The notes under the pieces were generated by a model. The model was given only the letters and a program-made list of their open reading frames with translations. It was not told the DNA's origin and made no database searches. Below are positions 1 to 64,000 of a stretch of DNA of 64,000 bases, one piece after another. The position numbers and the translations under genes are program-made. The stretch is from Pseudomonas protegens (GTDB lineage: Bacteria; Pseudomonadota; Gammaproteobacteria; Pseudomonadales; Pseudomonadaceae), in contig NZ_CP060201.1 in the NCBI RefSeq assembly GCF_013407925.2, positions 4,759,001-4,823,000 on the forward strand, written 5' to 3'. Position 1 is the stretch's first letter, and every line of letters starts with the position of its first letter.

Positions 1-536
1 TCGAGGTGCATGGCGAGCCTGGGCCGCGCATTGAGTTTCTCAGTCGCTCGGGGCCCCTGAGCGTTACCCGTGAAGGCAGCCTGTTGTGGCTGGACTTTCC
101 TCTGCGCAGCCCCCGTCGCCAGCCCGACACGGAGCAGGTGGCGCAGATACTCGGCGCCAGGGTCATCGATCTGCAAGGTGCCAATGAGCTGTTGGCGGTA
201 CTGGAGTCGGAGCAGGCGGTGCGTGATTGCCGGCCGGATATGGCGGCGCTGGCGAAGTTGCCCTGGCCGGGGGTGATTGTCACCGCGCGGGGTGAGCGGC
301 ATGACTTTGTCTCGCGGTATTTTGCCCCGGCCATCGGCATCGACGAGGACCCGGTGACGGGCTCGACCCATTGCTGCCTGACGCCTTACTGGGCGCAGCA
401 ATTGGATAAACAGCAGTTGAGCGCGTATCAGTGTTCGGCGCGAGGTGGGGCGTTGTTCTGTCGTTTGGAGGGCGAGCGGGTGAAGATCGGCGGGCATGCC
501 CGGCTGATTGCCAGCGGGCATTTGCACCTGAAATGA
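1..536 (+). CDS. PhzF-fold family protein, 3' part
   Basis: This is the C-terminal part of a PhzF-like (phenazine biosynthesis/diaminopimelate-epimerase fold) protein. The reading frame is open through the left edge, so the true start lies outside the window. A GTG at position 6 is only an internal codon. The family signature is the segment around FAPAIGIDEDPVTGSTHCCL, a glycine/serine-rich loop of the active site, followed by a typical C-terminal strand ending in ASGHLHLK. Proteins of this family are mostly uncharacterised isomerase-like enzymes, and nothing nearby suggests phenazine synthesis. The next gene is convergent, with a REP palindrome pair between them. Confidence 0.85.
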   Translation, partial: EVHGEPGPRIEFLSRSGPLSVTREGSLLWLDFPLRSPRRQPDTEQVAQILGARVIDLQGANELLAVLESEQAVRDCRPDMAALAKLPWPGVIVTARGERHDFVSRYFAPAIGIDEDPVTGSTHCCLTPYWAQQLDKQQLSAYQCSARGGALFCRLEGERVKIGGHARLIASGHLHLK

Positions 537-549
537 CTGCGGTGGGGGT

Positions 550-606
550 TTCGCCGGCAAGCCGGCTCCTACAGTGTGTTGTTGTAGGCGCTGGCTTGCC
601 GGCGAA
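550..606. repeat. REP-type palindrome pair
   Basis: Two inverted copies of the Pseudomonas REP motif lie at 550-573 and 583-606. Each carries a GCCGGCAAGCCGGCTCCTACA-like core with 1-2 mismatches, and they are separated by 9 bp. They can fold into one long hairpin. The pair sits between the convergent ends of the phzF-like gene and the ABC ATPase gene, the usual location of such elements. Related single copies occur at about 55391, 59764 and 61411, and a different pair at 25837. Confidence 0.85.
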
Positions 607-612
607 GGCGGC

Positions 613-1722
613 TCAATGAGCGCTGCTGTAGCGCCTTACCCCTGAGTCGCTATGGGGGATCTGCGCCGCTGTGCTACCCGAGGCCTGGAATAGCACCAGG
701 TGTTCCGCCGCGACCCGAATGCCCACATCCGCTCCGACCTGATGGTCGGCGTGGCTGGGGAAGATCGATTCCAGTTGGCTGCCGGTGGGCAATTGCAGGC
801 GATACAGGGTCGAAGCGCCGAGGAAGGTCTTGCCGACGACTCGGGCTTTCAGGTCACTGTCCGGCGCGTGGACGATGTCGTCCGGGCGCAGCAGGACGTC
901 CACCGCGCCACCGGTCGGCCAGGTATAAGCCCGGTTGCCCTGCAGTACGCCCAGTTCGGTCTGCACCGATTCCGGCGTGTGCAACTGGCCACGAATGAAG
1001 TAGCCCTGGCCAATGAAGCTGGCGACGAAGGGCGTCTGTGGTTCGTGATAGAGGTTGTAGGGGGTGTCCCACTGCTCCAGGCGACCTTCCTTGAACACGC
1101 CGACCTGATCGCTCACGGCAAAGGCTTCTTCCTGGTCGTGGGTGACCAGGATCGCGCTGGTGCCACGGGCCTTGAGAATGTCGCGCACCTCATGGCTGAG
1201 CTTGCGCCGCAGTTCGCCGTCGAGGTTGGAGAAGGGCTCGTCCAGCAGCAGCAATTGCGGTTCTGGCGCCAGGGCGCGAGCCAGGGCCACGCGTTGCTGC
1301 TGGCCGCCGGACAGTTCGTGGGGAAAGCGCTGGCCGAGGTTTTTCAGGTTGACCAGCTCCAGCAGTTCGGCGACCACTCGCTCTTTGTGCGGATGCTTGC
1401 GGATGCCGAATGCGATGTTGTCCGCCACGCTCAGGTGCGGGAACAGCGCATAGTCCTGAAACACCATGCCTATCCGGCGTTTCTCCGGGGCCAGGGTGAA
1501 ACCGGCGCTGGAAATGGTTTCCCCGGCCAGTTGGATCTCGCCTTCGTGCACCGGCTCGAACCCGGCGATGGCACGCAGGGTGGTGGTCTTGCCGCAGCCG
1601 GACGAGCCCAGCAGGCAGCCGATGTCCCCGGCGTTGAGGTGCAGATTGAGGTTCTGCACCACGCGTTGGTCCTGGTAGCCGCAGGCCAGATTGCGCAGGT
1701 TCAGCAGTAATGGCTGGCTCAT
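613..1722 (-). CDS. ABC transporter ATP-binding protein (FbpC/PotA-like)
   Basis: ATPase of an importer, 369 residues. Walker A is GSSGCGKTT at residues 39-47, the ABC signature LSGGQQQR is near 137, Walker B LLLLDEP near 157 and the switch histidine is in LVTHD near 195. A C-terminal TOBE-type regulatory domain of about 130 residues follows. This layout is typical of ferric-iron (FbpC) and polyamine (PotA) ATPases. The start ATG overlaps the argF stop (ATGA at 1722-1719), so the two are translationally coupled. No permease or binding-protein gene is in view, so the substrate is unknown. A longer frame reaching 2151 is only read-through into argF. Confidence 0.88.
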
Positions 1723-2642
1723 GCGTGGTGGTACGCCGGCTCGACGAGAAACTCGAGCAGGGCCTTTTGCGCGTGCAGACGGTTTTCCGCCTGGTCCCAA
1801 GCCACTGAGCGAGGGTCGTCCAGCAGGTCGAGGCTGATTTCCTCGCCGCGGTGGGCGGGCAGGCAGTGCATGAACAGTACGTCCGGGGCGGCCAGGTCGA
1901 GCAGCGCGCGGCTGACCTGGAAGGGCGCAAACAGTTGCAGGCGCTTGGCGGTCTCTTCTTCCTGGCCCATGGAGGTCCAGACGTCGGTGCTCACCAGATG
2001 GGCGCCGATCACGGCCTCGCGAGGGTCGCGGACGATGGTCACGCGATCGCCGGCCCTGGCGACAAATTCCGCGTTGGGCTCGTAGCCCTCGGGACAGGCG
2101 ATGCGCAGCTGGAAGTCGAACTGGATGGCCGCTTCTATATAGCTGTTGCACATGTTGTTGCCGTCACCGATCCAGGCCACGGTCTTGCCCTGGATCGAGC
2201 CGCGGTGTTCGAGGAAGGTCTGCATGTCCGCCAGCAGTTGGCAGGGGTGAAGGTCATCGGACAGGCCGTTGATCACCGGTACCCGGGAATTGGCCGCGAA
2301 CTCGGTCAGGGTGCTGTGGGCAAAGGTGCGGATCATCACCGCATCGAGCATGCGCGACATGACGATGGCGCAGTCGCCGATCGGTTCGCCGCGACCCAGC
2401 TGGGTGTCCCGTGGCGAAAGGAAGATGGCTTGGCCGCCCAGTTGGATCATGCCGGCTTCGAAAGACAGTCGAGTACGGGTCGACGACTTCTCGAAAATCA
2501 TGCCCAGTACACGATTTTTCAAAGGCTCGAAGAGTACGCCGCGGTTACGCAGGTCCTTCAGCTCGATGCCTCGACGAATCACACTGACCAGCTCTTCGGG
2601 CGTGCAATCCATCAGGGAGAGAAAGTGCCTTGCGCTCATCAT
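1719..2642 (-). CDS. argF: Ornithine carbamoyltransferase (anabolic)
   Basis: Catalyses ornithine plus carbamoyl phosphate to citrulline, step six of arginine synthesis, in the cytosol. The carbamoyl-phosphate motif STRT is at about residues 54-57 and the ornithine-binding HCLP loop is in the segment [11 protein letters not shown] near residue 260. The protein is 307 residues if the first of two adjacent ATGs is used, or 306 from the second; an AAAGG ribosome site precedes both. It is followed with ATGA overlap by an ABC ATPase. Two tandem ArgR-type half-sites overlap its promoter, so arginine repression is expected. Confidence 0.96.
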
Positions 2643-2744
2643 TAACTACCTTTTTGCAACGGACCGCAGATTCTCAAAGCCTTGTTTAATCGAACAACGG
2701 GCTGGACCTGCGGCGAAAGCCGCACGGGGCGACGAAATAGGGGA

Positions 2745-2786
2745 AGGCGCGATCTTATAATTAAATGTCGCGTCTTACCAATAGTG
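2745..2786 (-). promoter_or_regulatory. argF promoter with tandem ArgR half-sites
   Basis: On the + strand, TGTCGC at 2766 is followed by 8 bases and AA. This is the Pseudomonas ArgR half-site pattern TGTCGC-N8-AA. Exactly 21 bp before it, AGGCGC-N8-AA at 2745 is a weaker second copy. On the minus strand a -35 TTGGTA (2781-2776) and -10 TATAAG (2759-2754) with 16-bp spacing lie inside this operator, so ArgR bound here would block RNA polymerase. The rest of the 450-bp gap up to 3091 shows no convincing gene. Confidence 0.75.
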
Positions 2787-3091
2787 CTACGGCGTTCATG
2801 GGCATTCAGAGAGGCCAGGACGCGAATGCGCTGGCGCTTTTGAGACCGTTTTTCAGACAGCAGCCGGGCATTTGTACACTGCCCCGACGCGGCTTGGCAA
2901 TCGAGTGTGACGCCCGTTGTGCGGCGCAAACCCGGTGATTCGTGGCGCCGGACTGACAGCATTGATCATGACCTGGGCTGATGGCCGTGAATTCATGGGG
3001 CGAACGTCGCTGGTGTCGGCAGAGCCCAGCCGCCATAGTTTTGGCTTCCTGCGGCCCTGTGCGGGGCGCCTTCAAACAATAGAGACTGGCC

Positions 3092-5200
3092 ATGACCAAG
3101 ACTCTCCATCACCGTGCCTGCCACCTGTGTGAAGCCATCTGCGGCCTGACCCTGGAAATCACTGAAGAGCCGGGCAGCGCTCCGCGCATCACCTCGATCA
3201 AGGGCGACCCCCTGGACAGTTTCAGCCGTGGCCATGTGTGCCCCAAGGCCGTGGCCCTGCAGGATATCCAGAATGATCCCGACCGCCTGCGCCAGCCGGT
3301 GCGCCGTGTGGGCAACCAATGGCAGCCCATCGGCTGGGACGAGGCCTTTGCCCTGGTGGCCGAGCGGCTGGCGGGCATCCAGCAGCGCCATGGCAACAAT
3401 GCCGTGGCGACCTACCAGGGCAATCCCAGCGTGCACAACTATGGGCTGATGACCCACAGCAACTACTTTCTCGGCCAGCTCAAGACTCGCAACCGCTTCT
3501 CGGCCACATCGGTCGATCAATTGCCCCATCACCTGACCAGCTACCTGATGTATGGCCACGGCCTGCTGTTGCCGATTCCGGATATCGATCACACCGATTT
3601 CATGCTGATCCTGGGCGGCAATCCCCTGGCCTCCAATGGCAGCATCATGACCGTGCCGGATGTGGAGAAGCGCCTCAAGGCCATTCAGGCCCGGGGCGGC
3701 AAGGTGGTCGTGGTCGACCCGCGGCGCAGCGAAACCGCGGCGATGGCCGACCAGCACCTGTTTATCCGGCCGGGGGGCGATGTGGCGCTGCTGTTCGGTC
3801 TGCTCAACAGCCTTTTAGACGCGGGGCTGACCCGCGACAGCCATTTGCCGGTGGATGGGCTGGCCGAGGTGCGCCAGGCGATTTCGCGGTTCACTGCCGA
3901 AGCCATGAGCCCGTTGTGCGCCATTCCGGCAGCGCAGATTCGTCAGCTGGCGCGGGATTTCGCTTCGGCGGACAAGGCGGTCTGTTACGGGCGCATGGGC
4001 GTGTCGACCCAGGCCTTCGGCACGCTGTGCCACTGGCTGCTGCAGTTGCTCAATCTGGTCACCGGCAACCTCGACCGGGTCGGCGGTGCCTTGTGTACCC
4101 AGCCGGCGGTGGACCTGGTGGCGGCGACCTCGGGCGGTCATTTCAATGTCTGGCAGAGTCGGGTTTCCGGGCTTCCCGAGTACGCTGGCGAGCTGCCGGT
4201 ATCGGCCCTGGCCGAAGAGATGCTCACCGAGGGCGAAGGGCAGGTGCGGGCCCTGATCACCGTGGCCGGCAACCCGGTGTTGTCTACGCCCAATGGCCGA
4301 CAGCTGGAGCAGGCCCTGGAAGGGCTGGAGTTCATGCTCAGCATCGATCTGTACATCAATGAAACCACCCGTTATGCCGACCTGATCCTGCCGTCCACCT
4401 CGGCTCTGGAGAATGATCACTACGACACCACCTTCAATCTGTTCGCGGTGCGCAATGTCAGTCGCTTCAATCGGGCGATCCTGCCCAAGCCTGAAGGGGC
4501 GCTGCATGACTGGGAGATTTTCGTCGGCCTGGCCAAGGCATTTGCCGCGCAGACCGCCAGCCCGTTGAAGCCGACCCTGGCACCCGCACAGATGATCGAC
4601 ATGGGCTTGCGCGCCGGGCCTTACGGCGACGCCTCGCCGCTCAAGCTGTCCCTGGCGACTCTGGATCAGCATCCCCACGGTATTGATCTTGGGGCGTTGC
4701 AGCCGAACCTGGCGGCCCGCTTGAAAACCGAGAATCGGCGGATCCAGGCCGCACCGGCGCCGATCATGGCCGATCTGCAGCGCTTTGCCGCGTTGAGTGC
4801 GCCAGCGCCGGGCGAGTTGTTGCTGATCGGGCGTCGTCATGTGCGCAGCAATAACTCCTGGATGCACAACTATCACCGCCTGGTGAAGGGCAAGCCTCGT
4901 CATCAGCTATTGATGAATCCCGATGACCTGGCCCGGCGGGGCCTGAGTGATGGCCAGCGGGTGCGAGTCAGTTCCCGGGTGGGCGCGGTGGAGGTGGAGG
5001 TGCTGGCGAGCAGCGAGATGATGCCGGGCGTGGTGAGTCTGCCCCATGGCTGGGGGCATCGGCGTCCCGGTGTGCAGATGAGCATCGCCATGGAGCAGCC
5101 CGGATGCAGCGCTAATGATCTAACCGATGAGCGTCAGCTCGATGCGTTGTCCGGGAATGCGGCATTGAATGGGGTGCCGGTGACCGTGGAAGCGGCCTGA
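3092..5200 (+). CDS. Molybdopterin oxidoreductase (formate dehydrogenase-like)
   Basis: A 702-residue member of the bis-MGD molybdenum oxidoreductase superfamily. Cysteines 10, 13, 17 and 50 (CHLCEAIC...HVCPK) form the N-terminal [4Fe-4S] site. The central dinucleotide-binding domains include the stretch PDIDHTDFMLILGGNPLAS, and the C-terminal molydopterin-binding domain starts around LLLIGRRHVRSNNSWMHN. There is no twin-arginine signal, so it is probably cytoplasmic. The metal-ligand position falls in ATSVDQLPHH and shows no obvious Cys or Sec, unlike true formate dehydrogenases. The substrate is unknown. It is monocistronic as far as can be seen. Confidence 0.88.
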   Translation: MTKTLHHRACHLCEAICGLTLEITEEPGSAPRITSIKGDPLDSFSRGHVCPKAVALQDIQNDPDRLRQPVRRVGNQWQPIGWDEAFALVAERLAGIQQRHGNNAVATYQGNPSVHNYGLMTHSNYFLGQLKTRNRFSATSVDQLPHHLTSYLMYGHGLLLPIPDIDHTDFMLILGGNPLASNGSIMTVPDVEKRLKAIQARGGKVVVVDPRRSETAAMADQHLFIRPGGDVALLFGLLNSLLDAGLTRDSHLPVDGLAEVRQAISRFTAEAMSPLCAIPAAQIRQLARDFASADKAVCYGRMGVSTQAFGTLCHWLLQLLNLVTGNLDRVGGALCTQPAVDLVAATSGGHFNVWQSRVSGLPEYAGELPVSALAEEMLTEGEGQVRALITVAGNPVLSTPNGRQLEQALEGLEFMLSIDLYINETTRYADLILPSTSALENDHYDTTFNLFAVRNVSRFNRAILPKPEGALHDWEIFVGLAKAFAAQTASPLKPTLAPAQMIDMGLRAGPYGDASPLKLSLATLDQHPHGIDLGALQPNLAARLKTENRRIQAAPAPIMADLQRFAALSAPAPGELLLIGRRHVRSNNSWMHNYHRLVKGKPRHQLLMNPDDLARRGLSDGQRVRVSSRVGAVEVEVLASSEMMPGVVSLPHGWGHRRPGVQMSIAMEQPGCSANDLTDERQLDALSGNAALNGVPVTVEAA

Positions 5201-5296
5201 GGTGTCTGTCGGAGAGGCCGAGCAGGGCGCTCAGGATTCCGTTACAATGCGCCACCGTGCCGACAACAGAGTCGGAAAGTTCAGCCGAGGTGTTCC

Positions 5297-5635
5297 ATGG
5301 ATATCATCGAAACTATTAAAGAGCAGATTGCCAACAACACCATTCTGCTCTACATGAAAGGCTCGCCGAATGCCCCGCAGTGTGGCTTCTCCGCAAAAGC
5401 CGCTCAGGCCGTAATGGGCTGTGGTGAGAAGTTCGCTTACGTGGACATCCTGCAAAACCCTGAGATTCGCGCCAACCTGCCCAAGTACGCCAACTGGCCA
5501 ACTTTCCCGCAACTGTGGGTGGCCGGTGAGTTGGTCGGCGGCAGCGACATCATGGCTGAGATGTTCGCCAATGGTGAGCTGCAGAGCCTGATCAAGGCTG
5601 CTGCCGAAAAAGCGGCTGCCAAGACCGAAGCCTGA
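5297..5635 (+). CDS. grxD: Monothiol glutaredoxin Grx4
   Basis: A 112-residue monothiol glutaredoxin. The active site is CGFS with the cysteine at residue 29, and the glutathione-binding residues lie in KYANWPTFPQLW and GGSDIM. Proteins of this class bridge a [2Fe-2S] cluster between two monomers and pass it to clients, often with BolA partners. This fits the iron-handling genes that follow (bfrB-like, bfd). Length and start agree with the family; a GAGGT ribosome site lies about 7 bases upstream. A strong hairpin terminator follows. Confidence 0.95.
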   Translation: MDIIETIKEQIANNTILLYMKGSPNAPQCGFSAKAAQAVMGCGEKFAYVDILQNPEIRANLPKYANWPTFPQLWVAGELVGGSDIMAEMFANGELQSLIKAAAEKAAAKTEA

Positions 5636-5660
5636 CGCGAACTTCTTATTCGCGGTCAAT

Positions 5661-5700
5661 AAAAAGCCCCGCCTCTCTTACGAGGGCGGGGTTTTTTATT
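5661..5700. terminator. Bidirectional rho-independent terminator
   Basis: Stem CCCCGCC/GGGCGGGG with a short loop, flanked by AAAAA on the left and TTTTTTATT on the right. It serves the convergent grxD and bacterioferritin genes. Confidence 0.92.
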
Positions 5701-5719
5701 GCTTGGGATCGGACGTTGG

Positions 5720-6193
5720 TTATTCGTCGCCCATTTGCGATTGCAGGTAGTTCTCGATACCCACTTTATCGATCAGGCCCAGTTGGGTTTCCAGCCAGTC
5801 GATGTGTTCTTCTTCGGATTCCAGAATGTCTTCCAGCAGTTCACGGCTGCCGAAGTCACCCACCGACTCGCAGTGAGCGATGGCGGCCTTGAGGTCGGCG
5901 TGGCCGCTGCGTTCGATACGCAGGTCGCACTCGAGCATTTCCTTGGTGTGTTCGCCGATGTGCAACTTGCCCAGGTCCTGGACGTTGGGCAGGCCTTCGA
6001 GGAAGAGGATGCGCTTGATCAGCTTGTCCGCATGCTTCATCTCGTCGATGGACTCGTGGTACTCGTGCTTGCCCAACTTGTTCAGGCCCCAGTCTTCATA
6101 CATGCGCGCATGCAGGAAGTACTGATTGATCGCGACCAGTTCATTGGCAAGGATTTTATTGAGATGCTGGATGACTGTAATGTCGCCTTTCAT
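5720..6193 (-). CDS. bfrB: Bacterioferritin (BfrB type)
   Basis: Iron-storage 24-mer subunit, 157 residues. Four-helix ferritin ligands are visible: E18 in [12 protein letters not shown], the [13 protein letters not shown] segment that also carries the heme-axial methionine (M52), and [11 protein letters not shown] in helix D. The start was set at the ATG of [11 protein letters not shown] because all family members begin so; the upstream in-frame extension to 6247 is not conserved. It sits beside bfd in the opposite-end order seen in P. aeruginosa, where Bfd reduces the BfrB heme to release iron. Confidence 0.94.
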
Positions 6194-6349
6194 GTTGGGG
6201 TCCTGCCCTTTAATTAGTGAAATAAGGGCAGAGTCTGAGCCGCACACACATTACTGTCAAACCTAAGTTATTGAATAATATATGAAAATTAATCGGAATA
6301 AGAATGTTTGTGTTCCGCGTTTTGCGCCTAAGCGATTGAATTACAGACA

Positions 6350-6376
6350 TAAAAAAACCGGACGCTAGGTCCGGTT
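6350..6376 (-). terminator. Terminator of bfd
   Basis: On the minus strand, AACCGGAC-loop-GTCCGGTT followed by a seven-base T run. It lies 30 bp past the bfd stop and separates bfd from bfrB, so the two are independent transcripts. Confidence 0.88.
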
Positions 6377-6405
6377 GTTTCAAATGCGGCTATTTATTCG
6401 GCACA

Positions 6406-6624
6406 TCAAGCAACATTAAATTCCACTGGATAGGGAATGGCCGCTTGGCTGCTCTGCAATTCGGTCAGGGTTTCGCGAACCACTTGCTTGGCCAGGCAGG
6501 CGCATTTGCCGCATTGGCTGGCGACGCCGGTGGCCTGGCGCACTTCACGGTAGCTGCAGCAGCCTTCGTAGATTGCTTCGCGAATTTGTCCGTCGGTGAC
6601 ACCGGTGCAGAGGCAGACATACAT
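6406..6624 (-). CDS. bfd: Bacterioferritin-associated ferredoxin
   Basis: A 72-residue [2Fe-2S] protein with cluster ligands C4, C6, C38 and C41 (MYVCLC and SQCGKC), the Bfd pattern. It donates electrons to the heme of bacterioferritin to reduce and release stored ferric iron. It lies upstream of bfrB on the same strand but with its own terminator and an iron-type promoter. This fits the known scheme of bfd rising when iron is scarce while the store itself is controlled differently. Confidence 0.95.
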   Translation of the reverse strand: MYVCLCTGVTDGQIREAIYEGCCSYREVRQATGVASQCGKCACLAKQVVRETLTELQSSQAAIPYPVEFNVA

Positions 6625-6664
6625 GGGATGAGAACCGTCGCTGGTTAGGGCTCAATTGCGATGG

Positions 6665-6693
6665 ATCTTAATGTTAACGAGAATGATTGTCAA
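6665..6693 (-). promoter_or_regulatory. bfd promoter overlapped by a Fur box
   Basis: On the minus strand a perfect -35 TTGACA (6693-6688) and a -10 TAAGAT (6670-6665) are 17 bp apart. A Fur-like 7-1-7 repeat, TGACAATCATTCTCG (6692-6678), overlaps the -35 and matches TGATAATNATTATCA at 11 of 14 fixed positions. Iron-replete Fur should silence bfd. The remainder of the gap to 6946 holds only the upstream region of the peroxiredoxin gene. Confidence 0.75.
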
Positions 6694-6946
6694 AGTGGTT
6701 TCGGCGACCTTTGTTGCAGTTTCCTACCGGGGTGACGAACGGTTTTGTTCGCGATAGTGACAGATGATTCGCATTTTGCGCTTTGTGAGCCGGGCAGATG
6801 AAAAACCGTTAAGGACAGCTCAAAGACGCGGTGTATGATGGCCGGTCCTTGCGAAGCGGGGTCGGGTCACAGAGCTGTCGCATCAGCGTGGCAGGCTCAA
6901 GGCCAATCCCCTTCTTCATTACTACGTCCACACCAGGAGATATCCA

Positions 6947-7549
6947 ATGAGCGTACTCGTAGGCAAACAAGCCCCTGACTTCACCGTACCGGCCGTTCTC
7001 GGCAATGGCGAAATCGTCGACAGCTTCACCCTGTCCTCGGCCATCAAAGGCAAATACGGCCTGGTGTTCTTCTACCCACTGGACTTCACCTTCGTTTGCC
7101 CGTCCGAGCTGATCGCTCTGGACCACCGCATGGCCGACTTCAAGGCGCGCAACGTCGAAGTGATCGCTGTTTCCATCGACTCGCACTTCACCCACAACGC
7201 CTGGCGCAACACCCCGATCAATGCCGGCGGCATCGGTCAGGTTCAATACATCATGGCCGCTGACATGAAGCATGAAATCGCCAAGGCCTACGACGTTGAG
7301 TCCGAAGGCGGCGTGGCTTTCCGTGGCGCGTTCCTGATCGACGACAAAGGCGTTGTCCGCTCGCAGATCGTCAACGACCTGCCGCTGGGCCGTAACATGG
7401 AAGAGCTGATCCGTCTGGTCGACGCTCTGCAATTCCACGAAGAGCACGGCGAAGTCTGCCCTGCCAACTGGAAGAAAGGCGACAAGGGCATGACCGCTTC
7501 GCCAGAAGGCGTTGCTGCTTACCTGAGCGAGAACGCCGGCAAGCTGTAA
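6947..7549 (+). CDS. 2-Cys peroxiredoxin (AhpC/Prx family)
   Basis: A 200-residue typical 2-Cys peroxiredoxin that reduces hydrogen and organic peroxides. The peroxidatic cysteine C51 is in DFTFVCPSE and the resolving cysteine C171 is in GEVCPANW; the GGVAFRGAFLID segment is typical of the Tsa/AhpC subgroup. No flavoprotein reductase (ahpF) is adjacent, so it is likely recycled by thioredoxin. An AGGAGA ribosome site precedes the ATG. The neighbourhood of iron-storage genes fits a role in limiting Fenton chemistry. Confidence 0.93.
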   Translation: MSVLVGKQAPDFTVPAVLGNGEIVDSFTLSSAIKGKYGLVFFYPLDFTFVCPSELIALDHRMADFKARNVEVIAVSIDSHFTHNAWRNTPINAGGIGQVQYIMAADMKHEIAKAYDVESEGGVAFRGAFLIDDKGVVRSQIVNDLPLGRNMEELIRLVDALQFHEEHGEVCPANWKKGDKGMTASPEGVAAYLSENAGKL

Positions 7550-7564
7550 GGCTTGGCGTCACGC

Positions 7565-7600
7565 ATAAAAAAACCGGCCTCAGGGCCGGTTTTTTTATGG
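7565..7600. terminator. Bidirectional terminator
   Basis: Hairpin ACCGGCC-TCA-GGGCCGGT flanked by AAAAAAA and TTTTTTT. It ends both the peroxiredoxin gene and the pyrC-rnt operon. Confidence 0.92.
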
Positions 7601-7618
7601 GGCTGTGAAATTCGACAT

Positions 7619-8290
7619 TCAGTCGTCGAAATCCTGCCAGCCGCCCATTTGCTTCCAGCGGTTGACGATGCCGCAGAACAGCTCGGCGGTTTTCTCGGTG
7701 TCGTAGCGGGCCGAGTGGGCCTCGCGACCGTCGAAGTCGATGCCGGCGCTCTGACAGGCCTTGGCCAGAACGGTCTGGCCGTAAGCCAGGCCCGCCAGGG
7801 TGGCGGTGTCGAAGCTGGAGAACGGGTGGAACGGGTTGCGCTTCATGTCCAGGCGCGCCACGGCGGCGTTGAGGAAGCCCAGGTCGAAGCTGCTGTTGTG
7901 GCCCACCAGGATCGCGCGTTTGCAGCCGTTGGCTTTCAGGGCCTTGCGCACGCCGCGGAAAATATCGGTGAGGGCGGCTTCTTCGCTGACGGCCATGCGC
8001 AGCGGATGGTCGAGCTTGATCCCGGTGAACTCCAGGGCTGCGGCTTCGATGTTCGCGCCTTCAAAAGGCTCGACACGGAAGAAGTAGGTGTGTTCGGGGA
8101 ACACAAAGCCCTTTTCGTCCATGCCGATGGTGGTAGCGGCAATCTCCAGCAGGGCGTCGGTGGCCGAGTTGAAGCCACCGGTTTCTACGTCGACGACTAC
8201 CGGCAGGTAACCGCGAAAGCGCGCCGCCATCGGGTGGCGAGGGCCGCTGCTGCTGCCGTCTTGTTCGTCGTCGAAATGGTCGTCACTCAC
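7619..8290 (-). CDS. rnt: Ribonuclease T
   Basis: A 223-residue 3'-5' exoribonuclease of the DEDDh family that matures tRNA and other stable RNA ends. Catalytic acids are in VVDVETGG (D34, E36), HNSSFDLGF and [10 protein letters not shown], the last giving the catalytic histidine and final aspartate. The start is GTG at 8290 and overlaps the pyrC stop (GTGA), so the two genes are coupled. The first 20 or so residues are acidic and not part of the fold. Confidence 0.95.
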
Positions 8291-9333
8291 GAGTGATCCT
8301 CCAGCAGGCGCCAGCGCAGTTTTTCACCGGCGCGCAGCGGAATGACAGTCAGCTCGCCGAACGGCAGGCTGGCGGGGGCGGTCCATTCTTCACGAACCAG
8401 GGTGATGCGATCGGTGTTGGCCGGCAGGCCGTAGAAGCGCGGACCGTTGAGGCTGGCAAAGGCTTCCAGCTTGTCCAGGGCATTGTGCTGTTCGAACGCT
8501 TCGGCATACAGCTCGATCGCGGCGTAGGCGCTGTAGCAGCCGGCACAACCGCAAGCGGCTTCCTTGGCATGCTGGGCGTGGGGCGCGGAGTCTGTGCCGA
8601 GGAAGAACTTCTCGCTGCCGCTGGTGGCCGCATCCAGCAGGGCTTCCTGGTGGGTGTTGCGCTTGAGGATCGGCAGGCAATAGAAGTGCGGGCGAATACC
8701 GCCCACCAGCATGTGGTTGCGGTTGTACAGCAGGTGGTGCGCGGTGATGGTGGCGCCAACGTTGGCCGAAGCCTCCTTGACGAACTGCACGGCTTCAGCG
8801 GTGGTGATGTGCTCGAACACCACTTTCAGGCTGGGGAAGCGCTCGACCACACGACGCATGTGTTCATCGATGAAGAGTTTCTCGCGGTCGAAGACGTCGA
8901 CCTCGCCGCGGGTCACCTCACCGTGGATCAGCAGCGGCAGGCCGACTTCGGCCATGGTTTCGAGCACCGGGAAGATCTTGTCGATGCTGGTCACGCCCGA
9001 ATCCGAGTTGGTGGTCGCACCGGCCGGATACAGCTTGGCGGCGTGCACGAAGCCACAGGCCTTGGCCGCGCGGATCTCGTCCGGCTGGGTGCGGTCGGTC
9101 AGGTAGAGCACCATCAGCGGCTCGAAGCGGCTGCCGGCCGGGCGCGCAGCGAGAATACGCTGGCGATAGGCGTCGGCTTCCACGGCGTTGCGCACCGGAG
9201 GTACCAGGTTGGGCATGATGATGGCGCGGCCAAAGGTGCGCGCGACATCTGCGACTGTATTGGGCAACACGGCACCATCGCGAAGATGAATATGCCAGTC
9301 GTCGGGACGCAGCAGGGTCAGGCGGTCGGACAT
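8287..9333 (-). CDS. pyrC: Dihydroorotase
   Basis: Class II dihydroorotase, 348 residues, which cyclises carbamoyl aspartate to dihydroorotate in pyrimidine synthesis. Metal ligands H14 and H16 are in [10 protein letters not shown]. The carbamylated lysine is in [12 protein letters not shown], and later ligands are in LIHGE, EHITT and FLGTDSAPH. The start was put at the ATG giving [14 protein letters not shown], as in the family; the in-frame extension up to 9393 is unlikely. It forms an operon with rnt. Confidence 0.95.
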
Positions 9334-9489
9334 GGGAGGTTCCAGGCGGGTAAAACTCGGGGGAATGCTACCGGAAAAGACTCTTCCAGGCACTCGCTAT
9401 CAAGTTTTGCGACGAGCAACCGATATCCCGAAGGTATGGCGTATTAACGCCTGTCGATTTTTCTGTTGTACACGTCAGTGGAGCCTCCC

Positions 9490-10404
9490 GTGCGCCAGCG
9501 TTATCTAGCCTTGCTCAGTGTGTTTGCCAGCCTGCCCGCGATGGCTCTCACTTTCCAGACTCGTCTGGAGAGCATTGAGTGGACGGTCGAAGGCGACAAA
9601 TTCGAGTGCCGCTTGATCCAACCGGTGACCGATTTCGGTTCCGGCGAGTTCGTTCGCCGCGCCGGTGAGCAAGCGATTTTCCGTCTCAAGAGCTTCAACC
9701 CGATGCAGGCCGGAGGCTCGGCGACTTTGCTCGCGGCCGCCGCTCCCTGGCAGCCGGGGCGTGGCGACATCAACCTCGGAGCGGTCAAGGCCGGCAGCGA
9801 TGGGGTGCTGTTCAACAGCAACCAGATGCAGGCCGGACGCTTGATCGTTGGCTTGCTGGAAGGGCGCAGCCCGGTGGTCCGGCATTTCTCCCGCGAGGGC
9901 GGGGTTTCCGAAGTGCGCTTGTTGCCCGTGAAGTTCAGCAAGGCCTATGGCGACTATCAAAGCTGCATGGCCAAGTTGCTGCCGATGAACTACGAGCAGG
10001 TCAAGCAGGCCGAGATCGGTTTCCCCGGTGGCGGCATTGACCTGGATGCCCGGGCCAAGGCCAAGCTGCAAGTGATGGTCGACTTCATCAAGGCCGACCC
10101 GACGGTCAACCATGTCGAGCTCGATGGCCACTCGGACAACAGCGGCAATCGCTTGACCAACCGTGACCTGTCCCGTCGCCGGGCCCTGGCGGTGATGGAG
10201 TTCTTCAAGGCCAACGGCCTGGCGGAAAACCAGATCGTGGTGCGCTTCCATGGCGAGCGTTACCCGCTGGCGCCCAACACCAATGCCGCCAACCGGGCGA
10301 AGAACCGTCGGGTCAATGTGCATCTGGAGCGGGTCGCCCCCACCGAAAAGCCGGCTCCGGCGCCTCAGGCCGCCTCCGGTACCAGCGCTGCGGCGACTTC
10401 CTGA
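9490..10404 (+). CDS. motY: MotY-like sodium-type flagellar motor protein
   Basis: A 304-residue exported protein. A signal peptide (MRQRYLALLSVFASLPAMA) precedes an N-terminal domain beginning LTFQTRLESIEW, and a C-terminal OmpA-like peptidoglycan-binding domain contains VELDGHSDNSGNRLTNRDLS. This is the architecture of MotY, the periplasmic T-ring component that anchors flagellar stators. The GTG at 9490 was chosen over an upstream TTG (9466) because GGAG lies 6 bases before it and it gives a clean signal peptide. A proline/alanine-rich tail ends the protein. Confidence 0.82.
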   Translation: MRQRYLALLSVFASLPAMALTFQTRLESIEWTVEGDKFECRLIQPVTDFGSGEFVRRAGEQAIFRLKSFNPMQAGGSATLLAAAAPWQPGRGDINLGAVKAGSDGVLFNSNQMQAGRLIVGLLEGRSPVVRHFSREGGVSEVRLLPVKFSKAYGDYQSCMAKLLPMNYEQVKQAEIGFPGGGIDLDARAKAKLQVMVDFIKADPTVNHVELDGHSDNSGNRLTNRDLSRRRALAVMEFFKANGLAENQIVVRFHGERYPLAPNTNAANRAKNRRVNVHLERVAPTEKPAPAPQAASGTSAAATS

Positions 10405-10416
10405 TACGGCTGTCAT

Positions 10417-10479
10417 CGTCGCGCGCTCGACATAATCTGTCGCTTGGTCGTCATAAGCTGTCGCGCCTCTGTAAATTAT
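10417..10479 (+). promoter_or_regulatory. Three tandem ArgR-type half-sites upstream of argG
   Basis: CGTCGC at 10417, TGTCGC at 10438 and TGTCGC at 10459 are spaced exactly 21 bp. The last is followed by N8 then AA, the full ArgR half-site pattern; the first two have CA at that place. The array lies 55-117 bp before the argG ATG. Two adjacent half-sites form the normal operator; the third extends it. The promoter hexamers could not be assigned with confidence. Confidence 0.72.
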
Positions 10480-10533
10480 CGGCGTGGATCGGTAGACTTG
10501 GCGGCTTTCCGTACAACCCCGTGGAGTGATGGC

Positions 10534-11751
10534 ATGGCGGACGTTAACAAGGTCGTTCTGGCGTATTCGGGCGGCCTGGACACTTCGGTGATCCTCAAGT
10601 GGCTGCAGGATACTTACAACTGTGAAGTAGTGACTTTCACTGCTGACCTGGGCCAAGGCGAAGAGGTCGAGCCGGCCCGCGCCAAGGCGCAAGCCATGGG
10701 CGTCAAAGAGATCTACATCGACGATCTGCGCGAAGAGTTCGTGCGTGATTTCGTTTTCCCGATGTTCCGCGCCAACACCGTCTACGAAGGCGAGTACCTG
10801 CTGGGTACTTCCATCGCTCGTCCGTTGATCGCCAAGCGTCTGATCGAGATCGCCAACGAAACCGGCGCCGACGCCATTTCCCATGGCGCCACCGGCAAGG
10901 GCAATGACCAGGTGCGTTTCGAACTGGGGGCCTATGCCCTCAAGCCGGGCGTGAAAGTGATCGCTCCCTGGCGCGAGTGGGACCTGCTGTCCCGCGAGAA
11001 GCTGATGGACTACGCCGAGAAGCATGGCATTCCAATCGAGCGTCACGGCAAGAAGAAGTCGCCGTACTCGATGGACGCCAACCTGCTGCACATCTCCTAT
11101 GAAGGCGGCGTGCTGGAAGACACCTGGACCGAGCACGAAGAAGACATGTGGCGCTGGACCGTCTCCCCGGAGAAGGCTCCCGATACCCCGCAGTACCTGG
11201 AACTGACCTACCGCAACGGTGACATCGTCGCCATCGACGGCGTGGAAATGACTCCGGCTACCGTGCTGGCGACCCTGAACCGCATCGGTGGCGAACATGG
11301 CATCGGTCGTCTGGACATCGTCGAGAACCGTTACGTCGGCATGAAGTCCCGTGGCTGCTACGAGACTCCGGGCGGCACCATCATGCTGCGCGCCCACCGC
11401 GCCATCGAGTCCATCACCCTGGACCGCGAAGTGGCTCACCTCAAAGACGAGTTGATGCCCAAGTACGCCAGTCTGATCTACACCGGCTACTGGTGGAGCC
11501 CTGAGCGTCTGATGCTGCAACAGATGATCGACGCCTCCCAGGCCCACGTGAACGGCGTGGTGCGCCTGAAGCTGTACAAGGGCAACGTGATCGTGACCGG
11601 TCGCAAGTCCGATGAGTCGCTGTTCGACGCCAACATCGCCACCTTCGAAGAAGACGGCGGTGCCTACAACCAGGCTGACGCAGCAGGCTTCATCAAGCTC
11701 AATGCCCTGCGCATGCGCATTGCTGCCAACAAGGGACGGACTCTGATCTGA
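10534..11751 (+). CDS. argG: Argininosuccinate synthase
   Basis: Joins citrulline and aspartate using ATP to make argininosuccinate, the step after argF. It is 405 residues, the normal size. The ATP-pyrophosphatase P-loop is AYSGGLDTS at about residues 10-18; [15 protein letters not shown] and [17 protein letters not shown] are further family blocks. The start is the ATG giving [14 protein letters not shown]; an upstream in-frame ATG at 10444 lies inside the operator region and is rejected. It has its own ArgR-type operator, matching argF in this window. Confidence 0.97.
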
Positions 11752-11765
11752 TCCTGAGTGGTTGA

Positions 11766-11801
11766 AAAAAGAGCCCCGCCTTATGCGGGGCTTTTTTTGC
11801 T
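11766..11801 (+). terminator. Terminator of argG
   Basis: AGCCCCGC-CTTAT-GCGGGGCT followed by seven T residues, directly after the argG stop. Confidence 0.92.
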
Positions 11802-12139
11802 TCATTGATTAATTCAACCGCTTGTTGCTGCAGGCCAATGCTTGGATAGAGACGTCGATGAGACAAAACCAAACTATGGATGGCGGATTTATCAACGCTT
11901 GTCGTTGGAAAAGATACTTGGGTGTGTGATTTTTTAGTACGAAAAGTAGCTCATTTGAAGATTAATCCTAAGCGTATTTTCCGTTAAACGACCTTTATCT
12001 AATTTATTTTGTAAGGCAAATCGGTATTGTTTGTAAGGATCGTCCTCGTAGGGTCGTAGCCCCTTTTGGCACGGTGCCAGAGTCAATTCTCTGGGGTATT
12101 GTGCGGGCTCTAAAAAACTCTAAGTACGTGGATGGACCT
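11802..12139. other. AT-rich gap upstream of the orphan response regulator
   Basis: About 340 bases that are visibly more AT-rich than their surroundings, with runs such as TTTTTTAG and TTTATTTTG. No credible gene or recognised operator was found. It presumably carries the promoter of the regulator at 12140. The base composition break suggests this regulator and its leader may have a separate history from the flanking core genes. Confidence 0.5.
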
Positions 12140-12766
12140 ATGAAAAGAGTATTGATCGTGGACGATCATCCTGTTGTTCGCCTCGCTGTTCGCATGTTGA
12201 TGGAACGTCATGGCTTTGAAGTAGTGGCGGAGGCGGATAACGGTACGGACGCATTAAAGTTGGCTCTTGAATATGTTCCCGATATCTTGATTCTGGATAT
12301 TGGCATACCGCAACTTGATGGACTTGAAGTTATAGCGCGCCTCATGTTCAGAAGTTTGCCGATCAAGATCCTGGTGTTGACGCTGCAAGCGCCCGGGCCC
12401 TTTTCCATGCGCTGCATGCAGGCCGGTGCCGCCGGTTACGTGTGCAAGCAGCAGGACATTACCGAACTGATCAGTGCGGTGCGGGCCGTGTTGGCGGGTT
12501 ACAGCTACTTTCCCAACGAGGCCTTGCACACTTTCCGTTCCAGCCAGGGCATCAGCAGTGAGGAAGAAATGATCGAGCTTCTTTCAGGGCGTGAGTTGAT
12601 CGTATTGAAACAGCTCACCAACGGCATGAGTAACAAGGAGATCGCTGAAGGTCTGTGTCTGAGCAACAAGACGGTCAGTACTTATAAACGGCGGTTATTG
12701 GCCAAGCTCAATGCGCGCTCATTGGTTGACCTGATCGAGTTTGCCCAGCGCCATCAGTTGGCGTGA
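12140..12766 (+). CDS. Orphan LuxR-type response regulator (BvgA/RocA-like)
   Basis: A 208-residue regulator with a receiver domain (phospho-acceptor D53 in ILILDIGIP, acid pocket DD at 8-9) and a C-terminal LuxR helix-turn-helix (LSGRELIVLKQLTNGMSNKE onward, ending near residue 195). It belongs to the FixJ/NarL class and resembles BvgA or EvgA. No histidine kinase is adjacent, so its partner is elsewhere. The start was set at the ATG giving MKRVLIVDDH, the usual receiver beginning; a GTG at 12074 would add a non-conserved leader. The 5' part is less GC-rich than its neighbours. Confidence 0.85.
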   Translation: MKRVLIVDDHPVVRLAVRMLMERHGFEVVAEADNGTDALKLALEYVPDILILDIGIPQLDGLEVIARLMFRSLPIKILVLTLQAPGPFSMRCMQAGAAGYVCKQQDITELISAVRAVLAGYSYFPNEALHTFRSSQGISSEEEMIELLSGRELIVLKQLTNGMSNKEIAEGLCLSNKTVSTYKRRLLAKLNARSLVDLIEFAQRHQLA

Positions 12767-12867
12767 GTCTTGCCGTTCAAGACGATGCTGGACTGCCAGC
12801 TCTGAAAGTACGAATAGGGCCGGTCATGCCCGCAGGCTGATCGGCCGGACGTGACGGCAAGACAGGC

Positions 12868-12897
12868 ACAAAAAAACCTCCTTGTGGAGGTTCTTTT
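12868..12897. terminator. Bidirectional terminator
   Basis: AACCTCC-TTGT-GGAGGTT flanked by AAAAAA on the left and a broken T run (TTCTTTT) on the right. It serves the convergent response regulator and the small PA3496-like gene; the better T tail is on the minus strand. Confidence 0.8.
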
Positions 12898-12902
12898 GCG
12901 AC

Positions 12903-13082
12903 TTAAAGGTCAAAGTCGTAATCGGCCAGTTGTTTCTGCAGACGCCGCTCTTCCAGAAGATTGTCGATGGTGCGGCGCTTGCTCAGATTGGTTTTCGCCA
13001 CTTCGACCACCGGTTCGACATCGTCTGTTTCCGCGGCGATGAAGTCTTCTTCTACGTCCAGTTGTTCTTTGCCAGTGCTCAT
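12903..13082 (-). CDS. Small PA3496-family protein (putative envelope integrity)
   Basis: A 59-residue acidic protein read from the sequence: MSTGKEQLDVEEDF at the N-terminus, then a basic segment LSKRRTIDNLLEERRLQKQL and the end DYDFDL. No signal or membrane segment is visible. The gene lies directly beside nth, as does the PA3496 family in other pseudomonads, a family labelled putative envelope-integrity protein. Its biochemical role is not known to me. A terminator follows immediately. Confidence 0.78.
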   Translation of the reverse strand: MSTGKEQLDVEEDFIAAETDDVEPVVEVAKTNLSKRRTIDNLLEERRLQKQLADYDFDL

Positions 13083-13189
13083 AAGGTCAACTCCAGGCTA
13101 AGACTGCCATTGGCGCTCCTTATATCGATATTCTCCTGGCGGGTAAAAAAGATTTTTTCAATCGACTGATCGACAAAATCAATGCTTCC

Positions 13190-13828
13190 TCAATCGTCGG
13201 AAGTCTTCTGCTTGTATTCGCACAGGTCTTCGATTCGGCAGCTGCCGCAACGTGGCTTGCGGGCCAGGCAGACATAGCGCCCATGCAGGATCAGCCAGTG
13301 ATGGGAGTCCAGCAGGAACTCCTTGGGCACGAACTTGAGCAGCTTTTTTTCCACTTCCACCACGTTCTTGCCCGGGGCCAGGCCGGTGCGGTTGCTGACC
13401 CGGAAGATGTGGGTGTCCACCGCCATGGTCAACTGCCGGAAGGCGGTGTTGAGGACCACGTTGGCGGTCTTGCGCCCGACGCCGGGCAGGGCTTCCAGCT
13501 CTTCGCGGGTCTGCGGCACTTCGCCGTTGTGGCGTTCCACCAGCAGGCGGCAGGTTTCGATGACGTTCTTGGCCTTGCTGTTGTACAGGCCGATGGTCTT
13601 GATGTACTCGGACAGGCCTTCGACTCCCAGGGCATGGATCGCCGCGGGGGTATTGGCCACAGGGAAGAGTTTGGCGGTCGCCTTGTTGACCCCGACGTCG
13701 GTCGATTGCGCCGAAAGAATCACCGCGATCAGCAGCTCGAACGGCGAGGAATAGGCCAGTTCGGTCTTGGGCTCGGGGTTGTCTTCATGAAGTCGGCGAA
13801 ATATTTCCAGGCGTTTGGCGGCATTCAT
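13190..13828 (-). CDS. nth: Endonuclease III
   Basis: DNA glycosylase/AP lyase for oxidised pyrimidines, 212 residues. The helix-hairpin-helix motif LPGVGRKTANVVL contains the catalytic lysine K120; the catalytic aspartate is D138 in VDTHIFRV. The four cysteines of the [4Fe-4S] cluster (C-x6-C-x2-C-x5-C, in CLARKPRCGSCRIEDLC) close the protein. It is the last gene of the rnf operon, starting 7 bp after the rnfE stop, the same arrangement as in P. aeruginosa and E. coli. Confidence 0.97.
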   Translation of the reverse strand: MNAAKRLEIFRRLHEDNPEPKTELAYSSPFELLIAVILSAQSTDVGVNKATAKLFPVANTPAAIHALGVEGLSEYIKTIGLYNSKAKNVIETCRLLVERHNGEVPQTREELEALPGVGRKTANVVLNTAFRQLTMAVDTHIFRVSNRTGLAPGKNVVEVEKKLLKFVPKEFLLDSHHWLILHGRYVCLARKPRCGSCRIEDLCEYKQKTSDD

Positions 13829-13835
13829 GGGGGGT

Positions 13836-14432
13836 TCATTTCCTCGAAGACTGTCGTTTGAAGGGCGATGAGGCGGTCCAGGCCCGCTTTGCCGCCAGCA
13901 ACAGGCCCAGCAGGATAAAGCCCCCGGGGCCCAGAGTCAGCAGGCGCACGCCGCCCTGGGGCAGCAGCACCCAGCCGCTGCTGTCGCCGCTCTGGCCGAC
14001 CAGCCAGCCCAGATGGCTGCCCAAGGCGCCGGTGCCCAGCAGCTCGCGCAGCGCGCCCAGCAGTACCAGTGCGCCACAGAAGCCGACGGCCAGGCGCAGT
14101 CGGTCGCGGTGCTGGAAGAATCCCGCCTGTTCCAGCATCACGCATTGCAGGGGCAGCAGGCCCAGGTACAGGCTCAACTGCTGGTGCAGTTCATAACTCA
14201 AGGTTTGCAGCGCCAGCCACAGGCAACTGCCGAGGGATGCACCAAGCAGTAGGCTGGCGAACCACTGCTGCTGGCGTTGCAGGTGGGTTCGCAGCAGGCC
14301 CATGCCAGCCCCAAACAAGCCGAGCAGCAGCGCGGATGCCAGGGCCAGGCCCAGGGCCTTGACCCAGGAGTCGGTGGCCCCGATCAACGGTGTCAGCATC
14401 AGCAGGCCCGGCAAGGTCAGCGGCTTACTCAT
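13836..14432 (-). CDS. rnfE: Rnf/Rsx electron transport subunit E, atypical
   Basis: Integral membrane subunit, 198 residues, about 30 shorter than E. coli RsxE. Family blocks remain: ALGLALASALLLGL, GALRELLGTGALG and the C-terminal GPGGFILLGLLLAAK. The conserved cysteine of the LGLCPLL motif is a threonine here (LMLTPLIG, T14), while the second conserved cysteine (TNC in E. coli) survives as LQCVML, C97. These cysteines are thought to hold an intramembrane Fe-S cluster with RnfA. Overlaps the end of rnfG by 8 bp. Confidence 0.85.
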   Translation of the reverse strand: MSKPLTLPGLLMLTPLIGATDSWVKALGLALASALLLGLFGAGMGLLRTHLQRQQQWFASLLLGASLGSCLWLALQTLSYELHQQLSLYLGLLPLQCVMLEQAGFFQHRDRLRLAVGFCGALVLLGALRELLGTGALGSHLGWLVGQSGDSSGWVLLPQGGVRLLTLGPGGFILLGLLLAAKRAWTASSPFKRQSSRK

Positions 14433-15036
14433 GGGCGGCCCCCGCCAGCAGTTGCTGGCGATGTTCGTCGAAGTAGCGCAAGGCGTCGTGCAAGGCGCTG
14501 ATCACCGCGCGCGAGGTGATGGTGGCGCCGGCAATCTGATCGAACTGGCCGCTGTCCTTCTTCAAGGCCCAGGCGGCATCGCCCGGATCGCTGCGGGACT
14601 TGCCGGAAAAGCCTTGCAACCAGGGGTTGGGCCAATCAGCGATCCGTCCGCCCAAGCCGGGTGTTTCATCCTGCCTGAGGGTCTTGCTGCCCAGCAGGCG
14701 GCCCTGGCTGTCGATGGCGATCAACAGCTCGATGGGGCCGGCATAGCCGCTGACCTGGCTGCGTAACAGCACGGCGCTGGGCTGACCTTGGCGGGTGGCC
14801 AGGTAGCCCTGCAGCAAGCGGCTGTTGTCCAGCTGCACATCCTTCAGGGACAGCGGCTGGTCCAGGGGTTGGTTGTCGTAACTGGCGACGGGCAGCAGGT
14901 CGAGCAGCTTGCGCGCCTGCAGGGCCCGTTGCTCGGCGGCGATACGCGGCGCCGCAACCGAGTGCAGCCACAAGGTCGCCCCCACGCCCAGGAAACCGAG
15001 CAGGATCAGCAGAAGCAGGCCGCTGGATTTTTTCAT
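14425..15036 (-). CDS. rnfG: Rnf/Rsx electron transport subunit G (FMN-binding)
   Basis: A 203-residue membrane-anchored flavoprotein. One N-terminal transmembrane helix (LLLLILLGFLGVGATLWL) is followed by a periplasmic FMN-binding domain. The flavinylation motif is intact in DQIAGATITSRAV, where the threonine of GAT carries FMN through a phosphoester bond. Also typical are DETPGLGGRIAD and the region W-KKDSGQFDQ. The start was set at MKKSSGLLLLI; the longer frame up to 15429 is inside rnfD. Confidence 0.9.
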   Translation of the reverse strand: MKKSSGLLLLILLGFLGVGATLWLHSVAAPRIAAEQRALQARKLLDLLPVASYDNQPLDQPLSLKDVQLDNSRLLQGYLATRQGQPSAVLLRSQVSGYAGPIELLIAIDSQGRLLGSKTLRQDETPGLGGRIADWPNPWLQGFSGKSRSDPGDAAWALKKDSGQFDQIAGATITSRAVISALHDALRYFDEHRQQLLAGAAHE

Positions 15037-15038
15037 GC

Positions 15039-16025
15039 TCAGGCGTTCTCCGGTTTTGCGGCGCACAGGCGTTCCAGTGCCGGCACCGTCAGATTCATCA
15101 GCAGCACGGCGAAGGCGACGCCGTCGGGGTAGCCGCCCCATGTCCGGATCAGGTAGGTCAGCAGGCCGACGCCGACGCCAAACAGCAGCCTGGCTTTTTC
15201 CGTCTTGGGCCCGGATACCGGTTCGGTGACGATGAAGAAGGCGCCGAGCATGCTGGCGCCGCTGAGCAGATGAAACAGCGGCGAGCCATGGGAGTCTGAG
15301 CCCGTGCCGTTCCAGCACAGCAGGCTGATGACCAAGAGGCTGCCCAGCATGCCCACCGGCGCCTGCCAGCCGATGACCCGCTGCTGCAGCAGGAACAGGC
15401 CTCCGGCAAGAAAACCCAGATTGATCCATTGCGCGGCACGTCCGCCGAAGTGGCCGAAGGCGGGGTTGCTGGCAAAGAGTTCGTCGAGGGTCAGGCTCTT
15501 GTTGATGCGCAGACTGTCCAGCGCCGTGGCTTGGGCCCAGGCATCCACGTGCAGACCGTCAGTGAGGCCGAAGACCTGTTGCAGTCCAGCGAGCAGATCC
15601 ATGGCGTGGGGCGCGGGCCAATGGGTCATCGATTGGGGAAAGCACAGCAAGGCCAGGGCGTATCCAAGCATCGCCGGATTGAATGGATTCTGGCCGACTC
15701 CGCCGTACACCTGCTTGCCCAGGGCAATGGCCGCGGCCGCGGCGCTGAGCGGCAGCCACCAGGGGCAGTAAGGTGGCAAGGCCAGGGCCAGCAACGTGGC
15801 GCTGACCAAGGCGCTGCCATCGCCAAGGCCGCTTGGCAGCGCACGCTTTCTCAGACGCAGCGCCAGGGCTTCCATGGCCAGGGCGCCGCACGCCGCCAGC
15901 AACAGGTTGAGCAGCACGCCCCAGCCGAACCACCAGAGCAACACCAGCAGCCCGGGCAATGTGGCCAGCAGCACGCGCTGCATGGCCTGGCGCAGGCGCG
16001 GATCGACGCCGTCAGCGGTCAGCAT
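15039..16025 (-). CDS. rnfD: Rnf/Rsx electron transport subunit D
   Basis: Integral membrane flavoprotein, 328 residues. The block [20 protein letters not shown] matches the family closely, as do [20 protein letters not shown] and [19 protein letters not shown]. The FMN-attachment threonine is present in [11 protein letters not shown], equivalent to SQATPLD of E. coli RsxD. The N-terminus lacks roughly 10-15 residues of the usual leader. It overlaps the end of rnfB by 14 bp, so there is no space for the rnfC gene that normally lies between B and D. Confidence 0.92.
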
Positions 16026-17217
16026 GGGCCTGCACCTGGCGTTCGGCTTCCTGCAGGCGCGCCTGAGCCTCAGCCAGTTGCTCGGCTTGGGTATCAGGTT
16101 GGCGCTGCAGTTTGTTCAGTTCGGCGCGGGCGTAGGCCAGTTCGGTTTTCAGTTGCCGCAGTTGGGGATCGATCGGGCGCTTCTCGATACGCGCCAGGAC
16201 CGGGGCCGGTTTGCCGCAGGCGTCCTCGGCGGCGTGCAGCGCTTGTTCGGCGGCCGCCAAGGCGGCGCTCAAGGCTTGCAGCTCGGCGTCGGAGGCTGGC
16301 GCGGCCTGGGCTTTTTTCAGTTCGGCGCGGCGGCTGGCCAGTTGGATCTTGGCCCGCTTGAGTTCGGCGTCCTTGGCCACGGGGGCCGCCGGGGCGGGCG
16401 CCGCCGACTGCAACTGAGCCAGGGCCTGTTCGGCGGCTTCGAACTGACGCTGCAGAACGATGAGCTGCGTTTGCTGCTCGAAGGTCGGTGGATGACCGAA
16501 GGCCTTGAGGGATTTGTGCAATTGAGCGCGGCTCATGGCCAGCTCGATCTTGGCTTTTTTCAACGCCGCGTCGGCGGCCTCGGCTTTCTGCGCGCGGACC
16601 CGCTCGATGGCCGCCTGCAGCGGATTCTGGCTGTCGTCGACCGCCTGCGCGGCTTTCTGCGCGCGCGCCTGACGCTCGGCCAGGCGCCGGGCTTCTTCGC
16701 GTTGCAAGCGCTCGTTGCGCTGTTCGAAGCGCCGTCGCGCCTGCTCGCGCTTGTGGTTGCGGGCCTGCAGTTGCTCGGGGCTGGTGGCCAGGCCGCCAAC
16801 GATCGGCACCACCTTGGCCTCGGGCAGCGGCAGCATATCGATGCAGTCCACCGGACAAGGCGCCACGCACAGGTCGCAACCGGTGCATTGGTCGATCAGT
16901 ACGCTGTGCATCCATTTGGCCGCGCCGACGATGGCGTCCACCGGGCAGGCCTGGATGCACTTGGTGCAGCCAATGCACTCCGCTTCGCGGATATGGGCGA
17001 TCTGTGCCGGCGCCTGGCCGCGGCTGTGGTCCAGCTCCAGCACCGGCAACTTGAGCAGTTGCGCCAGGCCGGCAATGGTTTCCTGGCCTCCGGGCGGACA
17101 CTTGTTGATGGCCTCGCCATTGGCGATGCCCTGGGCGTAGGGCTTGCATCCGGGATGGCCACATTTGCCGCACTGGGTCTGGGGCAGCAGGGCATCGATG
17201 CGTTGAATCAGACTCAT
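16012..17217 (-). CDS. rnfB: Rnf/Rsx subunit B with long C-terminal tail, no membrane anchor
   Basis: A 401-residue iron-sulfur protein, roughly twice the usual RnfB length. The N-terminal cluster uses C16, C19, C24 and C40; two ferredoxin [4Fe-4S] sites use C81/84/87 with C121 and C111/114/117 with C91. The hydrophobic N-terminal anchor of normal RnfB is missing: the protein begins [19 protein letters not shown]. From about residue 130 runs a 270-residue alanine-rich helical tail with repeated KxELAxxRAELxK-like units and [13 protein letters not shown], resembling the C-terminal tail of RnfC. The start overlaps the rnfA stop (ATGA). Confidence 0.88.
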
Positions 17218-17789
17218 GTTTTGATCAGTCCGTTGAAGCCGAAAAACGCCACTGCCATCAGGCCGGCGCTGATCAGGTCGATCGGCAGGCCGCGCCAGGG
17301 CAGGGGAATATCGTTGGTGGAAATACGCTGGCGCAGGTCGTTGAACAGGCTCAGCACCAGCCAGAAACCCAGTCCGGCCCCCAGGCTCATGGCGCTGAGG
17401 GTGGCCAGGTCCAGATCGTCCCGGGTGCCGATCAGCAGCAGGCCGAGCATGCCGGCATTGCCCAGAAGCAAGGGCCAGAGGCCGTCGAATGGCAAGCGCG
17501 GCAGGGCGCGGGACAGCAGCCTCAGCAGCGGCTTGATCAGCAACAGGCTCAATGGCAGCCAGATGAACAGTTGCAGCGCCTCCAGCCCCCAGGGCTGCAG
17601 CAACCCACGATAAAGAACATGCCCCAGCACGCTGCTGAGCAGCATCAACCCCGTGGTTGCCAGCCCCAGCGCATGGACCCGTTGCCGGTTGCTGTCCGCC
17701 TGCAACAGCGGATCGACGCCCAGCGGCCATTGCAACACGAAGTTGTTGATCAGGACGGTGCTGAAAAGGGCGAGCAGGAAGTGGGTCAT
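17214..17789 (-). CDS. rnfA: Rnf/Rsx electron transport subunit A, cysteine-free
   Basis: Integral membrane protein, 191 residues, first gene of the operon. The family is clear from [27 protein letters not shown] and the C-terminal [13 protein letters not shown]. The two cysteines conserved in RnfA/NqrE are gone: LGLCP reads LGVDP (D26) and TNCAVLG reads GNAGMLG (A112); the whole protein has no cysteine. In Rnf and Na+-NQR these residues, with partners in RnfE/NqrD, bind an intramembrane iron-sulfur cluster. The start [10 protein letters not shown] was chosen by homology; the frame extends to 17822. Confidence 0.88.
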
Positions 17790-17867
17790 GGTGGCGGCCG
17801 GTGCGAGCAGGCTATCCCTCAAGAGTAGGCAAACTCTGCGCGCACGCAGGGTCGCCAGATATGCAAA

Positions 17868-17903
17868 TCCCCCCGTTGCGCCTGAGCGCGACGGGGGGAT
17901 AGG
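17868..17903 (-). terminator. Possible terminator of metG
   Basis: A strong hairpin with arms ATCCCCCCGT and ACGGGGGGAT lies between metG and rnfA, but only a short TTT follows on the minus strand. It may end metG transcription or only attenuate it. Confidence 0.5.
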
Positions 17904-17920
17904 GGAGGCAGCGTGGAGGC

Positions 17921-19972
17921 TTACTTGATCCGCTGGCCTGGCTTGGCGCCGCTGTCCGGGCTCAGCAGGTAGATCTCTTCGCCGCCAGGGCCGGCAGCCA
18001 TCACCATGCCTTCGGAGATGCCGAACTTCATTTTCCGCGGCTTGAGGTTGGCGATCATCATGGTCAGGCGACCATCGAGCTTGGACGGATCCGGGTAGGC
18101 GCTCTTGATTCCGGAGAACACGTTGCGTTGCTCATCACCGATATCCAGGGTCAGGCGCAGCAGCTTGTCGGCGCCTTCCACGGCTTCGGCCTTGACGATC
18201 AAGGCGACGCGCAAATCAACGGCGGCGAAGGTGTCGAAGTCGATTTCCGGCGACAGTGGATCCTTGGCCAGTTCGCCGTTGCCTGCTGGCGTGGCGGCAC
18301 CGGTGTCGGTCTGGCTGGCGGTCAGGTCTTCTTTCGAGGCGTCGGTCATGGCTTGGACTTTTACCGGGTCGATCCGCGTCATCAGCGGCTTGAATTCATT
18401 GAGCTGATGGTTGGCCAGCAGCTGTTGGTGGTCATTCCAGGTCAGCGGGGCAACGTTGAGGAAGGCCTCGGCGTCGGCGGCCAGCAGCGGCAGCACCGGC
18501 TTGAGGAAGATCACCAGTTGGCGGAACAGGTTGATACCGGTGGCGCAGATGGCCTGCACCTCGGCCTGCTTGCCTTCCTGCTTGTTCAACGACCACGGGG
18601 CCTTATCGGCGATCCAGGCGTTGGCGCGGTCGGCCAGGGCCATGATTTCGCGCATGGCACGGGCAAAGTCGCGGGCTTCATAGGCGTCGGCGATGCTGGG
18701 CGCGGCCGCCAGGAAGGCCTCGGTTAGCTCGGGAGCGGCATTGCTGTCGACCATCAGCCCGGCATTGCCTTTGTGAATGAAGCCGGCGCAACGGCTGGCG
18801 ATGTTCACCACCTTGCCCACCAGGTCGGAGTTGACCTTCTGCACGAAGTCTTCGAGGTTCAGGTCCAGGTCGTCGACGCCACGGCCCAGCTTGGAGGCGT
18901 AGTAGTAGCGCAGGTATTCCGGCGACAGGTGCTCCAGGTAGGTGCGGGCCTTGATGAAGGTGCCGCGGGACTTGGACATCTTCTGGCCGTTGACGGTCAG
19001 GTAACCGTGGACGTTGATGCCGCTCGGCTTGCGGTAGCCGGCGCCTTCGAGCATGGCGGGCCAGAACAGGGCGTGGAAGTTGACGATGTCCTTGCCGATG
19101 AAGTGGTACAGCTCGGCAGTGGAGTCCTTGCCCCAGAACGCGTCGAAATCCAGTTCCGGACGACGGGCGCAGAGGTTCTTGAAGCTGGCCATGTAGCCGA
19201 TCGGCGCGTCCAGCCACACGTAGAAATACTTGCCCGGCTCATCCGGGATCTCGAAGCCGAAGTACGGCGCGTCGCGGGAGATGTCCCACTGCTGCAGGCC
19301 GGCATCCAGCCACTCGGCGATCTTGTTGGCCACGGCGTCCTGCAAGGTGCCGCTGCGGGTCCAGCTTTGCAGCATCTGCTGGAAGTCCGGCAGCTTGAAG
19401 AAGAAGTGCTGGGAATCCTTGAGCACCGGGGTGGCGCCGGAGATCGCCGACTTCGGATCCTTCAGATCGGTCGGGGCATAGGTGGCGCCGCATTTTTCGC
19501 AGTTGTCGCCGTACTGGTCCTCAGTGCCGCATTTCGGGCAGGTGCCCTTGATGAAGCGGTCGGCCAGGAACATTTTCTTTTCCGGGTCGAAATACTGGGT
19601 GATGGAGCGCGTGGCGATGTGCCCGGCGTCCCGCAGCTTGAGGTAGATCTGGCTCGACAGCTCGCGGTTTTCTTCGGCGTGGGTCGAGTGGAAGTTGTCG
19701 AAGTCCACCAGGAAGTCGGCAAAGTCGGCGCTGTGTTCGGCCTGGACGTTGGCGATCAGTTGTTCCGGGGTGATGCCTTCCTTTTCCGCGCGCAACATGA
19801 TGGCCGAGCCGTGTGCGTCGTCGGCGCAGACATAGATGCATTGGTTGCCGCGATGCTTCTGGAAGCGCACCCACATGTCGGTCTGGATGTACTCAAGCAT
19901 GTGGCCAAGGTGGATGGAACCATTGGCATAGGGCAGGGCGCTGGTGACGAGGATCTTGCGTGGCTCGGACAT
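17921..19972 (-). CDS. metG: Methionyl-tRNA synthetase
   Basis: Class I synthetase, 683 residues. The HIGH motif is HLGH at residues 21-24 and the KMSKS loop is in [13 protein letters not shown] zinc knuckle carries [17 protein letters not shown]. The C-terminal EMAP/Trbp111 tRNA-binding domain starts near [17 protein letters not shown] and gives dimerisation. It is divergent from apbC, with about 160 bp between the two starts, as in related genomes. Confidence 0.97.
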
Positions 19973-20134
19973 GGGGCTCGGCTACTTGATGAAACGGAGG
20001 TCGGCCACTATAAAGCGCCAGCGCGGATTTTTCACCCTTCCGGACAGATTGTGCGCAGCAGGCTCCCTCGCCACGAAGGAGTCGGCGGCGTAGGATAGCC
20101 GGCTGATTTTCCAGTCTTGTTATCGGAGTTGCCC

Positions 20135-21229
20135 ATGAGCGCCGTCAATCGCGCAGCGGTGGAAGCCGTCCTTCGCCAATACACCGACCCTTACCTGAAC
20201 CAGGACCCGGTCAGCGCCGGCTGCGTGCGGGACATCGATGTCCAGGGCGACCGGGTCACGGTCCGCATGGAACTGGGTTATGCCGCCGGTCTGTTCAAGA
20301 GCGGCTGGGCACAGATGCTGCAACTGGCCATCGAAGGCCTGGACGGTGTCAGCTCGGCCAAGGTCGAGATCACCAGCGTGATCGCCGCGCACAAGGCCCA
20401 GGCGCAGATCCCCGGCCTGGCCAACGTCAAGAACGTGGTGGCGGTGGCGTCTGGCAAGGGCGGCGTGGGCAAGTCCACCACCGCGGCCAACCTGGCCCTG
20501 GCCCTGGCCCGCGAAGGCGCCAAGGTGGGGATTCTCGATGCCGATATCTATGGCCCGAGCCAGGGCATCATGTTCGGCATCGCCGAAGGCACCCGGCCGA
20601 AGATCAAGGACCAGAAGTGGTTCGTGCCTATTGAGTCCCATGGGGTCGAGGTCATGTCCATGGCCTTCCTGACCGACGACAACACGCCGATGGTCTGGCG
20701 CGGGCCAATGGTTTCCGGTGCCTTGCTGCAACTGGTGACCCAGACCGACTGGGGCAATCTCGATTACCTGGTGATCGACATGCCGCCAGGCACCGGCGAC
20801 ATCCAGCTGACCCTGGCGCAGAAAGTCCCGGTGGCCGGCGCGGTGATCGTCACCACGCCCCAGGACCTGGCGCTGCTGGATGCGCGCAAGGGCGTGGAGA
20901 TGTTCCGCAAGGTCAACATCCCGGTGCTGGGCGTGGTGGAGAACATGGCGGTGCACATCTGCTCCAACTGCGGCCATGCCGAGCATCTGTTTGGCGAAGG
21001 CGGCGGCGAGAAGCTGGCCAGCCAGTACGACGTCGAGCTGCTGGCCTCGCTGCCGCTGTCGATGCTGATCCGCGAGCAGGCCGACGGCGGCAAGCCGACG
21101 GTGATCGCCGAGCCGGAAAGCCAGATTGCCATGGTCTATCAGGAACTGGCGCGGCATGTCGGTGCGCGCATCGTGCTGCAGGAGGCCGCGGCGCCGGCGA
21201 TGCCCAGCATTACCGTCAGCGATGACTGA
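20135..21229 (+). CDS. apbC: Iron-sulfur cluster carrier ApbC/Mrp
   Basis: P-loop scaffold or carrier for Fe-S clusters, 364 residues. An N-terminal MIP18-like domain (about residues 1-85) precedes the NTPase. The deviant Walker A is SGKGGVGKST near residues 107-115, and the cluster-binding CxxC is in ICSNCGHAEHLFGEGGG. The start is the ATG of MSAVNRAAVEAVL, preceded by CGGAG. It faces metG head to head and ends at a strong terminator. Confidence 0.95.
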   Translation: MSAVNRAAVEAVLRQYTDPYLNQDPVSAGCVRDIDVQGDRVTVRMELGYAAGLFKSGWAQMLQLAIEGLDGVSSAKVEITSVIAAHKAQAQIPGLANVKNVVAVASGKGGVGKSTTAANLALALAREGAKVGILDADIYGPSQGIMFGIAEGTRPKIKDQKWFVPIESHGVEVMSMAFLTDDNTPMVWRGPMVSGALLQLVTQTDWGNLDYLVIDMPPGTGDIQLTLAQKVPVAGAVIVTTPQDLALLDARKGVEMFRKVNIPVLGVVENMAVHICSNCGHAEHLFGEGGGEKLASQYDVELLASLPLSMLIREQADGGKPTVIAEPESQIAMVYQELARHVGARIVLQEAAAPAMPSITVSDD

Positions 21230-21262
21230 TTCAGCGCAGCGCTTCTAAGCGTTACAGGCCAC

Positions 21263-21304
21263 AACGAAAAAGCCCGATGTGCAAGCATCGGGCTTTTTCG
21301 TTGG
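21263..21304. terminator. Bidirectional terminator
   Basis: Long perfect hairpin with arms AACGAAAAAGCCCGATG and CATCGGGCTTTTTCGTT around a six-base loop, between convergent apbC and the SDR gene. Confidence 0.93.
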
Positions 21305-21311
21305 CGTCGAC

Positions 21312-22070
21312 TCAGACCCGCAGGCCGCCATCCAACTCCAGGATGCGTCCGGTGTAGTAGTCGTTCTCGAAGATGTACGCCGCCGAGTGGGCGATCTCTT
21401 CCGGCTTGCCCATGCGCTTGAGCGGAATGCCGGAAGTCATCTTCTCCAGGGCTTCAGGCTTCATGCCCAAGGTCATCTCGGTTTCGATAAAGCCCGGGGC
21501 AATACCGGCCACGCGGATGCCATAGCGCGCCAGCTCCTTGGCCCAGGTCACGGTGGCCGCAGCGACCCCGGCCTTGGCCGCGGAATAGTTGGTCTGGCCG
21601 ATATTGCCGGCGCGGGAGATCGACGAGATGTTGATGATCGTGCCGCTGTTGTTCAGCTCGATCATTTTTGCCGCCACTTCACGGGTGCAGAGGAAGACGC
21701 CGGTCAGGTTGACGTCGATCACCGCTTGCCACTGGGCCAGGCTCATCTTGGTCATCTCGCCGTCCTTGACCTTGACCAGCAGGCCGTCGCGCAGGATCCC
21801 GGCATTGTTGATCAGGCCGTGGATGGCGCCGAAGTCCTCGGCCACCTGGGCCACCATGTGGCTCACCTGTTCTTCATTGGCGACATTGCACAGGTAGGCA
21901 CGGGCTTCGACGCCGTGGGCCTTGCAGGCGGCGACGGCCTGGTCGAGTTTTTCCGGGTTGAGGTCGACCAGGGCCAGTCGCGCGCCCTTGGCGGCGAAAT
22001 ACTCGGCCATGGAGCGGCCCAGACCTTGGCAACCGCCGGTGATCATGATTACTTTGTCAGTGAGTTGCAT
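21312..22070 (-). CDS. Short-chain dehydrogenase/reductase (FabG-like)
   Basis: Classical SDR of 252 residues. The cofactor loop is TGGCQGLG near residue 12, with NNAG and the catalytic Ser in NISSISR and Tyr/Lys in YSAAK. An acidic residue after the second strand (ALVDLN) favours NAD(H). The C-terminus is GGLRV. The start at [13 protein letters not shown] is preferred over the ATG six bases upstream because GGGA sits 7 bases before it. The substrate is unknown. Confidence 0.87.
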
Positions 22071-22235
22071 TCGCATGTCCCGCTAGCAGGTCTTGAAAGG
22101 TTGTCCTTTTGGCAGAGCCTCGACCGACCGCCGGACCTGATCTGGCTGCAGACGAGAATTGCCCCATTGGCGTAGCTGGAACAATGCTCCAGGCGCCCGT
22201 CCGTTTTCGACGGATTTTACAGAAGGAGTCATAAA

Positions 22236-22967
22236 GTGAGCGTTGAAGCTGCGAAGAATGCACGAGAATTGCTGCTCAAGGAATACCGCGGCGTGTTGTC
22301 GACGCACTCCAAGGCCATGCCGGGTTTTCCCTTTGGCTCCGTGGTGCCCTATTGCCTGGATGCCGAGGGGCGGCCGCTGATTCTGATCAGTCGCATTGCC
22401 CAGCACACTCACAATCTGCAGAAGGATTCCAAGTGTTCGCTGCTGGTGGGCGAGCGTGATGCCGACGACGTGCAAGCGGTAGGGCGCCTGACCTACCTGG
22501 CCGAGGCCGAGAAACTCGCGGATGAGCAGGCAATCGCCGCTGCTGCCGAGCGCTACTACCGTTACTTCCCCGAATCGCAGAACTATCACAAGGCCCACGA
22601 TTTTGATTTCTGGGTGCTCAAGCCGGTGCGTCATCGCTACATCGGCGGTTTCGGGGCGATTCACTGGGTCGATCAGGTGACCCTGGCCAACCCGTTCGCC
22701 GGCAAGGCCGAGTCGAGCATGGTGGAACACATGAACAGCGATCATGCCAAGGCCATCGCCCATTACGTCCAGCTCACCGGGCTGCCTGACAGCGTGCCGG
22801 CGCAACTGGTCGGGATCGATGCCGAGGGCATGCATCTGCGCATTGCTCAGGCGCTGTACTGGTTGCCATTCCAGGCGCCTTGCAACACGCCGACACAAGT
22901 ACGCGAAGCCCTGGTTTTCCTGGCTCACGCCGATCAATGGCCGAAAAAACCAGCCGTTGGCGCTTGA
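22236..22967 (+). CDS. HugZ-family heme-utilisation / flavin split-barrel protein
   Basis: A 243-residue protein with an N-terminal pyridoxamine-phosphate-oxidase-like split barrel (TLATHS-like region HSKAMPGFPFGSVVPYCLD, ISRIAQHTHNL) and a C-terminal DUF2470-type domain with VEHMNSDHAKAIAHYV. This combination is typical of the HugZ/HutZ group, some of which degrade heme, though many members have no proven function. The start is GTG with AAGGAG 8 bases upstream. It is divergent from the SDR gene and followed by fxsA on the same strand, 66 bp away. Confidence 0.82.
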   Translation: MSVEAAKNARELLLKEYRGVLSTHSKAMPGFPFGSVVPYCLDAEGRPLILISRIAQHTHNLQKDSKCSLLVGERDADDVQAVGRLTYLAEAEKLADEQAIAAAAERYYRYFPESQNYHKAHDFDFWVLKPVRHRYIGGFGAIHWVDQVTLANPFAGKAESSMVEHMNSDHAKAIAHYVQLTGLPDSVPAQLVGIDAEGMHLRIAQALYWLPFQAPCNTPTQVREALVFLAHADQWPKKPAVGA

Positions 22968-23033
22968 ATTCACGAATTGGCGACGTCATTTACGGTCTAC
23001 TGGAAGGCATTCTTCCGCAGAGGAAACCATTTG

Positions 23034-23510
23034 ATGCGCCCTTTTCTGTTGCTCTTTTTGCTGTTCCCGGTGCTGGAGCTGTTCGTCTTCGTCAAGGTCA
23101 GCGCGGCCATCGGGTTTTTCCCGGCGCTGCTGCTGATCATTCTCGGTTCGATGCTCGGTGTGCTGGTATTGCGCGTGGCCGGCCTGGCCACGGCACTGCG
23201 TGCCCGTGAAAGCCTCAATCGCGGCGAGCTGCCGGCCCAGCAGATGCTCGAAGGCTTGATGCTGGCCCTGGGCGGCGGCCTGTTGATCCTGCCCGGTTTC
23301 GTCAGTGATGTGTTCGGTCTGTTGATGCTGTTGCCGATCAGTCGTCGCCTGCTGGCCAACAAGATGCGCCAGCGCGCCGAGGAGCAGGCCCTGCGCCAAC
23401 GCGCTTTTGCCGATGACATGCGCGCGGCCCGCGGCGGCCCTGCGCCGCAACAGCCATTGGGCCGTGAGCCCAATGTCATCGAGGGCGAGTTCGAGCATCG
23501 CGACTCATAA
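23034..23510 (+). CDS. fxsA: FxsA family membrane protein
   Basis: A 158-residue inner-membrane protein with three or four hydrophobic segments: LLLFLLFPVLELFVFV, the block IGFFPALLLIILGSMLGVLVL and LALGGGLLILPGF. A charged C-terminal tail rich in R, E and Q follows. In E. coli, overproduced FxsA relieves F-plasmid exclusion of phage T7; its normal role is unclear. It lies just before groES, a linkage conserved in pseudomonads. The start ATG has AGAGGA about 9 bases upstream. Confidence 0.9.
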   Translation: MRPFLLLFLLFPVLELFVFVKVSAAIGFFPALLLIILGSMLGVLVLRVAGLATALRARESLNRGELPAQQMLEGLMLALGGGLLILPGFVSDVFGLLMLLPISRRLLANKMRQRAEEQALRQRAFADDMRAARGGPAPQQPLGREPNVIEGEFEHRDS

Positions 23511-23526
23511 CTCAGCGGCTCCACTG

Positions 23527-23557
23527 CACGGCACCTTCGGGTGCCGTGTTCGTTTTT
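23527..23557 (+). terminator. Terminator of fxsA
   Basis: Perfect hairpin CACGGCACC-TTCG-GGTGCCGTG with a UUCG tetraloop, then TTCGTTTTT. Confidence 0.88.
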
Positions 23558-23591
23558 GGCGCAAGCCCTGTAAAAAAATCTCCGACCAGCC

Positions 23592-23619
23592 CTTGTAATA
23601 ACCTTATGCGCCCTTATGT
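23592..23619 (+). promoter_or_regulatory. Sigma32-like heat-shock promoter of groESL
   Basis: CTTGTAA at 23592-23598 and CCCTTATGT at 23611-23619, 12 bp apart, resemble the sigma32 pattern CTTGAA / CCCCATNT. It lies about 140 bp before the groES ATG. No CIRCE inverted repeat is visible, as expected for a gammaproteobacterium. Confidence 0.65.
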
Positions 23620-23761
23620 AACGGTCACCGCAAGGTTTCTGGTGCTTACACCAGACAGACTTCCGCGGCTCGCTTGTCGAGTCGCACCCGGCAAAGCCGG
23701 ATTTGTTAACCCGCCGGTGTCGACACCGGCCGTTGAAAACCACAATTAGGAGAGATCGACA

Positions 23762-24055
23762 ATGAAGCTTCGTCCTCTGCATGACCGCGTCGTCATCCGT
23801 CGCAGCGAAGAAGAATCGAAAACTGCCGGCGGCATCGTTCTGCCTGGTTCGGCTGCTGAAAAACCTAACCGTGGCGAAATCGTCGCTGTAGGTACCGGCC
23901 GTGTGCTGGACAACGGTGAAGTACGTGCGCTGGCCGTGAAAGTGGGTGACAAAGTGGTGTTTGGCCCGTACTCCGGCAGCAACACCGTGAAAGTCGATGG
24001 CGAAGATCTGCTGGTAATGGCCGAGAACGAGATTCTCGCTGTTATCGAAGGCTGA
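23762..24055 (+). CDS. groES: Co-chaperonin GroES
   Basis: The 97-residue heptameric lid of the GroEL chaperonin. The N-terminal [14 protein letters not shown] and the mobile loop [17 protein letters not shown], which docks on GroEL, are intact. It is followed 49 bp later by groEL on the same strand, with AGGAGA before the ATG, and lies behind a sigma32-like promoter. Codon use is strongly biased toward common codons, as expected for an abundant protein. Confidence 0.98.
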
Positions 24056-24092
24056 TTTCCCGCGTATTTTCCCGCTACTACACAGTATTTAA

Positions 24093-25748
<1,656 letters not shown>

Positions 25749-25769
25749 GCCAGCCTTACCCCTGTACTG

Positions 25770-25808
25770 AAAAAGCCCCGCCGGTGAAAGCCGGCGGGGC
25801 TTTTTTAT
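25770..25808 (+). terminator. Terminator of groESL
   Basis: AAAAAGCCCCGCCGG, a short loop, CCGGCGGGGC and TTTTTT directly downstream of groEL. Confidence 0.93.
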
Positions 25809-25836
25809 GCCTGGGATATGGGAGGCGCCTGGATCT

Positions 25837-25894
25837 TCGCGGGCCAGCCCGCTCCTACAACGATGCACCTGTGTAGGAGCGGGCTGGCCCGCGA
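25837..25894. repeat. REP-type palindrome pair, second family
   Basis: TCGCGGGCCAGCCCGCTCCT at 25837 and its perfect inverse ending at 25894, each 23 bp, are separated by 12 bp. The core (GCGGGC-CAGC-CCGC then TCCTACA) differs from the GCCGGC type at 550 but shares the TCCTACA tail. It lies between groEL and the convergent sulfatase gene. Confidence 0.85.
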
Positions 25895-25900
25895 ATGACT

Positions 25901-27850
25901 TCAGCGCTGGCTCAGTTCATCCGCTGCTGCCTTGGGCGCCTTCCAGCCCAGCAACTGCTGCTTGAAGCCATAACTGGCGCTCTGGTAGTAGCTGATGCCG
26001 CGCTGGATCAGCGGGTCGCTGTCCGGCACTCGGGATTCCTGGCTGACGCCCAGGGCCTGGTCATGGCGGCGCAGCCCCTGGCGCGGGCTGAGAATCGCCA
26101 GGTCCTGTCCGTCGAACAGCCCCAGGTGCTGATAGTTGCCCACCAGCACGCGAGGCGGCAGTGGGTTGTCCTGCAGCAGGTTGCGCCCGAAGAAGGTCGA
26201 CTCGTAGTCCAGGTTCAACAGCCCCAGCAGGGTCGGCGCCAGGTCGATCTGACTGGCCAGCTGTGCACTTTCCCGCGCTGGAATCAGCTTGGGTGAATAG
26301 ATGAACAACGGAATCTGATAGTTGCTGATGGGCAGGTCTTCCTTGCCCGCGCTGCCCGCCGTGTGGTCGGCGACGAACACGAAAATGGTGTTGTCGAACC
26401 AGGGCTTTTGCCGCGCGGCCTTGAGGAACTCGCCGATGGCGTAGTCGGTGTATTTCACCGCGCCGTCACGGCCATTGCCGGACTTGATGTCGATCCGGCC
26501 ATCGGGGTAGGTGTACGGCCGATGGTTGGAGGTGGTCATCAGTTGCAGCAAAAAGGGCCGTTGCTGGGCGTAGTCGGCATCGGCCAGCTTCAGGGTCTGG
26601 CTATAGAGGTCTTCGTCGGCCATGCCCCAGGCGTTCTTGAAGTGGATCTCGGATTCCTCGACGCTGCTCTGGTCCACCACCCGGTAGCCGTTGCCGCTGA
26701 AAAAGGCGTTCATGTTGTCGAAGTAACCGCGCCCGCCGTAGACGAACACGCTGTCGTAGCCCACGGCGCGCAGTTGCTGGCCCAGGCTGGCGAAGCCGCT
26801 TTCACGGCCGATGCGTTTGACGATCGAGCGCCCCGGAGTGGGCGGGATCGCCAGGGTGATGGCTTCCAGGCCACGGTCGGTGCGGGTGCCGGTGGCGTAG
26901 AAGTTATTGAAGTACAGGCTCTGTGCGCGCAACGCATCCAGGTTCGGGGTCAGGTTGCGGTCGTCGCCGTTGCTACCCATGTACTTGGCGCTGAAGCTTT
27001 CCAGGGTCACCAGGACGATATTCGGGGTGCGTGGGGTGCCCGGGTTATCGATGGCGCGGCGAATATCCAGCGGGTCCTGGCCAATGAAGCGGGCATTGGG
27101 CTCGTTCAACTCGGCGCGCATCTGTCGCGCCACGACCTCGGCTGGCAGGCTGCGATAGAACTGCGAGTAGTCCAGCTCGTTGTTGCGAAAGGCGGCAAAG
27201 AATTGATATGGGCCATTGCTTGCCAGCTCATTCTGATAGGCGTTGCCGCCCTGGGCGCGCGGGCTGTCCTGGCTGAGCAGTTGCAGACTGGCCGCGGCCA
27301 CCAGCAACAGTCCCAGGGCGCTGAGCAGGCGGCCGCGCAGGGGCGGCAAGGGCGCATCCAGGGCGGCCTCAAGCGGCTTGCGTAGCGCCAGGCTCAGGAC
27401 GATTGCTGCCAGGGCCAGCAGGCCCATGAACCATCCGATCGGATAGGACTCGAGAATGTTGTTGAGGACTTCGTCGGAGTACACCAGGTAATCGACGGCG
27501 ATGAAGTTGAAACGCACGCCGAACTCGTCCCAGAACAGCCATTCCGCCACAGCGGTGAAGAGCATGGCGAACAGGCTGATGCTGAACAGGCCCTGCACCA
27601 GCCAGCGCAAGCCGCGTCGGCGCCAAAGGCTTGCCGGGCACAGCAACAGGCCCAGCCCCAGGGGCAGGGCGGCGTAGGCCAGGAATCCCAGGTCATAGAG
27701 CAGGCCGACGCCGAACACCGGCAGCCAGCCGTTACCGGCTTCGTTGAGGTGGGTCAGCAGGAGGATGCTGCGGGTCAGCAGGAAAATCGCCAGCCAGGTG
27801 CCGGTCAGCAGCAGCACTAGGCGCGCGGGCGCGGTCTTGAGAAGGTCCAT
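25901..27850 (-). CDS. LTA synthase family sulfatase (phosphoglycerol transferase-like)
   Basis: A 649-residue inner-membrane enzyme: five N-terminal helices, then a large periplasmic alkaline-phosphatase-fold domain. NIVLVTLESFSAKYMG supplies a metal ligand, the catalytic threonine is in ATGTRTDRG, and VADHTAG gives later ligands. Related proteins move phosphoglycerol or phosphoethanolamine groups onto glycans, such as OpgB on periplasmic glucans. The start ATG (MDLLKTAPARL) has AAGGA upstream; a TTG at 27874 is less likely. It is divergent from colR, which suggests but does not prove a role in envelope remodelling. Confidence 0.85.
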   Translation of the reverse strand: MDLLKTAPARLVLLLTGTWLAIFLLTRSILLLTHLNEAGNGWLPVFGVGLLYDLGFLAYAALPLGLGLLLCPASLWRRRGLRWLVQGLFSISLFAMLFTAVAEWLFWDEFGVRFNFIAVDYLVYSDEVLNNILESYPIGWFMGLLALAAIVLSLALRKPLEAALDAPLPPLRGRLLSALGLLLVAAASLQLLSQDSPRAQGGNAYQNELASNGPYQFFAAFRNNELDYSQFYRSLPAEVVARQMRAELNEPNARFIGQDPLDIRRAIDNPGTPRTPNIVLVTLESFSAKYMGSNGDDRNLTPNLDALRAQSLYFNNFYATGTRTDRGLEAITLAIPPTPGRSIVKRIGRESGFASLGQQLRAVGYDSVFVYGGRGYFDNMNAFFSGNGYRVVDQSSVEESEIHFKNAWGMADEDLYSQTLKLADADYAQQRPFLLQLMTTSNHRPYTYPDGRIDIKSGNGRDGAVKYTDYAIGEFLKAARQKPWFDNTIFVFVADHTAGSAGKEDLPISNYQIPLFIYSPKLIPARESAQLASQIDLAPTLLGLLNLDYESTFFGRNLLQDNPLPPRVLVGNYQHLGLFDGQDLAILSPRQGLRRHDQALGVSQESRVPDSDPLIQRGISYYQSASYGFKQQLLGWKAPKAAADELSQR

Positions 27851-28054
27851 CGAGGGGGTGTTCCTTGTGGGCAAATGCTTCGTAGTTTGAGGTTGTCGCT
27901 GTAGTCAGGTTGTGAGCCCTCAGTGAAAAACTCGTTAAGACATTGATCGGGCAACAGGGCTGCGGCAGCGGTCAGACAAGGCTGGCGGCGAGTCGGACTT
28001 GGCCTTAAGCTGCGCGAGCCAAGACGGCCGTAACTGTGTAGGGAGAGAGTTCCG

Positions 28055-28738
28055 ATGCGAATTCTACTGGTTGAAGACAACCGCGATATTCTCGCCAACC
28101 TGGCTGACTACCTGGGGCTCAAGGGCTACACCGTGGACTGCGCCCAGGATGGTTTGTCCGGGCTGCACCTGGCGGCCACCGAGCATTATGACCTGATCGT
28201 GCTCGACATCATGCTGCCAGGAATCGATGGCTACACCCTGTGCAAGCGTCTGCGCGAAGATGCCCGGCGCGACACCCCGGTGATCATGCTCACGGCTCGT
28301 GACCAGCTGGATGACCGGCTGCAGGGCTTCAAGTCCGGTGCCGACGACTACCTGCTCAAGCCGTTTGCCCTCTCGGAACTGGCGGCGCGAATCGAGGCGG
28401 TGATGCGCCGTACCCAGGGCGGTGGTCGGCGTGCGTTGCAGGTGGGCGATCTGAGCTATGACCTCGACACCCTCGAAGTCACCCGCGAAGGGCGCCTGCT
28501 CAAGCTCAACCCGGTGGGCCTCAAGCTGTTGGCGGTGTTGATGCAGAAGAGCCCTCATGTCCTGCGCCGGGAAATTCTCGAAGAGGCCCTGTGGGGCGAT
28601 GATTGCCCGGACAGTGACAGCCTGCGCAGCCATGTTCACCAACTGCGCCAGGTGATCGACAAGCCATTCGCCAAGCCGCTGCTGCACACCGTGCACGGTG
28701 TCGGCTACCGGCTGGCCGAGGGCCGTGATGGAGTTTAA
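28055..28738 (+). CDS. colR: Response regulator ColR
   Basis: OmpR-family regulator of 227 residues: receiver with phospho-acceptor D51 (LIVLDIMLPG) and K in LLKPF, then a winged-helix DNA-binding domain ending HTVHGVGYRLAEG. Identified as ColR from its pairing with a ColS that has the known metal-sensing glutamates, and from the downstream methyltransferase and LPS-kinase-like genes typical of the colRS locus. ColRS protects the envelope against excess zinc, iron and other stresses and aids root colonisation. It overlaps colS by 11 bp. Confidence 0.9.
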   Translation: MRILLVEDNRDILANLADYLGLKGYTVDCAQDGLSGLHLAATEHYDLIVLDIMLPGIDGYTLCKRLREDARRDTPVIMLTARDQLDDRLQGFKSGADDYLLKPFALSELAARIEAVMRRTQGGGRRALQVGDLSYDLDTLEVTREGRLLKLNPVGLKLLAVLMQKSPHVLRREILEEALWGDDCPDSDSLRSHVHQLRQVIDKPFAKPLLHTVHGVGYRLAEGRDGV

Positions 28739-30008
28739 GCAAAGCCTTGCCCAGCGCATCATCATCGCCTTTGCCTTGATGAGCGCATTGGTGGCGGGGG
28801 CATTCGCCATGGGCATCGTGGCGACCGTGCACCTGGTGGAGGAAAAACTCATCTCCGCTGGCCTTGGGGGCGACCTGCAACGCTTGTTGTTGATGGACAA
28901 CGTGGCCGACTGGAGCCACCGTCCCGAGCCCGACCAACTGTTCTACTACAGCGGCGGTCGTGGCGATTTCGAGTTGCCCAAGGACCTGCGCCACCTGGAC
29001 CCGGGCTTCCATGAAGTGTTTCGCGAGCAGCTGTCCTACCACGCCATGGTCGAAGTGGTGGATGGCCGGCGTTACGTGCTGCTGCAGGATCAGAGCGATT
29101 TCGAAGAGCGTGAGCGGGTGCTGTTTGCCGTGGTGCTGGTGGGGTTCGTCCTGAGCCTGGCGCTGGCGGTGTTCCTGGGCTGGATCCTGGCGCGTCGGGT
29201 GATGGCGCCGGTGGTGCGTCTGGCCCGTCAGGTACGGCATCGCGATCAGTTGCTGGGGCTGGCGCCGCCGTTGGCGCCGGATTATGCCGCCGATGAGGTG
29301 GGCGAATTGGCCATCGCCTTCGACGCCACCCTGGGGCGCTTGCGCCAGGCCTTGAGCCGCGAGCGGCTGTTCACCAGTGATGTCAGCCATGAACTGCGCA
29401 CACCGTTGATGGTGTTGGCCACCTCCTGTGAGTTGCTCCTGGAAAACCCCGGGCTGGACCAGCGCGGACGGGCCCAGGTTGAACGCATTGCCCGGGCCTG
29501 CGAGGAGATGCGCGAGCTGGTGCAGACCTTCCTGATGCTCGCGCGTGCCCAGCGGGAAGACGCCGGCATGTCGCCGCAACTGACCCTGACGCAAGCCGCC
29601 ACTGATTTGATCGGCCTGTGGCGCGAGTCCATCGAGGACAAAGGCATCGAGTTGATCTTCGAGCCCGGCCAGCCCGGCGACGAGCGCTACAACGCCACCT
29701 TCCTGCATGCGGTGATGGGCAATCTTCTGCGCAACGCCTTGCACTACACCGAGCGGGGCTTTATCCGCCTGAGCCTCGAGCCGGGCGGGTTTGTGGTGGA
29801 AGACAGCGGCGTGGGCATTCCCGAGGAGAAACGCGAGGCGATGTTCCAGCCCTTCGTGCGCGGCGACGAAAAGCGCGGTGAAGGCCTGGGGTTGGGCTTG
29901 TCCCTGGTTCAGCGCATCTGTGAAAACCAGGGCTGGAGCGTCAGTCTCAGTACCATGATCCCCAATGGCTGTCGTTTTCACGTTCTGCTGCAACCAGCCA
30001 AGAGCTGA
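28728..30008 (+). CDS. colS: Sensor histidine kinase ColS
   Basis: A 426-residue sensor: first helix at 10-33, a periplasmic loop of about 95 residues, second helix near 131-155, HAMP linker, the H box SDVSHELRTPL (H221) and ATPase boxes including GNLLRNALHY and GEGLGLGLSLV. The periplasmic loop has E38, E96 and the ExxE pair E126/E129, which I recall as the Fe(III)/Zn-binding glutamates of P. putida ColS. The start MEFKQSLAQR overlaps the colR end, with coupled translation likely. Confidence 0.9.
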   Translation: MEFKQSLAQRIIIAFALMSALVAGAFAMGIVATVHLVEEKLISAGLGGDLQRLLLMDNVADWSHRPEPDQLFYYSGGRGDFELPKDLRHLDPGFHEVFREQLSYHAMVEVVDGRRYVLLQDQSDFEERERVLFAVVLVGFVLSLALAVFLGWILARRVMAPVVRLARQVRHRDQLLGLAPPLAPDYAADEVGELAIAFDATLGRLRQALSRERLFTSDVSHELRTPLMVLATSCELLLENPGLDQRGRAQVERIARACEEMRELVQTFLMLARAQREDAGMSPQLTLTQAATDLIGLWRESIEDKGIELIFEPGQPGDERYNATFLHAVMGNLLRNALHYTERGFIRLSLEPGGFVVEDSGVGIPEEKREAMFQPFVRGDEKRGEGLGLGLSLVQRICENQGWSVSLSTMIPNGCRFHVLLQPAKS

Positions 30009-30123
30009 GTATCTTGATCCGGCCCTGCTCTGCAGGGCCTGTCACTTGTCGTTTTTTGGCCTGCTGTGGCCCTAGGCCATTGCCCGCTGGCTGTAAAAGT
30101 CTGAAATATTTTCCCCTTGGACG

Positions 30124-30138
30124 GTACGAAGTTTTCAC
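30124..30138 (+). promoter_or_regulatory. Candidate ColR-binding site
   Basis: The element ends in TTTTCAC (30132-30138), 65 bp before the methyltransferase start. The ColR motif I remember from P. putida ends in TTTTCAC, and there the operon just downstream of colRS is a ColR target. The upstream half of the motif matches poorly here, so this is tentative. Confidence 0.4.
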
Positions 30139-30203
30139 AAAGGGATGACCTGTCGCTGACATGCCGCTGCTTAAGGTGGGGCCATCAGCTACAGGAGACC
30201 TTG

Positions 30204-30887
30204 ATGATGGCCAAGCCGATCAAGCTGGAATTTTCCGACAAATACGATGCCCAACATGCCCAGGAATACCTGCTGAAGCATCAGGATGGCCTGGCGCGTC
30301 GGTTGTCCCACTGGCGTGACGAACACCTGGCCCGCGCGGCCCTGGCCGCTGCCGGTGAGCCCGGTCTGGTGCTGGACCTGCCCTGTGGTGCGGGTCGCTT
30401 CTGGCCGTTGCTGGCGCAGAAGGCCAACCGGGTCATCATTGGCGCGGACAATTCTTCGGCTATGCTGAGCACCGCCATGGCGGCCCAGCCCGCCGACGTG
30501 GTGAGTCGGGTACGGCCTTTGCAAACGTCAGCCTTTGCCATCGATTTGCCGGACAACGCCGTGGACTGCATTTTTTCCATGCGGCTGTTGCACCATGTGG
30601 GCCAGGCCGAGCATCGGATGGCGCTGTTACGGGAGTTTCAGCGAGTGACCCGCGACAGCGTGATTATCTCGCTGTGGGTTGATGGCAATTTCAAGGCCTG
30701 GAAACGCAAGCGCCTGGAGCGCAAGCGTTTGTCCGAATCGGGGCCAGAGGCTTACCAGAATCGCTTCGTGTTACCGGCCGCCACCGTCGAAAAAGAGTTC
30801 AGGCAAGCCGGTTTTCGTGTCCAGGAGCACCTGGATTTTGTTCCGCTCTACGCCATGTGGCGAGTGTACGTATTACGCAAGAGGTAA
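30204..30887 (+). CDS. Class I SAM-dependent methyltransferase (colRS locus, orf222-like)
   Basis: A 227-residue methyltransferase with motif I VLDLPCGAGRFWPLL binding S-adenosylmethionine, the acidic loop GADNSSAML and motif IV DNAVDCIFSMRLLHH. There is no signal peptide. It starts 195 bp after colS, with AGGAG 6 bases before the first ATG, and is followed 3 bp later by the LPS-kinase-like gene. In P. fluorescens the same gene after colS was called orf222. The substrate is unknown; a lipid A or LPS-related target is an inference from context. Confidence 0.82.
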   Translation: MMAKPIKLEFSDKYDAQHAQEYLLKHQDGLARRLSHWRDEHLARAALAAAGEPGLVLDLPCGAGRFWPLLAQKANRVIIGADNSSAMLSTAMAAQPADVVSRVRPLQTSAFAIDLPDNAVDCIFSMRLLHHVGQAEHRMALLREFQRVTRDSVIISLWVDGNFKAWKRKRLERKRLSESGPEAYQNRFVLPAATVEKEFRQAGFRVQEHLDFVPLYAMWRVYVLRKR

Positions 30888-30890
30888 CGG

Positions 30891-31604
30891 ATGGCTGTTG
30901 AATCTGCTTCGCAAATGGATGTTGCACCCTCGGATCGCTTCGATGACTTCTGGAACAGGCAAGGTGAATGGGTCGAGGAACCCAATCAGCGTCGAGGCGG
31001 TGAAAGCGGGGTACAGCGCATTGTGAGCAGCAGCGGCCGTCTGCTCTATGCCAAGCGACAGATCGGACACACCTATCGCAGCGTGCTGCATCCTTTCGGG
31101 CGACCGACCGTCTTGCGCGAACTCGCCGCGTTGCAAGGCCTGCGGTTGCTCGATGTGGGGGTTCCGGAACTGGTGTTCTGCGGTGCCCGGCGCGATCCGC
31201 AGAATCGCTGGCAAGCCTTGCTGGTCACGGCGGCGCTCGATGGCTTTGTGGAAATCGACAACTGGTACGCCGCCGGTGAGCGTGAGCGCCATGGTGAAGC
31301 GTTCCATGAGCGGTTGCTGGAGGCACTGGCGGGGACCCTGGCACGCATGCACAAGGGGCGCTGGCAGCATGGCTGCCTGTACGCCAAGCATATTTTCGTG
31401 CGGGTGCTGGGCGAGGGCGAGCAGGCCCGGCCACAGATCGCCTTGCTGGATTTCGAGAAGTGCCGGCAGCGCTTGAGCAGCCAACGAGCAGCCGCCCACG
31501 ACCTCAAGCAACTGCGCCGCCATTCGTCGTGGAACGACACGGATTGGCAAAAGCTCTACTACTTTTACAAAACGGCGTTTGGCAGCCCCATCAAAGGTTT
31601 ATAG
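30891..31604 (+). CDS. LPS-kinase (WapQ/InaA-like) protein
   Basis: A 237-residue protein of the protein-kinase-like LPS core kinase family. The catalytic-loop motif is MHKGRWQHGCLYAKHIF (H-G-x-L-Y-x-K-H) and the metal-binding DFG equivalent is LLDFEK. These enzymes phosphorylate heptose or Kdo of the LPS inner core. The 3-bp gap from the methyltransferase gene indicates one operon, and in other pseudomonads this pair follows colRS (wapQ / inaA). Confidence 0.8.
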   Translation: MAVESASQMDVAPSDRFDDFWNRQGEWVEEPNQRRGGESGVQRIVSSSGRLLYAKRQIGHTYRSVLHPFGRPTVLRELAALQGLRLLDVGVPELVFCGARRDPQNRWQALLVTAALDGFVEIDNWYAAGERERHGEAFHERLLEALAGTLARMHKGRWQHGCLYAKHIFVRVLGEGEQARPQIALLDFEKCRQRLSSQRAAAHDLKQLRRHSSWNDTDWQKLYYFYKTAFGSPIKGL

Positions 31605-31606
31605 CT

Positions 31607-31831
31607 ATGAAGCTAGAAATTGCACGAGGTGTTTTCCTGGCAGGAGCCTTGGCAGTTGCTTCCTTGGCCCTGGTTGTCTGGGAGCAGCCGCGAACGCAGG
31701 TGCTCAGTGCCGCTCAAGGGGAACATTGCCCTTTGCCACGGGTCGCCAAATCGACAGTCGCCGCCCGGCCCGATCATGACTTGCTGTTGTTCATGTTCGG
31801 CATGAGCCAGGGCTTGAAACCCCAGAGCTGA
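31607..31831 (+). CDS. Small exported or membrane-anchored protein
   Basis: A 74-residue protein. It starts MKLEIARG, then has a hydrophobic helix (VFLAGALAVASLALVVW), an uncharged linker and a C-terminal DHDLLLFMFGMSQGL. The helix could be a signal anchor. It starts 2 bp after the LPS-kinase-like gene and ends just before a terminator, so it is probably the last gene of the colRS-linked operon. Function unknown; a similar small ORF follows inaA in P. aeruginosa as I recall. Confidence 0.7.
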   Translation: MKLEIARGVFLAGALAVASLALVVWEQPRTQVLSAAQGEHCPLPRVAKSTVAARPDHDLLLFMFGMSQGLKPQS

Positions 31832-31847
31832 ACCTATTCTCCCGCCC

Positions 31848-31884
31848 AGCCAAAGGCCTCGCCATGCGAGGCCTTTGGCTTTTC
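31848..31884. terminator. Bidirectional terminator
   Basis: Perfect 14-bp stem AGCCAAAGGCCTCG with loop CCATG, followed by TTTT. It ends the colRS-linked operon and the convergent DUF1513 gene cluster. Confidence 0.88.
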
Positions 31885-31918
31885 TGACGCTTGGGCATTG
31901 GCGCCGGCCGCGGGCTGG

Positions 31919-33019
31919 TCAGACCAGATGCAAATGGTTGTCCCAGAGCCCGGCAGGCAGTTCCAGGGGTTTTGCCACAATCTGCTGCTGGCGACAGTCA
32001 TAGAAGCGGCAGCGGCCTTGGCCAGAGGTCACCACGAAGCCATCGGCCACGGCGCCGACCCCGGCGCAGTCCGGCAGCGGGGCATCGACCCGCACCGCAC
32101 CGCTGTCCAGATCCCAGATGAAGAAGCGGTTGCCCCGTGGGGCGGTCAGGGCCACCAGGCGCAGGTCGCTGTGCACGGCGACGCTGGCGGTGTAGTGCCC
32201 CATGGCCTGCAGTTGCTGTTCGGGGACCGGGAAAGCCGTGAAGGGCTGGCCCGGACGCTTGATCGCCAACAGCTCCGAGGACTCGTGGGCGGCGCCCATG
32301 AACTGCTGACCGGTGACGATGGTGCCGTCGCTGGCGATGCCCATGTGGCGCACGCTGTTCATCTGCTGGGCCAGGGTTTCCTTGCTCAACAGAGTGCCGT
32401 CGCGCTGCATCAGCACCAGGCTCGGCTCCATGGCGTCGAGGTTCATCTCCACCCGGCTTTCGGCTTCGGTGCGGATACCGCCGTTGGCCACCACCAGGGT
32501 TTCGCCGTCGGGCATCCACGACACCTGGTGCGGGCCGATGCCATGGGTGGACAGCTCGCCGCTGTGCACCAGGCGTTCGCCTTGAAAACGGTAGACCCCC
32601 AGCAGGCCGCGCCCCGGATCACGGGTGTCGTTCTCGGTGGCGTACAGCCACTGGCCGTCCTTGTGGATCACCGCGTGGCCATAGTAATGCCGGTCAGGCT
32701 GCGAGTTCAGGGTTTGCAGCAAGGTGCCGTCCCGCAGGTCGATCAGGTAGCTCTCGGTACCCGGGCGTCGGGCCACGAACAGCGCGATCGGCAGTTGCGG
32801 GTGATTGATGATGTCGTGGCAACGCTGGCCGACCTGGGTGGCAAACAGCTGTTTACCGTCCAGCTGATAACCGACGGCGTAATGCTTGCCGTCCCCATCG
32901 TCCCTGGCCGACAGCAGCAAGGGCTGCTTGCCCTTTTGCTTGAACAGCGTCCAGCCGCCCAAGGTCACCGCACTGAGCAGCAGGCTGCCCAGTGCCAAAG
33001 CCTGACGTCGCAGCATCAT
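31919..33019 (-). CDS. DUF1513 beta-propeller-like protein
   Basis: A 366-residue exported protein. The N-terminus MMLRRQALALGSLLLSAVTL is a signal sequence, and beta-rich repeats typical of a propeller follow (VIHKDGQWLYATEND, SWMPDGETLVVANGG, NRFFIWDLDSG). DUF1513 genes are found with imelysins in iron-responsive clusters; no activity is proven to my knowledge. Its ATG overlaps the stop of the preceding imelysin gene (ATGA), so it is the distal gene of the di-heme/imelysin operon. Confidence 0.82.
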   Translation of the reverse strand: MMLRRQALALGSLLLSAVTLGGWTLFKQKGKQPLLLSARDDGDGKHYAVGYQLDGKQLFATQVGQRCHDIINHPQLPIALFVARRPGTESYLIDLRDGTLLQTLNSQPDRHYYGHAVIHKDGQWLYATENDTRDPGRGLLGVYRFQGERLVHSGELSTHGIGPHQVSWMPDGETLVVANGGIRTEAESRVEMNLDAMEPSLVLMQRDGTLLSKETLAQQMNSVRHMGIASDGTIVTGQQFMGAAHESSELLAIKRPGQPFTAFPVPEQQLQAMGHYTASVAVHSDLRLVALTAPRGNRFFIWDLDSGAVRVDAPLPDCAGVGAVADGFVVTSGQGRCRFYDCRQQQIVAKPLELPAGLWDNHLHLV

Positions 33020-34083
33020 CAGTCACCGTCGTTGGCGTTGAAGCCCAGTTGGATCCCCAGCGCCTTGGCCAGTTCGCCTTCGTGCAGGCGATGGACCACG
33101 TTGAGGCTGTCGTACAGGTCGTTGAGTTGCTGGCGCCCGGCGTCGTCATTGAGCATTTCAGTGAGCGAGCGCTGGGTGCTGGCAAAGAGTTTCAGCGAGG
33201 CGGCGTAGGCGGCGTCGATCTTGTCGGCCAACGGCTTCTGCTCGGCGGGTAGCAGGCCACGCAGGCCCTTGTTGTCGACCCCGGCCCAGACCGTCTGGGC
33301 GGCGCTGAGGCTGGCTTCCAGGCCTTGCAGGGACGACTGGCTGCGCCAGGCGTCGGCCTGGAACGGCTGGGGGATGCCCTTGGTCTGGCGGCCCATCGGC
33401 GTGCCGAGTTTCTTCTTCAGGGTATCCAGGGCGGTGACCTGGACCCGCAGCAGGTCGGCGATGGCTTCGTGGGAGTCGGCGTAGCGCTGGTTGGGGAACT
33501 TGCTCATCTGCGCGAGCATGCCGTCGTTGGTGTTCCAGCTCGACAGGATCTCTTCGGCCAGTTGCTTCTGGCGTTCACCGATGGCGGTCAGCAGCGGGCA
33601 GTAGCGGGCTTTCTGCGCGCTGTCGGCCATGTCGATCTTGCTGTCGAAGAGGATGTATTCGTAGGCCGACAGGCCTTGTACCACCACGCTGGACTTGGCC
33701 AGGGTCGCGGCGTCGATCTGCGGGGTGGCGCTGACCAGTTGCTCGACCTGACGGCCCACCAGGTTCTTCTTGTCCGGCCAGAACTGCACCTGCCAGGAGC
33801 GGTTGCCCTCGGCCAGCGGACCGATCAGCAGCGGCTGCAGCTCGGCCCAGGCCTTTTGCGCGTGGAGGAAATCGGCACGGGCGGTGTCCAGGCTTTGCTT
33901 GCCTTCACAGAAGGCCAGGGCGCTGATGGCCAGCTGGCGGTCGGCATCGACCCAGCGGCTGTAGGTCGGCAGGATGACCTGCTTGGCGATGGCCGCCGAG
34001 GTCACGGCTTGTGGGTCCTGGGGCGCGCAGGCGCCCAGAGCGAGTGCGGCCAGGCTGGTGAACAGCAGTTTGGGGCGGAACAT
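33019..34083 (-). CDS. Imelysin-family lipoprotein (peptidase M75-like)
   Basis: A 354-residue periplasmic lipoprotein. The signal peptide ends in the lipobox LGAC (cysteine 19). The imelysin fold shows in the helical blocks WVDADRQLAI and SAYEYILFDSKID, where the canonical GxHxxE is replaced by a GLSAYEYILF-like motif. Imelysins are linked to iron uptake, probably binding ferric iron or partner transporters, despite the old peptidase name. The gene lies between the di-heme cytochrome gene (43 bp gap) and DUF1513 (overlap). Confidence 0.87.
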   Translation of the reverse strand: MFRPKLLFTSLAALALGACAPQDPQAVTSAAIAKQVILPTYSRWVDADRQLAISALAFCEGKQSLDTARADFLHAQKAWAELQPLLIGPLAEGNRSWQVQFWPDKKNLVGRQVEQLVSATPQIDAATLAKSSVVVQGLSAYEYILFDSKIDMADSAQKARYCPLLTAIGERQKQLAEEILSSWNTNDGMLAQMSKFPNQRYADSHEAIADLLRVQVTALDTLKKKLGTPMGRQTKGIPQPFQADAWRSQSSLQGLEASLSAAQTVWAGVDNKGLRGLLPAEQKPLADKIDAAYAASLKLFASTQRSLTEMLNDDAGRQQLNDLYDSLNVVHRLHEGELAKALGIQLGFNANDGD

Positions 34084-34126
34084 GTTCGGGCTCCCTTTAT
34101 GGTGGAGAAAACGGTTGAGTCGAGCG

Positions 34127-35551
34127 TTATAGAGAATTCAGGAAGGCCAGCAACGCGGCGCGCTGCTCGGCGTTGAACGCGAGCACCTGTTGCTTCGCGC
34201 CCTCGGCCTCGCCGCCATGCCAGAGCACCGCTTCCATCAGGTTGCGGGCGCGGCCGTCATGCAGGAACTGGGTGTGGCCACTGACGGTTTCCGTCAGGCC
34301 GATGCCCCACAGCGGCGCGGTGCGCCAGTCGCGGCCACTGGCCTTGAACTCGGTGCGGTGGTCGGCGAGGCCTTCCCCCATGTCATGCAGCAGCAGGTCG
34401 CTGTAGGGGCGGATGACCTGGTTGGCCAATTCGGGTTCGGCGGCATCGGCTGCCGTGGTGAAACTCGGGGTGTGGCAGGACTGGCAACCGGCCTTGAAGA
34501 ACAGGTTCTTGCCGGCCAGGACCTGGGGCGAGTCGACGTCGCGGCGCGCCGGTACCGCCAGGTTGCGGGTATAGAACAGCACCAGGCGCAGGATGTTGTC
34601 ACTGACCTCCGGCTCGCCGTCCGGGCCATTGCCGTTGGGCGCCTGCTTGCACGCGGTTTGCGCCTCGGTGCAGTCGTCGAAGGGGCGCAGGCTGGTGGTC
34701 AGGCCCATGTCGCCGGAAAACGCGTGAACATTCTGTTGATTGAGATTGGGTTGTCCGGCTTTCCAGCCAAAGCGTCCGAGCACGGTCTTTTGCTGGGCGT
34801 CATCCCAGACCCAGTTGGGCCGTCCGGCAATCCGGTTGTTGCCGGTGGTGGGCTGAGCGTTGGCCAGGATCGCCGCTTCGGGAATGGCTTCCAGCAGCCC
34901 CAGGCCGATCATCGGCGGCGCCACTCGGGCGGAGAACTGCGTCTCGGGGTGCATCGGGCCGTAACCCAGGTCGGTGATCTGCAGCCTGGGCTTGCGCAGC
35001 TCCACCTGGGTGCCGTCCTTGAACCGTACCGGCACGCTGTCGTAATCGACTCGGACTCGGCCTTCGGGAGCGACGCCGGGAATCGCCATGTCCTGCAACT
35101 GGCCACCGTATACCGGTTCGGGCACCACGCCGAGCTGTTCGATGACCTTGGCGTAGGCCGGGGCATCCGGGATCGACAGGCGCACCAGCATGGACACCGC
35201 GTTCAGGGCCTCCGGTGCGGGCGGATGGCCGCGGCCGTCCTTGATGTGGCAGTTCTGGCAGGCGTTGGTGTTGAACAGCGGGCCCAGGCCGTCGCGGGCG
35301 GTGGTGGTGGAGGGGGCGATGACCCAGGGGTTGCGAAAGAAACTGTTGCCCACGCTGAAGTCCAGGCGTCGGGTGGCCGGCAGATTGGCCGAGGGCAAAG
35401 AAAAGGCGTTGCGATCAGCCTTGTTGACCGTGGTGGCGCCGCCGGCGTGGGCTTCACCCGGTTCGGCCCGGGTAAAGCGTGGAGCGTCATCGCAGGCACT
35501 CAGGCCCAGGGCCATGAGCAGAGCGAACCAGCGAAGCAGCGACGAAGGCAT
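34127..35551 (-). CDS. Di-heme c-type cytochrome oxidoreductase (DUF1111)
   Basis: A 474-residue lipoprotein with lipobox LSAC near residue 19. Two c-type heme motifs are visible, CQNCH in NACQNCHIKDGRG and CQSCH in KAGCQSCHTPSF. This is the DUF1111 di-heme oxidoreductase family, distantly like cytochrome c peroxidase. The start MPSSLLRWFALL was chosen to give the signal peptide; the frame extends upstream to 35587. It is the first gene of a cluster with imelysin and DUF1513, which suggests periplasmic iron redox chemistry. Confidence 0.87.
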   Translation of the reverse strand: MPSSLLRWFALLMALGLSACDDAPRFTRAEPGEAHAGGATTVNKADRNAFSLPSANLPATRRLDFSVGNSFFRNPWVIAPSTTTARDGLGPLFNTNACQNCHIKDGRGHPPAPEALNAVSMLVRLSIPDAPAYAKVIEQLGVVPEPVYGGQLQDMAIPGVAPEGRVRVDYDSVPVRFKDGTQVELRKPRLQITDLGYGPMHPETQFSARVAPPMIGLGLLEAIPEAAILANAQPTTGNNRIAGRPNWVWDDAQQKTVLGRFGWKAGQPNLNQQNVHAFSGDMGLTTSLRPFDDCTEAQTACKQAPNGNGPDGEPEVSDNILRLVLFYTRNLAVPARRDVDSPQVLAGKNLFFKAGCQSCHTPSFTTAADAAEPELANQVIRPYSDLLLHDMGEGLADHRTEFKASGRDWRTAPLWGIGLTETVSGHTQFLHDGRARNLMEAVLWHGGEAEGAKQQVLAFNAEQRAALLAFLNSL

Positions 35552-35610
35552 CGGACATCCTGCAAGACGAGCAAAACAAGGGCGCAAAGTCTAACAGGGT
35601 GCTGAAGTTT

Positions 35611-35627
35611 GAATAAGAGGAATTATC
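35611..35627 (-). promoter_or_regulatory. Weak Fur-like element before the di-heme gene
   Basis: On the minus strand GATAATTCCTCTTATTC (35627-35611) starts with a perfect Fur hexamer but matches the 19-bp consensus only about half overall. It is 60-76 bp from the start codon. Suggestive only. Confidence 0.3.
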
Positions 35628-35693
35628 GTTTGGTTTGACTCAAGACAAGCTTGCCAAGGGACGGCTCACCCAAGGCACTGCAGTCTCGCTGCG

Positions 35694-35724
35694 ACAAAAA
35701 AAGGCGACCCGAAGGTCGCCTTTT
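35694..35724 (-). terminator. Terminator of the icmP-like gene
   Basis: On the minus strand GGCGACC-TTCG-GGTCGCC with TTTTTTT following. It separates the icmP-like gene from the di-heme cytochrome gene downstream. Confidence 0.9.
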
Positions 35725-35741
35725 GGCGCCAGCGGCGCTGA

Positions 35742-37082
35742 TCAGAACTCGTGATCGGCGTTGTCCGGGTTCAGGTCGCTGATGCCCAGTTTGCCGGCGG
35801 CCTGTTCGATCGAACCGGTCTGCTTGACCAGGGCGGCGATGGCGTCGCGCACGATCTGGTTGCCGGATTCGTTGCCGGCGGCGATCAGTTGGTCGTAGTG
35901 CTCACCCTTGTTGGCGTGGTCGACCATGATCTGGATCTTGGCTTCGGTCGCGGCCAGATCGGCTTTCAGGGCGGCGTCGGCGGCGGGGTCGGCCTTGGCC
36001 ACCAGGGACGACAGGCTGGCGCCGGTCATCTTGGTGCCGTCGACACGGGTGTATTCGCCCAGGTAGACGTTGCGGATGCCCTTGGCGTCGTAGAAGTGCG
36101 AGTTGTGGGTGTTGTCGCTGAAGCAGTCCTGCTCGTCTTCAGGCGAGTTGGCTTCCAGGGACACTTTCATCCGCTCGCCGGCCAATTCGCCCAGAGACAG
36201 GCTGCCCATGCCGAAGAGCATTTTGCGCAGGCCGGTTTCGGCCGGTTCCGCTTCCAGGGTGGCGCGGTAGTTGTCGGCCACGTCCGGTTTCCAGTTGCCG
36301 ACCATTTCTTCCAGGTCGTTGACCAGCAGTTGGGTCACGGCTTTCAGATAGGCGCGACGACGATCGTTGTGGCCGCCGGTAGCACCTGCGCCCTCCAGAT
36401 AGTCGGACGCCGGACGCGCGCCGGCGCCGGGACCGGTGCCGTTGAGGTCCTGGCCCCAGAGCAGGAATTCGATGGCGTGGTAGCCGGTGGCGACGTTGGC
36501 CTCGGCACCGCCCAGCTCGTTCAGGCTGGCCAGGGTTTCCGGGGTGATGTCCTTCACGTCGATCTTGTCTTCGCCGACCTGGATCTCGGTGTTGGCGATG
36601 ATATTGGCAGTGGCGCCGGGGTTGCCCAGGGCGTGTTCATAGCTCTTGTCGACGTAGTCGATCAGGCCTTCGTCCAGCGGCCAGGCGTTCACCTGGCCTT
36701 CCCAGTCATCGATGATGGTGTTGCCGAAGCGGAACACTTCGCTCTGCAGGTAAGGCACGCGTGCGGCCACCCAGGCAGCCTTGGCGGCCTTCAGGGTTTC
36801 GTCGTTGGGCTTGGCGAGGAAGGCATCGATGGTGGTTTGCAGGGTTTTCGCGGTGGATTCGGCGTCGCTGTAAACGGCAAATACCATGTCGGCGTAATGC
36901 GCGACCACAGCCTTGGCCGCGGCTTCGTCGACCTTGCCCGCGGCGTCGTTGGCCGGGGTGGCAGTGCTGGCAGCCGGGGTCGGCGCTTGAGCGGCAGCCT
37001 TGTCGTCTTTACCTTCGCCACAGCCGGCGAGGGAAATAGCGATGGCCAACAGACTGGCGGTAGCCAGAGGCATACGAATCAT
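35742..37082 (-). CDS. icmP: Imelysin family lipoprotein (IcmP-like)
   Basis: A 446-residue lipoprotein with signal MIRMPLATASLLAIAISLAGCG (lipobox LAGC). The imelysin signature GxHxxE is intact in TGYHAIEFLLWG, and WPLDEGLIDYV is a second family block. The size equals the 446 residues I recall for P. aeruginosa IcmP (PA4370), once reported as an insulin-cleaving metalloprotease. The start was placed at the ATG with AGG 9 bases upstream; upstream ATGs at 37091 and 37163 are less likely. A long perfect inverted repeat lies upstream and may be a Fur operator. Confidence 0.88.
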   Translation of the reverse strand: MIRMPLATASLLAIAISLAGCGEGKDDKAAAQAPTPAASTATPANDAAGKVDEAAAKAVVAHYADMVFAVYSDAESTAKTLQTTIDAFLAKPNDETLKAAKAAWVAARVPYLQSEVFRFGNTIIDDWEGQVNAWPLDEGLIDYVDKSYEHALGNPGATANIIANTEIQVGEDKIDVKDITPETLASLNELGGAEANVATGYHAIEFLLWGQDLNGTGPGAGARPASDYLEGAGATGGHNDRRRAYLKAVTQLLVNDLEEMVGNWKPDVADNYRATLEAEPAETGLRKMLFGMGSLSLGELAGERMKVSLEANSPEDEQDCFSDNTHNSHFYDAKGIRNVYLGEYTRVDGTKMTGASLSSLVAKADPAADAALKADLAATEAKIQIMVDHANKGEHYDQLIAAGNESGNQIVRDAIAALVKQTGSIEQAAGKLGISDLNPDNADHEF

Positions 37083-37141
37083 GGCGAACATCCTGCTTCG
37101 AGAGGGGGAATGGACGGCGCGTGGGGGCGCGCAAAACTGCG

Positions 37142-37168
37142 ACATAATGCGAAAGATTTGCATTATGT
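37142..37168 (-). promoter_or_regulatory. 27-bp perfect inverted repeat, likely operator of icmP
   Basis: ACATAATGC-GAAAGATTT-GCATTATGT: 9-bp arms around a 9-bp spacer, 60 bp upstream of the icmP-like start. On the minus strand the portion GCAAATCTTTCGCATTATG matches 11 of 19 positions of the Fur consensus. Fur is the best guess given the imelysin gene, but another dimeric regulator is possible. Confidence 0.6.
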
Positions 37169-37243
37169 GTAAAGGGTCGTGCCTGTAAATATTTCTTATT
37201 CAGCGGGGGATTGCGTCAACCGAGGGGCCGGCGCAATGCCTGT

Positions 37244-39295
37244 TCAGAGGATGGCCGCGTTACTGCGCTGCGCCTGTTTCAGGTAGGCGCTCAACTCCCG
37301 GGCCGGCAGGGGTTTGCTGTAGTGGTAGCCCTGACCTTCATGACAGCCTTCGGAGATGATGTAGGCCTCCTGTTCGGCGGTTTCCACGCCTTCGGCAATC
37401 ACTTGCATGCCCAGGCTTTTGCCCAGTTGGATGATGGCGCGCACGATGGTGGCATCGTCGTCGTCATCCAGCAGGTCCTGGACGAAGCTCTTGTCGATCT
37501 TGATCTTGTCCAGCGGCAGGCTTTTGAGGTAGCTCAGGGACGAATAGCCGGTGCCGAAGTCGTCGATGGCGATCAGCGCCCCGGAGCGGCGCAGGCTCAG
37601 CAGGTGCTGGGCGGCGGTGCTGATGTCTTCCATCAGGCCGGTTTCGGTGACTTCCAGTTCCAGGCTGCGCGGCGGCAGGCGATAGATCTGCAGCAGGTTG
37701 TTGACCACCCGCGGCAGCTCGGCGTGGTGCAGTTGCACCGTCGACAGGTTGACCGCCATGCGCAGGTCGGTGAAGCCCATGTCGTGCCATTCCCGCAGTT
37801 GCCGACAGGCCTGGTCCAGTACCCATTCGCCGATGGCGATGATGGTGCCGTTCTGCTCTGCCAGGGGAATGAACAGGTCCGGCGGCACCAGGCCGTGCTC
37901 GGGGTGCTGCCAGCGGATCAGGGCCTCGACCCCCACTACCCGATGGTCGCGATAGCTGATCTGCGGTTGATAGACCAGGAAGAACTGTTCCCGGATCAGG
38001 GCCTCGCGCAGGTCCTTTTCCAGTTCCCGGCGCCGGCGCATCTCGCTGTCGACGCTGGCGATGTAGAACTGATAACGGTTGCGTGAGCGGCTCTTGGCCA
38101 GGGTCATGGTCTGTTCGGCTTTCTGCAGGAGTTTTTCCGTGCTGTCGCCGTCTTCCGGGAACAGGGTGATGCCGATGGTGGCGCGCAGGCGGATTTCCTG
38201 ATGATCCAGAGCAAAGGTGGCTTCCAGGTCGTCGAGGATGCTTTGCGCCAGTTCCGCCGCTTCATAGGGCTGTTCGATATCGGCCTGGACCAGGGCGAAC
38301 TGGTCGCCGCCCAACCGCGCCAGGGCACCGAGACGGCCGCTGTGACCACGCAAGCGGTCGGCCAGGGCCAGCAGCAACTGGTCACCGGTCTGGTAACTGA
38401 ACTGTTCGTTGATGCCCTTGAAGTCGTCCAGGCCCACACAAAGTACGGCGACCCGGCGTTGCAGGCGGCCGGCGTCCACCAGGATCTTGTCCAGTTGCTG
38501 TTGCAGTTGCTGGCGATTGGGCAGGCCGGTGAGGAAGTCGTATTGGGCCATGCGCAGCAGGCTGTTTTCCGCCTCATGGCGCAAGTGGGTGTTGCGCTCG
38601 ATGGAGGCCAGCAGCTGGTTGGCGGTATTGATCCAGATGCCCAGCTCGTTCTTTTCGTGGCCCTTGAGCAGGGGCAGTTGGTGTTCGCTGGGGCGGTCGG
38701 GGTTGATGGTGGTCAGGTGCTCGATGATCCGTGACAGCGGCTTGGTCAGCAGCCAGTGATAGACCAGGTACAGCACCAGGCCCATGGCCAGGGCGCGCAG
38801 GACTCCGGAGATAAAGATGATCACCGAACTGATGATGAAATCCTGGCCGTAGGTGGCGGTGTCGAGGGTAATGCTCAGGTCGCCGTAATACTCGCTGTAG
38901 GGGCCACGGCCAACCAGTTGGGTGGTGAAGGTGCGTTCCTGGCCAAGGATCAGATCCGTGAGCCAGCGACTGGGGGAATGCTGCAGCTCGCGGGATTTCT
39001 CCGCCAGCATGGTTTCGTTGGGGTGGCCAATGGAGGCCATGCGCACCGCGTCATCCTGGAACAGGCCTTCTATGACTTGCATGCCCATTTCCCGATCCAG
39101 GCTGTAGACCGCCTGTGTCGATGGGTCGCGAAACATGTCGAGAATGCGCTGGGCATCGTTAGCGACCGCCTGCCGCGTCTTGTAGGCGTCGAAGACGATC
39201 TGGGCGCAGCTCAGAACCACGCCGACGATGAGTGCCGACAGCAGCACAACCCGGAGCAACTTCACCGACAAGCTGTTTTTGAGTTCCAGCTTCAA
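37244..39295 (-). CDS. bifA: Cyclic-di-GMP phosphodiesterase BifA
   Basis: A 683-residue inner-membrane protein: helix near 14-35, a periplasmic domain of about 110 residues, a second helix near 145-170, HAMP-like linker, then GGDEF and EAL domains. The GGDEF motif is degenerate (RLGGDQFALV), while the EAL motif is intact (GVEALIRWQHPEHG) with downstream catalytic blocks such as DDFGTGYSSLSYL. This pattern, and location next to icmP and sodB, matches BifA, which degrades c-di-GMP to favour swarming and biofilm dispersal. Confidence 0.9.
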   Translation of the reverse strand: MKLELKNSLSVKLLRVVLLSALIVGVVLSCAQIVFDAYKTRQAVANDAQRILDMFRDPSTQAVYSLDREMGMQVIEGLFQDDAVRMASIGHPNETMLAEKSRELQHSPSRWLTDLILGQERTFTTQLVGRGPYSEYYGDLSITLDTATYGQDFIISSVIIFISGVLRALAMGLVLYLVYHWLLTKPLSRIIEHLTTINPDRPSEHQLPLLKGHEKNELGIWINTANQLLASIERNTHLRHEAENSLLRMAQYDFLTGLPNRQQLQQQLDKILVDAGRLQRRVAVLCVGLDDFKGINEQFSYQTGDQLLLALADRLRGHSGRLGALARLGGDQFALVQADIEQPYEAAELAQSILDDLEATFALDHQEIRLRATIGITLFPEDGDSTEKLLQKAEQTMTLAKSRSRNRYQFYIASVDSEMRRRRELEKDLREALIREQFFLVYQPQISYRDHRVVGVEALIRWQHPEHGLVPPDLFIPLAEQNGTIIAIGEWVLDQACRQLREWHDMGFTDLRMAVNLSTVQLHHAELPRVVNNLLQIYRLPPRSLELEVTETGLMEDISTAAQHLLSLRRSGALIAIDDFGTGYSSLSYLKSLPLDKIKIDKSFVQDLLDDDDDATIVRAIIQLGKSLGMQVIAEGVETAEQEAYIISEGCHEGQGYHYSKPLPARELSAYLKQAQRSNAAIL

Positions 39296-39553
39296 AGGGC
39301 TATTCCTTGTTCCGTGCGTGTAGCGTCAAGTTGCCATGAGTATTGGCAATCCCGTGATAGCCGTCAAAGTGACATCAGCGCCGAAAACGGGACGTCTGCG
39401 GGCCAGGCCCGGGAGATCAGATTCAGGATTGCTATAGCTGTGGATAGTGTGTCGGTAGCGACGCCTTGCAACTTGAGGGGCGGCGTTGTTTTTTACATCA
39501 GATGAATCTTAGCGTCTCGGCTGCGCGGGACAAGATGCCAGCTTTGTCAGAGG

Positions 39554-39584
39554 CAAAAAAAAACCCGGCCAGGCCGGGTTTTTT
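39554..39584 (-). terminator. Terminator of sodB
   Basis: On the minus strand AACCCGGCC-TGG-CCGGGTT with a T run of nine, just after sodB. The rest of the 300-bp gap to bifA holds no gene I can support. Confidence 0.9.
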
Positions 39585-39599
39585 GCACTGCAAACGGAC

Positions 39600-40196
39600 T
39601 TAAGCGACGAAGTTCTTGCCTTCGAACTGCTCAGCCACGAATTTCCAGTTGACCAGGTTCCAGAACGCTTCGACGTACTTGGGACGAACGTTGCGGTAGT
39701 CGATGTAGTAGGCGTGTTCCCAGACGTCGCAGGTCAGCAGCGGGGTGTCGCCGCTGGTCAGCGGGTTGCCGGCGCCGATGGTGCTGGCCAGGGCCAGGGA
39801 ACCGTCAGCCTTCTTCACCAGCCAGCCCCAGCCGGAACCGAAGGTGCCAACCGAAGTCTTGGTGAATTCTTCTTTGAACTTGTCGAACGAACCGAACGCC
39901 GCGTTGATGGCGTCGGCCAGTGCGCCGGTAGGTTGGCCGCCGGCGTTGGGGGCCAGGCAGTTCCAGTAGAAAGTGTGGTTCCAGACCTGGGCTGCGTTGT
40001 TGAAGATGCCGCCCGAAGAGGTTTTGACGATCTCTTCCAGAGTCTTGCCTTCGAACTCGGTGCCTGGCACCAGGTTGTTCAGGTTCACGACATAGGTGTT
40101 GTGGTGCTTGTCGTGGTGGTATTCCAGGGTTTCCTTGGAAATGTGCGGCTGCAGGGCGTCGTGTGCATAAGGCAGCGGCGGCAATTCGAAAGCCAT
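39600..40196 (-). CDS. sodB: Iron superoxide dismutase
   Basis: A 198-residue cytoplasmic Fe-SOD that converts superoxide to peroxide and oxygen. Metal ligands are H27 (LEYHHDKHH), a histidine in QVWNHTFYW and the DVWEHAYY pair (Asp and His). The glutamine in NNAAQVWNH marks the iron type. The start [15 protein letters not shown] has AGGAG upstream; a longer frame to 40244 is unlikely. Confidence 0.97.
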
Positions 40197-40372
40197 GATG
40201 ATTCTCCTAATCAGGTCAGTTGCGGTGAGCGCAAGGCCGATCACGGGCGGCCGGACATGCGCCGGGGAGTTTGTACTCTTTGCGGCGCAGGGACCGGATC
40301 ATAGCACCGGGGGTGCGGCTTAACCACGCAACAACTGTGTGGGATAGAGGTTCCAGAGCCTTTTGGAATAAG

Positions 40373-40975
40373 TCACGCGGCGCTGATCAACTGCAACGCC
40401 ACGCTGAACATCATCAGCGCCACCAGCAGGTCGAGCATCCTCCAGGTGCTCGGGCGGGCGAGCCAGGGCGCCAGCCAGGCGGCGCCCAGGGCCAGGGTGA
40501 AGAACCACAGCAGCGAAGCGCTCGCCGCGCCGACCACATAGGCGCCCGGTTCAGTCTGCTGCGCCCCCAGCGAGCCGATCAGCAGCACGGTGTCCAGGTA
40601 CACATGGGGGTTGAGCAGGGTCACCGCCAGGGCGCTGAGCATCACCGCCCGCAGCGAGCGCACGGTCTGGCCTTCGCCCTGTTGCAGGCTTTGTTTGGAG
40701 CAGGCCCGGCGCAGCGCCTGGGCGCCGTACCAGATCAGGAACGCCGCGCCGCCCCAGCGCGCCACGGCCAGCAACATCGGACTCTGGGCGAGCACGGTGG
40801 CCAGGCCGAATACGCCGGCGGCCACCAGCAGTGCGTCGCAGGTGACGCACAGTGCCGCCACCGGCAGGTGGTGCTCACGGCGCAGACTCTGGGCCAGGAC
40901 GAAGGCATTTTGCGTACCGATGGCCATGATCAGGCCGGCGGCCACCAACAGGCCGTTTACATAGCTTTGCCACAT
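40373..40975 (-). CDS. argO: LysE/ArgO family amino-acid exporter
   Basis: A 200-residue membrane protein with about six helices. The LysE-family signature is GLIMAIGTQNAFVLAQSLRRE near the N-terminus, with NPHVYLDTVLLIGSL later. Such proteins export arginine or lysine. The start MWQSYVNGLL has GGAG upstream inside the end of the preceding gene. It lies 2 bp after the ACT-domain gene and faces argP, whose product activates argO in E. coli, so the assignment is strongly supported by context. Confidence 0.85.
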   Translation of the reverse strand: MWQSYVNGLLVAAGLIMAIGTQNAFVLAQSLRREHHLPVAALCVTCDALLVAAGVFGLATVLAQSPMLLAVARWGGAAFLIWYGAQALRRACSKQSLQQGEGQTVRSLRAVMLSALAVTLLNPHVYLDTVLLIGSLGAQQTEPGAYVVGAASASLLWFFTLALGAAWLAPWLARPSTWRMLDLLVALMMFSVALQLISAA

Positions 40976-40977
40976 GA

Positions 40978-41382
40978 TTACTGCTCCTCGCCGGCGGCCA
41001 GTTGTTGCAGGACCTGCATGGCCCGCCGGGCATCCGCCTGACCGACAAACAGGTGATCGTGGTAGTAGCCGGCGATCACGTTGCAACTGATCCCGGCCCG
41101 GCCCAGCGCGCCGGCAAAAGCCGCCGTCAGGCCCACCGCTTCGAGTGCCGAATGCACATTGAGGGTGATCCAGGCGGCGACGTAATCGAAGACCAGTCCC
41201 AGGCGTTCGGCCTCCTGGCGCTGGATGATCACCGTCAGGCCTTCCTGTTCGCGAAAGCTGCCCAGCACCTCGGCGCCCTGCAACAGGCGCTGGTCAGCGA
41301 GGGAACAGAACACGTATTCGCCGTCGTTGAGCTGCGGGCTCATGCTGCGTAGCAGGGTTGCGAGGGAAGTTTCACCGGCCAT
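40978..41382 (-). CDS. ACT-domain protein
   Basis: A 134-residue cytosolic protein with two ACT-like halves: an N-terminal block LLRSMSPQLNDGEYVFCSL and a C-terminal ACT fold (AAFAGALGRAGISCNVIAGYYHDHLFV). ACT domains bind amino acids, so it may tune or sense the substrate of the adjoining exporter, with which it shares an operon. The start MAGETSLATLLRSM was chosen by homology; the frame extends further upstream to 41481. Confidence 0.82.
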   Translation of the reverse strand: MAGETSLATLLRSMSPQLNDGEYVFCSLADQRLLQGAEVLGSFREQEGLTVIIQRQEAERLGLVFDYVAAWITLNVHSALEAVGLTAAFAGALGRAGISCNVIAGYYHDHLFVGQADARRAMQVLQQLAAGEEQ

Positions 41383-41492
41383 GAACAGGATCCTTGAACG
41401 AAGAGGTATTACCGAAGCTTGAGGCTGGCTATTTTCCGGTTGCATGCCGTATAAGAAAAACCAATATTGCTGATCGCTCATTAGGAAAACTG

Positions 41493-42392
41493 ATGTTTGA
41501 CTATAAGCTGCTTTCTGCCCTGGCTGCGGTGATCGAACAGGCCGGCTTCGAACGGGCGGCCCAGGTGCTGGGGTTGTCGCAGTCGGCGATTTCCCAGCGC
41601 ATCAAACTGCTGGAGGCCCGGGTCGGGCAGCCGGTGCTGGTGCGGGCGACACCGCCGGCGCCCACGGAAATCGGCCGGCGCCTGCTCAATCATGTGCAGC
41701 AGGTGCGCCTGCTGGAGCGGGACCTGCAAAGCCTGGTGCCGGCCCTGGATGAAGAAGGGCTGCCGGAGCGCTTGCGCATCGCCCTCAACGCCGACAGCCT
41801 GGCCACTTGGTGGGCCGAGGCGGTTGGGGACTTCTGCGCCGAGCATCACCTGCTGCTGGACCTGGTGGTGGAAGACCAGACCGTGGGTCTCAAGCGCATG
41901 CGTGCCGGGGAAGTGGCCGCCTGTGTCTGCGCCAGCGAGCGGCCAGTGGCGGGGGCCCGCAGCCTGTTGCTGGGGGCCATGCGCTACCGGGCCCTGGCCA
42001 GTCCGGCATTCATCGCTCGGCACTTTCCCCAGGGCGTGCGTGCCGAGCAACTGGCCCGGACCCCGGCGCTGGTGTTCGGCCCCGACGACTTCCTGCAGCA
42101 TCGCTACCTCGCCTCCCTGGGCGTCAACGGCGGTTTCGAGCATCATCTGTGCCCGTCGTCCGAGGGCTTTATCCGCCTCACCGAAGCCGGCCTGGGCTGG
42201 GGCCTGGTGCCCGAGCTGCAGGTTCGCGAGCAACTGCAGCGCGGTTCGCTGGTGGAGCTTTTGCCGGATAAGCCCATCGACGTGCCGTTGTACTGGCATC
42301 ATTGGCGCAACGGCGGGCAGTTGCTCGGCTTGTTGACCGAGCACCTGGCCCGTTTATCTGCACAATGGTTGGTGCCCTGGGAGCAGCCATAA
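41493..42392 (+). CDS. argP: LysR-type regulator ArgP
   Basis: A 299-residue LysR regulator. The N-terminal helix-turn-helix is QAGFERAAQVLGLSQSAISQ and the effector-binding domain follows. ArgP (IciA) senses arginine and lysine and activates exporter genes. It is divergent from the ACT/argO pair, 110 bp away, the classical layout for a LysR regulator and its target. The start MFDYKLLSALAAVIEQ has AGGA upstream. ArgP here adds a third arginine-linked control point in the window, after argF and argG. Confidence 0.9.
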   Translation: MFDYKLLSALAAVIEQAGFERAAQVLGLSQSAISQRIKLLEARVGQPVLVRATPPAPTEIGRRLLNHVQQVRLLERDLQSLVPALDEEGLPERLRIALNADSLATWWAEAVGDFCAEHHLLLDLVVEDQTVGLKRMRAGEVAACVCASERPVAGARSLLLGAMRYRALASPAFIARHFPQGVRAEQLARTPALVFGPDDFLQHRYLASLGVNGGFEHHLCPSSEGFIRLTEAGLGWGLVPELQVREQLQRGSLVELLPDKPIDVPLYWHHWRNGGQLLGLLTEHLARLSAQWLVPWEQP

Positions 42393-42399
42393 GCGTCAA

Positions 42400-42443
42400 G
42401 CGACAAGCTGCAACTGGACAACGGCTAACGTGCAGCTTGTCGC
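42400..42443. repeat. Extragenic palindrome
   Basis: GCGACAAGCTGCA at 42400-42412 and its perfect inverse TGCAGCTTGTCGC at 42431-42443, separated by 18 bp, lie between argP and the epimerase gene. It is AGCTTG-rich, unlike the REP elements elsewhere in the window. It could also act as a weak terminator for argP, though there is no T run. Confidence 0.65.
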
Positions 42444-42499
42444 TCGCAGCTTGCCCCTGCTTTTCTGTAGTTCGTCACTGCTTTTCTTAGGAATATTTC

Positions 42500-43492
42500 A
42501 TGAAGATTCTGGTTACCGGCGCAAGCGGCTTCATCGGCGGGCGCTTTGCTCGCTTTGCCCTTGAGCAGGGCCTGGAGGTGCGGGTCAATGGCCGGCGTGC
42601 CGAAGCGGTGGAGCATCTGGTGCGCCGTGGCGCGGAGTTCATCCCGGGCGACTTGAGCGATGCCGATCTGGTCCGCGATTTGTGCCGCGACGTCGACACC
42701 GTGGTGCATTGCGCTGGTGCTGTTGGCCTGTGGGGACGCTATCAGGATTTCCATCTGGGCAATGTGCTGGTCACCGAGAACGTGGTCGAAGCCTGCCTCA
42801 AGCAGCGGGTGCAACGCCTGGTGCATCTGTCTTCGCCGTCGGTCTATTTTGATGGTCGCGATCATCTGGGGCTGACCGAGGAACAAGTGCCCAAGCGCTT
42901 CAAGCACCCGTATGCGGCCACCAAGTACCTGGCCGAACAGAAGGTCTTCGGTGCCCAGGAGTTCGGGCTGGAGGTGATTGCCTTGCGCCCGCGTTTCGTC
43001 ACCGGCGCCGGCGACATGAGCATCTTTCCGCGGCTGCTGAAGATGCAGCGCAAAGGCCGTCTGGCCATCGTCGGCAATGGCCTGAACAAGGTCGACTTCA
43101 CCAGTGTGCACAACCTCAACGAGGCCCTGTTCAGTTGCCTGCATGCCGGCGGCTCGGCCCTGGGTAAGGTCTACAACATCAGCAACGGCGCGCCGGTGCC
43201 GTTGTGGGACGTGGTCAACTACGTGATGCGCCAGATGCAGGTGCCACAAGTCACCCGCTATCGCTCCTTTGGCCTGGCCTACAGCGTCGCGGCGCTCAAC
43301 GAGGGGTTCTGCAAACTCTGGCCCGGGCGCCCGGAGCCGACGCTGTCGCGCCTGGGCATGCAGGTCATGGACAAGAACTTCACCCTGGACATCAGTCGCG
43401 CCCGGCATTACCTGGGCTATGAGCCCAAGGTCAGTCTGTGGAGCGCCCTGGATGAGTTCTGCACCTGGTGGAAGGCCCAGGACATCAGCTGA
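42500..43492 (+). CDS. NAD-dependent epimerase/dehydratase (extended SDR)
   Basis: A 330-residue extended short-chain dehydrogenase. The NAD loop is TGASGFIGG at residues 6-14 and the catalytic pair is YAATK near residue 138, with SSPSVYF before it. The C-terminal half resembles 3-beta-hydroxysteroid dehydrogenase/nucleotide-sugar epimerase-like proteins of unknown substrate. AGGAA precedes the ATG. Downstream gene order (coiled-coil protein next) is conserved in P. aeruginosa. Confidence 0.85.
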   Translation: MKILVTGASGFIGGRFARFALEQGLEVRVNGRRAEAVEHLVRRGAEFIPGDLSDADLVRDLCRDVDTVVHCAGAVGLWGRYQDFHLGNVLVTENVVEACLKQRVQRLVHLSSPSVYFDGRDHLGLTEEQVPKRFKHPYAATKYLAEQKVFGAQEFGLEVIALRPRFVTGAGDMSIFPRLLKMQRKGRLAIVGNGLNKVDFTSVHNLNEALFSCLHAGGSALGKVYNISNGAPVPLWDVVNYVMRQMQVPQVTRYRSFGLAYSVAALNEGFCKLWPGRPEPTLSRLGMQVMDKNFTLDISRARHYLGYEPKVSLWSALDEFCTWWKAQDIS

Positions 43493-43599
43493 AATCAAAG
43501 ACTGAACCCCGTTTGCCCGGTCCGGTCCATTGGCCGGGCTGATTAGCGGTTTATACTCGCCGCACTCAGCCATCACCGCGGTCCATATAAGGTTGCCCC

Positions 43600-44439
43600 A
43601 TGCGTAACGATGCACACGATGAGTTCGATGACGTTCCAAGCCTGCGCGCCGATCCTCTCGACGACGATGTCTTCCCCACCACCCACGCTGCCCGCGAACG
43701 CACCACCGTGCATTCGCGCAGCACCCCGGTGGTCAAGGTCAAGGGGCCCGGCACCGGTCCTTTGTGGGCATTGGTCGGCGCGCTGTTCTTTGCCTTCATC
43801 GGCTTGGCCTGGTGGAGCTTCCAGCAGATCTCGCTGATGGAGCAGCAACTGGTGGCGACCCAGGAAAGCTTCGCCAGGATCAGCGAAGAGGCCGCCGGAC
43901 GCTTGCAGGACATTTCCGGCAAGGTGGTGGCCAGCCAGACCAATGTCACCACCGACAGCGAAGCGTTGAAGCTGCAGATCAAGCAGCTGGAAAACCGCTT
44001 GCAGGACCAGAGTCGACAGCAGCAGGGCGTTGCAGGCCAGGCCACCGACCTGGACAAGCGCCTGGCGCAGATGAGTGCCCAGACCACTGAACAGCAGGCG
44101 GCCAACAGCCAGTTGCAGGCCCAGGTCAAAGCCCTGAGCGCGGAGCTGGCGAGCCTCAAAGGCGCCCAGACCGATACCGGCAAGCTCGACGCCCAGCTCA
44201 AGAGTCTGAATGCCGATCTGGCCGCGTTGAAAAAGCAAGGCAACCCGAGCGCCGCCATCGAGCGCCTGGAGCAGGAACTGGTGGTGCTCAAGAGCGAACA
44301 GGACAATCGTCCCGCCGCCGCGCAGAGCGGCGCCAGCACCGCCGAGTTTGATGCCTTCCGTGGCCAGGTCACCCGCAACATCAACACCCTGCAAAGCCAG
44401 ATCCAGAACCTGCAGCAACAGATCAACAACCGTCCTTGA
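43600..44439 (+). CDS. Membrane-anchored coiled-coil protein
   Basis: A 279-residue protein: an acidic cytoplasmic N-terminus of about 50 residues, one transmembrane helix (LWALVGALFFAFIGLAWW), then about 200 residues of predicted coiled coil rich in Q, A, L and K (IKQLENRLQDQSRQQQ and similar), ending NLQQQINNRP. The membrane-facing topology is probably N-in. I do not recognise a catalytic domain; some databases call relatives ATPases, without motif support here. Function unknown. Confidence 0.8.
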   Translation: MRNDAHDEFDDVPSLRADPLDDDVFPTTHAARERTTVHSRSTPVVKVKGPGTGPLWALVGALFFAFIGLAWWSFQQISLMEQQLVATQESFARISEEAAGRLQDISGKVVASQTNVTTDSEALKLQIKQLENRLQDQSRQQQGVAGQATDLDKRLAQMSAQTTEQQAANSQLQAQVKALSAELASLKGAQTDTGKLDAQLKSLNADLAALKKQGNPSAAIERLEQELVVLKSEQDNRPAAAQSGASTAEFDAFRGQVTRNINTLQSQIQNLQQQINNRP

Positions 44440-44560
44440 AGGCTCAGCCCTCCCGCCGCCGGTAGCGTCGGCGGAGGGCCAGCCCGGGTTTGCTGAATAC
44501 TCGACCCTTTCCTGCCGCCGTCTACGCTCTTCACACGCCAACCGGAACGAGGAGTGAGCG

Positions 44561-45409
44561 ATGAGGCGAGTACAGAAAACCACCTGGCTGGGATGGTTGT
44601 TGTGCCTATGCATGGGATCGCTGCAGGCGGCGCTACCGGCGGCCGATGATGGGGTGGCGGCCCGCGCGCTGCTGGAGAAGGCCCTGCGTTATTACCACGA
44701 CCAGGGTGACAAGGCGTTCGCGGCGTTCAGTCGCCAGGGCGAGTTCGTCGATCGTGATCGCTATGTGTTCGTGGTCGATACCCGGGGCGTGATGCTGGCC
44801 AGTGGCGGTCCTTCGTCGGCGCTGATTGGCCGTGATGTCTCCGAGGTCCTCGGGCCGGACCTGCGCAAGGCGTTCAAGGACGCGCTGAAGACTCCTGAGG
44901 CCAATGGCATCCAGCAGGCCGAATACCGCTGGCAGAACTGGGCCGACGGCAAGATCGAGCGCAAGCATGTGTATTTCCAGCGTGTCGGCGAGCGCATCCT
45001 GGCAGTGGGGTATTACCTGCCACGGGCCTCGGCCGACCAGGCCAAGGCCTTGCTGGAACGGGCGGCCACGGCCTTGGAGCGCGACCGCGCCGGCACCCTC
45101 AAAGCCATCAATGATCTGCGCGGCGGGTTTCTCGAAGACGATCTGTATGTGTTCGTGGTGGACCTCGACAGCCGGCGCTACCTGGCCCACGGCACCAACC
45201 TGCGGCTGCTCAACACCGATTTCGCCAAGGTCAGGGATCCGCAGGGCAAGCCGGTGGGGGAACCGATCCTGGCGCTCATGGCTCGCCAGGACCAAGGGGA
45301 ATACCAGTACCGCTGGAAGAACCCGGTGACCGGCAAGGTCGAGGACAAGCACGCCTATCTGCGCAAGGTGGGCCGGGTGCTGGTTGCGGTGGGGTACTAC
45401 AGCCCCTGA
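44561..45409 (+). CDS. Secreted double-Cache domain protein
   Basis: A 282-residue exported protein with signal MRRVQKTTWLGWLLCLCMGSLQA. The mature part is two Cache-type (sCache_2) units in tandem. Unit 1 is about residues 35-155 and unit 2 about 165-282; each begins with an ALLEKALRYYHDQGDK-like helix, then RYVFVVD, a middle DVSEVLGPDLR or TDFAKVRDPQG, and ends RVGERILAVGYY or KVGRVLVAVGYY. There is no transmembrane helix or signalling domain, so it is a free ligand-binding protein. GGAG precedes the ATG. Confidence 0.85.
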   Translation: MRRVQKTTWLGWLLCLCMGSLQAALPAADDGVAARALLEKALRYYHDQGDKAFAAFSRQGEFVDRDRYVFVVDTRGVMLASGGPSSALIGRDVSEVLGPDLRKAFKDALKTPEANGIQQAEYRWQNWADGKIERKHVYFQRVGERILAVGYYLPRASADQAKALLERAATALERDRAGTLKAINDLRGGFLEDDLYVFVVDLDSRRYLAHGTNLRLLNTDFAKVRDPQGKPVGEPILALMARQDQGEYQYRWKNPVTGKVEDKHAYLRKVGRVLVAVGYYSP

Positions 45410-45448
45410 ATCGCGGTTCCGGGCCGTTGGCGAGCAGCGGCTGGTCCC

Positions 45449-46963
45449 TCAGGCCTTGTCTTCACGCCCGCGCAGCAGCCGGTTGGGCATGGCAATGGCC
45501 GCCGCCAGACCCAGCAGGGAAACCCCGGCACTGACCAGCAGCAGGTGCCGGAAGGTCAGCAGCAGTTCGCTGCGCAAGGCCTCCCGCGCGGGACCGGGGG
45601 CGGCATTCAGGCCGTCCAGCAGAGCGTTGCCGGACTGACCTTCGGCCACCAGCCCGGCGCCACTGAGGTGGGCCAGGCTGGAGTCCTGCAGCAAGGCCAG
45701 CAGCAGCGCCGACATCAGCGCCACGCCCACCGCACCGCCCAGGGCGCGGAACAGGTTGGTGGTGCTGGTGGCGACGCCGATGTCCCGCTGCTCCACCGAA
45801 TTCTGGCTGCCCACCAGGGAGGTGGGGAACTGCATGCCACTGGCGATTCCGCAGAGCAACATGCACAGGCCGCTGGCCAGCAGCGCCTGGGGCGGCACCA
45901 GGGCCATGCCGAGAATGGCCACCGGCATCAGCAGCGCGCCGCCCAGGATCATGGGTTTATAGCGCCCGGTCACCGACGTCAGGCGGCCGGCGCAGTAGGC
46001 GCCCATGGGCAAGCCCATGGCCAGGGGCAGCAGATGCAGGGCGGCGCTGTCGGCCCCGGCGCCGGTGATGCTCTGGAAGCGCAGCGGCATCAGCACGATC
46101 AGCGAGATGGCCTGGAAGCTGGTGAAGAAGATCGTGCACCAGCACAGCAGCGCATTGCGGTTGGCGAACAGGTGCATCGGCAGCAGGGGCTCGCGGGTCC
46201 GGCGCTCATGCCAGACGAACAGGGCCAGGACGATGACGGCGATGGCCAGCAGGTCGAGCACCTCGGCACTGCGCCAGGAATGGCCCTGGCCCACCTGCGT
46301 GATGCCCAGCAGCAGGGCACTCAGGCCGATGATCAGCAGCACGGTGCCGAGGTAGTCGATGATCGGTTTGCGCTGGGGCACCGGCAGCCCCACCAGGGTG
46401 CGATAGGCCACCCACCAGGCGCCCAGACCCAGGGGCAGGTTGATCAGAAACACCCAGCGCCATGAGAGAAACTCGGTCATGTAGCCGCCCAGCACCGGGC
46501 CGGCGACACTGGCCACCGCGTACATGCTGCTGAAGTAGCCCTGGTAGCGGCCGCGTTCCCGGGGCGGGACGATGTCGCCGATGATCGCCTGGCTCACCGA
46601 GATCATGCCGCCGGCACCGATGCCCTGGAAGATCCGCGCCAGCACCAGTTGCTCCATGTTCTGCGCCAGGCCGCAGAACAGCGACGCGAGGGTGAACAGG
46701 CCCATGCCGAACAGCATCAGCCGTCGCCGGCCATACAGATCGCCGAGCTTGCCGTAGATCGGCACCGCCACGGTCATCGCCACCATGTAGCCGGAGATGA
46801 CCCAGGCCAGCAGGCTGACGTCCTTGAATTGGGCGGAAATGGCCGGCATGGACACAGCGACGATGGTCTGGTCCAGGGCGCCGAGAAAGATCGCCAGCAT
46901 CAGGGCGATCAGCACGCTGCGGATGGCCGGCTTGGTCGGGCCGGGTTGTTGGAAATGAGTCAC
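45449..46963 (-). CDS. MFS drug-efflux transporter (DHA2/EmrB type)
   Basis: A 504-residue 14-helix proton antiporter. Motif D1 is LDQTIVAVSMPAI in helix 1, motif A is GKLGDLYGRRRLMLFG, and the motif C region is in GPVLGGYMTEF. Proteins of this group export hydrophobic drugs and dyes. No membrane-fusion (EmrA) gene is adjacent. It is divergent from a PobR-like AraC regulator 404 bp away, which may control it, although that regulator may have other targets. Confidence 0.88.
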   Translation of the reverse strand: MTHFQQPGPTKPAIRSVLIALMLAIFLGALDQTIVAVSMPAISAQFKDVSLLAWVISGYMVAMTVAVPIYGKLGDLYGRRRLMLFGMGLFTLASLFCGLAQNMEQLVLARIFQGIGAGGMISVSQAIIGDIVPPRERGRYQGYFSSMYAVASVAGPVLGGYMTEFLSWRWVFLINLPLGLGAWWVAYRTLVGLPVPQRKPIIDYLGTVLLIIGLSALLLGITQVGQGHSWRSAEVLDLLAIAVIVLALFVWHERRTREPLLPMHLFANRNALLCWCTIFFTSFQAISLIVLMPLRFQSITGAGADSAALHLLPLAMGLPMGAYCAGRLTSVTGRYKPMILGGALLMPVAILGMALVPPQALLASGLCMLLCGIASGMQFPTSLVGSQNSVEQRDIGVATSTTNLFRALGGAVGVALMSALLLALLQDSSLAHLSGAGLVAEGQSGNALLDGLNAAPGPAREALRSELLLTFRHLLLVSAGVSLLGLAAAIAMPNRLLRGREDKA

Positions 46964-47367
46964 GAAAGAACCTGCGGGCGGTAATTGACCCGGTGCGGCA
47001 AGGCCGGCGGGGTTAGGCGCCAGTGTACTCGATAGGAAGCTATCGGATAGCTCGGAAAACCCGGCGCCAGGCGATTTTCATGCAGGTTTTTTCAACTCGG
47101 GGTGTCGCGTCAGGCAGTCTGGGCCGGCGCGTTTGCGAAACGCTTTGTGGCACTTGCTGATGCCTGGTAATGGGACGCATTCTGTATAGTGTCGGCCCTC
47201 TGCCAGCAGCCTGAACCTTGACTGTACGAATGTTGATTCGTGTTGGCGGTGCTTGCATTTTTCCTGGGTGAACCTGTCAATTGACCGGTGGAACCTGGCG
47301 GTTACCCGAGCATTTCGCCCATTGGGGCAAATGTCCCCCCCGTTACTCTGAGGCCTGGACTGTAGTG
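46964..47367. other. Divergent intergenic region, MFS gene / AraC gene
   Basis: About 400 bases holding the two divergent promoters. Visible items are a possible -10 TATAGT at 47185 without a good -35 at 17 bp. No clear operator or small gene was found. Confidence 0.5.
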
Positions 47368-48282
47368 ATGAACAAGCCTGCCCTTGCGCCCATCCCCGTG
47401 TTCAAACTCTATGGCGAAAGCCTGGGCTGGCCCACCCCGGACCTGCTGCATTGCGAACCCATCAGCCAGCGCAGTCGCGAGCACCATTGGGAAATAAAGC
47501 CCCATCGACACGCCGACCTCTGCCAGTTGCTGTTTATCAGTCGCGGGCAGGCGCAGTTGCAGGTTGAAGGCCAGCAACGGCTGCTGGACGAGCCGCTGGT
47601 CCAGGTGTTGCCACCGCTGTCGGTGCATGGCTTTCGTTTTTCCGAGGACATCGAAGGCTTTGTCGTGACCCTGGCCGCGCCGTTGGTCAGCCACTTGCAA
47701 GCTCAGTTGGGGGCCTCGGCAAGCGCCCTGGCGAAGTCGGGCAGCTACCCGGCCGGGGCGGATGCGCACTACCTGAACGCCCAGTTCGCCGCCCTGCAGA
47801 ACGAATACCAGGGACAGCAACCTGCCCGGGAAATGCTCATGCACGCGCTGGTGAGCACGATCGTAGTCTGGGTCGGGCGCCGGGCCCTGCAGTGCAGCAG
47901 CGCCAGTCAGCGTCCGCAGCGCGCCCGGGAATATTTCAATGGCTTCATCCAGTTGGTCGAAGCCCATTACCGCGAGCATCTGAAGGTCGAGGATCTGGCG
48001 CAGAAACTCGGCATCTCGGTGTCGCACCTCAATGGCACCTGTCGCGAGCTGGCTGGGCAACCGGCGCTGCAGATCATCCACCAGCGCCAGTTGCTGGAGG
48101 CCAAGCGCCTGCTGACCTACACCGGAATGACCATCTACGAGATTTCCGATGAGCTGGGGTTTTCCGATCCCACCAACTTCACCCGGCTGTTCCGGCGCCG
48201 CGAAGGCATCTCGCCCAAGGTGTTCCGCGACCGGCTCAAGGCCGATCAGGCCGCAGACGGCGTGGCCTCGCCGCTCACCTGA
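47368..48282 (+). CDS. AraC/XylS-family regulator (PobR-like)
   Basis: A 304-residue regulator: N-terminal cupin-type effector domain (HRHADLCQLLFISRGQAQLQ) and a C-terminal double helix-turn-helix (VEDLAQKLGISVSHLNGTCR, then ISDELGFSDPTNFTRLFRR). The N-terminal look (PVFKLYGE, TPDLLHCE) recalls PobR, the 4-hydroxybenzoate regulator, but no pobA is in view. The start ATG at 47368 was chosen because the N-terminus matches the PobR group; it lacks a strong ribosome site. It faces the MFS gene. Confidence 0.82.
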   Translation: MNKPALAPIPVFKLYGESLGWPTPDLLHCEPISQRSREHHWEIKPHRHADLCQLLFISRGQAQLQVEGQQRLLDEPLVQVLPPLSVHGFRFSEDIEGFVVTLAAPLVSHLQAQLGASASALAKSGSYPAGADAHYLNAQFAALQNEYQGQQPAREMLMHALVSTIVVWVGRRALQCSSASQRPQRAREYFNGFIQLVEAHYREHLKVEDLAQKLGISVSHLNGTCRELAGQPALQIIHQRQLLEAKRLLTYTGMTIYEISDELGFSDPTNFTRLFRRREGISPKVFRDRLKADQAADGVASPLT

Positions 48283-48451
48283 GGGCGTTCAGGGTGGCGT
48301 TGTGAGGGATGCAGCGTTCCAGGTTGCAACTGGCGTAGTTGCGCGGCTGCATGCGGGCCTGCTCGACGCGATAAGCCGCGGTACCGTATAGCGCCAGGGT
48401 CACGGTGCAGGTCATGAAGATGGCCAGGTACCTTCTTGTCTTGACGTTCAT
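48275..48451 (-). CDS. Small membrane protein, 58 residues
   Basis: Read from sequence: MNVKTRRYLAIFMTCTVTLALYGTAAYRVE at the start, then RMQPRNYASCNLERCIPHNA. The positively charged N-terminus and one hydrophobic segment give a likely signal anchor or signal peptide, with two cysteines in the exported part. AGAGG lies 9 bases before the ATG. It overlaps the AraC stop by 8 bp on the opposite strand. I do not recognise a family; it could be an exported small protein. Confidence 0.55.
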   Translation of the reverse strand: MNVKTRRYLAIFMTCTVTLALYGTAAYRVEQARMQPRNYASCNLERCIPHNATLNALR

Positions 48452-48580
48452 GGCTAAGACCTCTGAAGCAATACCCCCGTCATTTGAGGGGGTACTGTTA
48501 TCAGCATAGGTCAGTTGCCGGGGTCTGCCAGACCGCTGGCCGGTCTGTTTGGCGAGGTATTCAGGGGATCGATCGGGTGG

Positions 48581-49486
48581 CTAGAGCCCCTCGTCCCAGA
48601 GCGGTTCCTGGGGGAACCTCAGGACCAGGAAGTCCAGCATGCTGCGCAGGGTTGCGGGCATGTGCTTGCGCGAGGCGTAGACCGCATACATGTTCATCTT
48701 GCGCGGTTCGGCATGGGGCAGCAGGCGCACCAGCTCTGCGCGCTTGATGTATTCGCCGGCCTGATAGCTGGGGAGCATGGCGATACCGGCGCCGGCCACC
48801 GTGGTGCGCAACAGGGTGCTGGCTTCATTGGCACTGATGTTGCCCTGGACCGGGACTGACACCTGCTCGCCGTCCTGTTCGAAATGCCACAGGCTCTTGC
48901 CGAAGTAGGAGTGAGTCAGACAGTTGTGCCGGCTCAGGTCTTCCACCCGTTGCGGCGCCGGGTGTTCACGCAGATAGGCAGGCGATGCACAGATCACCGA
49001 GCGGCAGACGGTGAGGCGGCGAGCGATCAGGTTCGGGTCCAGGTCGTTGCTGGTGCGGATCGCCAGGTCGATGCGCTCGTCCACCAGATTCACCGTGCGA
49101 TCGAGCATCTGCAGGTCGATGCTGACCCCCGGGTAGCGCTTGACGTACTCGGCCATGGCGTCCGCCAGTTGCGACTGGCCGAACGAGGTGCTGACGCTGA
49201 TGCGCAGTAGCCCGCGGGGCGCGTCATCAGGCTCGCCGACCGCGGCCTGCATGTCGCTGGACAGCTCCAGCATCTGTCGGCAGCGGGGCAGGATCTCGCC
49301 GCCGGCGGCAGTCAGGCTCAGCTTGCGCGTGGTGCGGTGCATCAATCGGGCGCCGACCCAGTCCTCCAGTTCCGCCAGATAGCGTGAAACCACCGGTCGC
49401 GAGAGATCCAGGTGGTCGGCGGCGGCCGACTGGCTGCCCAGGTCGACGACGGTGACGAAGACCCGCATTGCTTGAAGACGATCCAT
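48581..49486 (-). CDS. LysR-family regulator
   Basis: A 301-residue LysR regulator with helix-turn-helix in SQSAAADHLDLSRPVVSRYL near residue 20-40 and a C-terminal ligand domain (ISANEASTLLRTTVAGAGIA). The genes to its right, MBL-fold and NAD(P)-binding, run the other way from a start 114 bp away, so it likely controls them. The ligand is unknown. Confidence 0.85.
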   Translation of the reverse strand: MDRLQAMRVFVTVVDLGSQSAAADHLDLSRPVVSRYLAELEDWVGARLMHRTTRKLSLTAAGGEILPRCRQMLELSSDMQAAVGEPDDAPRGLLRISVSTSFGQSQLADAMAEYVKRYPGVSIDLQMLDRTVNLVDERIDLAIRTSNDLDPNLIARRLTVCRSVICASPAYLREHPAPQRVEDLSRHNCLTHSYFGKSLWHFEQDGEQVSVPVQGNISANEASTLLRTTVAGAGIAMLPSYQAGEYIKRAELVRLLPHAEPRKMNMYAVYASRKHMPATLRSMLDFLVLRFPQEPLWDEGL

Positions 49487-49600
49487 GATTTGCCCGCTTT
49501 CAGAAACAAACTATGTTCAAGCATCGCATTTTTTGTAACGAGTCTGGCAACTAAGCTTGCTCCACTTCTCACCCAGTCAACAGATTCCGGAGCTGCCCCA

Positions 49601-50485
49601 ATGATCGGATTCACCTCACTCAAACGCCTGCTGCTGGCCACCGCCACCCTGGGTTTTGCCGCCCATGCCGCGGCCGCTGAGCCCAGCCTGCAGCTGGATG
49701 TCTACAACCCGGGCGCCAACGCCATCTTCCCGGTGACGTCGGTGCTGGTCAGCGGCAAGAAGGACGCGATCCTGGTGGACGCCCAGTTCGGCAAGTCCCA
49801 GGCCCAGCAACTGGTGGACAAGATTCGCGCCAGCGGCAAGCACCTGACCACCATCTACATCAGCCACGGCGACCCGGATTACTACTTCGGCCTCGACACC
49901 CTGACCGCCGCCTTCCCCGACGCCAAGGTCGTGGCTTCGCAGCCGACCGTGGATCACATCAAGGCCACGGTGGACGGCAAGCTGGCGTTCTGGGGCCCGA
50001 AAATGGGCGCTGACGTGCCGGCCAAGACCATCGTGCCGGGCGTGCTCAAGGGCCACAGCCTGACCCTGGAAGGGCAGAAGCTCGACGTCATCGGCCTGGA
50101 CGGCAAGCAGCCGGACCGCAGCTTTGTCTGGATCCCGTCGATCAAGGCGGTGGTCGGTGGCGTGGTGGTCGCGGAAAACATCCATGTGTGGATGGCCGAT
50201 ACCCAGACGCCACAGTCCCATGCGGACTGGCTGAGCACCCTGAAAACCATCGAGGGCCTGCAGCCCAAGACCGTGATTCCCGGGCACTTCCTTGGTGACA
50301 GCGCACGTACCCTGGCCCCGGTGCACTTCACCGCGGACTACATCAAGGCCTTCGATGAAGAGACGGCCAAGGCCAAGGATTCCGCCGCACTGATCGCGGC
50401 CATGAAGCAGCGTTACCCGGACCTGGGCGAAGACAGCTCCCTGGAGCTGAGCGCCAAGGTCGCCAAGGGCGAAATGAAGTGGTGA
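49601..50485 (+). CDS. Exported MBL-fold hydrolase with atypical metal motif
   Basis: A 294-residue protein with signal MIGFTSLKRLLLATATLGFAAHAAAA. The metallo-beta-lactamase fold is evident in ILVDAQFG, TIYISHGDPDYYFG and VIPGHFLGD. The usual HxHxDH reads SHGDPDY: one histidine and one aspartate remain where three histidines are normal. It may bind a single metal or be inactive. GGAG precedes the ATG. It is divergent from a LysR regulator and followed by an NAD(P)-binding reductase gene 69 bp later. Confidence 0.82.
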   Translation: MIGFTSLKRLLLATATLGFAAHAAAAEPSLQLDVYNPGANAIFPVTSVLVSGKKDAILVDAQFGKSQAQQLVDKIRASGKHLTTIYISHGDPDYYFGLDTLTAAFPDAKVVASQPTVDHIKATVDGKLAFWGPKMGADVPAKTIVPGVLKGHSLTLEGQKLDVIGLDGKQPDRSFVWIPSIKAVVGGVVVAENIHVWMADTQTPQSHADWLSTLKTIEGLQPKTVIPGHFLGDSARTLAPVHFTADYIKAFDEETAKAKDSAALIAAMKQRYPDLGEDSSLELSAKVAKGEMKW

Positions 50486-50554
50486 AACCGGTTTGACCCG
50501 CTCCCTTTCGGGAGCGGATGCCTCTGTACTCTCTTAGCCAACTGGAGACATGTC

Positions 50555-51169
50555 ATGAGCAAGATCGCAATCATTGGTGCCACCGGCCGTGCCGGTAGCC
50601 AACTGCTGGAAGAAGCCCTGCGCCGCGGTCATAGCGTCACCGCCATCGCTCGCAACACGGCAAAGCTCGGCCAGCGTGCCGGCGTGCTCAGCCGCGCCGT
50701 GGATGTGGCCGACAGCGCCGCCCTGCAAGCGGCGGTGGCCGGCCACGACGTGGTGATCAGTGCCGCGCATTTTTCCACCATCCCGGCCCAAGCCATCATC
50801 GATCCGGTGAAGAAGGCCGGGGTCAAGCGCCTGCTGGTGGTGGGCGGTGCCGGTTCCCTGCTGCTGCCCGGCGGCGGCAAGGTCATCGACAGCCCGGGCT
50901 TCCCGGAGGAATACAAGGCCGAGGCCAGCGCCGGTGGCGTGTACCTGGACACCTTGCGCAAGGAGCAGGACCTGGACTGGACCTTCCTCTCGCCGTCGGC
51001 GGAGTTCGTCGAGGCTGAGCGAACCGGGCACTTCCGTCTGGGCCAGGACGATCTGCTGGTCAGCGCCGAAGGCCGCAGCTGGATCAGCTTCGCCGACTAC
51101 GCCATCGCCATGCTTGATGAGGTGGAAAAGCCGGCCCATAGCCGTCAGCGTTTCACTGTTGGTTACTGA
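50555..51169 (+). CDS. NAD(P)-binding reductase (NmrA/YwnB-like)
   Basis: A 204-residue atypical SDR with dinucleotide loop IIGATGRAGS at residues 6-15 and the second loop VVGGAGSLLL. It lacks the classical YxxxK pair, as in the NmrA-like/YwnB group, members of which reduce flavins or quinones or act as redox sensors. GGAG precedes the ATG. It is probably cotranscribed with the MBL-fold gene, with both under the LysR regulator at 48581. Confidence 0.82.
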   Translation: MSKIAIIGATGRAGSQLLEEALRRGHSVTAIARNTAKLGQRAGVLSRAVDVADSAALQAAVAGHDVVISAAHFSTIPAQAIIDPVKKAGVKRLLVVGGAGSLLLPGGGKVIDSPGFPEEYKAEASAGGVYLDTLRKEQDLDWTFLSPSAEFVEAERTGHFRLGQDDLLVSAEGRSWISFADYAIAMLDEVEKPAHSRQRFTVGY

Positions 51170-51183
51170 TTAGCGGCCGATTG

Positions 51184-51257
51184 CCCCGGCAGCCGCCCGC
51201 TCTGGGCGGCTACCGGGGTGTTGCCCTCAGTGCCGAAGGCCCCTCGCGGGCCTTTTT
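51184..51257 (+). terminator. Two hairpins after the NAD(P)-binding gene
   Basis: A GC-rich hairpin at 51184-51218 (CCCCGG.AGCCGCCC with its inverse) is followed by AAGGCCC-CTCGC-GGGCCTT and TTT (51236-51257). The second is the more likely terminator; it also faces the end of the next LysR gene. Confidence 0.7.
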
Positions 51258-51286
51258 GCGTTCTACCGGTATCAGTTTTTGCTCTT

Positions 51287-52168
51287 TCAGCGCTGTCGGG
51301 CCTGCTCCACCAGCCAGTCCAGCAGTTCCTGCAGGGCCGCCGAAGGCCCCGGGCGCTCCGGGTACACCAGGTAATACGCCTGCCCCGTCGGCACCTTCAA
51401 TTCAAAGGGCATGACCAGCCGCCCGGCACTCAGGTCATCGCCAATCAACGCCCAGTCGCCAATCGCCACGCCCGTGCCCTGGGACGCTACGGACATCGCC
51501 AGGTCCAGGGTTTCGAAGTGCTGGCCCTTGCCCAGGGTGTCCAGTGGCGTGCCTGCGGCCTTGAGCCAGGTCTGCCAGTCCCGTTGATCGTGGGACGGGT
51601 GCAACAGCAAATGCTGTTGCAGGTCGGCGGGGCTCTTGAGCGGCACTGGGCCCTCCAGCAGCGGCCGGGAACAGACCGGAGTCAGCTGTTCATTGAACAG
51701 GTGCCGCGAACCCAGGGTCGGGGCCGGCGGCGCGCCGTACATCACCGCCGCGTCAAACGGCTCGCGGCCGAAATCCACCCCGTGGGCAATGGTCGTGGTC
51801 AGTTGCACCGGCACCTCCGGGCGCTCCTTCTGCCATTGCAGCAAGCGCGGCAGCAGCCAGCGCATCACGCAGGTCGGGGCCTTGAGCCGCAGGTGGCGAT
51901 TGCGCCCGCCAATCTCGTCCACCGCGCCATTGATCAGTTCGAACACCTGCTGCACCCGCGGCAGCCATTCCTGGCCTTCGGCCGTGAGGCTCAGGCCACG
52001 GGCGTGACGCTGGAACAAGGGATAACCCAGGTGACTTTCCAGCCCGGCGATCTGCCGGCTCACGGCGCCTTGGGTGATGTGCAACTGCTCGGCGGCGCGA
52101 GTGAAGTTGCAGCACTGGGCGGTGACCAGAAAGGTATGCAGGGCGGGCAGGGGAGGCAGGCGTTTCAT
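51287..52168 (-). CDS. LysR-family regulator (GcvA-like)
   Basis: A 293-residue LysR regulator of the GcvA subgroup: helix-turn-helix CCNFTRAAEQLHITQGAVSR, then a ligand domain ending YYLVYPERPGPSAALQEL. It starts MKRLPPLPALHTF. It is divergent from the ThDP decarboxylase-aldehyde dehydrogenase pair, 145 bp away, so it most likely regulates that pair. The effector could be the keto acid or amino acid they consume. Confidence 0.86.
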   Translation of the reverse strand: MKRLPPLPALHTFLVTAQCCNFTRAAEQLHITQGAVSRQIAGLESHLGYPLFQRHARGLSLTAEGQEWLPRVQQVFELINGAVDEIGGRNRHLRLKAPTCVMRWLLPRLLQWQKERPEVPVQLTTTIAHGVDFGREPFDAAVMYGAPPAPTLGSRHLFNEQLTPVCSRPLLEGPVPLKSPADLQQHLLLHPSHDQRDWQTWLKAAGTPLDTLGKGQHFETLDLAMSVASQGTGVAIGDWALIGDDLSAGRLVMPFELKVPTGQAYYLVYPERPGPSAALQELLDWLVEQARQR

Positions 52169-52312
52169 GGGCAGCCAAGGCATGACGTGGGGACATGGCT
52201 AGTATGACTTTTTATCCATTGTTGCGGCTACCGGCGCGCCGTTCCAATAGCCCTCTCCCGGCGCCCGGCACGCGTGCCCGCCGGGTATCCAATCAACAAG
52301 AAGGGCGATGAA

Positions 52313-53950
52313 ATGGCGACGTGCGGCGAAGTACTAGTCAAGTTACTCGAGGGTTATGGCGTCGAACAGGTGTTCGGCATTCCGGGGGTGCATACGGTCG
52401 AGCTGTATCGTGGGCTGGCCCGTTCGTCGATCAATCACGTCACCCCGCGGCATGAACAGGGGGCCGGTTTCATGGCCGACGGCTACGCCCGCACCAGCGG
52501 CAAGCCCGGCGTGTGCTTCATCATCACCGGCCCCGGCATGACCAACATCACCACCGCCATGGGCCAGGCCTACGCCGACTCGATCCCCATGCTGGTGATC
52601 TCCAGCGTGCAGACCCGCAGCCAGCTGGGCGGCGGGCGTGGCAAGCTGCACGAGTTGCCCAACCAGAGCGCGCTGGTCAGTGGCGTCGCGGCGTTTTCCC
52701 ACACCCTGATGAGCGCCGACGAGCTGCCGGCGGTGCTGGCCCGGGCCTTCGCCCTGTTCCAGGCCGGGCGTCCGCGGCCGGTGCACATCGAGATTCCCCT
52801 CGATGTACTGGTCCAACCCGCCGATCACCTGCTGGCCAGCGAGCCGGTGCAGATCGCCCGTGCCGGGGCCGCCCCGGCGGCTGTCGCGCAGATGAGCCAG
52901 TTGCTGGCCAACGCCAAGCGTCCGCTGATCCTCGCCGGCGGTGGCGCCATCGAGGCGGCGCAATCCCTGACGCTGCTGGCCGAGCTGCTGCAAGCGCCGG
53001 TGGCCCTGACCATCAATGCCAAGGGCCTGTTGCCGTCGGCGCACCCGCTGCTGATCGGCTCCACCCAGTCGCTGGTGGCGACCCGGGCCCTGGTGGCGGA
53101 GGCCGACGTGGTGCTGGCCATCGGCACCGAACTGGCGGAAACCGATTACGACGTGACCTTCGCCGGTGGCTTTGAAATTCCCGGCACCTTGCTGCGCATC
53201 GATATCGACCCCGACCAGACCGTGCGTAACTACCCGCCGAAAGTGGCACTGGTGGCCGACGCGCAGATTGCAGCCCAAGCGCTGCTGGCAGAGTTGTCCC
53301 GGCAGCCCTTGAGTGCCCGGGGCAGCGATTGGGGCCCGGTGCGGGCTGCGGCCCTGCGCAGCGAACTTGAGCGCCTCTGGGATGCTCCGACCCGGGCCCA
53401 GACCCGCTTGCTGGAAACCGTGCTCGAAGAGTTGCCGGAAATCGTGGTGGTGGGCGACTCCACCCAGCCGGTGTACAGCGGCAACCTGACTTTCAATCCC
53501 GAGCGGCCACGACGCTGGTTCAATGCCTCCACCGGCTACGGCACCCTGGGTTATGCCTTGCCGGCGGCAATTGGCGCCTGGCTCGGCGGCGGCGCGCAGC
53601 CCAGCCAGCGCCGGCCGGTGGCCTGCCTGATCGGCGACGGCGGCTTGCAGTTCACCCTCGCGGAGCTGGCCTGTGCAGTGGAGGCGCGGACCCCGGTCAT
53701 CGTCCTGCTGTGGAATAACCAGGGCTACGAAGAGATCAAGAAATACATGGTCAACCGCGCCATCGAGCCGGTGGGCGTCGACATCTACACCCCGGATTTC
53801 ATCGCCGTGGCCAAGGGCCTGGGGTGCGCCGCCGAGCGCATCGACACGGCCGAGCAACTGCGTGCGGCGTTGCGCACGGCGGTGGATCGCCAGGGCCCGA
53901 CCCTGATCGAGATCGACCAGAACCGCTGGACCCAGGGAGTCACGGCATGA
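52313..53950 (+). CDS. aruI: ThDP-dependent decarboxylase (AruI-like)
   Basis: A 545-residue ThDP enzyme of the acetolactate synthase superfamily. The catalytic glutamate is in PRHEQGAGFMADGYAR and the diphosphate-metal motif runs from GDGGLQFTLAELACAVE to LLWNNQGYEE. It is probably 5-guanidino-2-oxopentanoate decarboxylase, the arginine transaminase-pathway enzyme, because of overall likeness and coupling to an aldehyde dehydrogenase (4-guanidinobutanal would be the substrate). The matching aminotransferase aruH is not here. The start MATCGEVLVKLLEGYG was chosen; the frame starts earlier at 52274. Confidence 0.72.
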   Translation: MATCGEVLVKLLEGYGVEQVFGIPGVHTVELYRGLARSSINHVTPRHEQGAGFMADGYARTSGKPGVCFIITGPGMTNITTAMGQAYADSIPMLVISSVQTRSQLGGGRGKLHELPNQSALVSGVAAFSHTLMSADELPAVLARAFALFQAGRPRPVHIEIPLDVLVQPADHLLASEPVQIARAGAAPAAVAQMSQLLANAKRPLILAGGGAIEAAQSLTLLAELLQAPVALTINAKGLLPSAHPLLIGSTQSLVATRALVAEADVVLAIGTELAETDYDVTFAGGFEIPGTLLRIDIDPDQTVRNYPPKVALVADAQIAAQALLAELSRQPLSARGSDWGPVRAAALRSELERLWDAPTRAQTRLLETVLEELPEIVVVGDSTQPVYSGNLTFNPERPRRWFNASTGYGTLGYALPAAIGAWLGGGAQPSQRRPVACLIGDGGLQFTLAELACAVEARTPVIVLLWNNQGYEEIKKYMVNRAIEPVGVDIYTPDFIAVAKGLGCAAERIDTAEQLRAALRTAVDRQGPTLIEIDQNRWTQGVTA

Positions 53951-55395
53951 GCGCGCAAGCGGTGTTGAACGGGGTGTACATCGACGGCCAATGGTCGGCG
54001 GGCGACGCACTGTTGCAGGTCATCAACCCCGTCACTGAGGCCCCGCTGGCGCAGGTGGCGGGGGCCGGTGCCGAGGCGGTGGATCAGGCCCTGGGGGCCG
54101 CCACCCGGAGTTTTGCGCGCTGGTCGCAGAGCAGCGGCGCCGAGCGTGCCACGGTACTGCGCACGATTGCCCGCGGCGTGGCCGAGCGCCGTGAGCGCCT
54201 GATGCACTTGCAGTCGAGCAACAACGGCAAGCCGCAGTTCGAAGCGGCGATGGACGTGGACGATGTGATCGCCACCTTCGATTACTACGCCGGGCTGGCC
54301 GAGGGCCTGGACCAGGCCCAGGACGCCGCGGTGGCGCTGCCCAGCGCCGACTTCAGCGCCCGCTTGCGGCGCGAGCCCTGTGGCGTGGTCGGGCTGATCG
54401 TGCCGTGGAACTTCCCCATGGTTACCACCGCCTGGAAGCTCGCCCCCGCGCTGGCGGCGGGCTGCTGCGTGGTGCTCAAGCCGTCGGAAGTGACTCCGCT
54501 GGCGGAGCTGGAACTGGCGGCGATCATTGCCGACAGCGGCTTGCCCGATGGCGTGTTCAACCTGGTGTGCGGCACCGGTCTGGCAGTGGGCGCGCCGTTG
54601 GCGGCGGACCCGCGAGTGGCGAAGATCTCGTTCACCGGCAGCAATGCGGTGGGGGTCCAGGTCATGCAGCGGGCGGCGGAAACCGTCAAGGGCGTGAGCC
54701 TGGAGCTGGGCGGCAAGTCATCCTTGCTGGTGCTGGCCGATGCCGACCTGGAGCTGGCGGTGGAGCTGGCCTGTGGCGGCGGTTTCTTCAATGCCGGGCA
54801 GATGTGCTCGGCCACCAGCCGGGTGCTGGTCGCCGACGAATTGGCCGATGAATTCCTCTTGCGGCTCAAGGCCCGGACCGAGGCTGTTCGGGTGGGCGAC
54901 CCGTGCGACCCGCAGGTGACCATGGGCTCCCTGGTCAATCAGGCGCAGTACCGGCGCGTGCTGGCGCACATCGAGCGCGGCTTGAATGTCGGCGCCAAGC
55001 TGGTGTGTGGCGGCGGTCGTCCGGCGGGGTTGGCCCAGGGCTTTTTCATCCGGCCCACGGTGTTCACCGAAGTGCCGCTGGACAGCGCCCTGTGGCGCGA
55101 AGAGATCTTTGGCCCGGTGCTTTGCGTGCGCAGCGTGAGCAGCGAAGAGGAGGCGATCGCGCTGGCCAATGACAGTGAGTTTGGTTTGGTGGCCAGTGTG
55201 GTGGGGGCGGACGTGGAGAATGCCGAACGGGTCGCCAATGCCCTACAGGCCGGCCTGGTGTGGATCAACGCGCCCCAGGTGATCTTTCCCCAGACCGCCT
55301 GGGGCGGCTACAAGCAGAGCAGCATCGGCCGCGAACTGGGCCCCTGGGGCCTGCAGGCCTTCCAGGAGCTCAAACACGTAATCCGCGCCCTGTAG
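53947..55395 (+). CDS. Aldehyde dehydrogenase, coupled to aruI-like gene
   Basis: A 482-residue NAD(P)-aldehyde dehydrogenase. VPWNFPM binds the cofactor and oxyanion, the general base is in LELGGKSS, and the catalytic cysteine is in FFNAGQMCSATSR. EIFGPVL and WINAPQVIFPQ (tunnel residues of betaine-aldehyde-like enzymes) support an amino- or guanidino-aldehyde substrate. The start overlaps the decarboxylase stop (ATGA), so the two enzymes act in series, with the LysR regulator upstream. Confidence 0.87.
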   Translation: MSAQAVLNGVYIDGQWSAGDALLQVINPVTEAPLAQVAGAGAEAVDQALGAATRSFARWSQSSGAERATVLRTIARGVAERRERLMHLQSSNNGKPQFEAAMDVDDVIATFDYYAGLAEGLDQAQDAAVALPSADFSARLRREPCGVVGLIVPWNFPMVTTAWKLAPALAAGCCVVLKPSEVTPLAELELAAIIADSGLPDGVFNLVCGTGLAVGAPLAADPRVAKISFTGSNAVGVQVMQRAAETVKGVSLELGGKSSLLVLADADLELAVELACGGGFFNAGQMCSATSRVLVADELADEFLLRLKARTEAVRVGDPCDPQVTMGSLVNQAQYRRVLAHIERGLNVGAKLVCGGGRPAGLAQGFFIRPTVFTEVPLDSALWREEIFGPVLCVRSVSSEEEAIALANDSEFGLVASVVGADVENAERVANALQAGLVWINAPQVIFPQTAWGGYKQSSIGRELGPWGLQAFQELKHVIRAL

Positions 55396-55413
55396 GAGCC
55401 GGCTTGCCGGCGA
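55391..55413 (+). repeat. Single REP element
   Basis: TGTAGGAGCCGGCTTGCCGG, the same core as the copies at 550-606, directly follows the aldehyde dehydrogenase stop. Only one copy is present, so it cannot form the long hairpin of a pair. Confidence 0.75.
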
Positions 55414-55420
55414 ACCCGGG

Positions 55421-56350
55421 TTACCCGCCAACCCGCAGGCGCGCCATGTCCCGCAACGGCGGCGCGCCAAACAGTCGGCTGTATTCGCGGCTGAACTGCG
55501 ACGGGCTTTCATAGCCGACCCGGTAACCCGCCGCCGAAGCCTCCAGCCCCTCGGCCAGCATCAGGCGTCGGGCTTCCTGCAGGCGCAGCTGTTTCTGGTA
55601 CTGCAACGGGCTCATGGCGGTCATGGCCTTGAAGCGGTGGTGCAGGGTCGACACGCTCAGGTTGACTTCCCGGGCCAGGTCATCGATGCGCAACGGGTGG
55701 ACGAAATTGCCGTTGAGCCACTTGATGGCCTGGTTGACCCGGTGGCCCTGGCTGTTGGCGGTGGCGATCTCATACAGGCGGTGGCCCTGGGGGCTGCGCA
55801 GCAGGCGATAGAGAATTTCCCGGCGCACCAGCGGCGCGAGCATGGCGATGTCTTTCGGGGTGTCCAGCAGGCGGGTCAGGCGCAGCACGGCGTCGAGCAT
55901 GGCCGCATCCAGGCGTTCCACATAGAGGCCGCGCCCGGTGGGCCGGGTGGGTACGCCCAGGGGGCCGGCATCGGCGATCAGCGCATTGATCTCGCCGGGG
56001 TCGATGTCCAGGCGCAGGGCCAGGATCGGCTCTTGCAGAGAGACGATCGCCACCTTGCCGCTCAGCGGCACGGAAACCGAGACTACTAGGTAATTCAGCG
56101 GGTCGTAGTTGTAGCTTTCATCGGCCAGGCGCACTTCCTTGCGGCCCTGGGCCATGATGCACAGCGCCGGCTGCGCCAGCACCGAGCCGAAGTGATGGGA
56201 GCTGCTGTGGCGCGAGACGAACAGTGAGTCGATGGCAGTGGCGTAGCTGCCGTCTTCGGCGGTGTTGCGCGCAATGATCGCAGCCAGTTCCACGCGCTGG
56301 CGTTCCATCTCCGGAGCCAGGGGCGGTGGCAGGGTATCCAGTGATGACAT
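55421..56350 (-). CDS. AraC-family regulator
   Basis: A 309-residue regulator. The N-terminal AraC_N-type domain (PALCIMAQGRKEVRL) precedes a C-terminal double helix-turn-helix (IDDLAREVNLSVSTLHHRFK, then AAGYRVGYESPSQFSREY). The ligand is unknown. The convergent neighbour on one side is the aldehyde dehydrogenase; the monooxygenase gene on the other is divergent and 328 bp away, so it may be a target. Confidence 0.83.
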   Translation of the reverse strand: MSSLDTLPPPLAPEMERQRVELAAIIARNTAEDGSYATAIDSLFVSRHSSSHHFGSVLAQPALCIMAQGRKEVRLADESYNYDPLNYLVVSVSVPLSGKVAIVSLQEPILALRLDIDPGEINALIADAGPLGVPTRPTGRGLYVERLDAAMLDAVLRLTRLLDTPKDIAMLAPLVRREILYRLLRSPQGHRLYEIATANSQGHRVNQAIKWLNGNFVHPLRIDDLAREVNLSVSTLHHRFKAMTAMSPLQYQKQLRLQEARRLMLAEGLEASAAGYRVGYESPSQFSREYSRLFGAPPLRDMARLRVGG

Positions 56351-56677
56351 GGGGCGCCTCGGGTGTTTGCAGTCGGCACAGCTTAAGTTTGTGCAAGAGT
56401 CGCGGGTAGGCGAATCCTGCGTAAAACTTGCCTGATCCTGCTGCTTGCGCGCGCGATAGACAAGATGAGCCGAGGCTCGGGGGCTTCACTTGCTTGAAAC
56501 ACCGTTGTAACGCTTTTGTCCCATGCCGCTGCCCAAGCCATGGGGAAACCTGCTTGTCGCAGGATTGGGCAAATCAACGGCAGAAATCGACTAACGCGCG
56601 AAAGGGTCCGCCCCGTATCGTTGATCCTGTCGCAGCCCGTCCCTGGCTGCCTCGACAACACCCTGGGAGGGTCGCAC

Positions 56678-57043
56678 ATGTCCACGCATATTCCGGTCAG
56701 TCACATGGCCTTTGTCCGAGCCCGGGCCGGGCGTTCCAAGGAGTTGGGTGCGCGCTTGAGCAGCCTGATCGAACCGTCGCGCCAGGCCAGTGGTTGCCTG
56801 CACTTCGCCTTGCAGCATTCGCAGTGCGATGCCGAGCTGTGGCTGGTGTCCGGCTTCTGGAGCAGCCAGCAGGCGATGACCGCCTATTTCAGCTCGCCGG
56901 CCATGGCGATCTTTGCCGAGCTGGTGCAGGACCTGGTGGTCAACAGCCTGGATTTTCATACCTTCAGCACGGTATCGGCGCTGCAAGCCCAAGGCGAATA
57001 CGCGCAACTGCAGCGCGCACCGCTGCACAAGCTGGCCAGTTGA
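56678..57043 (+). CDS. Antibiotic biosynthesis monooxygenase-domain protein
   Basis: A 121-residue ABM-fold (dimeric alpha-beta barrel) protein: AFVRARAGRSKELGARLSSL, then SGCLHFALQHS and FWSSQQAMTAYFSSPAM. Small proteins of this type act as quinol monooxygenases or bind aromatic ligands. GGGAGG sits just before the ATG. There is no signal peptide. It is divergent from an AraC regulator. Confidence 0.78.
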   Translation: MSTHIPVSHMAFVRARAGRSKELGARLSSLIEPSRQASGCLHFALQHSQCDAELWLVSGFWSSQQAMTAYFSSPAMAIFAELVQDLVVNSLDFHTFSTVSALQAQGEYAQLQRAPLHKLAS

Positions 57044-57085
57044 AGGTTTAGAATGGCCGACTTTTCATTGGCCAGGACTTGCAAC

Positions 57086-57325
57086 ATGGCACGCAAAGAG
57101 TTTGCACATTACGAAGCCGTTTCCGCTGTGGTTCCCGGGGAGGGCGGCTACAGCGCCGCCATCGCCGTCAAAGCCCTCGGAGCATCGGGCGCCCCGCGTT
57201 TTCATAAAGTCCTGAACGAGCAGAAGTTCAAGACCGCCCATGACGCCGACCAGGCTGCCGCACAACAACTCGAACAGTTGGCCGACGTCGATCAGGACGG
57301 CGAATTGAGCTGGAAAGCCGACTGA
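57086..57325 (+). CDS. Small conserved protein of unknown function
   Basis: A 79-residue soluble protein starting MARKEFAHYEAVSAV, with the centre PRFHKVLNEQKFKTAHDADQA and an acidic end DVDQDGELSWKAD. It has no recognised domain. Two starts are possible: the ATG at 57086 (AGGA upstream, chosen) and one 33 bases earlier with GAAGG 6 bases upstream. The TAGAAT at 57049, however, looks like a -10 and would make that ATG part of the leader. Function unknown. Confidence 0.68.
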   Translation: MARKEFAHYEAVSAVVPGEGGYSAAIAVKALGASGAPRFHKVLNEQKFKTAHDADQAAAQQLEQLADVDQDGELSWKAD

Positions 57326-57334
57326 TTCGCCGCG

Positions 57335-57964
57335 CTACTTGACCGCCCCCGGGCGGTGCATCTTGAACAACGCTTCCGGCCCCAGCTGGAAGTAATCCGC
57401 CGGCCCGCCGCCGCGCAGAATCGGCTCTGCGGCGGCGGTGTCGTAGATCCCGTCCTTGAGCAGCCACTGGGCGATATGCACGGCGACCACTTCGCCGAGG
57501 ATCAGCCAGCTCGGCACCAGCTCCTTGTCCGCCCGCTGCAATTGAATGATCTGGGTGACCTTGCACTCGAAGGACACCGGGCTCTCGGCTACCCGCGGCA
57601 CACTGATGATCTTCGAGGCCACCGGTGTCAGGCCGGCCAGGGCGAACTCGTCGACCTCGGGCGCAACCGCGGCGCAGCTCTGGTTCATCTGCTCGGCCAG
57701 GGGACGGGTGGCCAGGTTCCAGGCGAATTCACCGGTGGCTTCGATGTTGTTCAGGCTGTCTTTGCGCCCGACGCTGGAGAACCCGATGATCGGCGGAATG
57801 TAGTTGAAGGCATTGAAGAAGCTGTAAGGCGCCAGGTTCAGGCGGCCTTGTGCATCCTGGGAGGAGATCCAGCCGATGGGACGCGGGCCGACGATGGCAT
57901 TGAACGGGTCGTGGGGCAGACCGTGGCCCAGAGCGGGTTGGTAGAAGTGGATATCGTCGGACAT
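57335..57964 (-). CDS. Flavin reductase family protein
   Basis: A 209-residue FMN-binding split-barrel protein. Family blocks are PFNAIVGPRPIGWISS, NLAPYSFFNAFNYIPP and EVDEFALAGLTP. Such proteins bind FMN and often serve as reductase components or act on small aromatic compounds. There is no partner oxygenase in view except the ABM-fold gene 330 bp away on the opposite strand. The stop is 9 bp from the end of the small convergent gene. Confidence 0.85.
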   Translation of the reverse strand: MSDDIHFYQPALGHGLPHDPFNAIVGPRPIGWISSQDAQGRLNLAPYSFFNAFNYIPPIIGFSSVGRKDSLNNIEATGEFAWNLATRPLAEQMNQSCAAVAPEVDEFALAGLTPVASKIISVPRVAESPVSFECKVTQIIQLQRADKELVPSWLILGEVVAVHIAQWLLKDGIYDTAAAEPILRGGGPADYFQLGPEALFKMHRPGAVK

Positions 57965-58080
57965 GGCTCAAGGTTCCTGCTGTGGGGCGAGTGAAGGGCG
58001 CCATAGTGCAGTGCGTCATGCGCGAATTCCAGCGTTGCGCCCCTGGTTGAGGCCGCTGGTGGAGCCGGTTGGCGGAGCAC

Positions 58081-58110
58081 AAAAGACTAAGCCCGGCCGA
58101 AGCCGGGCTG
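58081..58110 (-). terminator. Terminator of the repeat-protein gene
   Basis: On the minus strand AGCCCGGC-TTCG-GCCGGGCT, then TAGTCTTTT, 19 bp past the stop of the repeat protein. Confidence 0.75.
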
Positions 58111-58128
58111 TGATGTCAGGTGAATCGA

Positions 58129-58620
58129 TCAGCTGATGGTGGCGGAACCGGTGCGGTCATAGCCATCGGCGGCGAAGGTGGCGGAGCCGGTGCGGTCGTA
58201 GCCATCTTCAGCGAGGGTGGCGGAACCGGTGCGGTCGTAGCCATCGGCGGCGAAGGTAGCCGAACCGGTACGGTCGTAGCCGTCTTCAGCGAGGGTGGCG
58301 GAACCAGTGCGGTCATAGCCATCGGCGGCGAAGGTGGCGGAACCGGTGCGGTCGTAGCCGTCTTCAGCGAGGGTGGCGGAACCAGTGCGGTCATAGCCAT
58401 CGGCGGCGAAGGTAGCCGAACCGGTGCGGTCGTAGCCATCTTCAGCGAGGGTGGCGGAACCAGTGCGGTCATAGCCATCGGCGGCGAAGGTAGCGGAACC
58501 GGTGCGGTTGTAGCCATCTTCAGCGAGGGTGGCGGAACCGGTGCGGTCGTAACTGTCGGCAGCGAAGGTGTTGGCGGCCAGTACCGACAGGGTCAGGGCG
58601 AGGATCAGTTTGGTTTTCAT
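58129..58620 (-). CDS. Exported 13-residue tandem-repeat protein
   Basis: A 163-residue protein with signal MKTKLILALTLSVLAANTFA (21 residues to A|AD). The rest is 11 copies of a 13-residue unit, GYDRTGSAT(L/F)A(E/A)D, with the first SYD, the second GYN and the last cut to GYDRTGSATIS. Units alternate strictly between TLAED and TFAAD, so the DNA has a 39-bp unit inside a 78-bp period. There are no cysteines and no other domain. The product is probably periplasmic or secreted. I do not know a function; the regularity suggests an extended ligand or metal-binding or surface-binding peptide. Confidence 0.8.
   Translation of the reverse strand: MKTKLILALTLSVLAANTFAADSYDRTGSATLAEDGYNRTGSATFAADGYDRTGSATLAEDGYDRTGSATFAADGYDRTGSATLAEDGYDRTGSATFAADGYDRTGSATLAEDGYDRTGSATFAADGYDRTGSATLAEDGYDRTGSATFAADGYDRTGSATIS
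58137..58557. repeat. Tandem DNA repeat, 39-bp units in 78-bp pairs
   Basis: The coding sequence of the repeat protein, with about 11 near-identical units. Differences are mostly single synonymous bases (cggtcatag/cggtcgtag, ccatct/ccgtct), implying recent duplication or homogenisation. Because 39 is a multiple of 3, the opposite strand also stays open. Confidence 0.85.
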
Positions 58621-59005
58621 GGCGGTGTCTCCGGGTTCGTTGAGGTGTTTGCGTTGGGCTTGATGTGAATCCTACTCCGATAAAGTTGATTAAAAAGCGC
58701 AAATAAATGCTTATTAAAATCGAATTTATCGATGTGTATAAGGGCGTCACTCACCGCCGATCAGCGCATTCAGGCCTCACTACAGATACGCACCAAGTCG
58801 CAACTTGGATTCAGTAGCAGCCTAAGGAGCCGGCATTAACTGACCGTTAATGGCTCAGTCCACGGGCAGCAAAGGATCAAAAAAACCATCAACGGTTTTT
58901 TCATTCGGCCCCGACCTATTTTTCACTCCCGAGCGTTCAGCCTTCGCGCAGGCCTGCAACCCACGACAGGCCATTTCGAATGCGACCCTTGGAGCTCCTT
59001 GATCA
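58621..59005. other. AT-rich divergent region
   Basis: About 385 bases upstream of both the repeat-protein gene (minus) and the membrane gene (plus). Around 58680-58740 it is strongly AT-rich, and no clean promoter was assigned. A small hairpin (AAAAAACC ... GGTTTTTT) lies at about 58879-58901. A 63-codon minus-strand ORF here is not convincing. Confidence 0.5.
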
Positions 59006-59761
59006 ATGAACAAACTTCCCCAGATCACCCTGGCCTTCTGGGTCATGAAAATCTGCGCGACAACCTTGGGGGAAACCGCCGGTGACCTGCTGTCGATGAC
59101 CCTGAATGTCGGTTACGCCATCAGCTCGATGATCCTGATCAGCGTGTTCCTGCTGACGCTGATCACCCAACTGCGGTCCAAGACCTACAACCCGGTGCTG
59201 TACTGGATCGTGATTCTCTCCACCAGTACCGCCGGCACCACCCTGTCGGACTTCATGGACCGCACCCTGGGCCTGGGCTATGCCAGTGGCTCGTTGATCC
59301 TGATCGGGATGCTGCTGGCGATCTTCGCCGCCTGGCGCCTGAGTGGCGACTCGCTGAACGTCGACAAGATCCAGACCTTTCGCGGCGAGCTGTTCTACTG
59401 GATGGCAATCCTGTTTTCCAACACCCTGGGCACCGCTCTGGGCGATTACCTGGCAGACGATTCGGGGCTGGGCTTTGCCGGCGGGGCGTTGCTGATCGGC
59501 TCGACCATTGCCCTGGTGGTCCTGCTCAAGTACTGCACCAGGCTCTCGTCGGTGCTGCTGTTCTGGGTGGCCTTCGTGCTGACCCGGCCGTTCGGCGCGA
59601 CCCTGGGCGACTTCCTCACCAAACCCCATGAAAAGGGTGGCCTGGACTTCGGCACCATCGGCTCGTCGGCGGTACTGGCGGGGATCCTGCTGGTGATGAT
59701 CGTCGGTGCGTCCTGGGCGCAGAACCGCTACGCGCGCCAGGGTGCCGCCGAACTCTCCTGA
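59006..59761 (+). CDS. COG4705-type membrane protein, four internal repeats
   Basis: A 251-residue polytopic protein. Four repeats of about 60 residues, each starting with a signature like GTTLSDFMDRTLGLGYASGS, are visible: ATTLGETAGDLL (17-), AGTTLSDFMDRT (77-), LGTALGDYLADD (142-) and FGATLGDFLTKP (193-). Each has one conserved acid in TL(G/S)(E/D) and about two helices, so roughly eight transmembrane segments. Family members are uncharacterised membrane proteins; the buried conserved acids suggest cation transport, an inference. The start has GGAGCT upstream. Confidence 0.78.
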   Translation: MNKLPQITLAFWVMKICATTLGETAGDLLSMTLNVGYAISSMILISVFLLTLITQLRSKTYNPVLYWIVILSTSTAGTTLSDFMDRTLGLGYASGSLILIGMLLAIFAAWRLSGDSLNVDKIQTFRGELFYWMAILFSNTLGTALGDYLADDSGLGFAGGALLIGSTIALVVLLKYCTRLSSVLLFWVAFVLTRPFGATLGDFLTKPHEKGGLDFGTIGSSAVLAGILLVMIVGASWAQNRYARQGAAELS

Positions 59762-59763
59762 TC

Positions 59764-59787
59764 TGTAGCAGCCGGCTTGCCGGCGCA
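59764..59787 (+). repeat. Single REP element, diverged
   Basis: TGTAGCAGCCGGCTTGCCGG directly after the COG4705-type gene, one change from the copy at 55391. Confidence 0.65.
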
Positions 59788-59808
59788 AGCCTCCCCACAG
59801 ATCGCGAA

Positions 59809-59845
59809 ACAGCGCCCGGGCCTTGCACCCGGGCGCTGTCGTTTT
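59809..59845. terminator. Bidirectional terminator
   Basis: Stem CAGCGCCCGGG ... CCCGGGCGCTG with a seven-base loop, then TCGTTTT on the plus side. It ends the membrane gene and, more weakly, the convergent transporter gene. Confidence 0.78.
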
Positions 59846-61167
59846 CAGTCGGTTTCGATCCGCGAATGCTTGCGGGTGTCCTTCATGGTCGCGTAGACCA
59901 GCAGCGAACAGGCGATACAGGCGGTGACGTACCAGTAGTAGCCGGTTTCCATGCCGATGCTCTTGAACCACAGGGCGATGTATTCCGCGGTGCCGCCGAA
60001 GATCGACACGGTCAGTGCGTAGGGCAGGCCCACGCCCAGGGCGCGGATTTCCGTGGGGAACAGCTCGGCCTTGACCACTGCGTTGATCGAGGTGTAGCCG
60101 CTGACGATGATCAGCGCGGCCATGATCAGGAAGAACGCGCCCCACCAGGTCTGGATGGTGTGCAGGGTGGTGAGGATCGGCACGGTGAACAGGGTGCCGA
60201 GGATGCCGAAGGCAATCAGGATCGGGCGCCGGCCGACCTTGTCCGAGAGCGCGCCGATCACCGGTTGCAGGCACATGAACAGGAACAGCGTGGCGGCGGA
60301 AATGGTGGTGGAGTCGGAGATGCTCATGCCGACGGTGTTCACCAGGTATTTCTGCATGTAGGTGGTGTAGGTGTAGAAGGCCAGGGTGCCGCCCATGGTC
60401 AGGCCGACCACGGTCATCAACTCCTTGGGATGACGCATCAGGGTGCGCATCAGGCTTTCTTTCGGCTTTTCCTTCTTCTTGGTGAAGGATTCGGTTTCTT
60501 CCATGCCGCGACGCAGGTACAGGGCCACGACCGCACACAGGGCGCCGATGCCGAACGGAATCCGCCAGCCCCAGGATTGCAGCTCCTCGGTGGTCAGAAT
60601 GTTCTGCAGCACGATCAGTACGCCCAGGGCGATGAGCTGGCCGGAGATCAGGGTCACGTACTGGAAGCTGGAGAAGAAGCCGCGACGCTCCTTGGTCGCC
60701 ATCTCGCTGAGGTAGGTGGCCGAGGTGCCGTATTCACCGCCCACCGACAGGCCCTGCATCAGGCGCGCCAGCACCAGCAGGATGGGAGCGCCGACGCCGA
60801 TGGTTTCGTAACCCGGAGTCAGGGCGATGATCAGCGAGCCGAAGCACATCAGCAGCACCGAGGCCATCAAGGCGGCCTTGCGGCCCTTGCGGTCGGCGTA
60901 CAGGCCCATCAGCCAGCCACCGATCGGGCGCATCAGGAAGCCCACGGCGAAGATCGCCGCAGTGTTCAGCAGTTGTGCGGTGGTGTCGCCCTTGGGGAAG
61001 AAGACCTTGGCGAAGTACAGCGAGAAGGCGGCGTAGACGTACCAGTCGTACCACTCGACCATGTTGCCCACGGAACCGCTGAAGATCGACTTCAGACGGC
61101 TGGCGGTGGTCTTTTCGGTGGCGGATGCGGCCGCCGACCCGGCAGGCAGGGTATTAGAGATATCCAT
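59845..61167 (-). CDS. MFS dicarboxylate / alpha-ketoglutarate transporter (KgtP-like)
   Basis: A 440-residue 12-helix MHS-family symporter. Signatures are GNMVEWYDWYVYAAF near the start, the loop ADRKGRKAALM and LMQGLSVGGEYGTS. Relatives are KgtP of E. coli and PA5530 of P. aeruginosa, which import alpha-ketoglutarate and other C5 dicarboxylates. It has a clear sigma54 promoter upstream and is next to a sigma54 activator and sensor kinase, so it should be induced by its own substrate. Confidence 0.87.
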   Translation of the reverse strand: MDISNTLPAGSAAASATEKTTASRLKSIFSGSVGNMVEWYDWYVYAAFSLYFAKVFFPKGDTTAQLLNTAAIFAVGFLMRPIGGWLMGLYADRKGRKAALMASVLLMCFGSLIIALTPGYETIGVGAPILLVLARLMQGLSVGGEYGTSATYLSEMATKERRGFFSSFQYVTLISGQLIALGVLIVLQNILTTEELQSWGWRIPFGIGALCAVVALYLRRGMEETESFTKKKEKPKESLMRTLMRHPKELMTVVGLTMGGTLAFYTYTTYMQKYLVNTVGMSISDSTTISAATLFLFMCLQPVIGALSDKVGRRPILIAFGILGTLFTVPILTTLHTIQTWWGAFFLIMAALIIVSGYTSINAVVKAELFPTEIRALGVGLPYALTVSIFGGTAEYIALWFKSIGMETGYYWYVTACIACSLLVYATMKDTRKHSRIETD

Positions 61168-61228
61168 GACGGACCCTTCTATTCATTGTTTTTGTGGAGC
61201 GCGCGCAAGCGCAGCCTGCTGGGGCTAT

Positions 61229-61245
61229 AGCAGGACCTGTGCCAA
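61229..61245 (-). promoter_or_regulatory. Sigma54 promoter of the transporter gene
   Basis: On the minus strand TTGGCAC-AGGTC-CTGCT (61245-61229) shows the invariant GG at -24 and GC at -12 separated by 10 bp. It lies about 62 bp before the transporter ATG. This requires an activator of the NtrC type, which the next gene encodes. Confidence 0.88.
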
Positions 61246-61283
61246 GGGCGAGAAGCCCGGGCTAGAGGGGGTTGACTGGGGTG

Positions 61284-61338
61284 GATAAGCGGAAATCCGC
61301 CTATCAAGGGCTTTGGGGTAGGCGGGAAGTTGCCGAAA
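61284..61338. promoter_or_regulatory. Upstream activator palindromes
   Basis: A near-perfect 22-bp palindrome GATAAGCGGA-AA-TCCGCCTATC (61284-61305, one mismatch) and a weaker half-matching copy GGTAGGCGGG-AA (from 61317), 33 bp apart (about three helical turns), lie 39-90 bp upstream of the sigma54 -24 element. This layout is expected for the enhancer of the adjacent activator. Confidence 0.7.
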
Positions 61339-61410
61339 GGCGCGCGGCCTCCGGGACAGGCGTTCGGGCGGGTGAGGATGTGGCTTTGGCAGTACCTGGC
61401 TTGAGCGCCT

Positions 61411-61432
61411 GCTCGCCGGCAAGCCGGTGCCT
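61411..61432 (-). repeat. Single REP-like element, diverged
   Basis: CTCGCCGGCAAGCCGGTGCC, a diverged REP core, lies just past the stop of the response regulator gene on the minus strand. Confidence 0.5.
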
Positions 61433-61443
61433 AAAGGCGTGGG

Positions 61444-62778
61444 TCATTGGTCTTTGAGGAACATTTCCCGGGTCAGGCGGTGACGCTGCATTTTTTCATT
61501 CAGGGTTCGGCGCGGCAGTTGCAGTTCGTTGAGCACGGCCTTGATCTCGCCCTTGTGGCGGGTCAGGGCGGCGCGCAGGCATTGGGCTTCGAAGGCTTCT
61601 TGCTGCGCGGCCAGGGATTGGCCGGCTTCGAGGACTTCGGCCTGCGGCTCCCCGAGGCCCAGCACCTGACGCTCGGCGGCGTTGGCCAGTTCGCGCACGT
61701 TGCCTGGCCAGTCGTGACTGAGCAGGCGGCTCAACTGGGCGCCACTCAAGGGCGCGACGCTGCGTCCCAGGCGTTCGGCGGCGGACTGGGCGAAGTGTTC
61801 GTAGAGTTGCGGAATGTCTTCGCGGCGTTCGCGCAAGGGCGGCAGGCGCAATTCGGCCACGGTCAGGCGATAGGCCAGGTCTTCGCGGAAACGTCCGGCC
61901 CGAGCCTCTTCCAGCAGGTCCGGCTTGGTGGCGGCGATCACCCGCAGGTCGACCTTGATGCTCTGGTTGGCGCCCAGGCGTTCCAGCTTCTGTTCCTGCA
62001 ACACCCGCAGCAGCTTGACCTGTTGGGCCAGGGGCATGCTTTCGATCTCGTCGAGAAACAGCGTGCCGCCGTCGGCGTATTCCAGCTTGCCGATGCGCTT
62101 GCCCTGGGCGCCGGTGAAGGCGCCACTTTCATGGCCGAACAGTTCGGCTTCGAACAGCTGCTCGGGGATCGCCGCGCAGTTCAGGGCGACGAAGGGCTTG
62201 CCGGCCCGGGGGCCGAAGTCGTGCAGGCAGCGGGCAACCAGCTCCTTGCCGCTGCCGGTTTCGCCACGGATCAGCACATTGACTGGCAGGGCAGCCAGGT
62301 CCAGCACCTGGCGGCGCAGGGTCTGCAAGGCTTTGGAAACCCCAAGCAAGGTGGCATCGAGCTTGGCCCGGCTGTCGGCCTGCTGGTGCAGGTGGCGGTT
62401 TTCCAGGACCAGGCGCCGCTTGTCCAGGGCCCGGCGCAGGCTGCTGAGCAGGGTATCGGGGCTGAAGGGTTTTTCCAGGAAGTCATAGGCGCCGTCGCGC
62501 ATGGCCTCCACCGCCATGGGCACGTCGCCGTGGCCGGTGAGCAGGATGATCGGCAGATCAGGGTCCAGGCGCTGGACCTGGGCCAGCAGTTCCAGGCCGC
62601 TGATACCGGGCATGCGCACGTCGCTGAGGATCACCCCGGGAAAGTTCTTCGGCAGTTGCGCCAGGCAGTCCTCGCCACGGCTGAACAGCTGCACGCTGAA
62701 CCCCGAGAGGCTCAGCCACTGTTCGACGGCGGTGCGGATACTGGCTTCGTCATCCACCACGATCACCGAGTTCAGCAT
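61444..62778 (-). CDS. Sigma54-dependent response regulator (MifR/DctD-like)
   Basis: A 444-residue NtrC-type activator. The receiver has phospho-acceptor D53 (VILSDVRMPG). The AAA+ domain has Walker A GETGSGKE, the sigma54-contact loop GAFTGA in FGHESGAFTGAQG and Walker B GGTLFLDEIE. A C-terminal Fis-type helix-turn-helix ends the protein (KAVLNELQLPRRTLNEKMQR). The best functional guess is MifR, which in P. aeruginosa controls alpha-ketoglutarate uptake, or DctD. It overlaps the kinase gene by 7 bp. Confidence 0.9.
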   Translation of the reverse strand: MLNSVIVVDDEASIRTAVEQWLSLSGFSVQLFSRGEDCLAQLPKNFPGVILSDVRMPGISGLELLAQVQRLDPDLPIILLTGHGDVPMAVEAMRDGAYDFLEKPFSPDTLLSSLRRALDKRRLVLENRHLHQQADSRAKLDATLLGVSKALQTLRRQVLDLAALPVNVLIRGETGSGKELVARCLHDFGPRAGKPFVALNCAAIPEQLFEAELFGHESGAFTGAQGKRIGKLEYADGGTLFLDEIESMPLAQQVKLLRVLQEQKLERLGANQSIKVDLRVIAATKPDLLEEARAGRFREDLAYRLTVAELRLPPLRERREDIPQLYEHFAQSAAERLGRSVAPLSGAQLSRLLSHDWPGNVRELANAAERQVLGLGEPQAEVLEAGQSLAAQQEAFEAQCLRAALTRHKGEIKAVLNELQLPRRTLNEKMQRHRLTREMFLKDQ

Positions 62779-64000
62779 TGGATATGGGCCTCCAGGTCGA
62801 TGGGCAGGCTCAGGGTGAACACGGCGCCCTGGTCGCGGTTGGCGGCACTCAAGCGGCCCCCCAGTTCATGGACGATGGCGTAGGACACCGCCAGGCCCAG
62901 GCCCAGGCCATCGCCCACCGGCTTGGTGGTGAAGAACGGGTCGAACACGCTCAGCAGGTGCTCTTCGGCGATCCCGCCGCCGGTGTCGGCCACCCGCAGT
63001 TGCCACAGCTGGTCCTCGGCTTCGAGGCTGATCTGCAGGTGTTTTTCGGGCTTGTCCTGCATGGCGTCGAGGGCGTTGCGCAGCAGGTTGATCAGCACCT
63101 GCTCCAGGCGGATGGCATCGCCGCGAACCCAGGCCGGGCGGGTCAGGTGCAGCTCGATCTGGATGTTTTCGGCACGCAGGCGGGTTTCCAAGAGGTGCAG
63201 TGACTGGTCCACCACCGCGGCCAGATCCAGGCGTTCGCGCAGGCCGCTGGGGCTCTTGCGGGCGAAGGTCTTGAGATGGCTGGTGAGGGCGGCCATGCGT
63301 GTCAGCATGTCGTCCAGGGGCCGCAGGGCTTTGTAGGCTTCATCCACCCGGCCGTGATCCAGCAGCAGCCGCAGGGTGGCAAGCTGCATGCGCTGGGCGG
63401 TCAGGGGCTGGTTGATTTCATGGGCCAGGGCCGCGGACATCTGCCCCAGGGCGGCCAGCTTGGCCGATTGCACCAGGCCTTCCTGGGCGGTGCGCAGGTC
63501 CCGGGTACGTTCCTGGACCAACTGCTCCAGTTCTTCACGGTTGCGCTGGCGAATTTTCCCCAGGCGCCAGCGCTGGCTGAGGAACAGCAACAGGAACACC
63601 AGGGTCAGCCAGGCGCCGGCGGCGGCGAGGCCGGCATTGCGGCTTTCCTCGAAGACGCCCGCCGGTTTGCGCAGCAGGTGCAGGGTCCAGCCTTCGGCGC
63701 TCAGCGGCAGGGATTCCCACAGGTAATTGGCGACCCCGTCGGGGCCGTCGACCCGGACCAGGCTGCTGTTGGCGTCAAACCGTTGCAGGGCCGTGTGCTG
63801 CAGCGGAGTCAGGGGTTGCTTGTCGTACTGGCGGGTCAGCCGGATGTCCGCCAGATCGTTTTCGGACAGCGGTTGCAACTGCCGATAGCGCCAGCCGGGC
63901 TGGTTGGCGATAAAGATGATGCCTCGCGAGTCGCTGACCAGCAGGGTGTCATTGCCCTGGCTCCATTCATGTTCCAGCTCGGGGAACTCCAGCTTGACCA
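62772..64000 (-). CDS. Sensor histidine kinase (MifS/DctB-like), partial
   Basis: The 3' part of a sensor kinase; the frame is open to the right edge (translating upstream as [20 protein letters not shown]...), so the start is beyond the window. Visible: the end of a periplasmic dCache/PDC domain ([19 protein letters not shown]), a transmembrane helix [16 protein letters not shown], coiled coil, H box [19 protein letters not shown] and ATPase boxes [10 protein letters not shown] and [13 protein letters not shown]. Lengthy PDC-type input with DctB-like kinase suits a dicarboxylate sensor. It forms an operon with the activator gene. Confidence 0.9.

Follow-up and report, generated by a model that had tools for sequence, protein, structure and literature searches.

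What can an Rnf operon still do when the subunit that handles NADH is missing and the membrane subunits have lost most of their Fe-S ligands? This question is raised by the window, a stretch of 64,000 nt from Pseudomonas protegens, in which the gene order on the minus strand is metG-rnfA-rnfB-rnfD-rnfG-rnfE-nth with no rnfC in the operon (Table 1; the upstream gene is presumably metG). The order rnfA-B-D-G-E-nth without rnfC had already been read in the first-pass annotation, and is confirmed. We consider the locus to be relic-derived yet functional, with the Rnf loop probably cut into two modules encoded in one operon (rough probability 0.6, judged from sequence).

Table 1. Features of the rnf locus (positions within the window)
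Feature	Position	Strand	Description
metG	17921..19972	-	Conserved upstream neighbour (presumed name); synteny in relatives
rnfA	17214..17789	-	RnfA-like membrane subunit without cysteine; Pfam Rnf-Nqr, solved RnfA chains
RnfA first cluster-ligand Cys codon	17712..17714	-	Asp here (LGVDP); alignment to solved RnfA
RnfA second cluster-ligand Cys codon	17454..17456	-	Ala here (GNA); alignment to solved RnfA
rnfB*	16012..17217	-	401 aa; anchor-less RnfB Fe-S head and RnfC-type C-terminal tail
RnfB* head	16834..17217	-	128 aa; 13 Cys retained
RnfB* tail	16015..16833	-	273 aa; homologous to RnfC C-terminal repeat tail
rnfD	15039..16025	-	FMN-threonine motif AQATALD; TIGR01946
rnfG	14425..15036	-	FMN-threonine motif GATIT; TIGR01947
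rnfE	13836..14432	-	RnfE-like membrane subunit, one of two ligand Cys; Pfam Rnf-Nqr
RnfE first cluster-ligand Cys codon	14391..14393	-	Thr here (LMLTP)
RnfE second ligand Cys codon	14142..14144	-	Cys retained (LPLQC)
nth	13190..13828	-	Endonuclease III, conserved downstream neighbour; TIGR01083 287 bits

The genes are tightly packed. The rnfA stop and the rnfB start share 4 bp, and the reported 14 bp overlap between the rnfB stop (16012) and the rnfD start (16025) agrees with the coordinates. The same 14 bp overlap was found in 51 of the 59 RnfC-less operons with rnfB, and the two genes overlapped in 58 of the 59 read.

The Rnf complex has an RnfC with an NADH/FMN domain, and the P. protegens operon has none. 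A genome-wide search, which had been proposed as a check, returned no protein over the TIGR01945 cut-off in the complete genome (6.82 Mb, one contig; best score 57.5 bits), so that an rnfC elsewhere in the genome is ruled out at the model cut-off. RnfC_N (PF13375) had a single match, which by eye we take to be an oxaloacetate decarboxylase/pyruvate carboxylase subunit with a biotinyl domain.

In the Rnf complex, four cysteines of RnfA and RnfE hold a [2Fe-2S] cluster; only one of the four is kept in the P. protegens operon. RnfA has LGVDP and GNA where solved RnfA chains have LG(I/L)CP and TNC, and the protein contains no cysteine at all. RnfE has LMLTP at the first ligand and retains the second cysteine (LQC). 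Both observations were made in the first-pass annotation and are upheld. Among the Pseudomonas operons read, all four cysteines were present in 11/11 with rnfC; in 69/69 without rnfC, RnfA lacked both of its ligands and RnfE the first one. The second RnfE ligand was a cysteine in 67/69. At the first RnfA ligand position, 55 of the 69 RnfC-less operons had aspartate and 11/11 operons with rnfC had cysteine, a replacement that goes beyond the earlier claims. The ligands might also have shifted to other positions. This was rejected for RnfA, in which no column held a cysteine in more than 24/69 sequences and 14/69, including the window, had none. It was not wholly rejected for RnfE, which has two well-conserved cysteine columns (67/69 and 59/69), and given these some metal site in RnfE is conceivable. 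Judged by the ligands, a canonical Fe-S relay in the membrane cannot be built.

RnfA matched Pfam Rnf-Nqr with 65.5 bits (cut-off 23.8) and the RnfA NCBIfam models with 103–114 bits, below the cut-offs of 229–240. For RnfE, the values were 56.8 bits with Rnf-Nqr and 73–84 bits with the RnfE models, below the cut-offs of 184–213. The predicted structure of RnfA matched 8ahx_A (TM 0.70, overall rmsd 7.4 Å). In one clade, the first RnfA half-helix is missing.

RnfB in this operon (RnfB*) scored 212.7 bits with TIGR01944 (cut-off 68.7). The Rnf complex has an RnfB with a membrane anchor and Fe-S motifs; RnfB* has the Fe-S motifs but no anchor, as in the window the stretch from rnfA to the first Fe-S motif contains no hydrophobic segment. 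The anchor was absent in 59/59 RnfC-less operons and present in 11/11 with rnfC. All 13 cysteines of a canonical Pseudomonas RnfB are retained in the head. The loss of the anchor and the gain of an RnfC-like tail of about 270 residues had been claimed from the sequence, and both hold: the tail comprises 273 residues and is 62% identical over 164 residues to the tail of one Pseudomonas RnfC (locus L083; BLASTP, 85.5 bits, E 1.6e-23), and 200 shuffles reached far less, 18.9 bits at most. The terminal block of 43 aa alone matched the RnfC tail with E 1.4e-13. The assignment of the window tail rests on this comparison with L083, as RnfB* was not among the matches of a small RnfC-tail profile (5 tails of 61–78 residues, strong composition bias); with this profile, five of six orphan RnfB tails beat 50 of their own shuffles each and one did not. 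In the AlphaFold model the tail forms long helices, at a whole-protein pLDDT of 69 and a pTM of 0.31 and with an unreliable head. The available part of PMC12174285 describes the long RnfC helix as touching RnfB in Azotobacter vinelandii and calls the function of the long RnfC tail not yet understood.

The flavin sites are conserved. RnfD scored 361.8 bits with TIGR01946 (cut-off 207.05) and RnfG 151.3 bits with TIGR01947, and RnfG was the sole FMN_bind (PF04205) match in the P. protegens genome. The motifs for covalent FMN of the Rnf complex also appear in RnfD (QAT) and RnfG (GAT) of the window. The FMN Thr/Ser was retained in both proteins in 69/69 RnfC-less operons (RnfD: Thr in 68/69, Ser in 1/69). 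The statement that the FMN threonine motifs and all RnfB cysteines are intact thus applies to the window, and the sites are kept across the operons read. ApbE, which the Rnf complex needs in the genome, has two matches in P. protegens. The second adjoins what by eye we take to be a PepSY-type flavoprotein, and one of the two may serve something else. Across Pseudomonas, ApbE was present in 107/107 genomes with rnfD over cut-off and in 10/42 others. In an independent-pair test of ApbE against A-D-G-E, accounting for kinship and leaving out two genomes with Nqr, the direction was the same in 3.6 of 5 supported pairs and never opposite (p 0.125).

A quinone as partner is not favoured, because NqrB carries two additional helices at its N-terminus for quinone (PMC12174285, available part) and RnfD is no longer than that of the rnfC-bearing operon L083 (328 vs 343 aa). 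An NqrB-like quinone site by N-terminal extension is ruled out, as RnfD has no added length.

Of 149 Pseudomonas genomes, by model matches, 19 had rnfB, rnfC and rnfD together and 77 had rnfB and rnfD but no rnfC at the locus. In 11, rnfD was present and rnfB had no match over cut-off; in 34 the reverse held, and 8 had neither rnfB nor rnfD. The trees used were quick ones. RnfC-less RnfD forms one clade, so the loss of RnfC is one old event, and the co-loss of cysteines and rnfC counts as a single case (n = 1), not many. The suspected link between the two losses holds within Pseudomonas, as one event, and does not extend to three other gammaproteobacterial families, in which the NADH domain is gone and the relay ligands remain. 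On the genus tree, A-D-G-E changes about 11 times and RnfB 4 times, and the state of rnfD without rnfB changes at least three times by supported branches. As each occurs without the other and each changes several times, RnfB and A-D-G-E are separable and were lost independently; the roughly 11 changes mean that A-D-G-E is dispensable for many species. A MetG and Nth tree left the basal branching of the genus unresolved, and MetG is only partial at several of the loci with rnfC. The rnfC genes of seven Pseudomonas genomes were considered as nif-type Rnf, and this was rejected: in the two read, they belong to a two-gene rnfC-rnfD unit beside apbE.

The dN/dS values were computed for 11 RnfC-less pairs and 3 rnfC-bearing pairs. 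They were 0.00–0.40 in every gene of the RnfC-less pairs, and decay with values near 1 is rejected. The RnfB head stayed at ≤0.15. RnfD was similar without and with rnfC (0.08–0.16 vs 0.08–0.18), and RnfG was lower without it (0.11–0.22 vs 0.17–0.34). RnfA (0.13–0.38 vs 0.02–0.09) and RnfE (0.19–0.40 vs 0.11–0.17) were higher without rnfC, as expected of relay subunits demoted to a scaffold; slow erosion would also fit.

Rnf is known to pass electrons from RnfB over the A/E cluster to RnfG, and RnfD hands them to RnfC (PMC12174285, available part). With the NADH subunit and the [2Fe-2S] relay gone, there is therefore no electron loop from ferredoxin via relay, RnfG, RnfD and RnfC to NAD. In the two-module reading, module 1 would be RnfB*, an RnfB Fe-S head brought off the membrane by anchor loss and fused in frame to an RnfC tail. 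It is probably a soluble polyferredoxin, whose tail would serve for docking or oligomerisation. The second module would be RnfA-D-G-E, in which RnfD and RnfG retain their sites for ApbE-attached FMN, and the NADH subunit and the RnfA/E relay are gone. The remaining path would be a flavin-only transmembrane conduit that links RnfD at its cytoplasmic face with periplasmic RnfG, with RnfA/E as a scaffold. We infer that the FMNs are really attached to RnfD and RnfG and that electrons flow, more likely outwards. An electron donor other than NADH is possible; candidates are RnfB*, another ferredoxin or quinol. In one tentative reading, RnfB* acts as a second electron carrier that is soluble and has a separate function close to nth.

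The alternative closest to the earlier idea is one rewired complex, in which the RnfC-derived tail would keep RnfB* docked at the site on RnfD that RnfC normally takes. RnfB* would then pass ferredoxin electrons directly to RnfD riboflavin, and from there they would go via FMN-RnfD and FMN-RnfG to a periplasmic acceptor. The 77/149 genomes with both genes, the overlap in 58/59 operons and the origin of the tail in the subunit that normally accepts RnfD electrons speak for it, as do the contact of the long RnfC helix with RnfB in A. vinelandii (PMC12174285, available part) and the fusion of RnfB to the RnfC Fe-S domain and tail in other lineages. We nevertheless regard it as rather unlikely, given that rnfB is found without rnfD (34/149) and rnfD without rnfB (11/149, with at least three changes of state). 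Of the claimed rewired complex without a membrane relay, the absence of the relay stands, and a single complex fed via RnfB is not supported.

The operon could also have ceased to matter and be slowly eroding, with the apparent design as a late stage of decay. This would account for the repeated changes in the genus (A-D-G-E about 11, RnfB 4), the relaxed RnfA/E and the deleted RnfA half-helix in one clade. It is improbable in view of the dN/dS of the 11 pairs, which is ≤0.40 for all genes, and of the FMN sites, RnfB cysteines and ApbE (107/107) retained in the bearers examined; the earlier verdict that this is not the pattern of decay is borne out as not simple decay. Least credible is a retained RsxABCDGE role in keeping SoxR reduced, as reported for E. 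coli Rsx (PMC12174285, available part). SoxR was over cut-off in 17/19 genomes without RnfB and in 89/130 with it, with no dependence on RnfB, and in only 4/19 genomes with rnfB, rnfC and rnfD together.

The operon was compared with known systems. It shares with Rnf/Rsx (RnfABCDGE) the locus, the gene order except rnfC, the FMN sites, the RnfB Fe-S cysteines and the nth neighbour, and differs in having no RnfC, one of four RnfA/E ligands, no RnfB anchor and an RnfC tail on RnfB. Orphan RnfB proteins (NCBIfam PRK06991, PRK08764; six read) likewise have an anchor-less head and a tail, and nth adjoins 4/6 of the class-level orphans looked at. Unlike them, RnfB* is still in an operon with A-D-G-E, its tail is longer and plainly of the Pseudomonas RnfC type, and it scores below their cut-offs (244.9 vs 281 and 179.1 vs 220 bits, respectively). 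Na+-NQR has a homologous D/G/A/E core and also no RnfC, but the operon has no NqrF/NqrA, and its four core subunits are far below the NqrB-E cut-offs. The Nqr/Rnf-like systems of Meheust et al. (2021; PMC8238504, available part), for which a one-way flavin conduit is proposed, resemble the P. protegens form in their RnfD-like and FMN-binding proteins; their NqrB/RnfD domain is fused to NAD-binding PF00175, which RnfD of P. protegens lacks.

Among 229 class-level genomes, rnfD was over cut-off in 143 and rnfC in 131 (sets compared by eye among the matches listed). Six candidate loci for an RnfC-less core outside Pseudomonas (L202–L207) were read: in L202 and L203, RnfB is fused to RnfC and every relay cysteine is present; L204, L205 and L207 lie at contig ends and their RnfE has both cysteines; and L206 is another RnfD locus with no RnfA/E in reach. 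Seven further genomes were searched for RnfA/E-type proteins; RnfB was fused to RnfC in three, RnfA was of the ordinary kind in one, two had matches not read as RnfA and one had no match. Among these loci and genomes, we saw no further example of the Pseudomonas form, and our literature search did not find an RnfC-less, relay-less Rnf form of Pseudomonas described.

Many Pseudomonas species carry an Rnf without its NADH-handling part and membrane Fe-S relay, with the remainder under selection, which suggests a machine split into parts with a different job. Model libraries place these proteins with Rnf/Rsx subunits, so a ferredoxin:NAD ion pump would be predicted; judged by the sequence, no canonical pump can be assembled. 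In this variant, the two arms of the electron loop of Rnf would have been separated by nature, and it would tell which parts survive without which. It makes testable which roles RnfA/E have besides holding the cluster, whether RnfD-RnfG alone may move electrons across the membrane and what purpose the long RnfC tail serves.

On the minus strand of the window, the gene order was metG (named by eye), rnfA, rnfB, rnfD, rnfG, rnfE and nth. The first-pass annotation had described this operon as lacking rnfC, and no rnfC was found within it or, over the model cut-off, anywhere in the complete 6.82 Mb genome. The other features it had named were also confirmed: RnfA contains no cysteine, RnfE keeps one of two cluster cysteines, and the FMN threonine motifs and RnfB cysteines are intact. 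As claimed, RnfB has lost its membrane anchor and carries a C-terminal tail, here of 273 residues (the protein is called RnfB* below). Upstream of metG, on the opposite strand, lies a P-loop ATPase gene (Mrp/ApbC-type by eye).

Presence was called from matches over model cut-offs in 149 Pseudomonas genomes. Nineteen had rnfB, rnfC and rnfD together, and 77 had rnfB and rnfD with rnfC missing at the metG-nth locus; one of the 77 (G022) had an additional, separate rnfC-bearing operon. rnfD without rnfB was found in 11 genomes, rnfB without rnfD in 34 and neither gene in 8. Counted among the 34 is G034 (95% complete), in which the operon is present with frame breaks; at locus L117 these affect rnfD, as they do a distant apbE, and may be assembly errors. 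The DNA-level reading covered 59 of the 77 RnfC-less operons with rnfB (window included), all 11 with rnfD only, 10 of the 19 rnfC-bearing operons plus the extra one of G022, and 18 of the 33 other rnfB-only genomes. The orphan rnfB lay between metG and nth in all 18. An rnfC of one score class (372–390 bits) was present in 7/149 genomes. In the two loci read, it formed a two-gene unit with rnfD, with apbE alongside on the opposite strand and rnfA, B, G and E missing; this RnfC retained the NADH/FMN domain and both Fe-S motifs, and the RnfD had a GAT motif.

A search of named genomes with an RnfC-less RnfA shows spread, not frequency: each of the 80 matches listed was a Pseudomonas record and lacked both RnfA cysteines, 77 had Asp in place of the first one, and the DNA stretches examined around them showed no rnfC. 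The literature searched, including passages of PMC12174285, PMC8238504, PMC10979944, PMC4014512 and PMC4521836, yielded no description of a Pseudomonas Rnf lacking RnfC or the cysteines; few subscription journals were covered, and novelty is not thereby proven.

All four ligand cysteines were present in the 11 rnfC-bearing operons. None of 69 RnfC-less operons encodes Cys at either RnfA site or at the first RnfE site, and 67 do so at the second RnfE site. The FMN sites were Thr in 68 (RnfD; Ser in one) and 67 (RnfG; Ser in two), and all 13 RnfB cysteines were retained in the 59 RnfC-less operons having RnfB. The AlphaFold model of the window RnfA (pLDDT 79) matched RnfA/NqrE best, with a TM by query of 0.60–0.70 in the first seven matches; model confidence was lowest around the site where the first ligand is lost. 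In solved Rnf complexes, according to PMC12174285, the RnfA/E [2Fe-2S] cluster passes electrons from RnfB to RnfG, and RnfC receives electrons from RnfD. Given this route, the canonical electron loop is cut at both ends in the RnfC-less operons.

In 11 close RnfC-less pairs, dN/dS was ≤0.40 for every gene. Values for the RnfB head (≤0.15) and RnfD (0.08–0.16) were about equal to those of three rnfC-bearing pairs. Compared with these three, RnfG was more constrained and RnfA and RnfE were looser. ApbE attaches FMNs of the RnfD/RnfG kind. All 107 genomes whose rnfD exceeded the cut-off carried it, compared with 10 of the remaining 42 (Fisher p 4e-24, uncorrected for kinship). With kinship considered and two Nqr-bearing genomes left out, 3.6 of 5 supported independent pairs pointed in the same direction and none in the opposite one (p 0.125). 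FMN_bind matches occurred in 110/149 genomes, equal to the count for rnfD at E 0.001; the sole FMN_bind match in the window's genome was the window RnfG. In that genome and the three others examined, one apbE adjoined what by eye is sthA, a transhydrogenase gene. The second apbE of the window's genome has, by eye, a two-component system and a gene for a PepSY-type flavoprotein as its neighbours.

In five genomes of three other families, only the NADH/FMN domain of RnfC is lost, and an anchored RnfB is joined to what is left of RnfC, its Fe-S domain and tail. When one such fusion served as a protein query, 117 of the 120 matches listed aligned over at least 75% of it. The RnfA ligands are the usual Cys in three bearers (L202, L203 and G283); in the other two, G258 (L250) and G375 (L247), His replaces the first Cys (LGLHP) and the second is retained, possibly in a cluster with a His ligand. 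As ligand cysteines are kept beside the fusion, NADH-domain loss does not by itself cost the relay. The relay is missing in the Pseudomonas lineage that also lacks the anchor of RnfB and the Fe-S domain of RnfC.

Features and loci with their positions
Feature	Position	Remarks
RnfB*	window 16012..17217	minus strand
P-loop ATPase gene	window 20117-21229	plus strand
Second apbE	L209 (G000:C1:700518-711363)	window's genome
rnfC-rnfD unit	L243:5881-8228	G057
rnfC-rnfD unit	L244:5773-8258	G093
RnfB-RnfC fusion	L202:7246-8217, L203:4084-5052, L247, L250, L251	three other gammaproteobacterial families (G241, G362, G258, G375, G283)
Orphan anchor-less RnfB with tail	L213, L214, L215, L218, L234, L240	other gammaproteobacterial families; nth adjacent in 4/6

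The RnfB* tail matched the C-terminal part of RnfC from an rnfC-bearing Pseudomonas operon (L083) with 62% identity over 164 residues (E 1.6e-23, 85.5 bits; maximum of 200 shuffles 18.9 bits), and its last, non-repetitive block alone matched at E 1.4e-13. The tail is RnfC-derived. AlphaFold modelled it as a run of long helices and the Fe-S head poorly. In a quick RnfD tree (32 rows), the RnfC-less operons formed one clade (SH-aLRT 98), placed next to RnfD from rnfC-bearing metG-nth operons of Pseudomonas. As 51/59 RnfC-less operons also share the 14-bp rnfB-rnfD overlap, the loss of RnfC was one old event, passed on vertically.

Six class-level orphan RnfB from genomes outside Pseudomonas without an rnfD match were anchor-less by eye, and their ends differed from the W-K-W-P-type end of RnfB adjoining rnfC. 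A small RnfC-tail profile, which did not match the window RnfB*, scored five of the six tails above their own shuffles. A soluble RnfB with an RnfC-like tail therefore looks recurrent, and for this reason RnfB* is not taken as a necessary input of the remnant made of RnfA, D, G and E. On the MetG+Nth tree, about 11 changes fall on this remnant and 4 on RnfB; supported branches alone forced six changes for the RnfB-only state and three for the remnant-only state. RnfB* is therefore viable without RnfA, D, G and E, and these are viable without RnfB.
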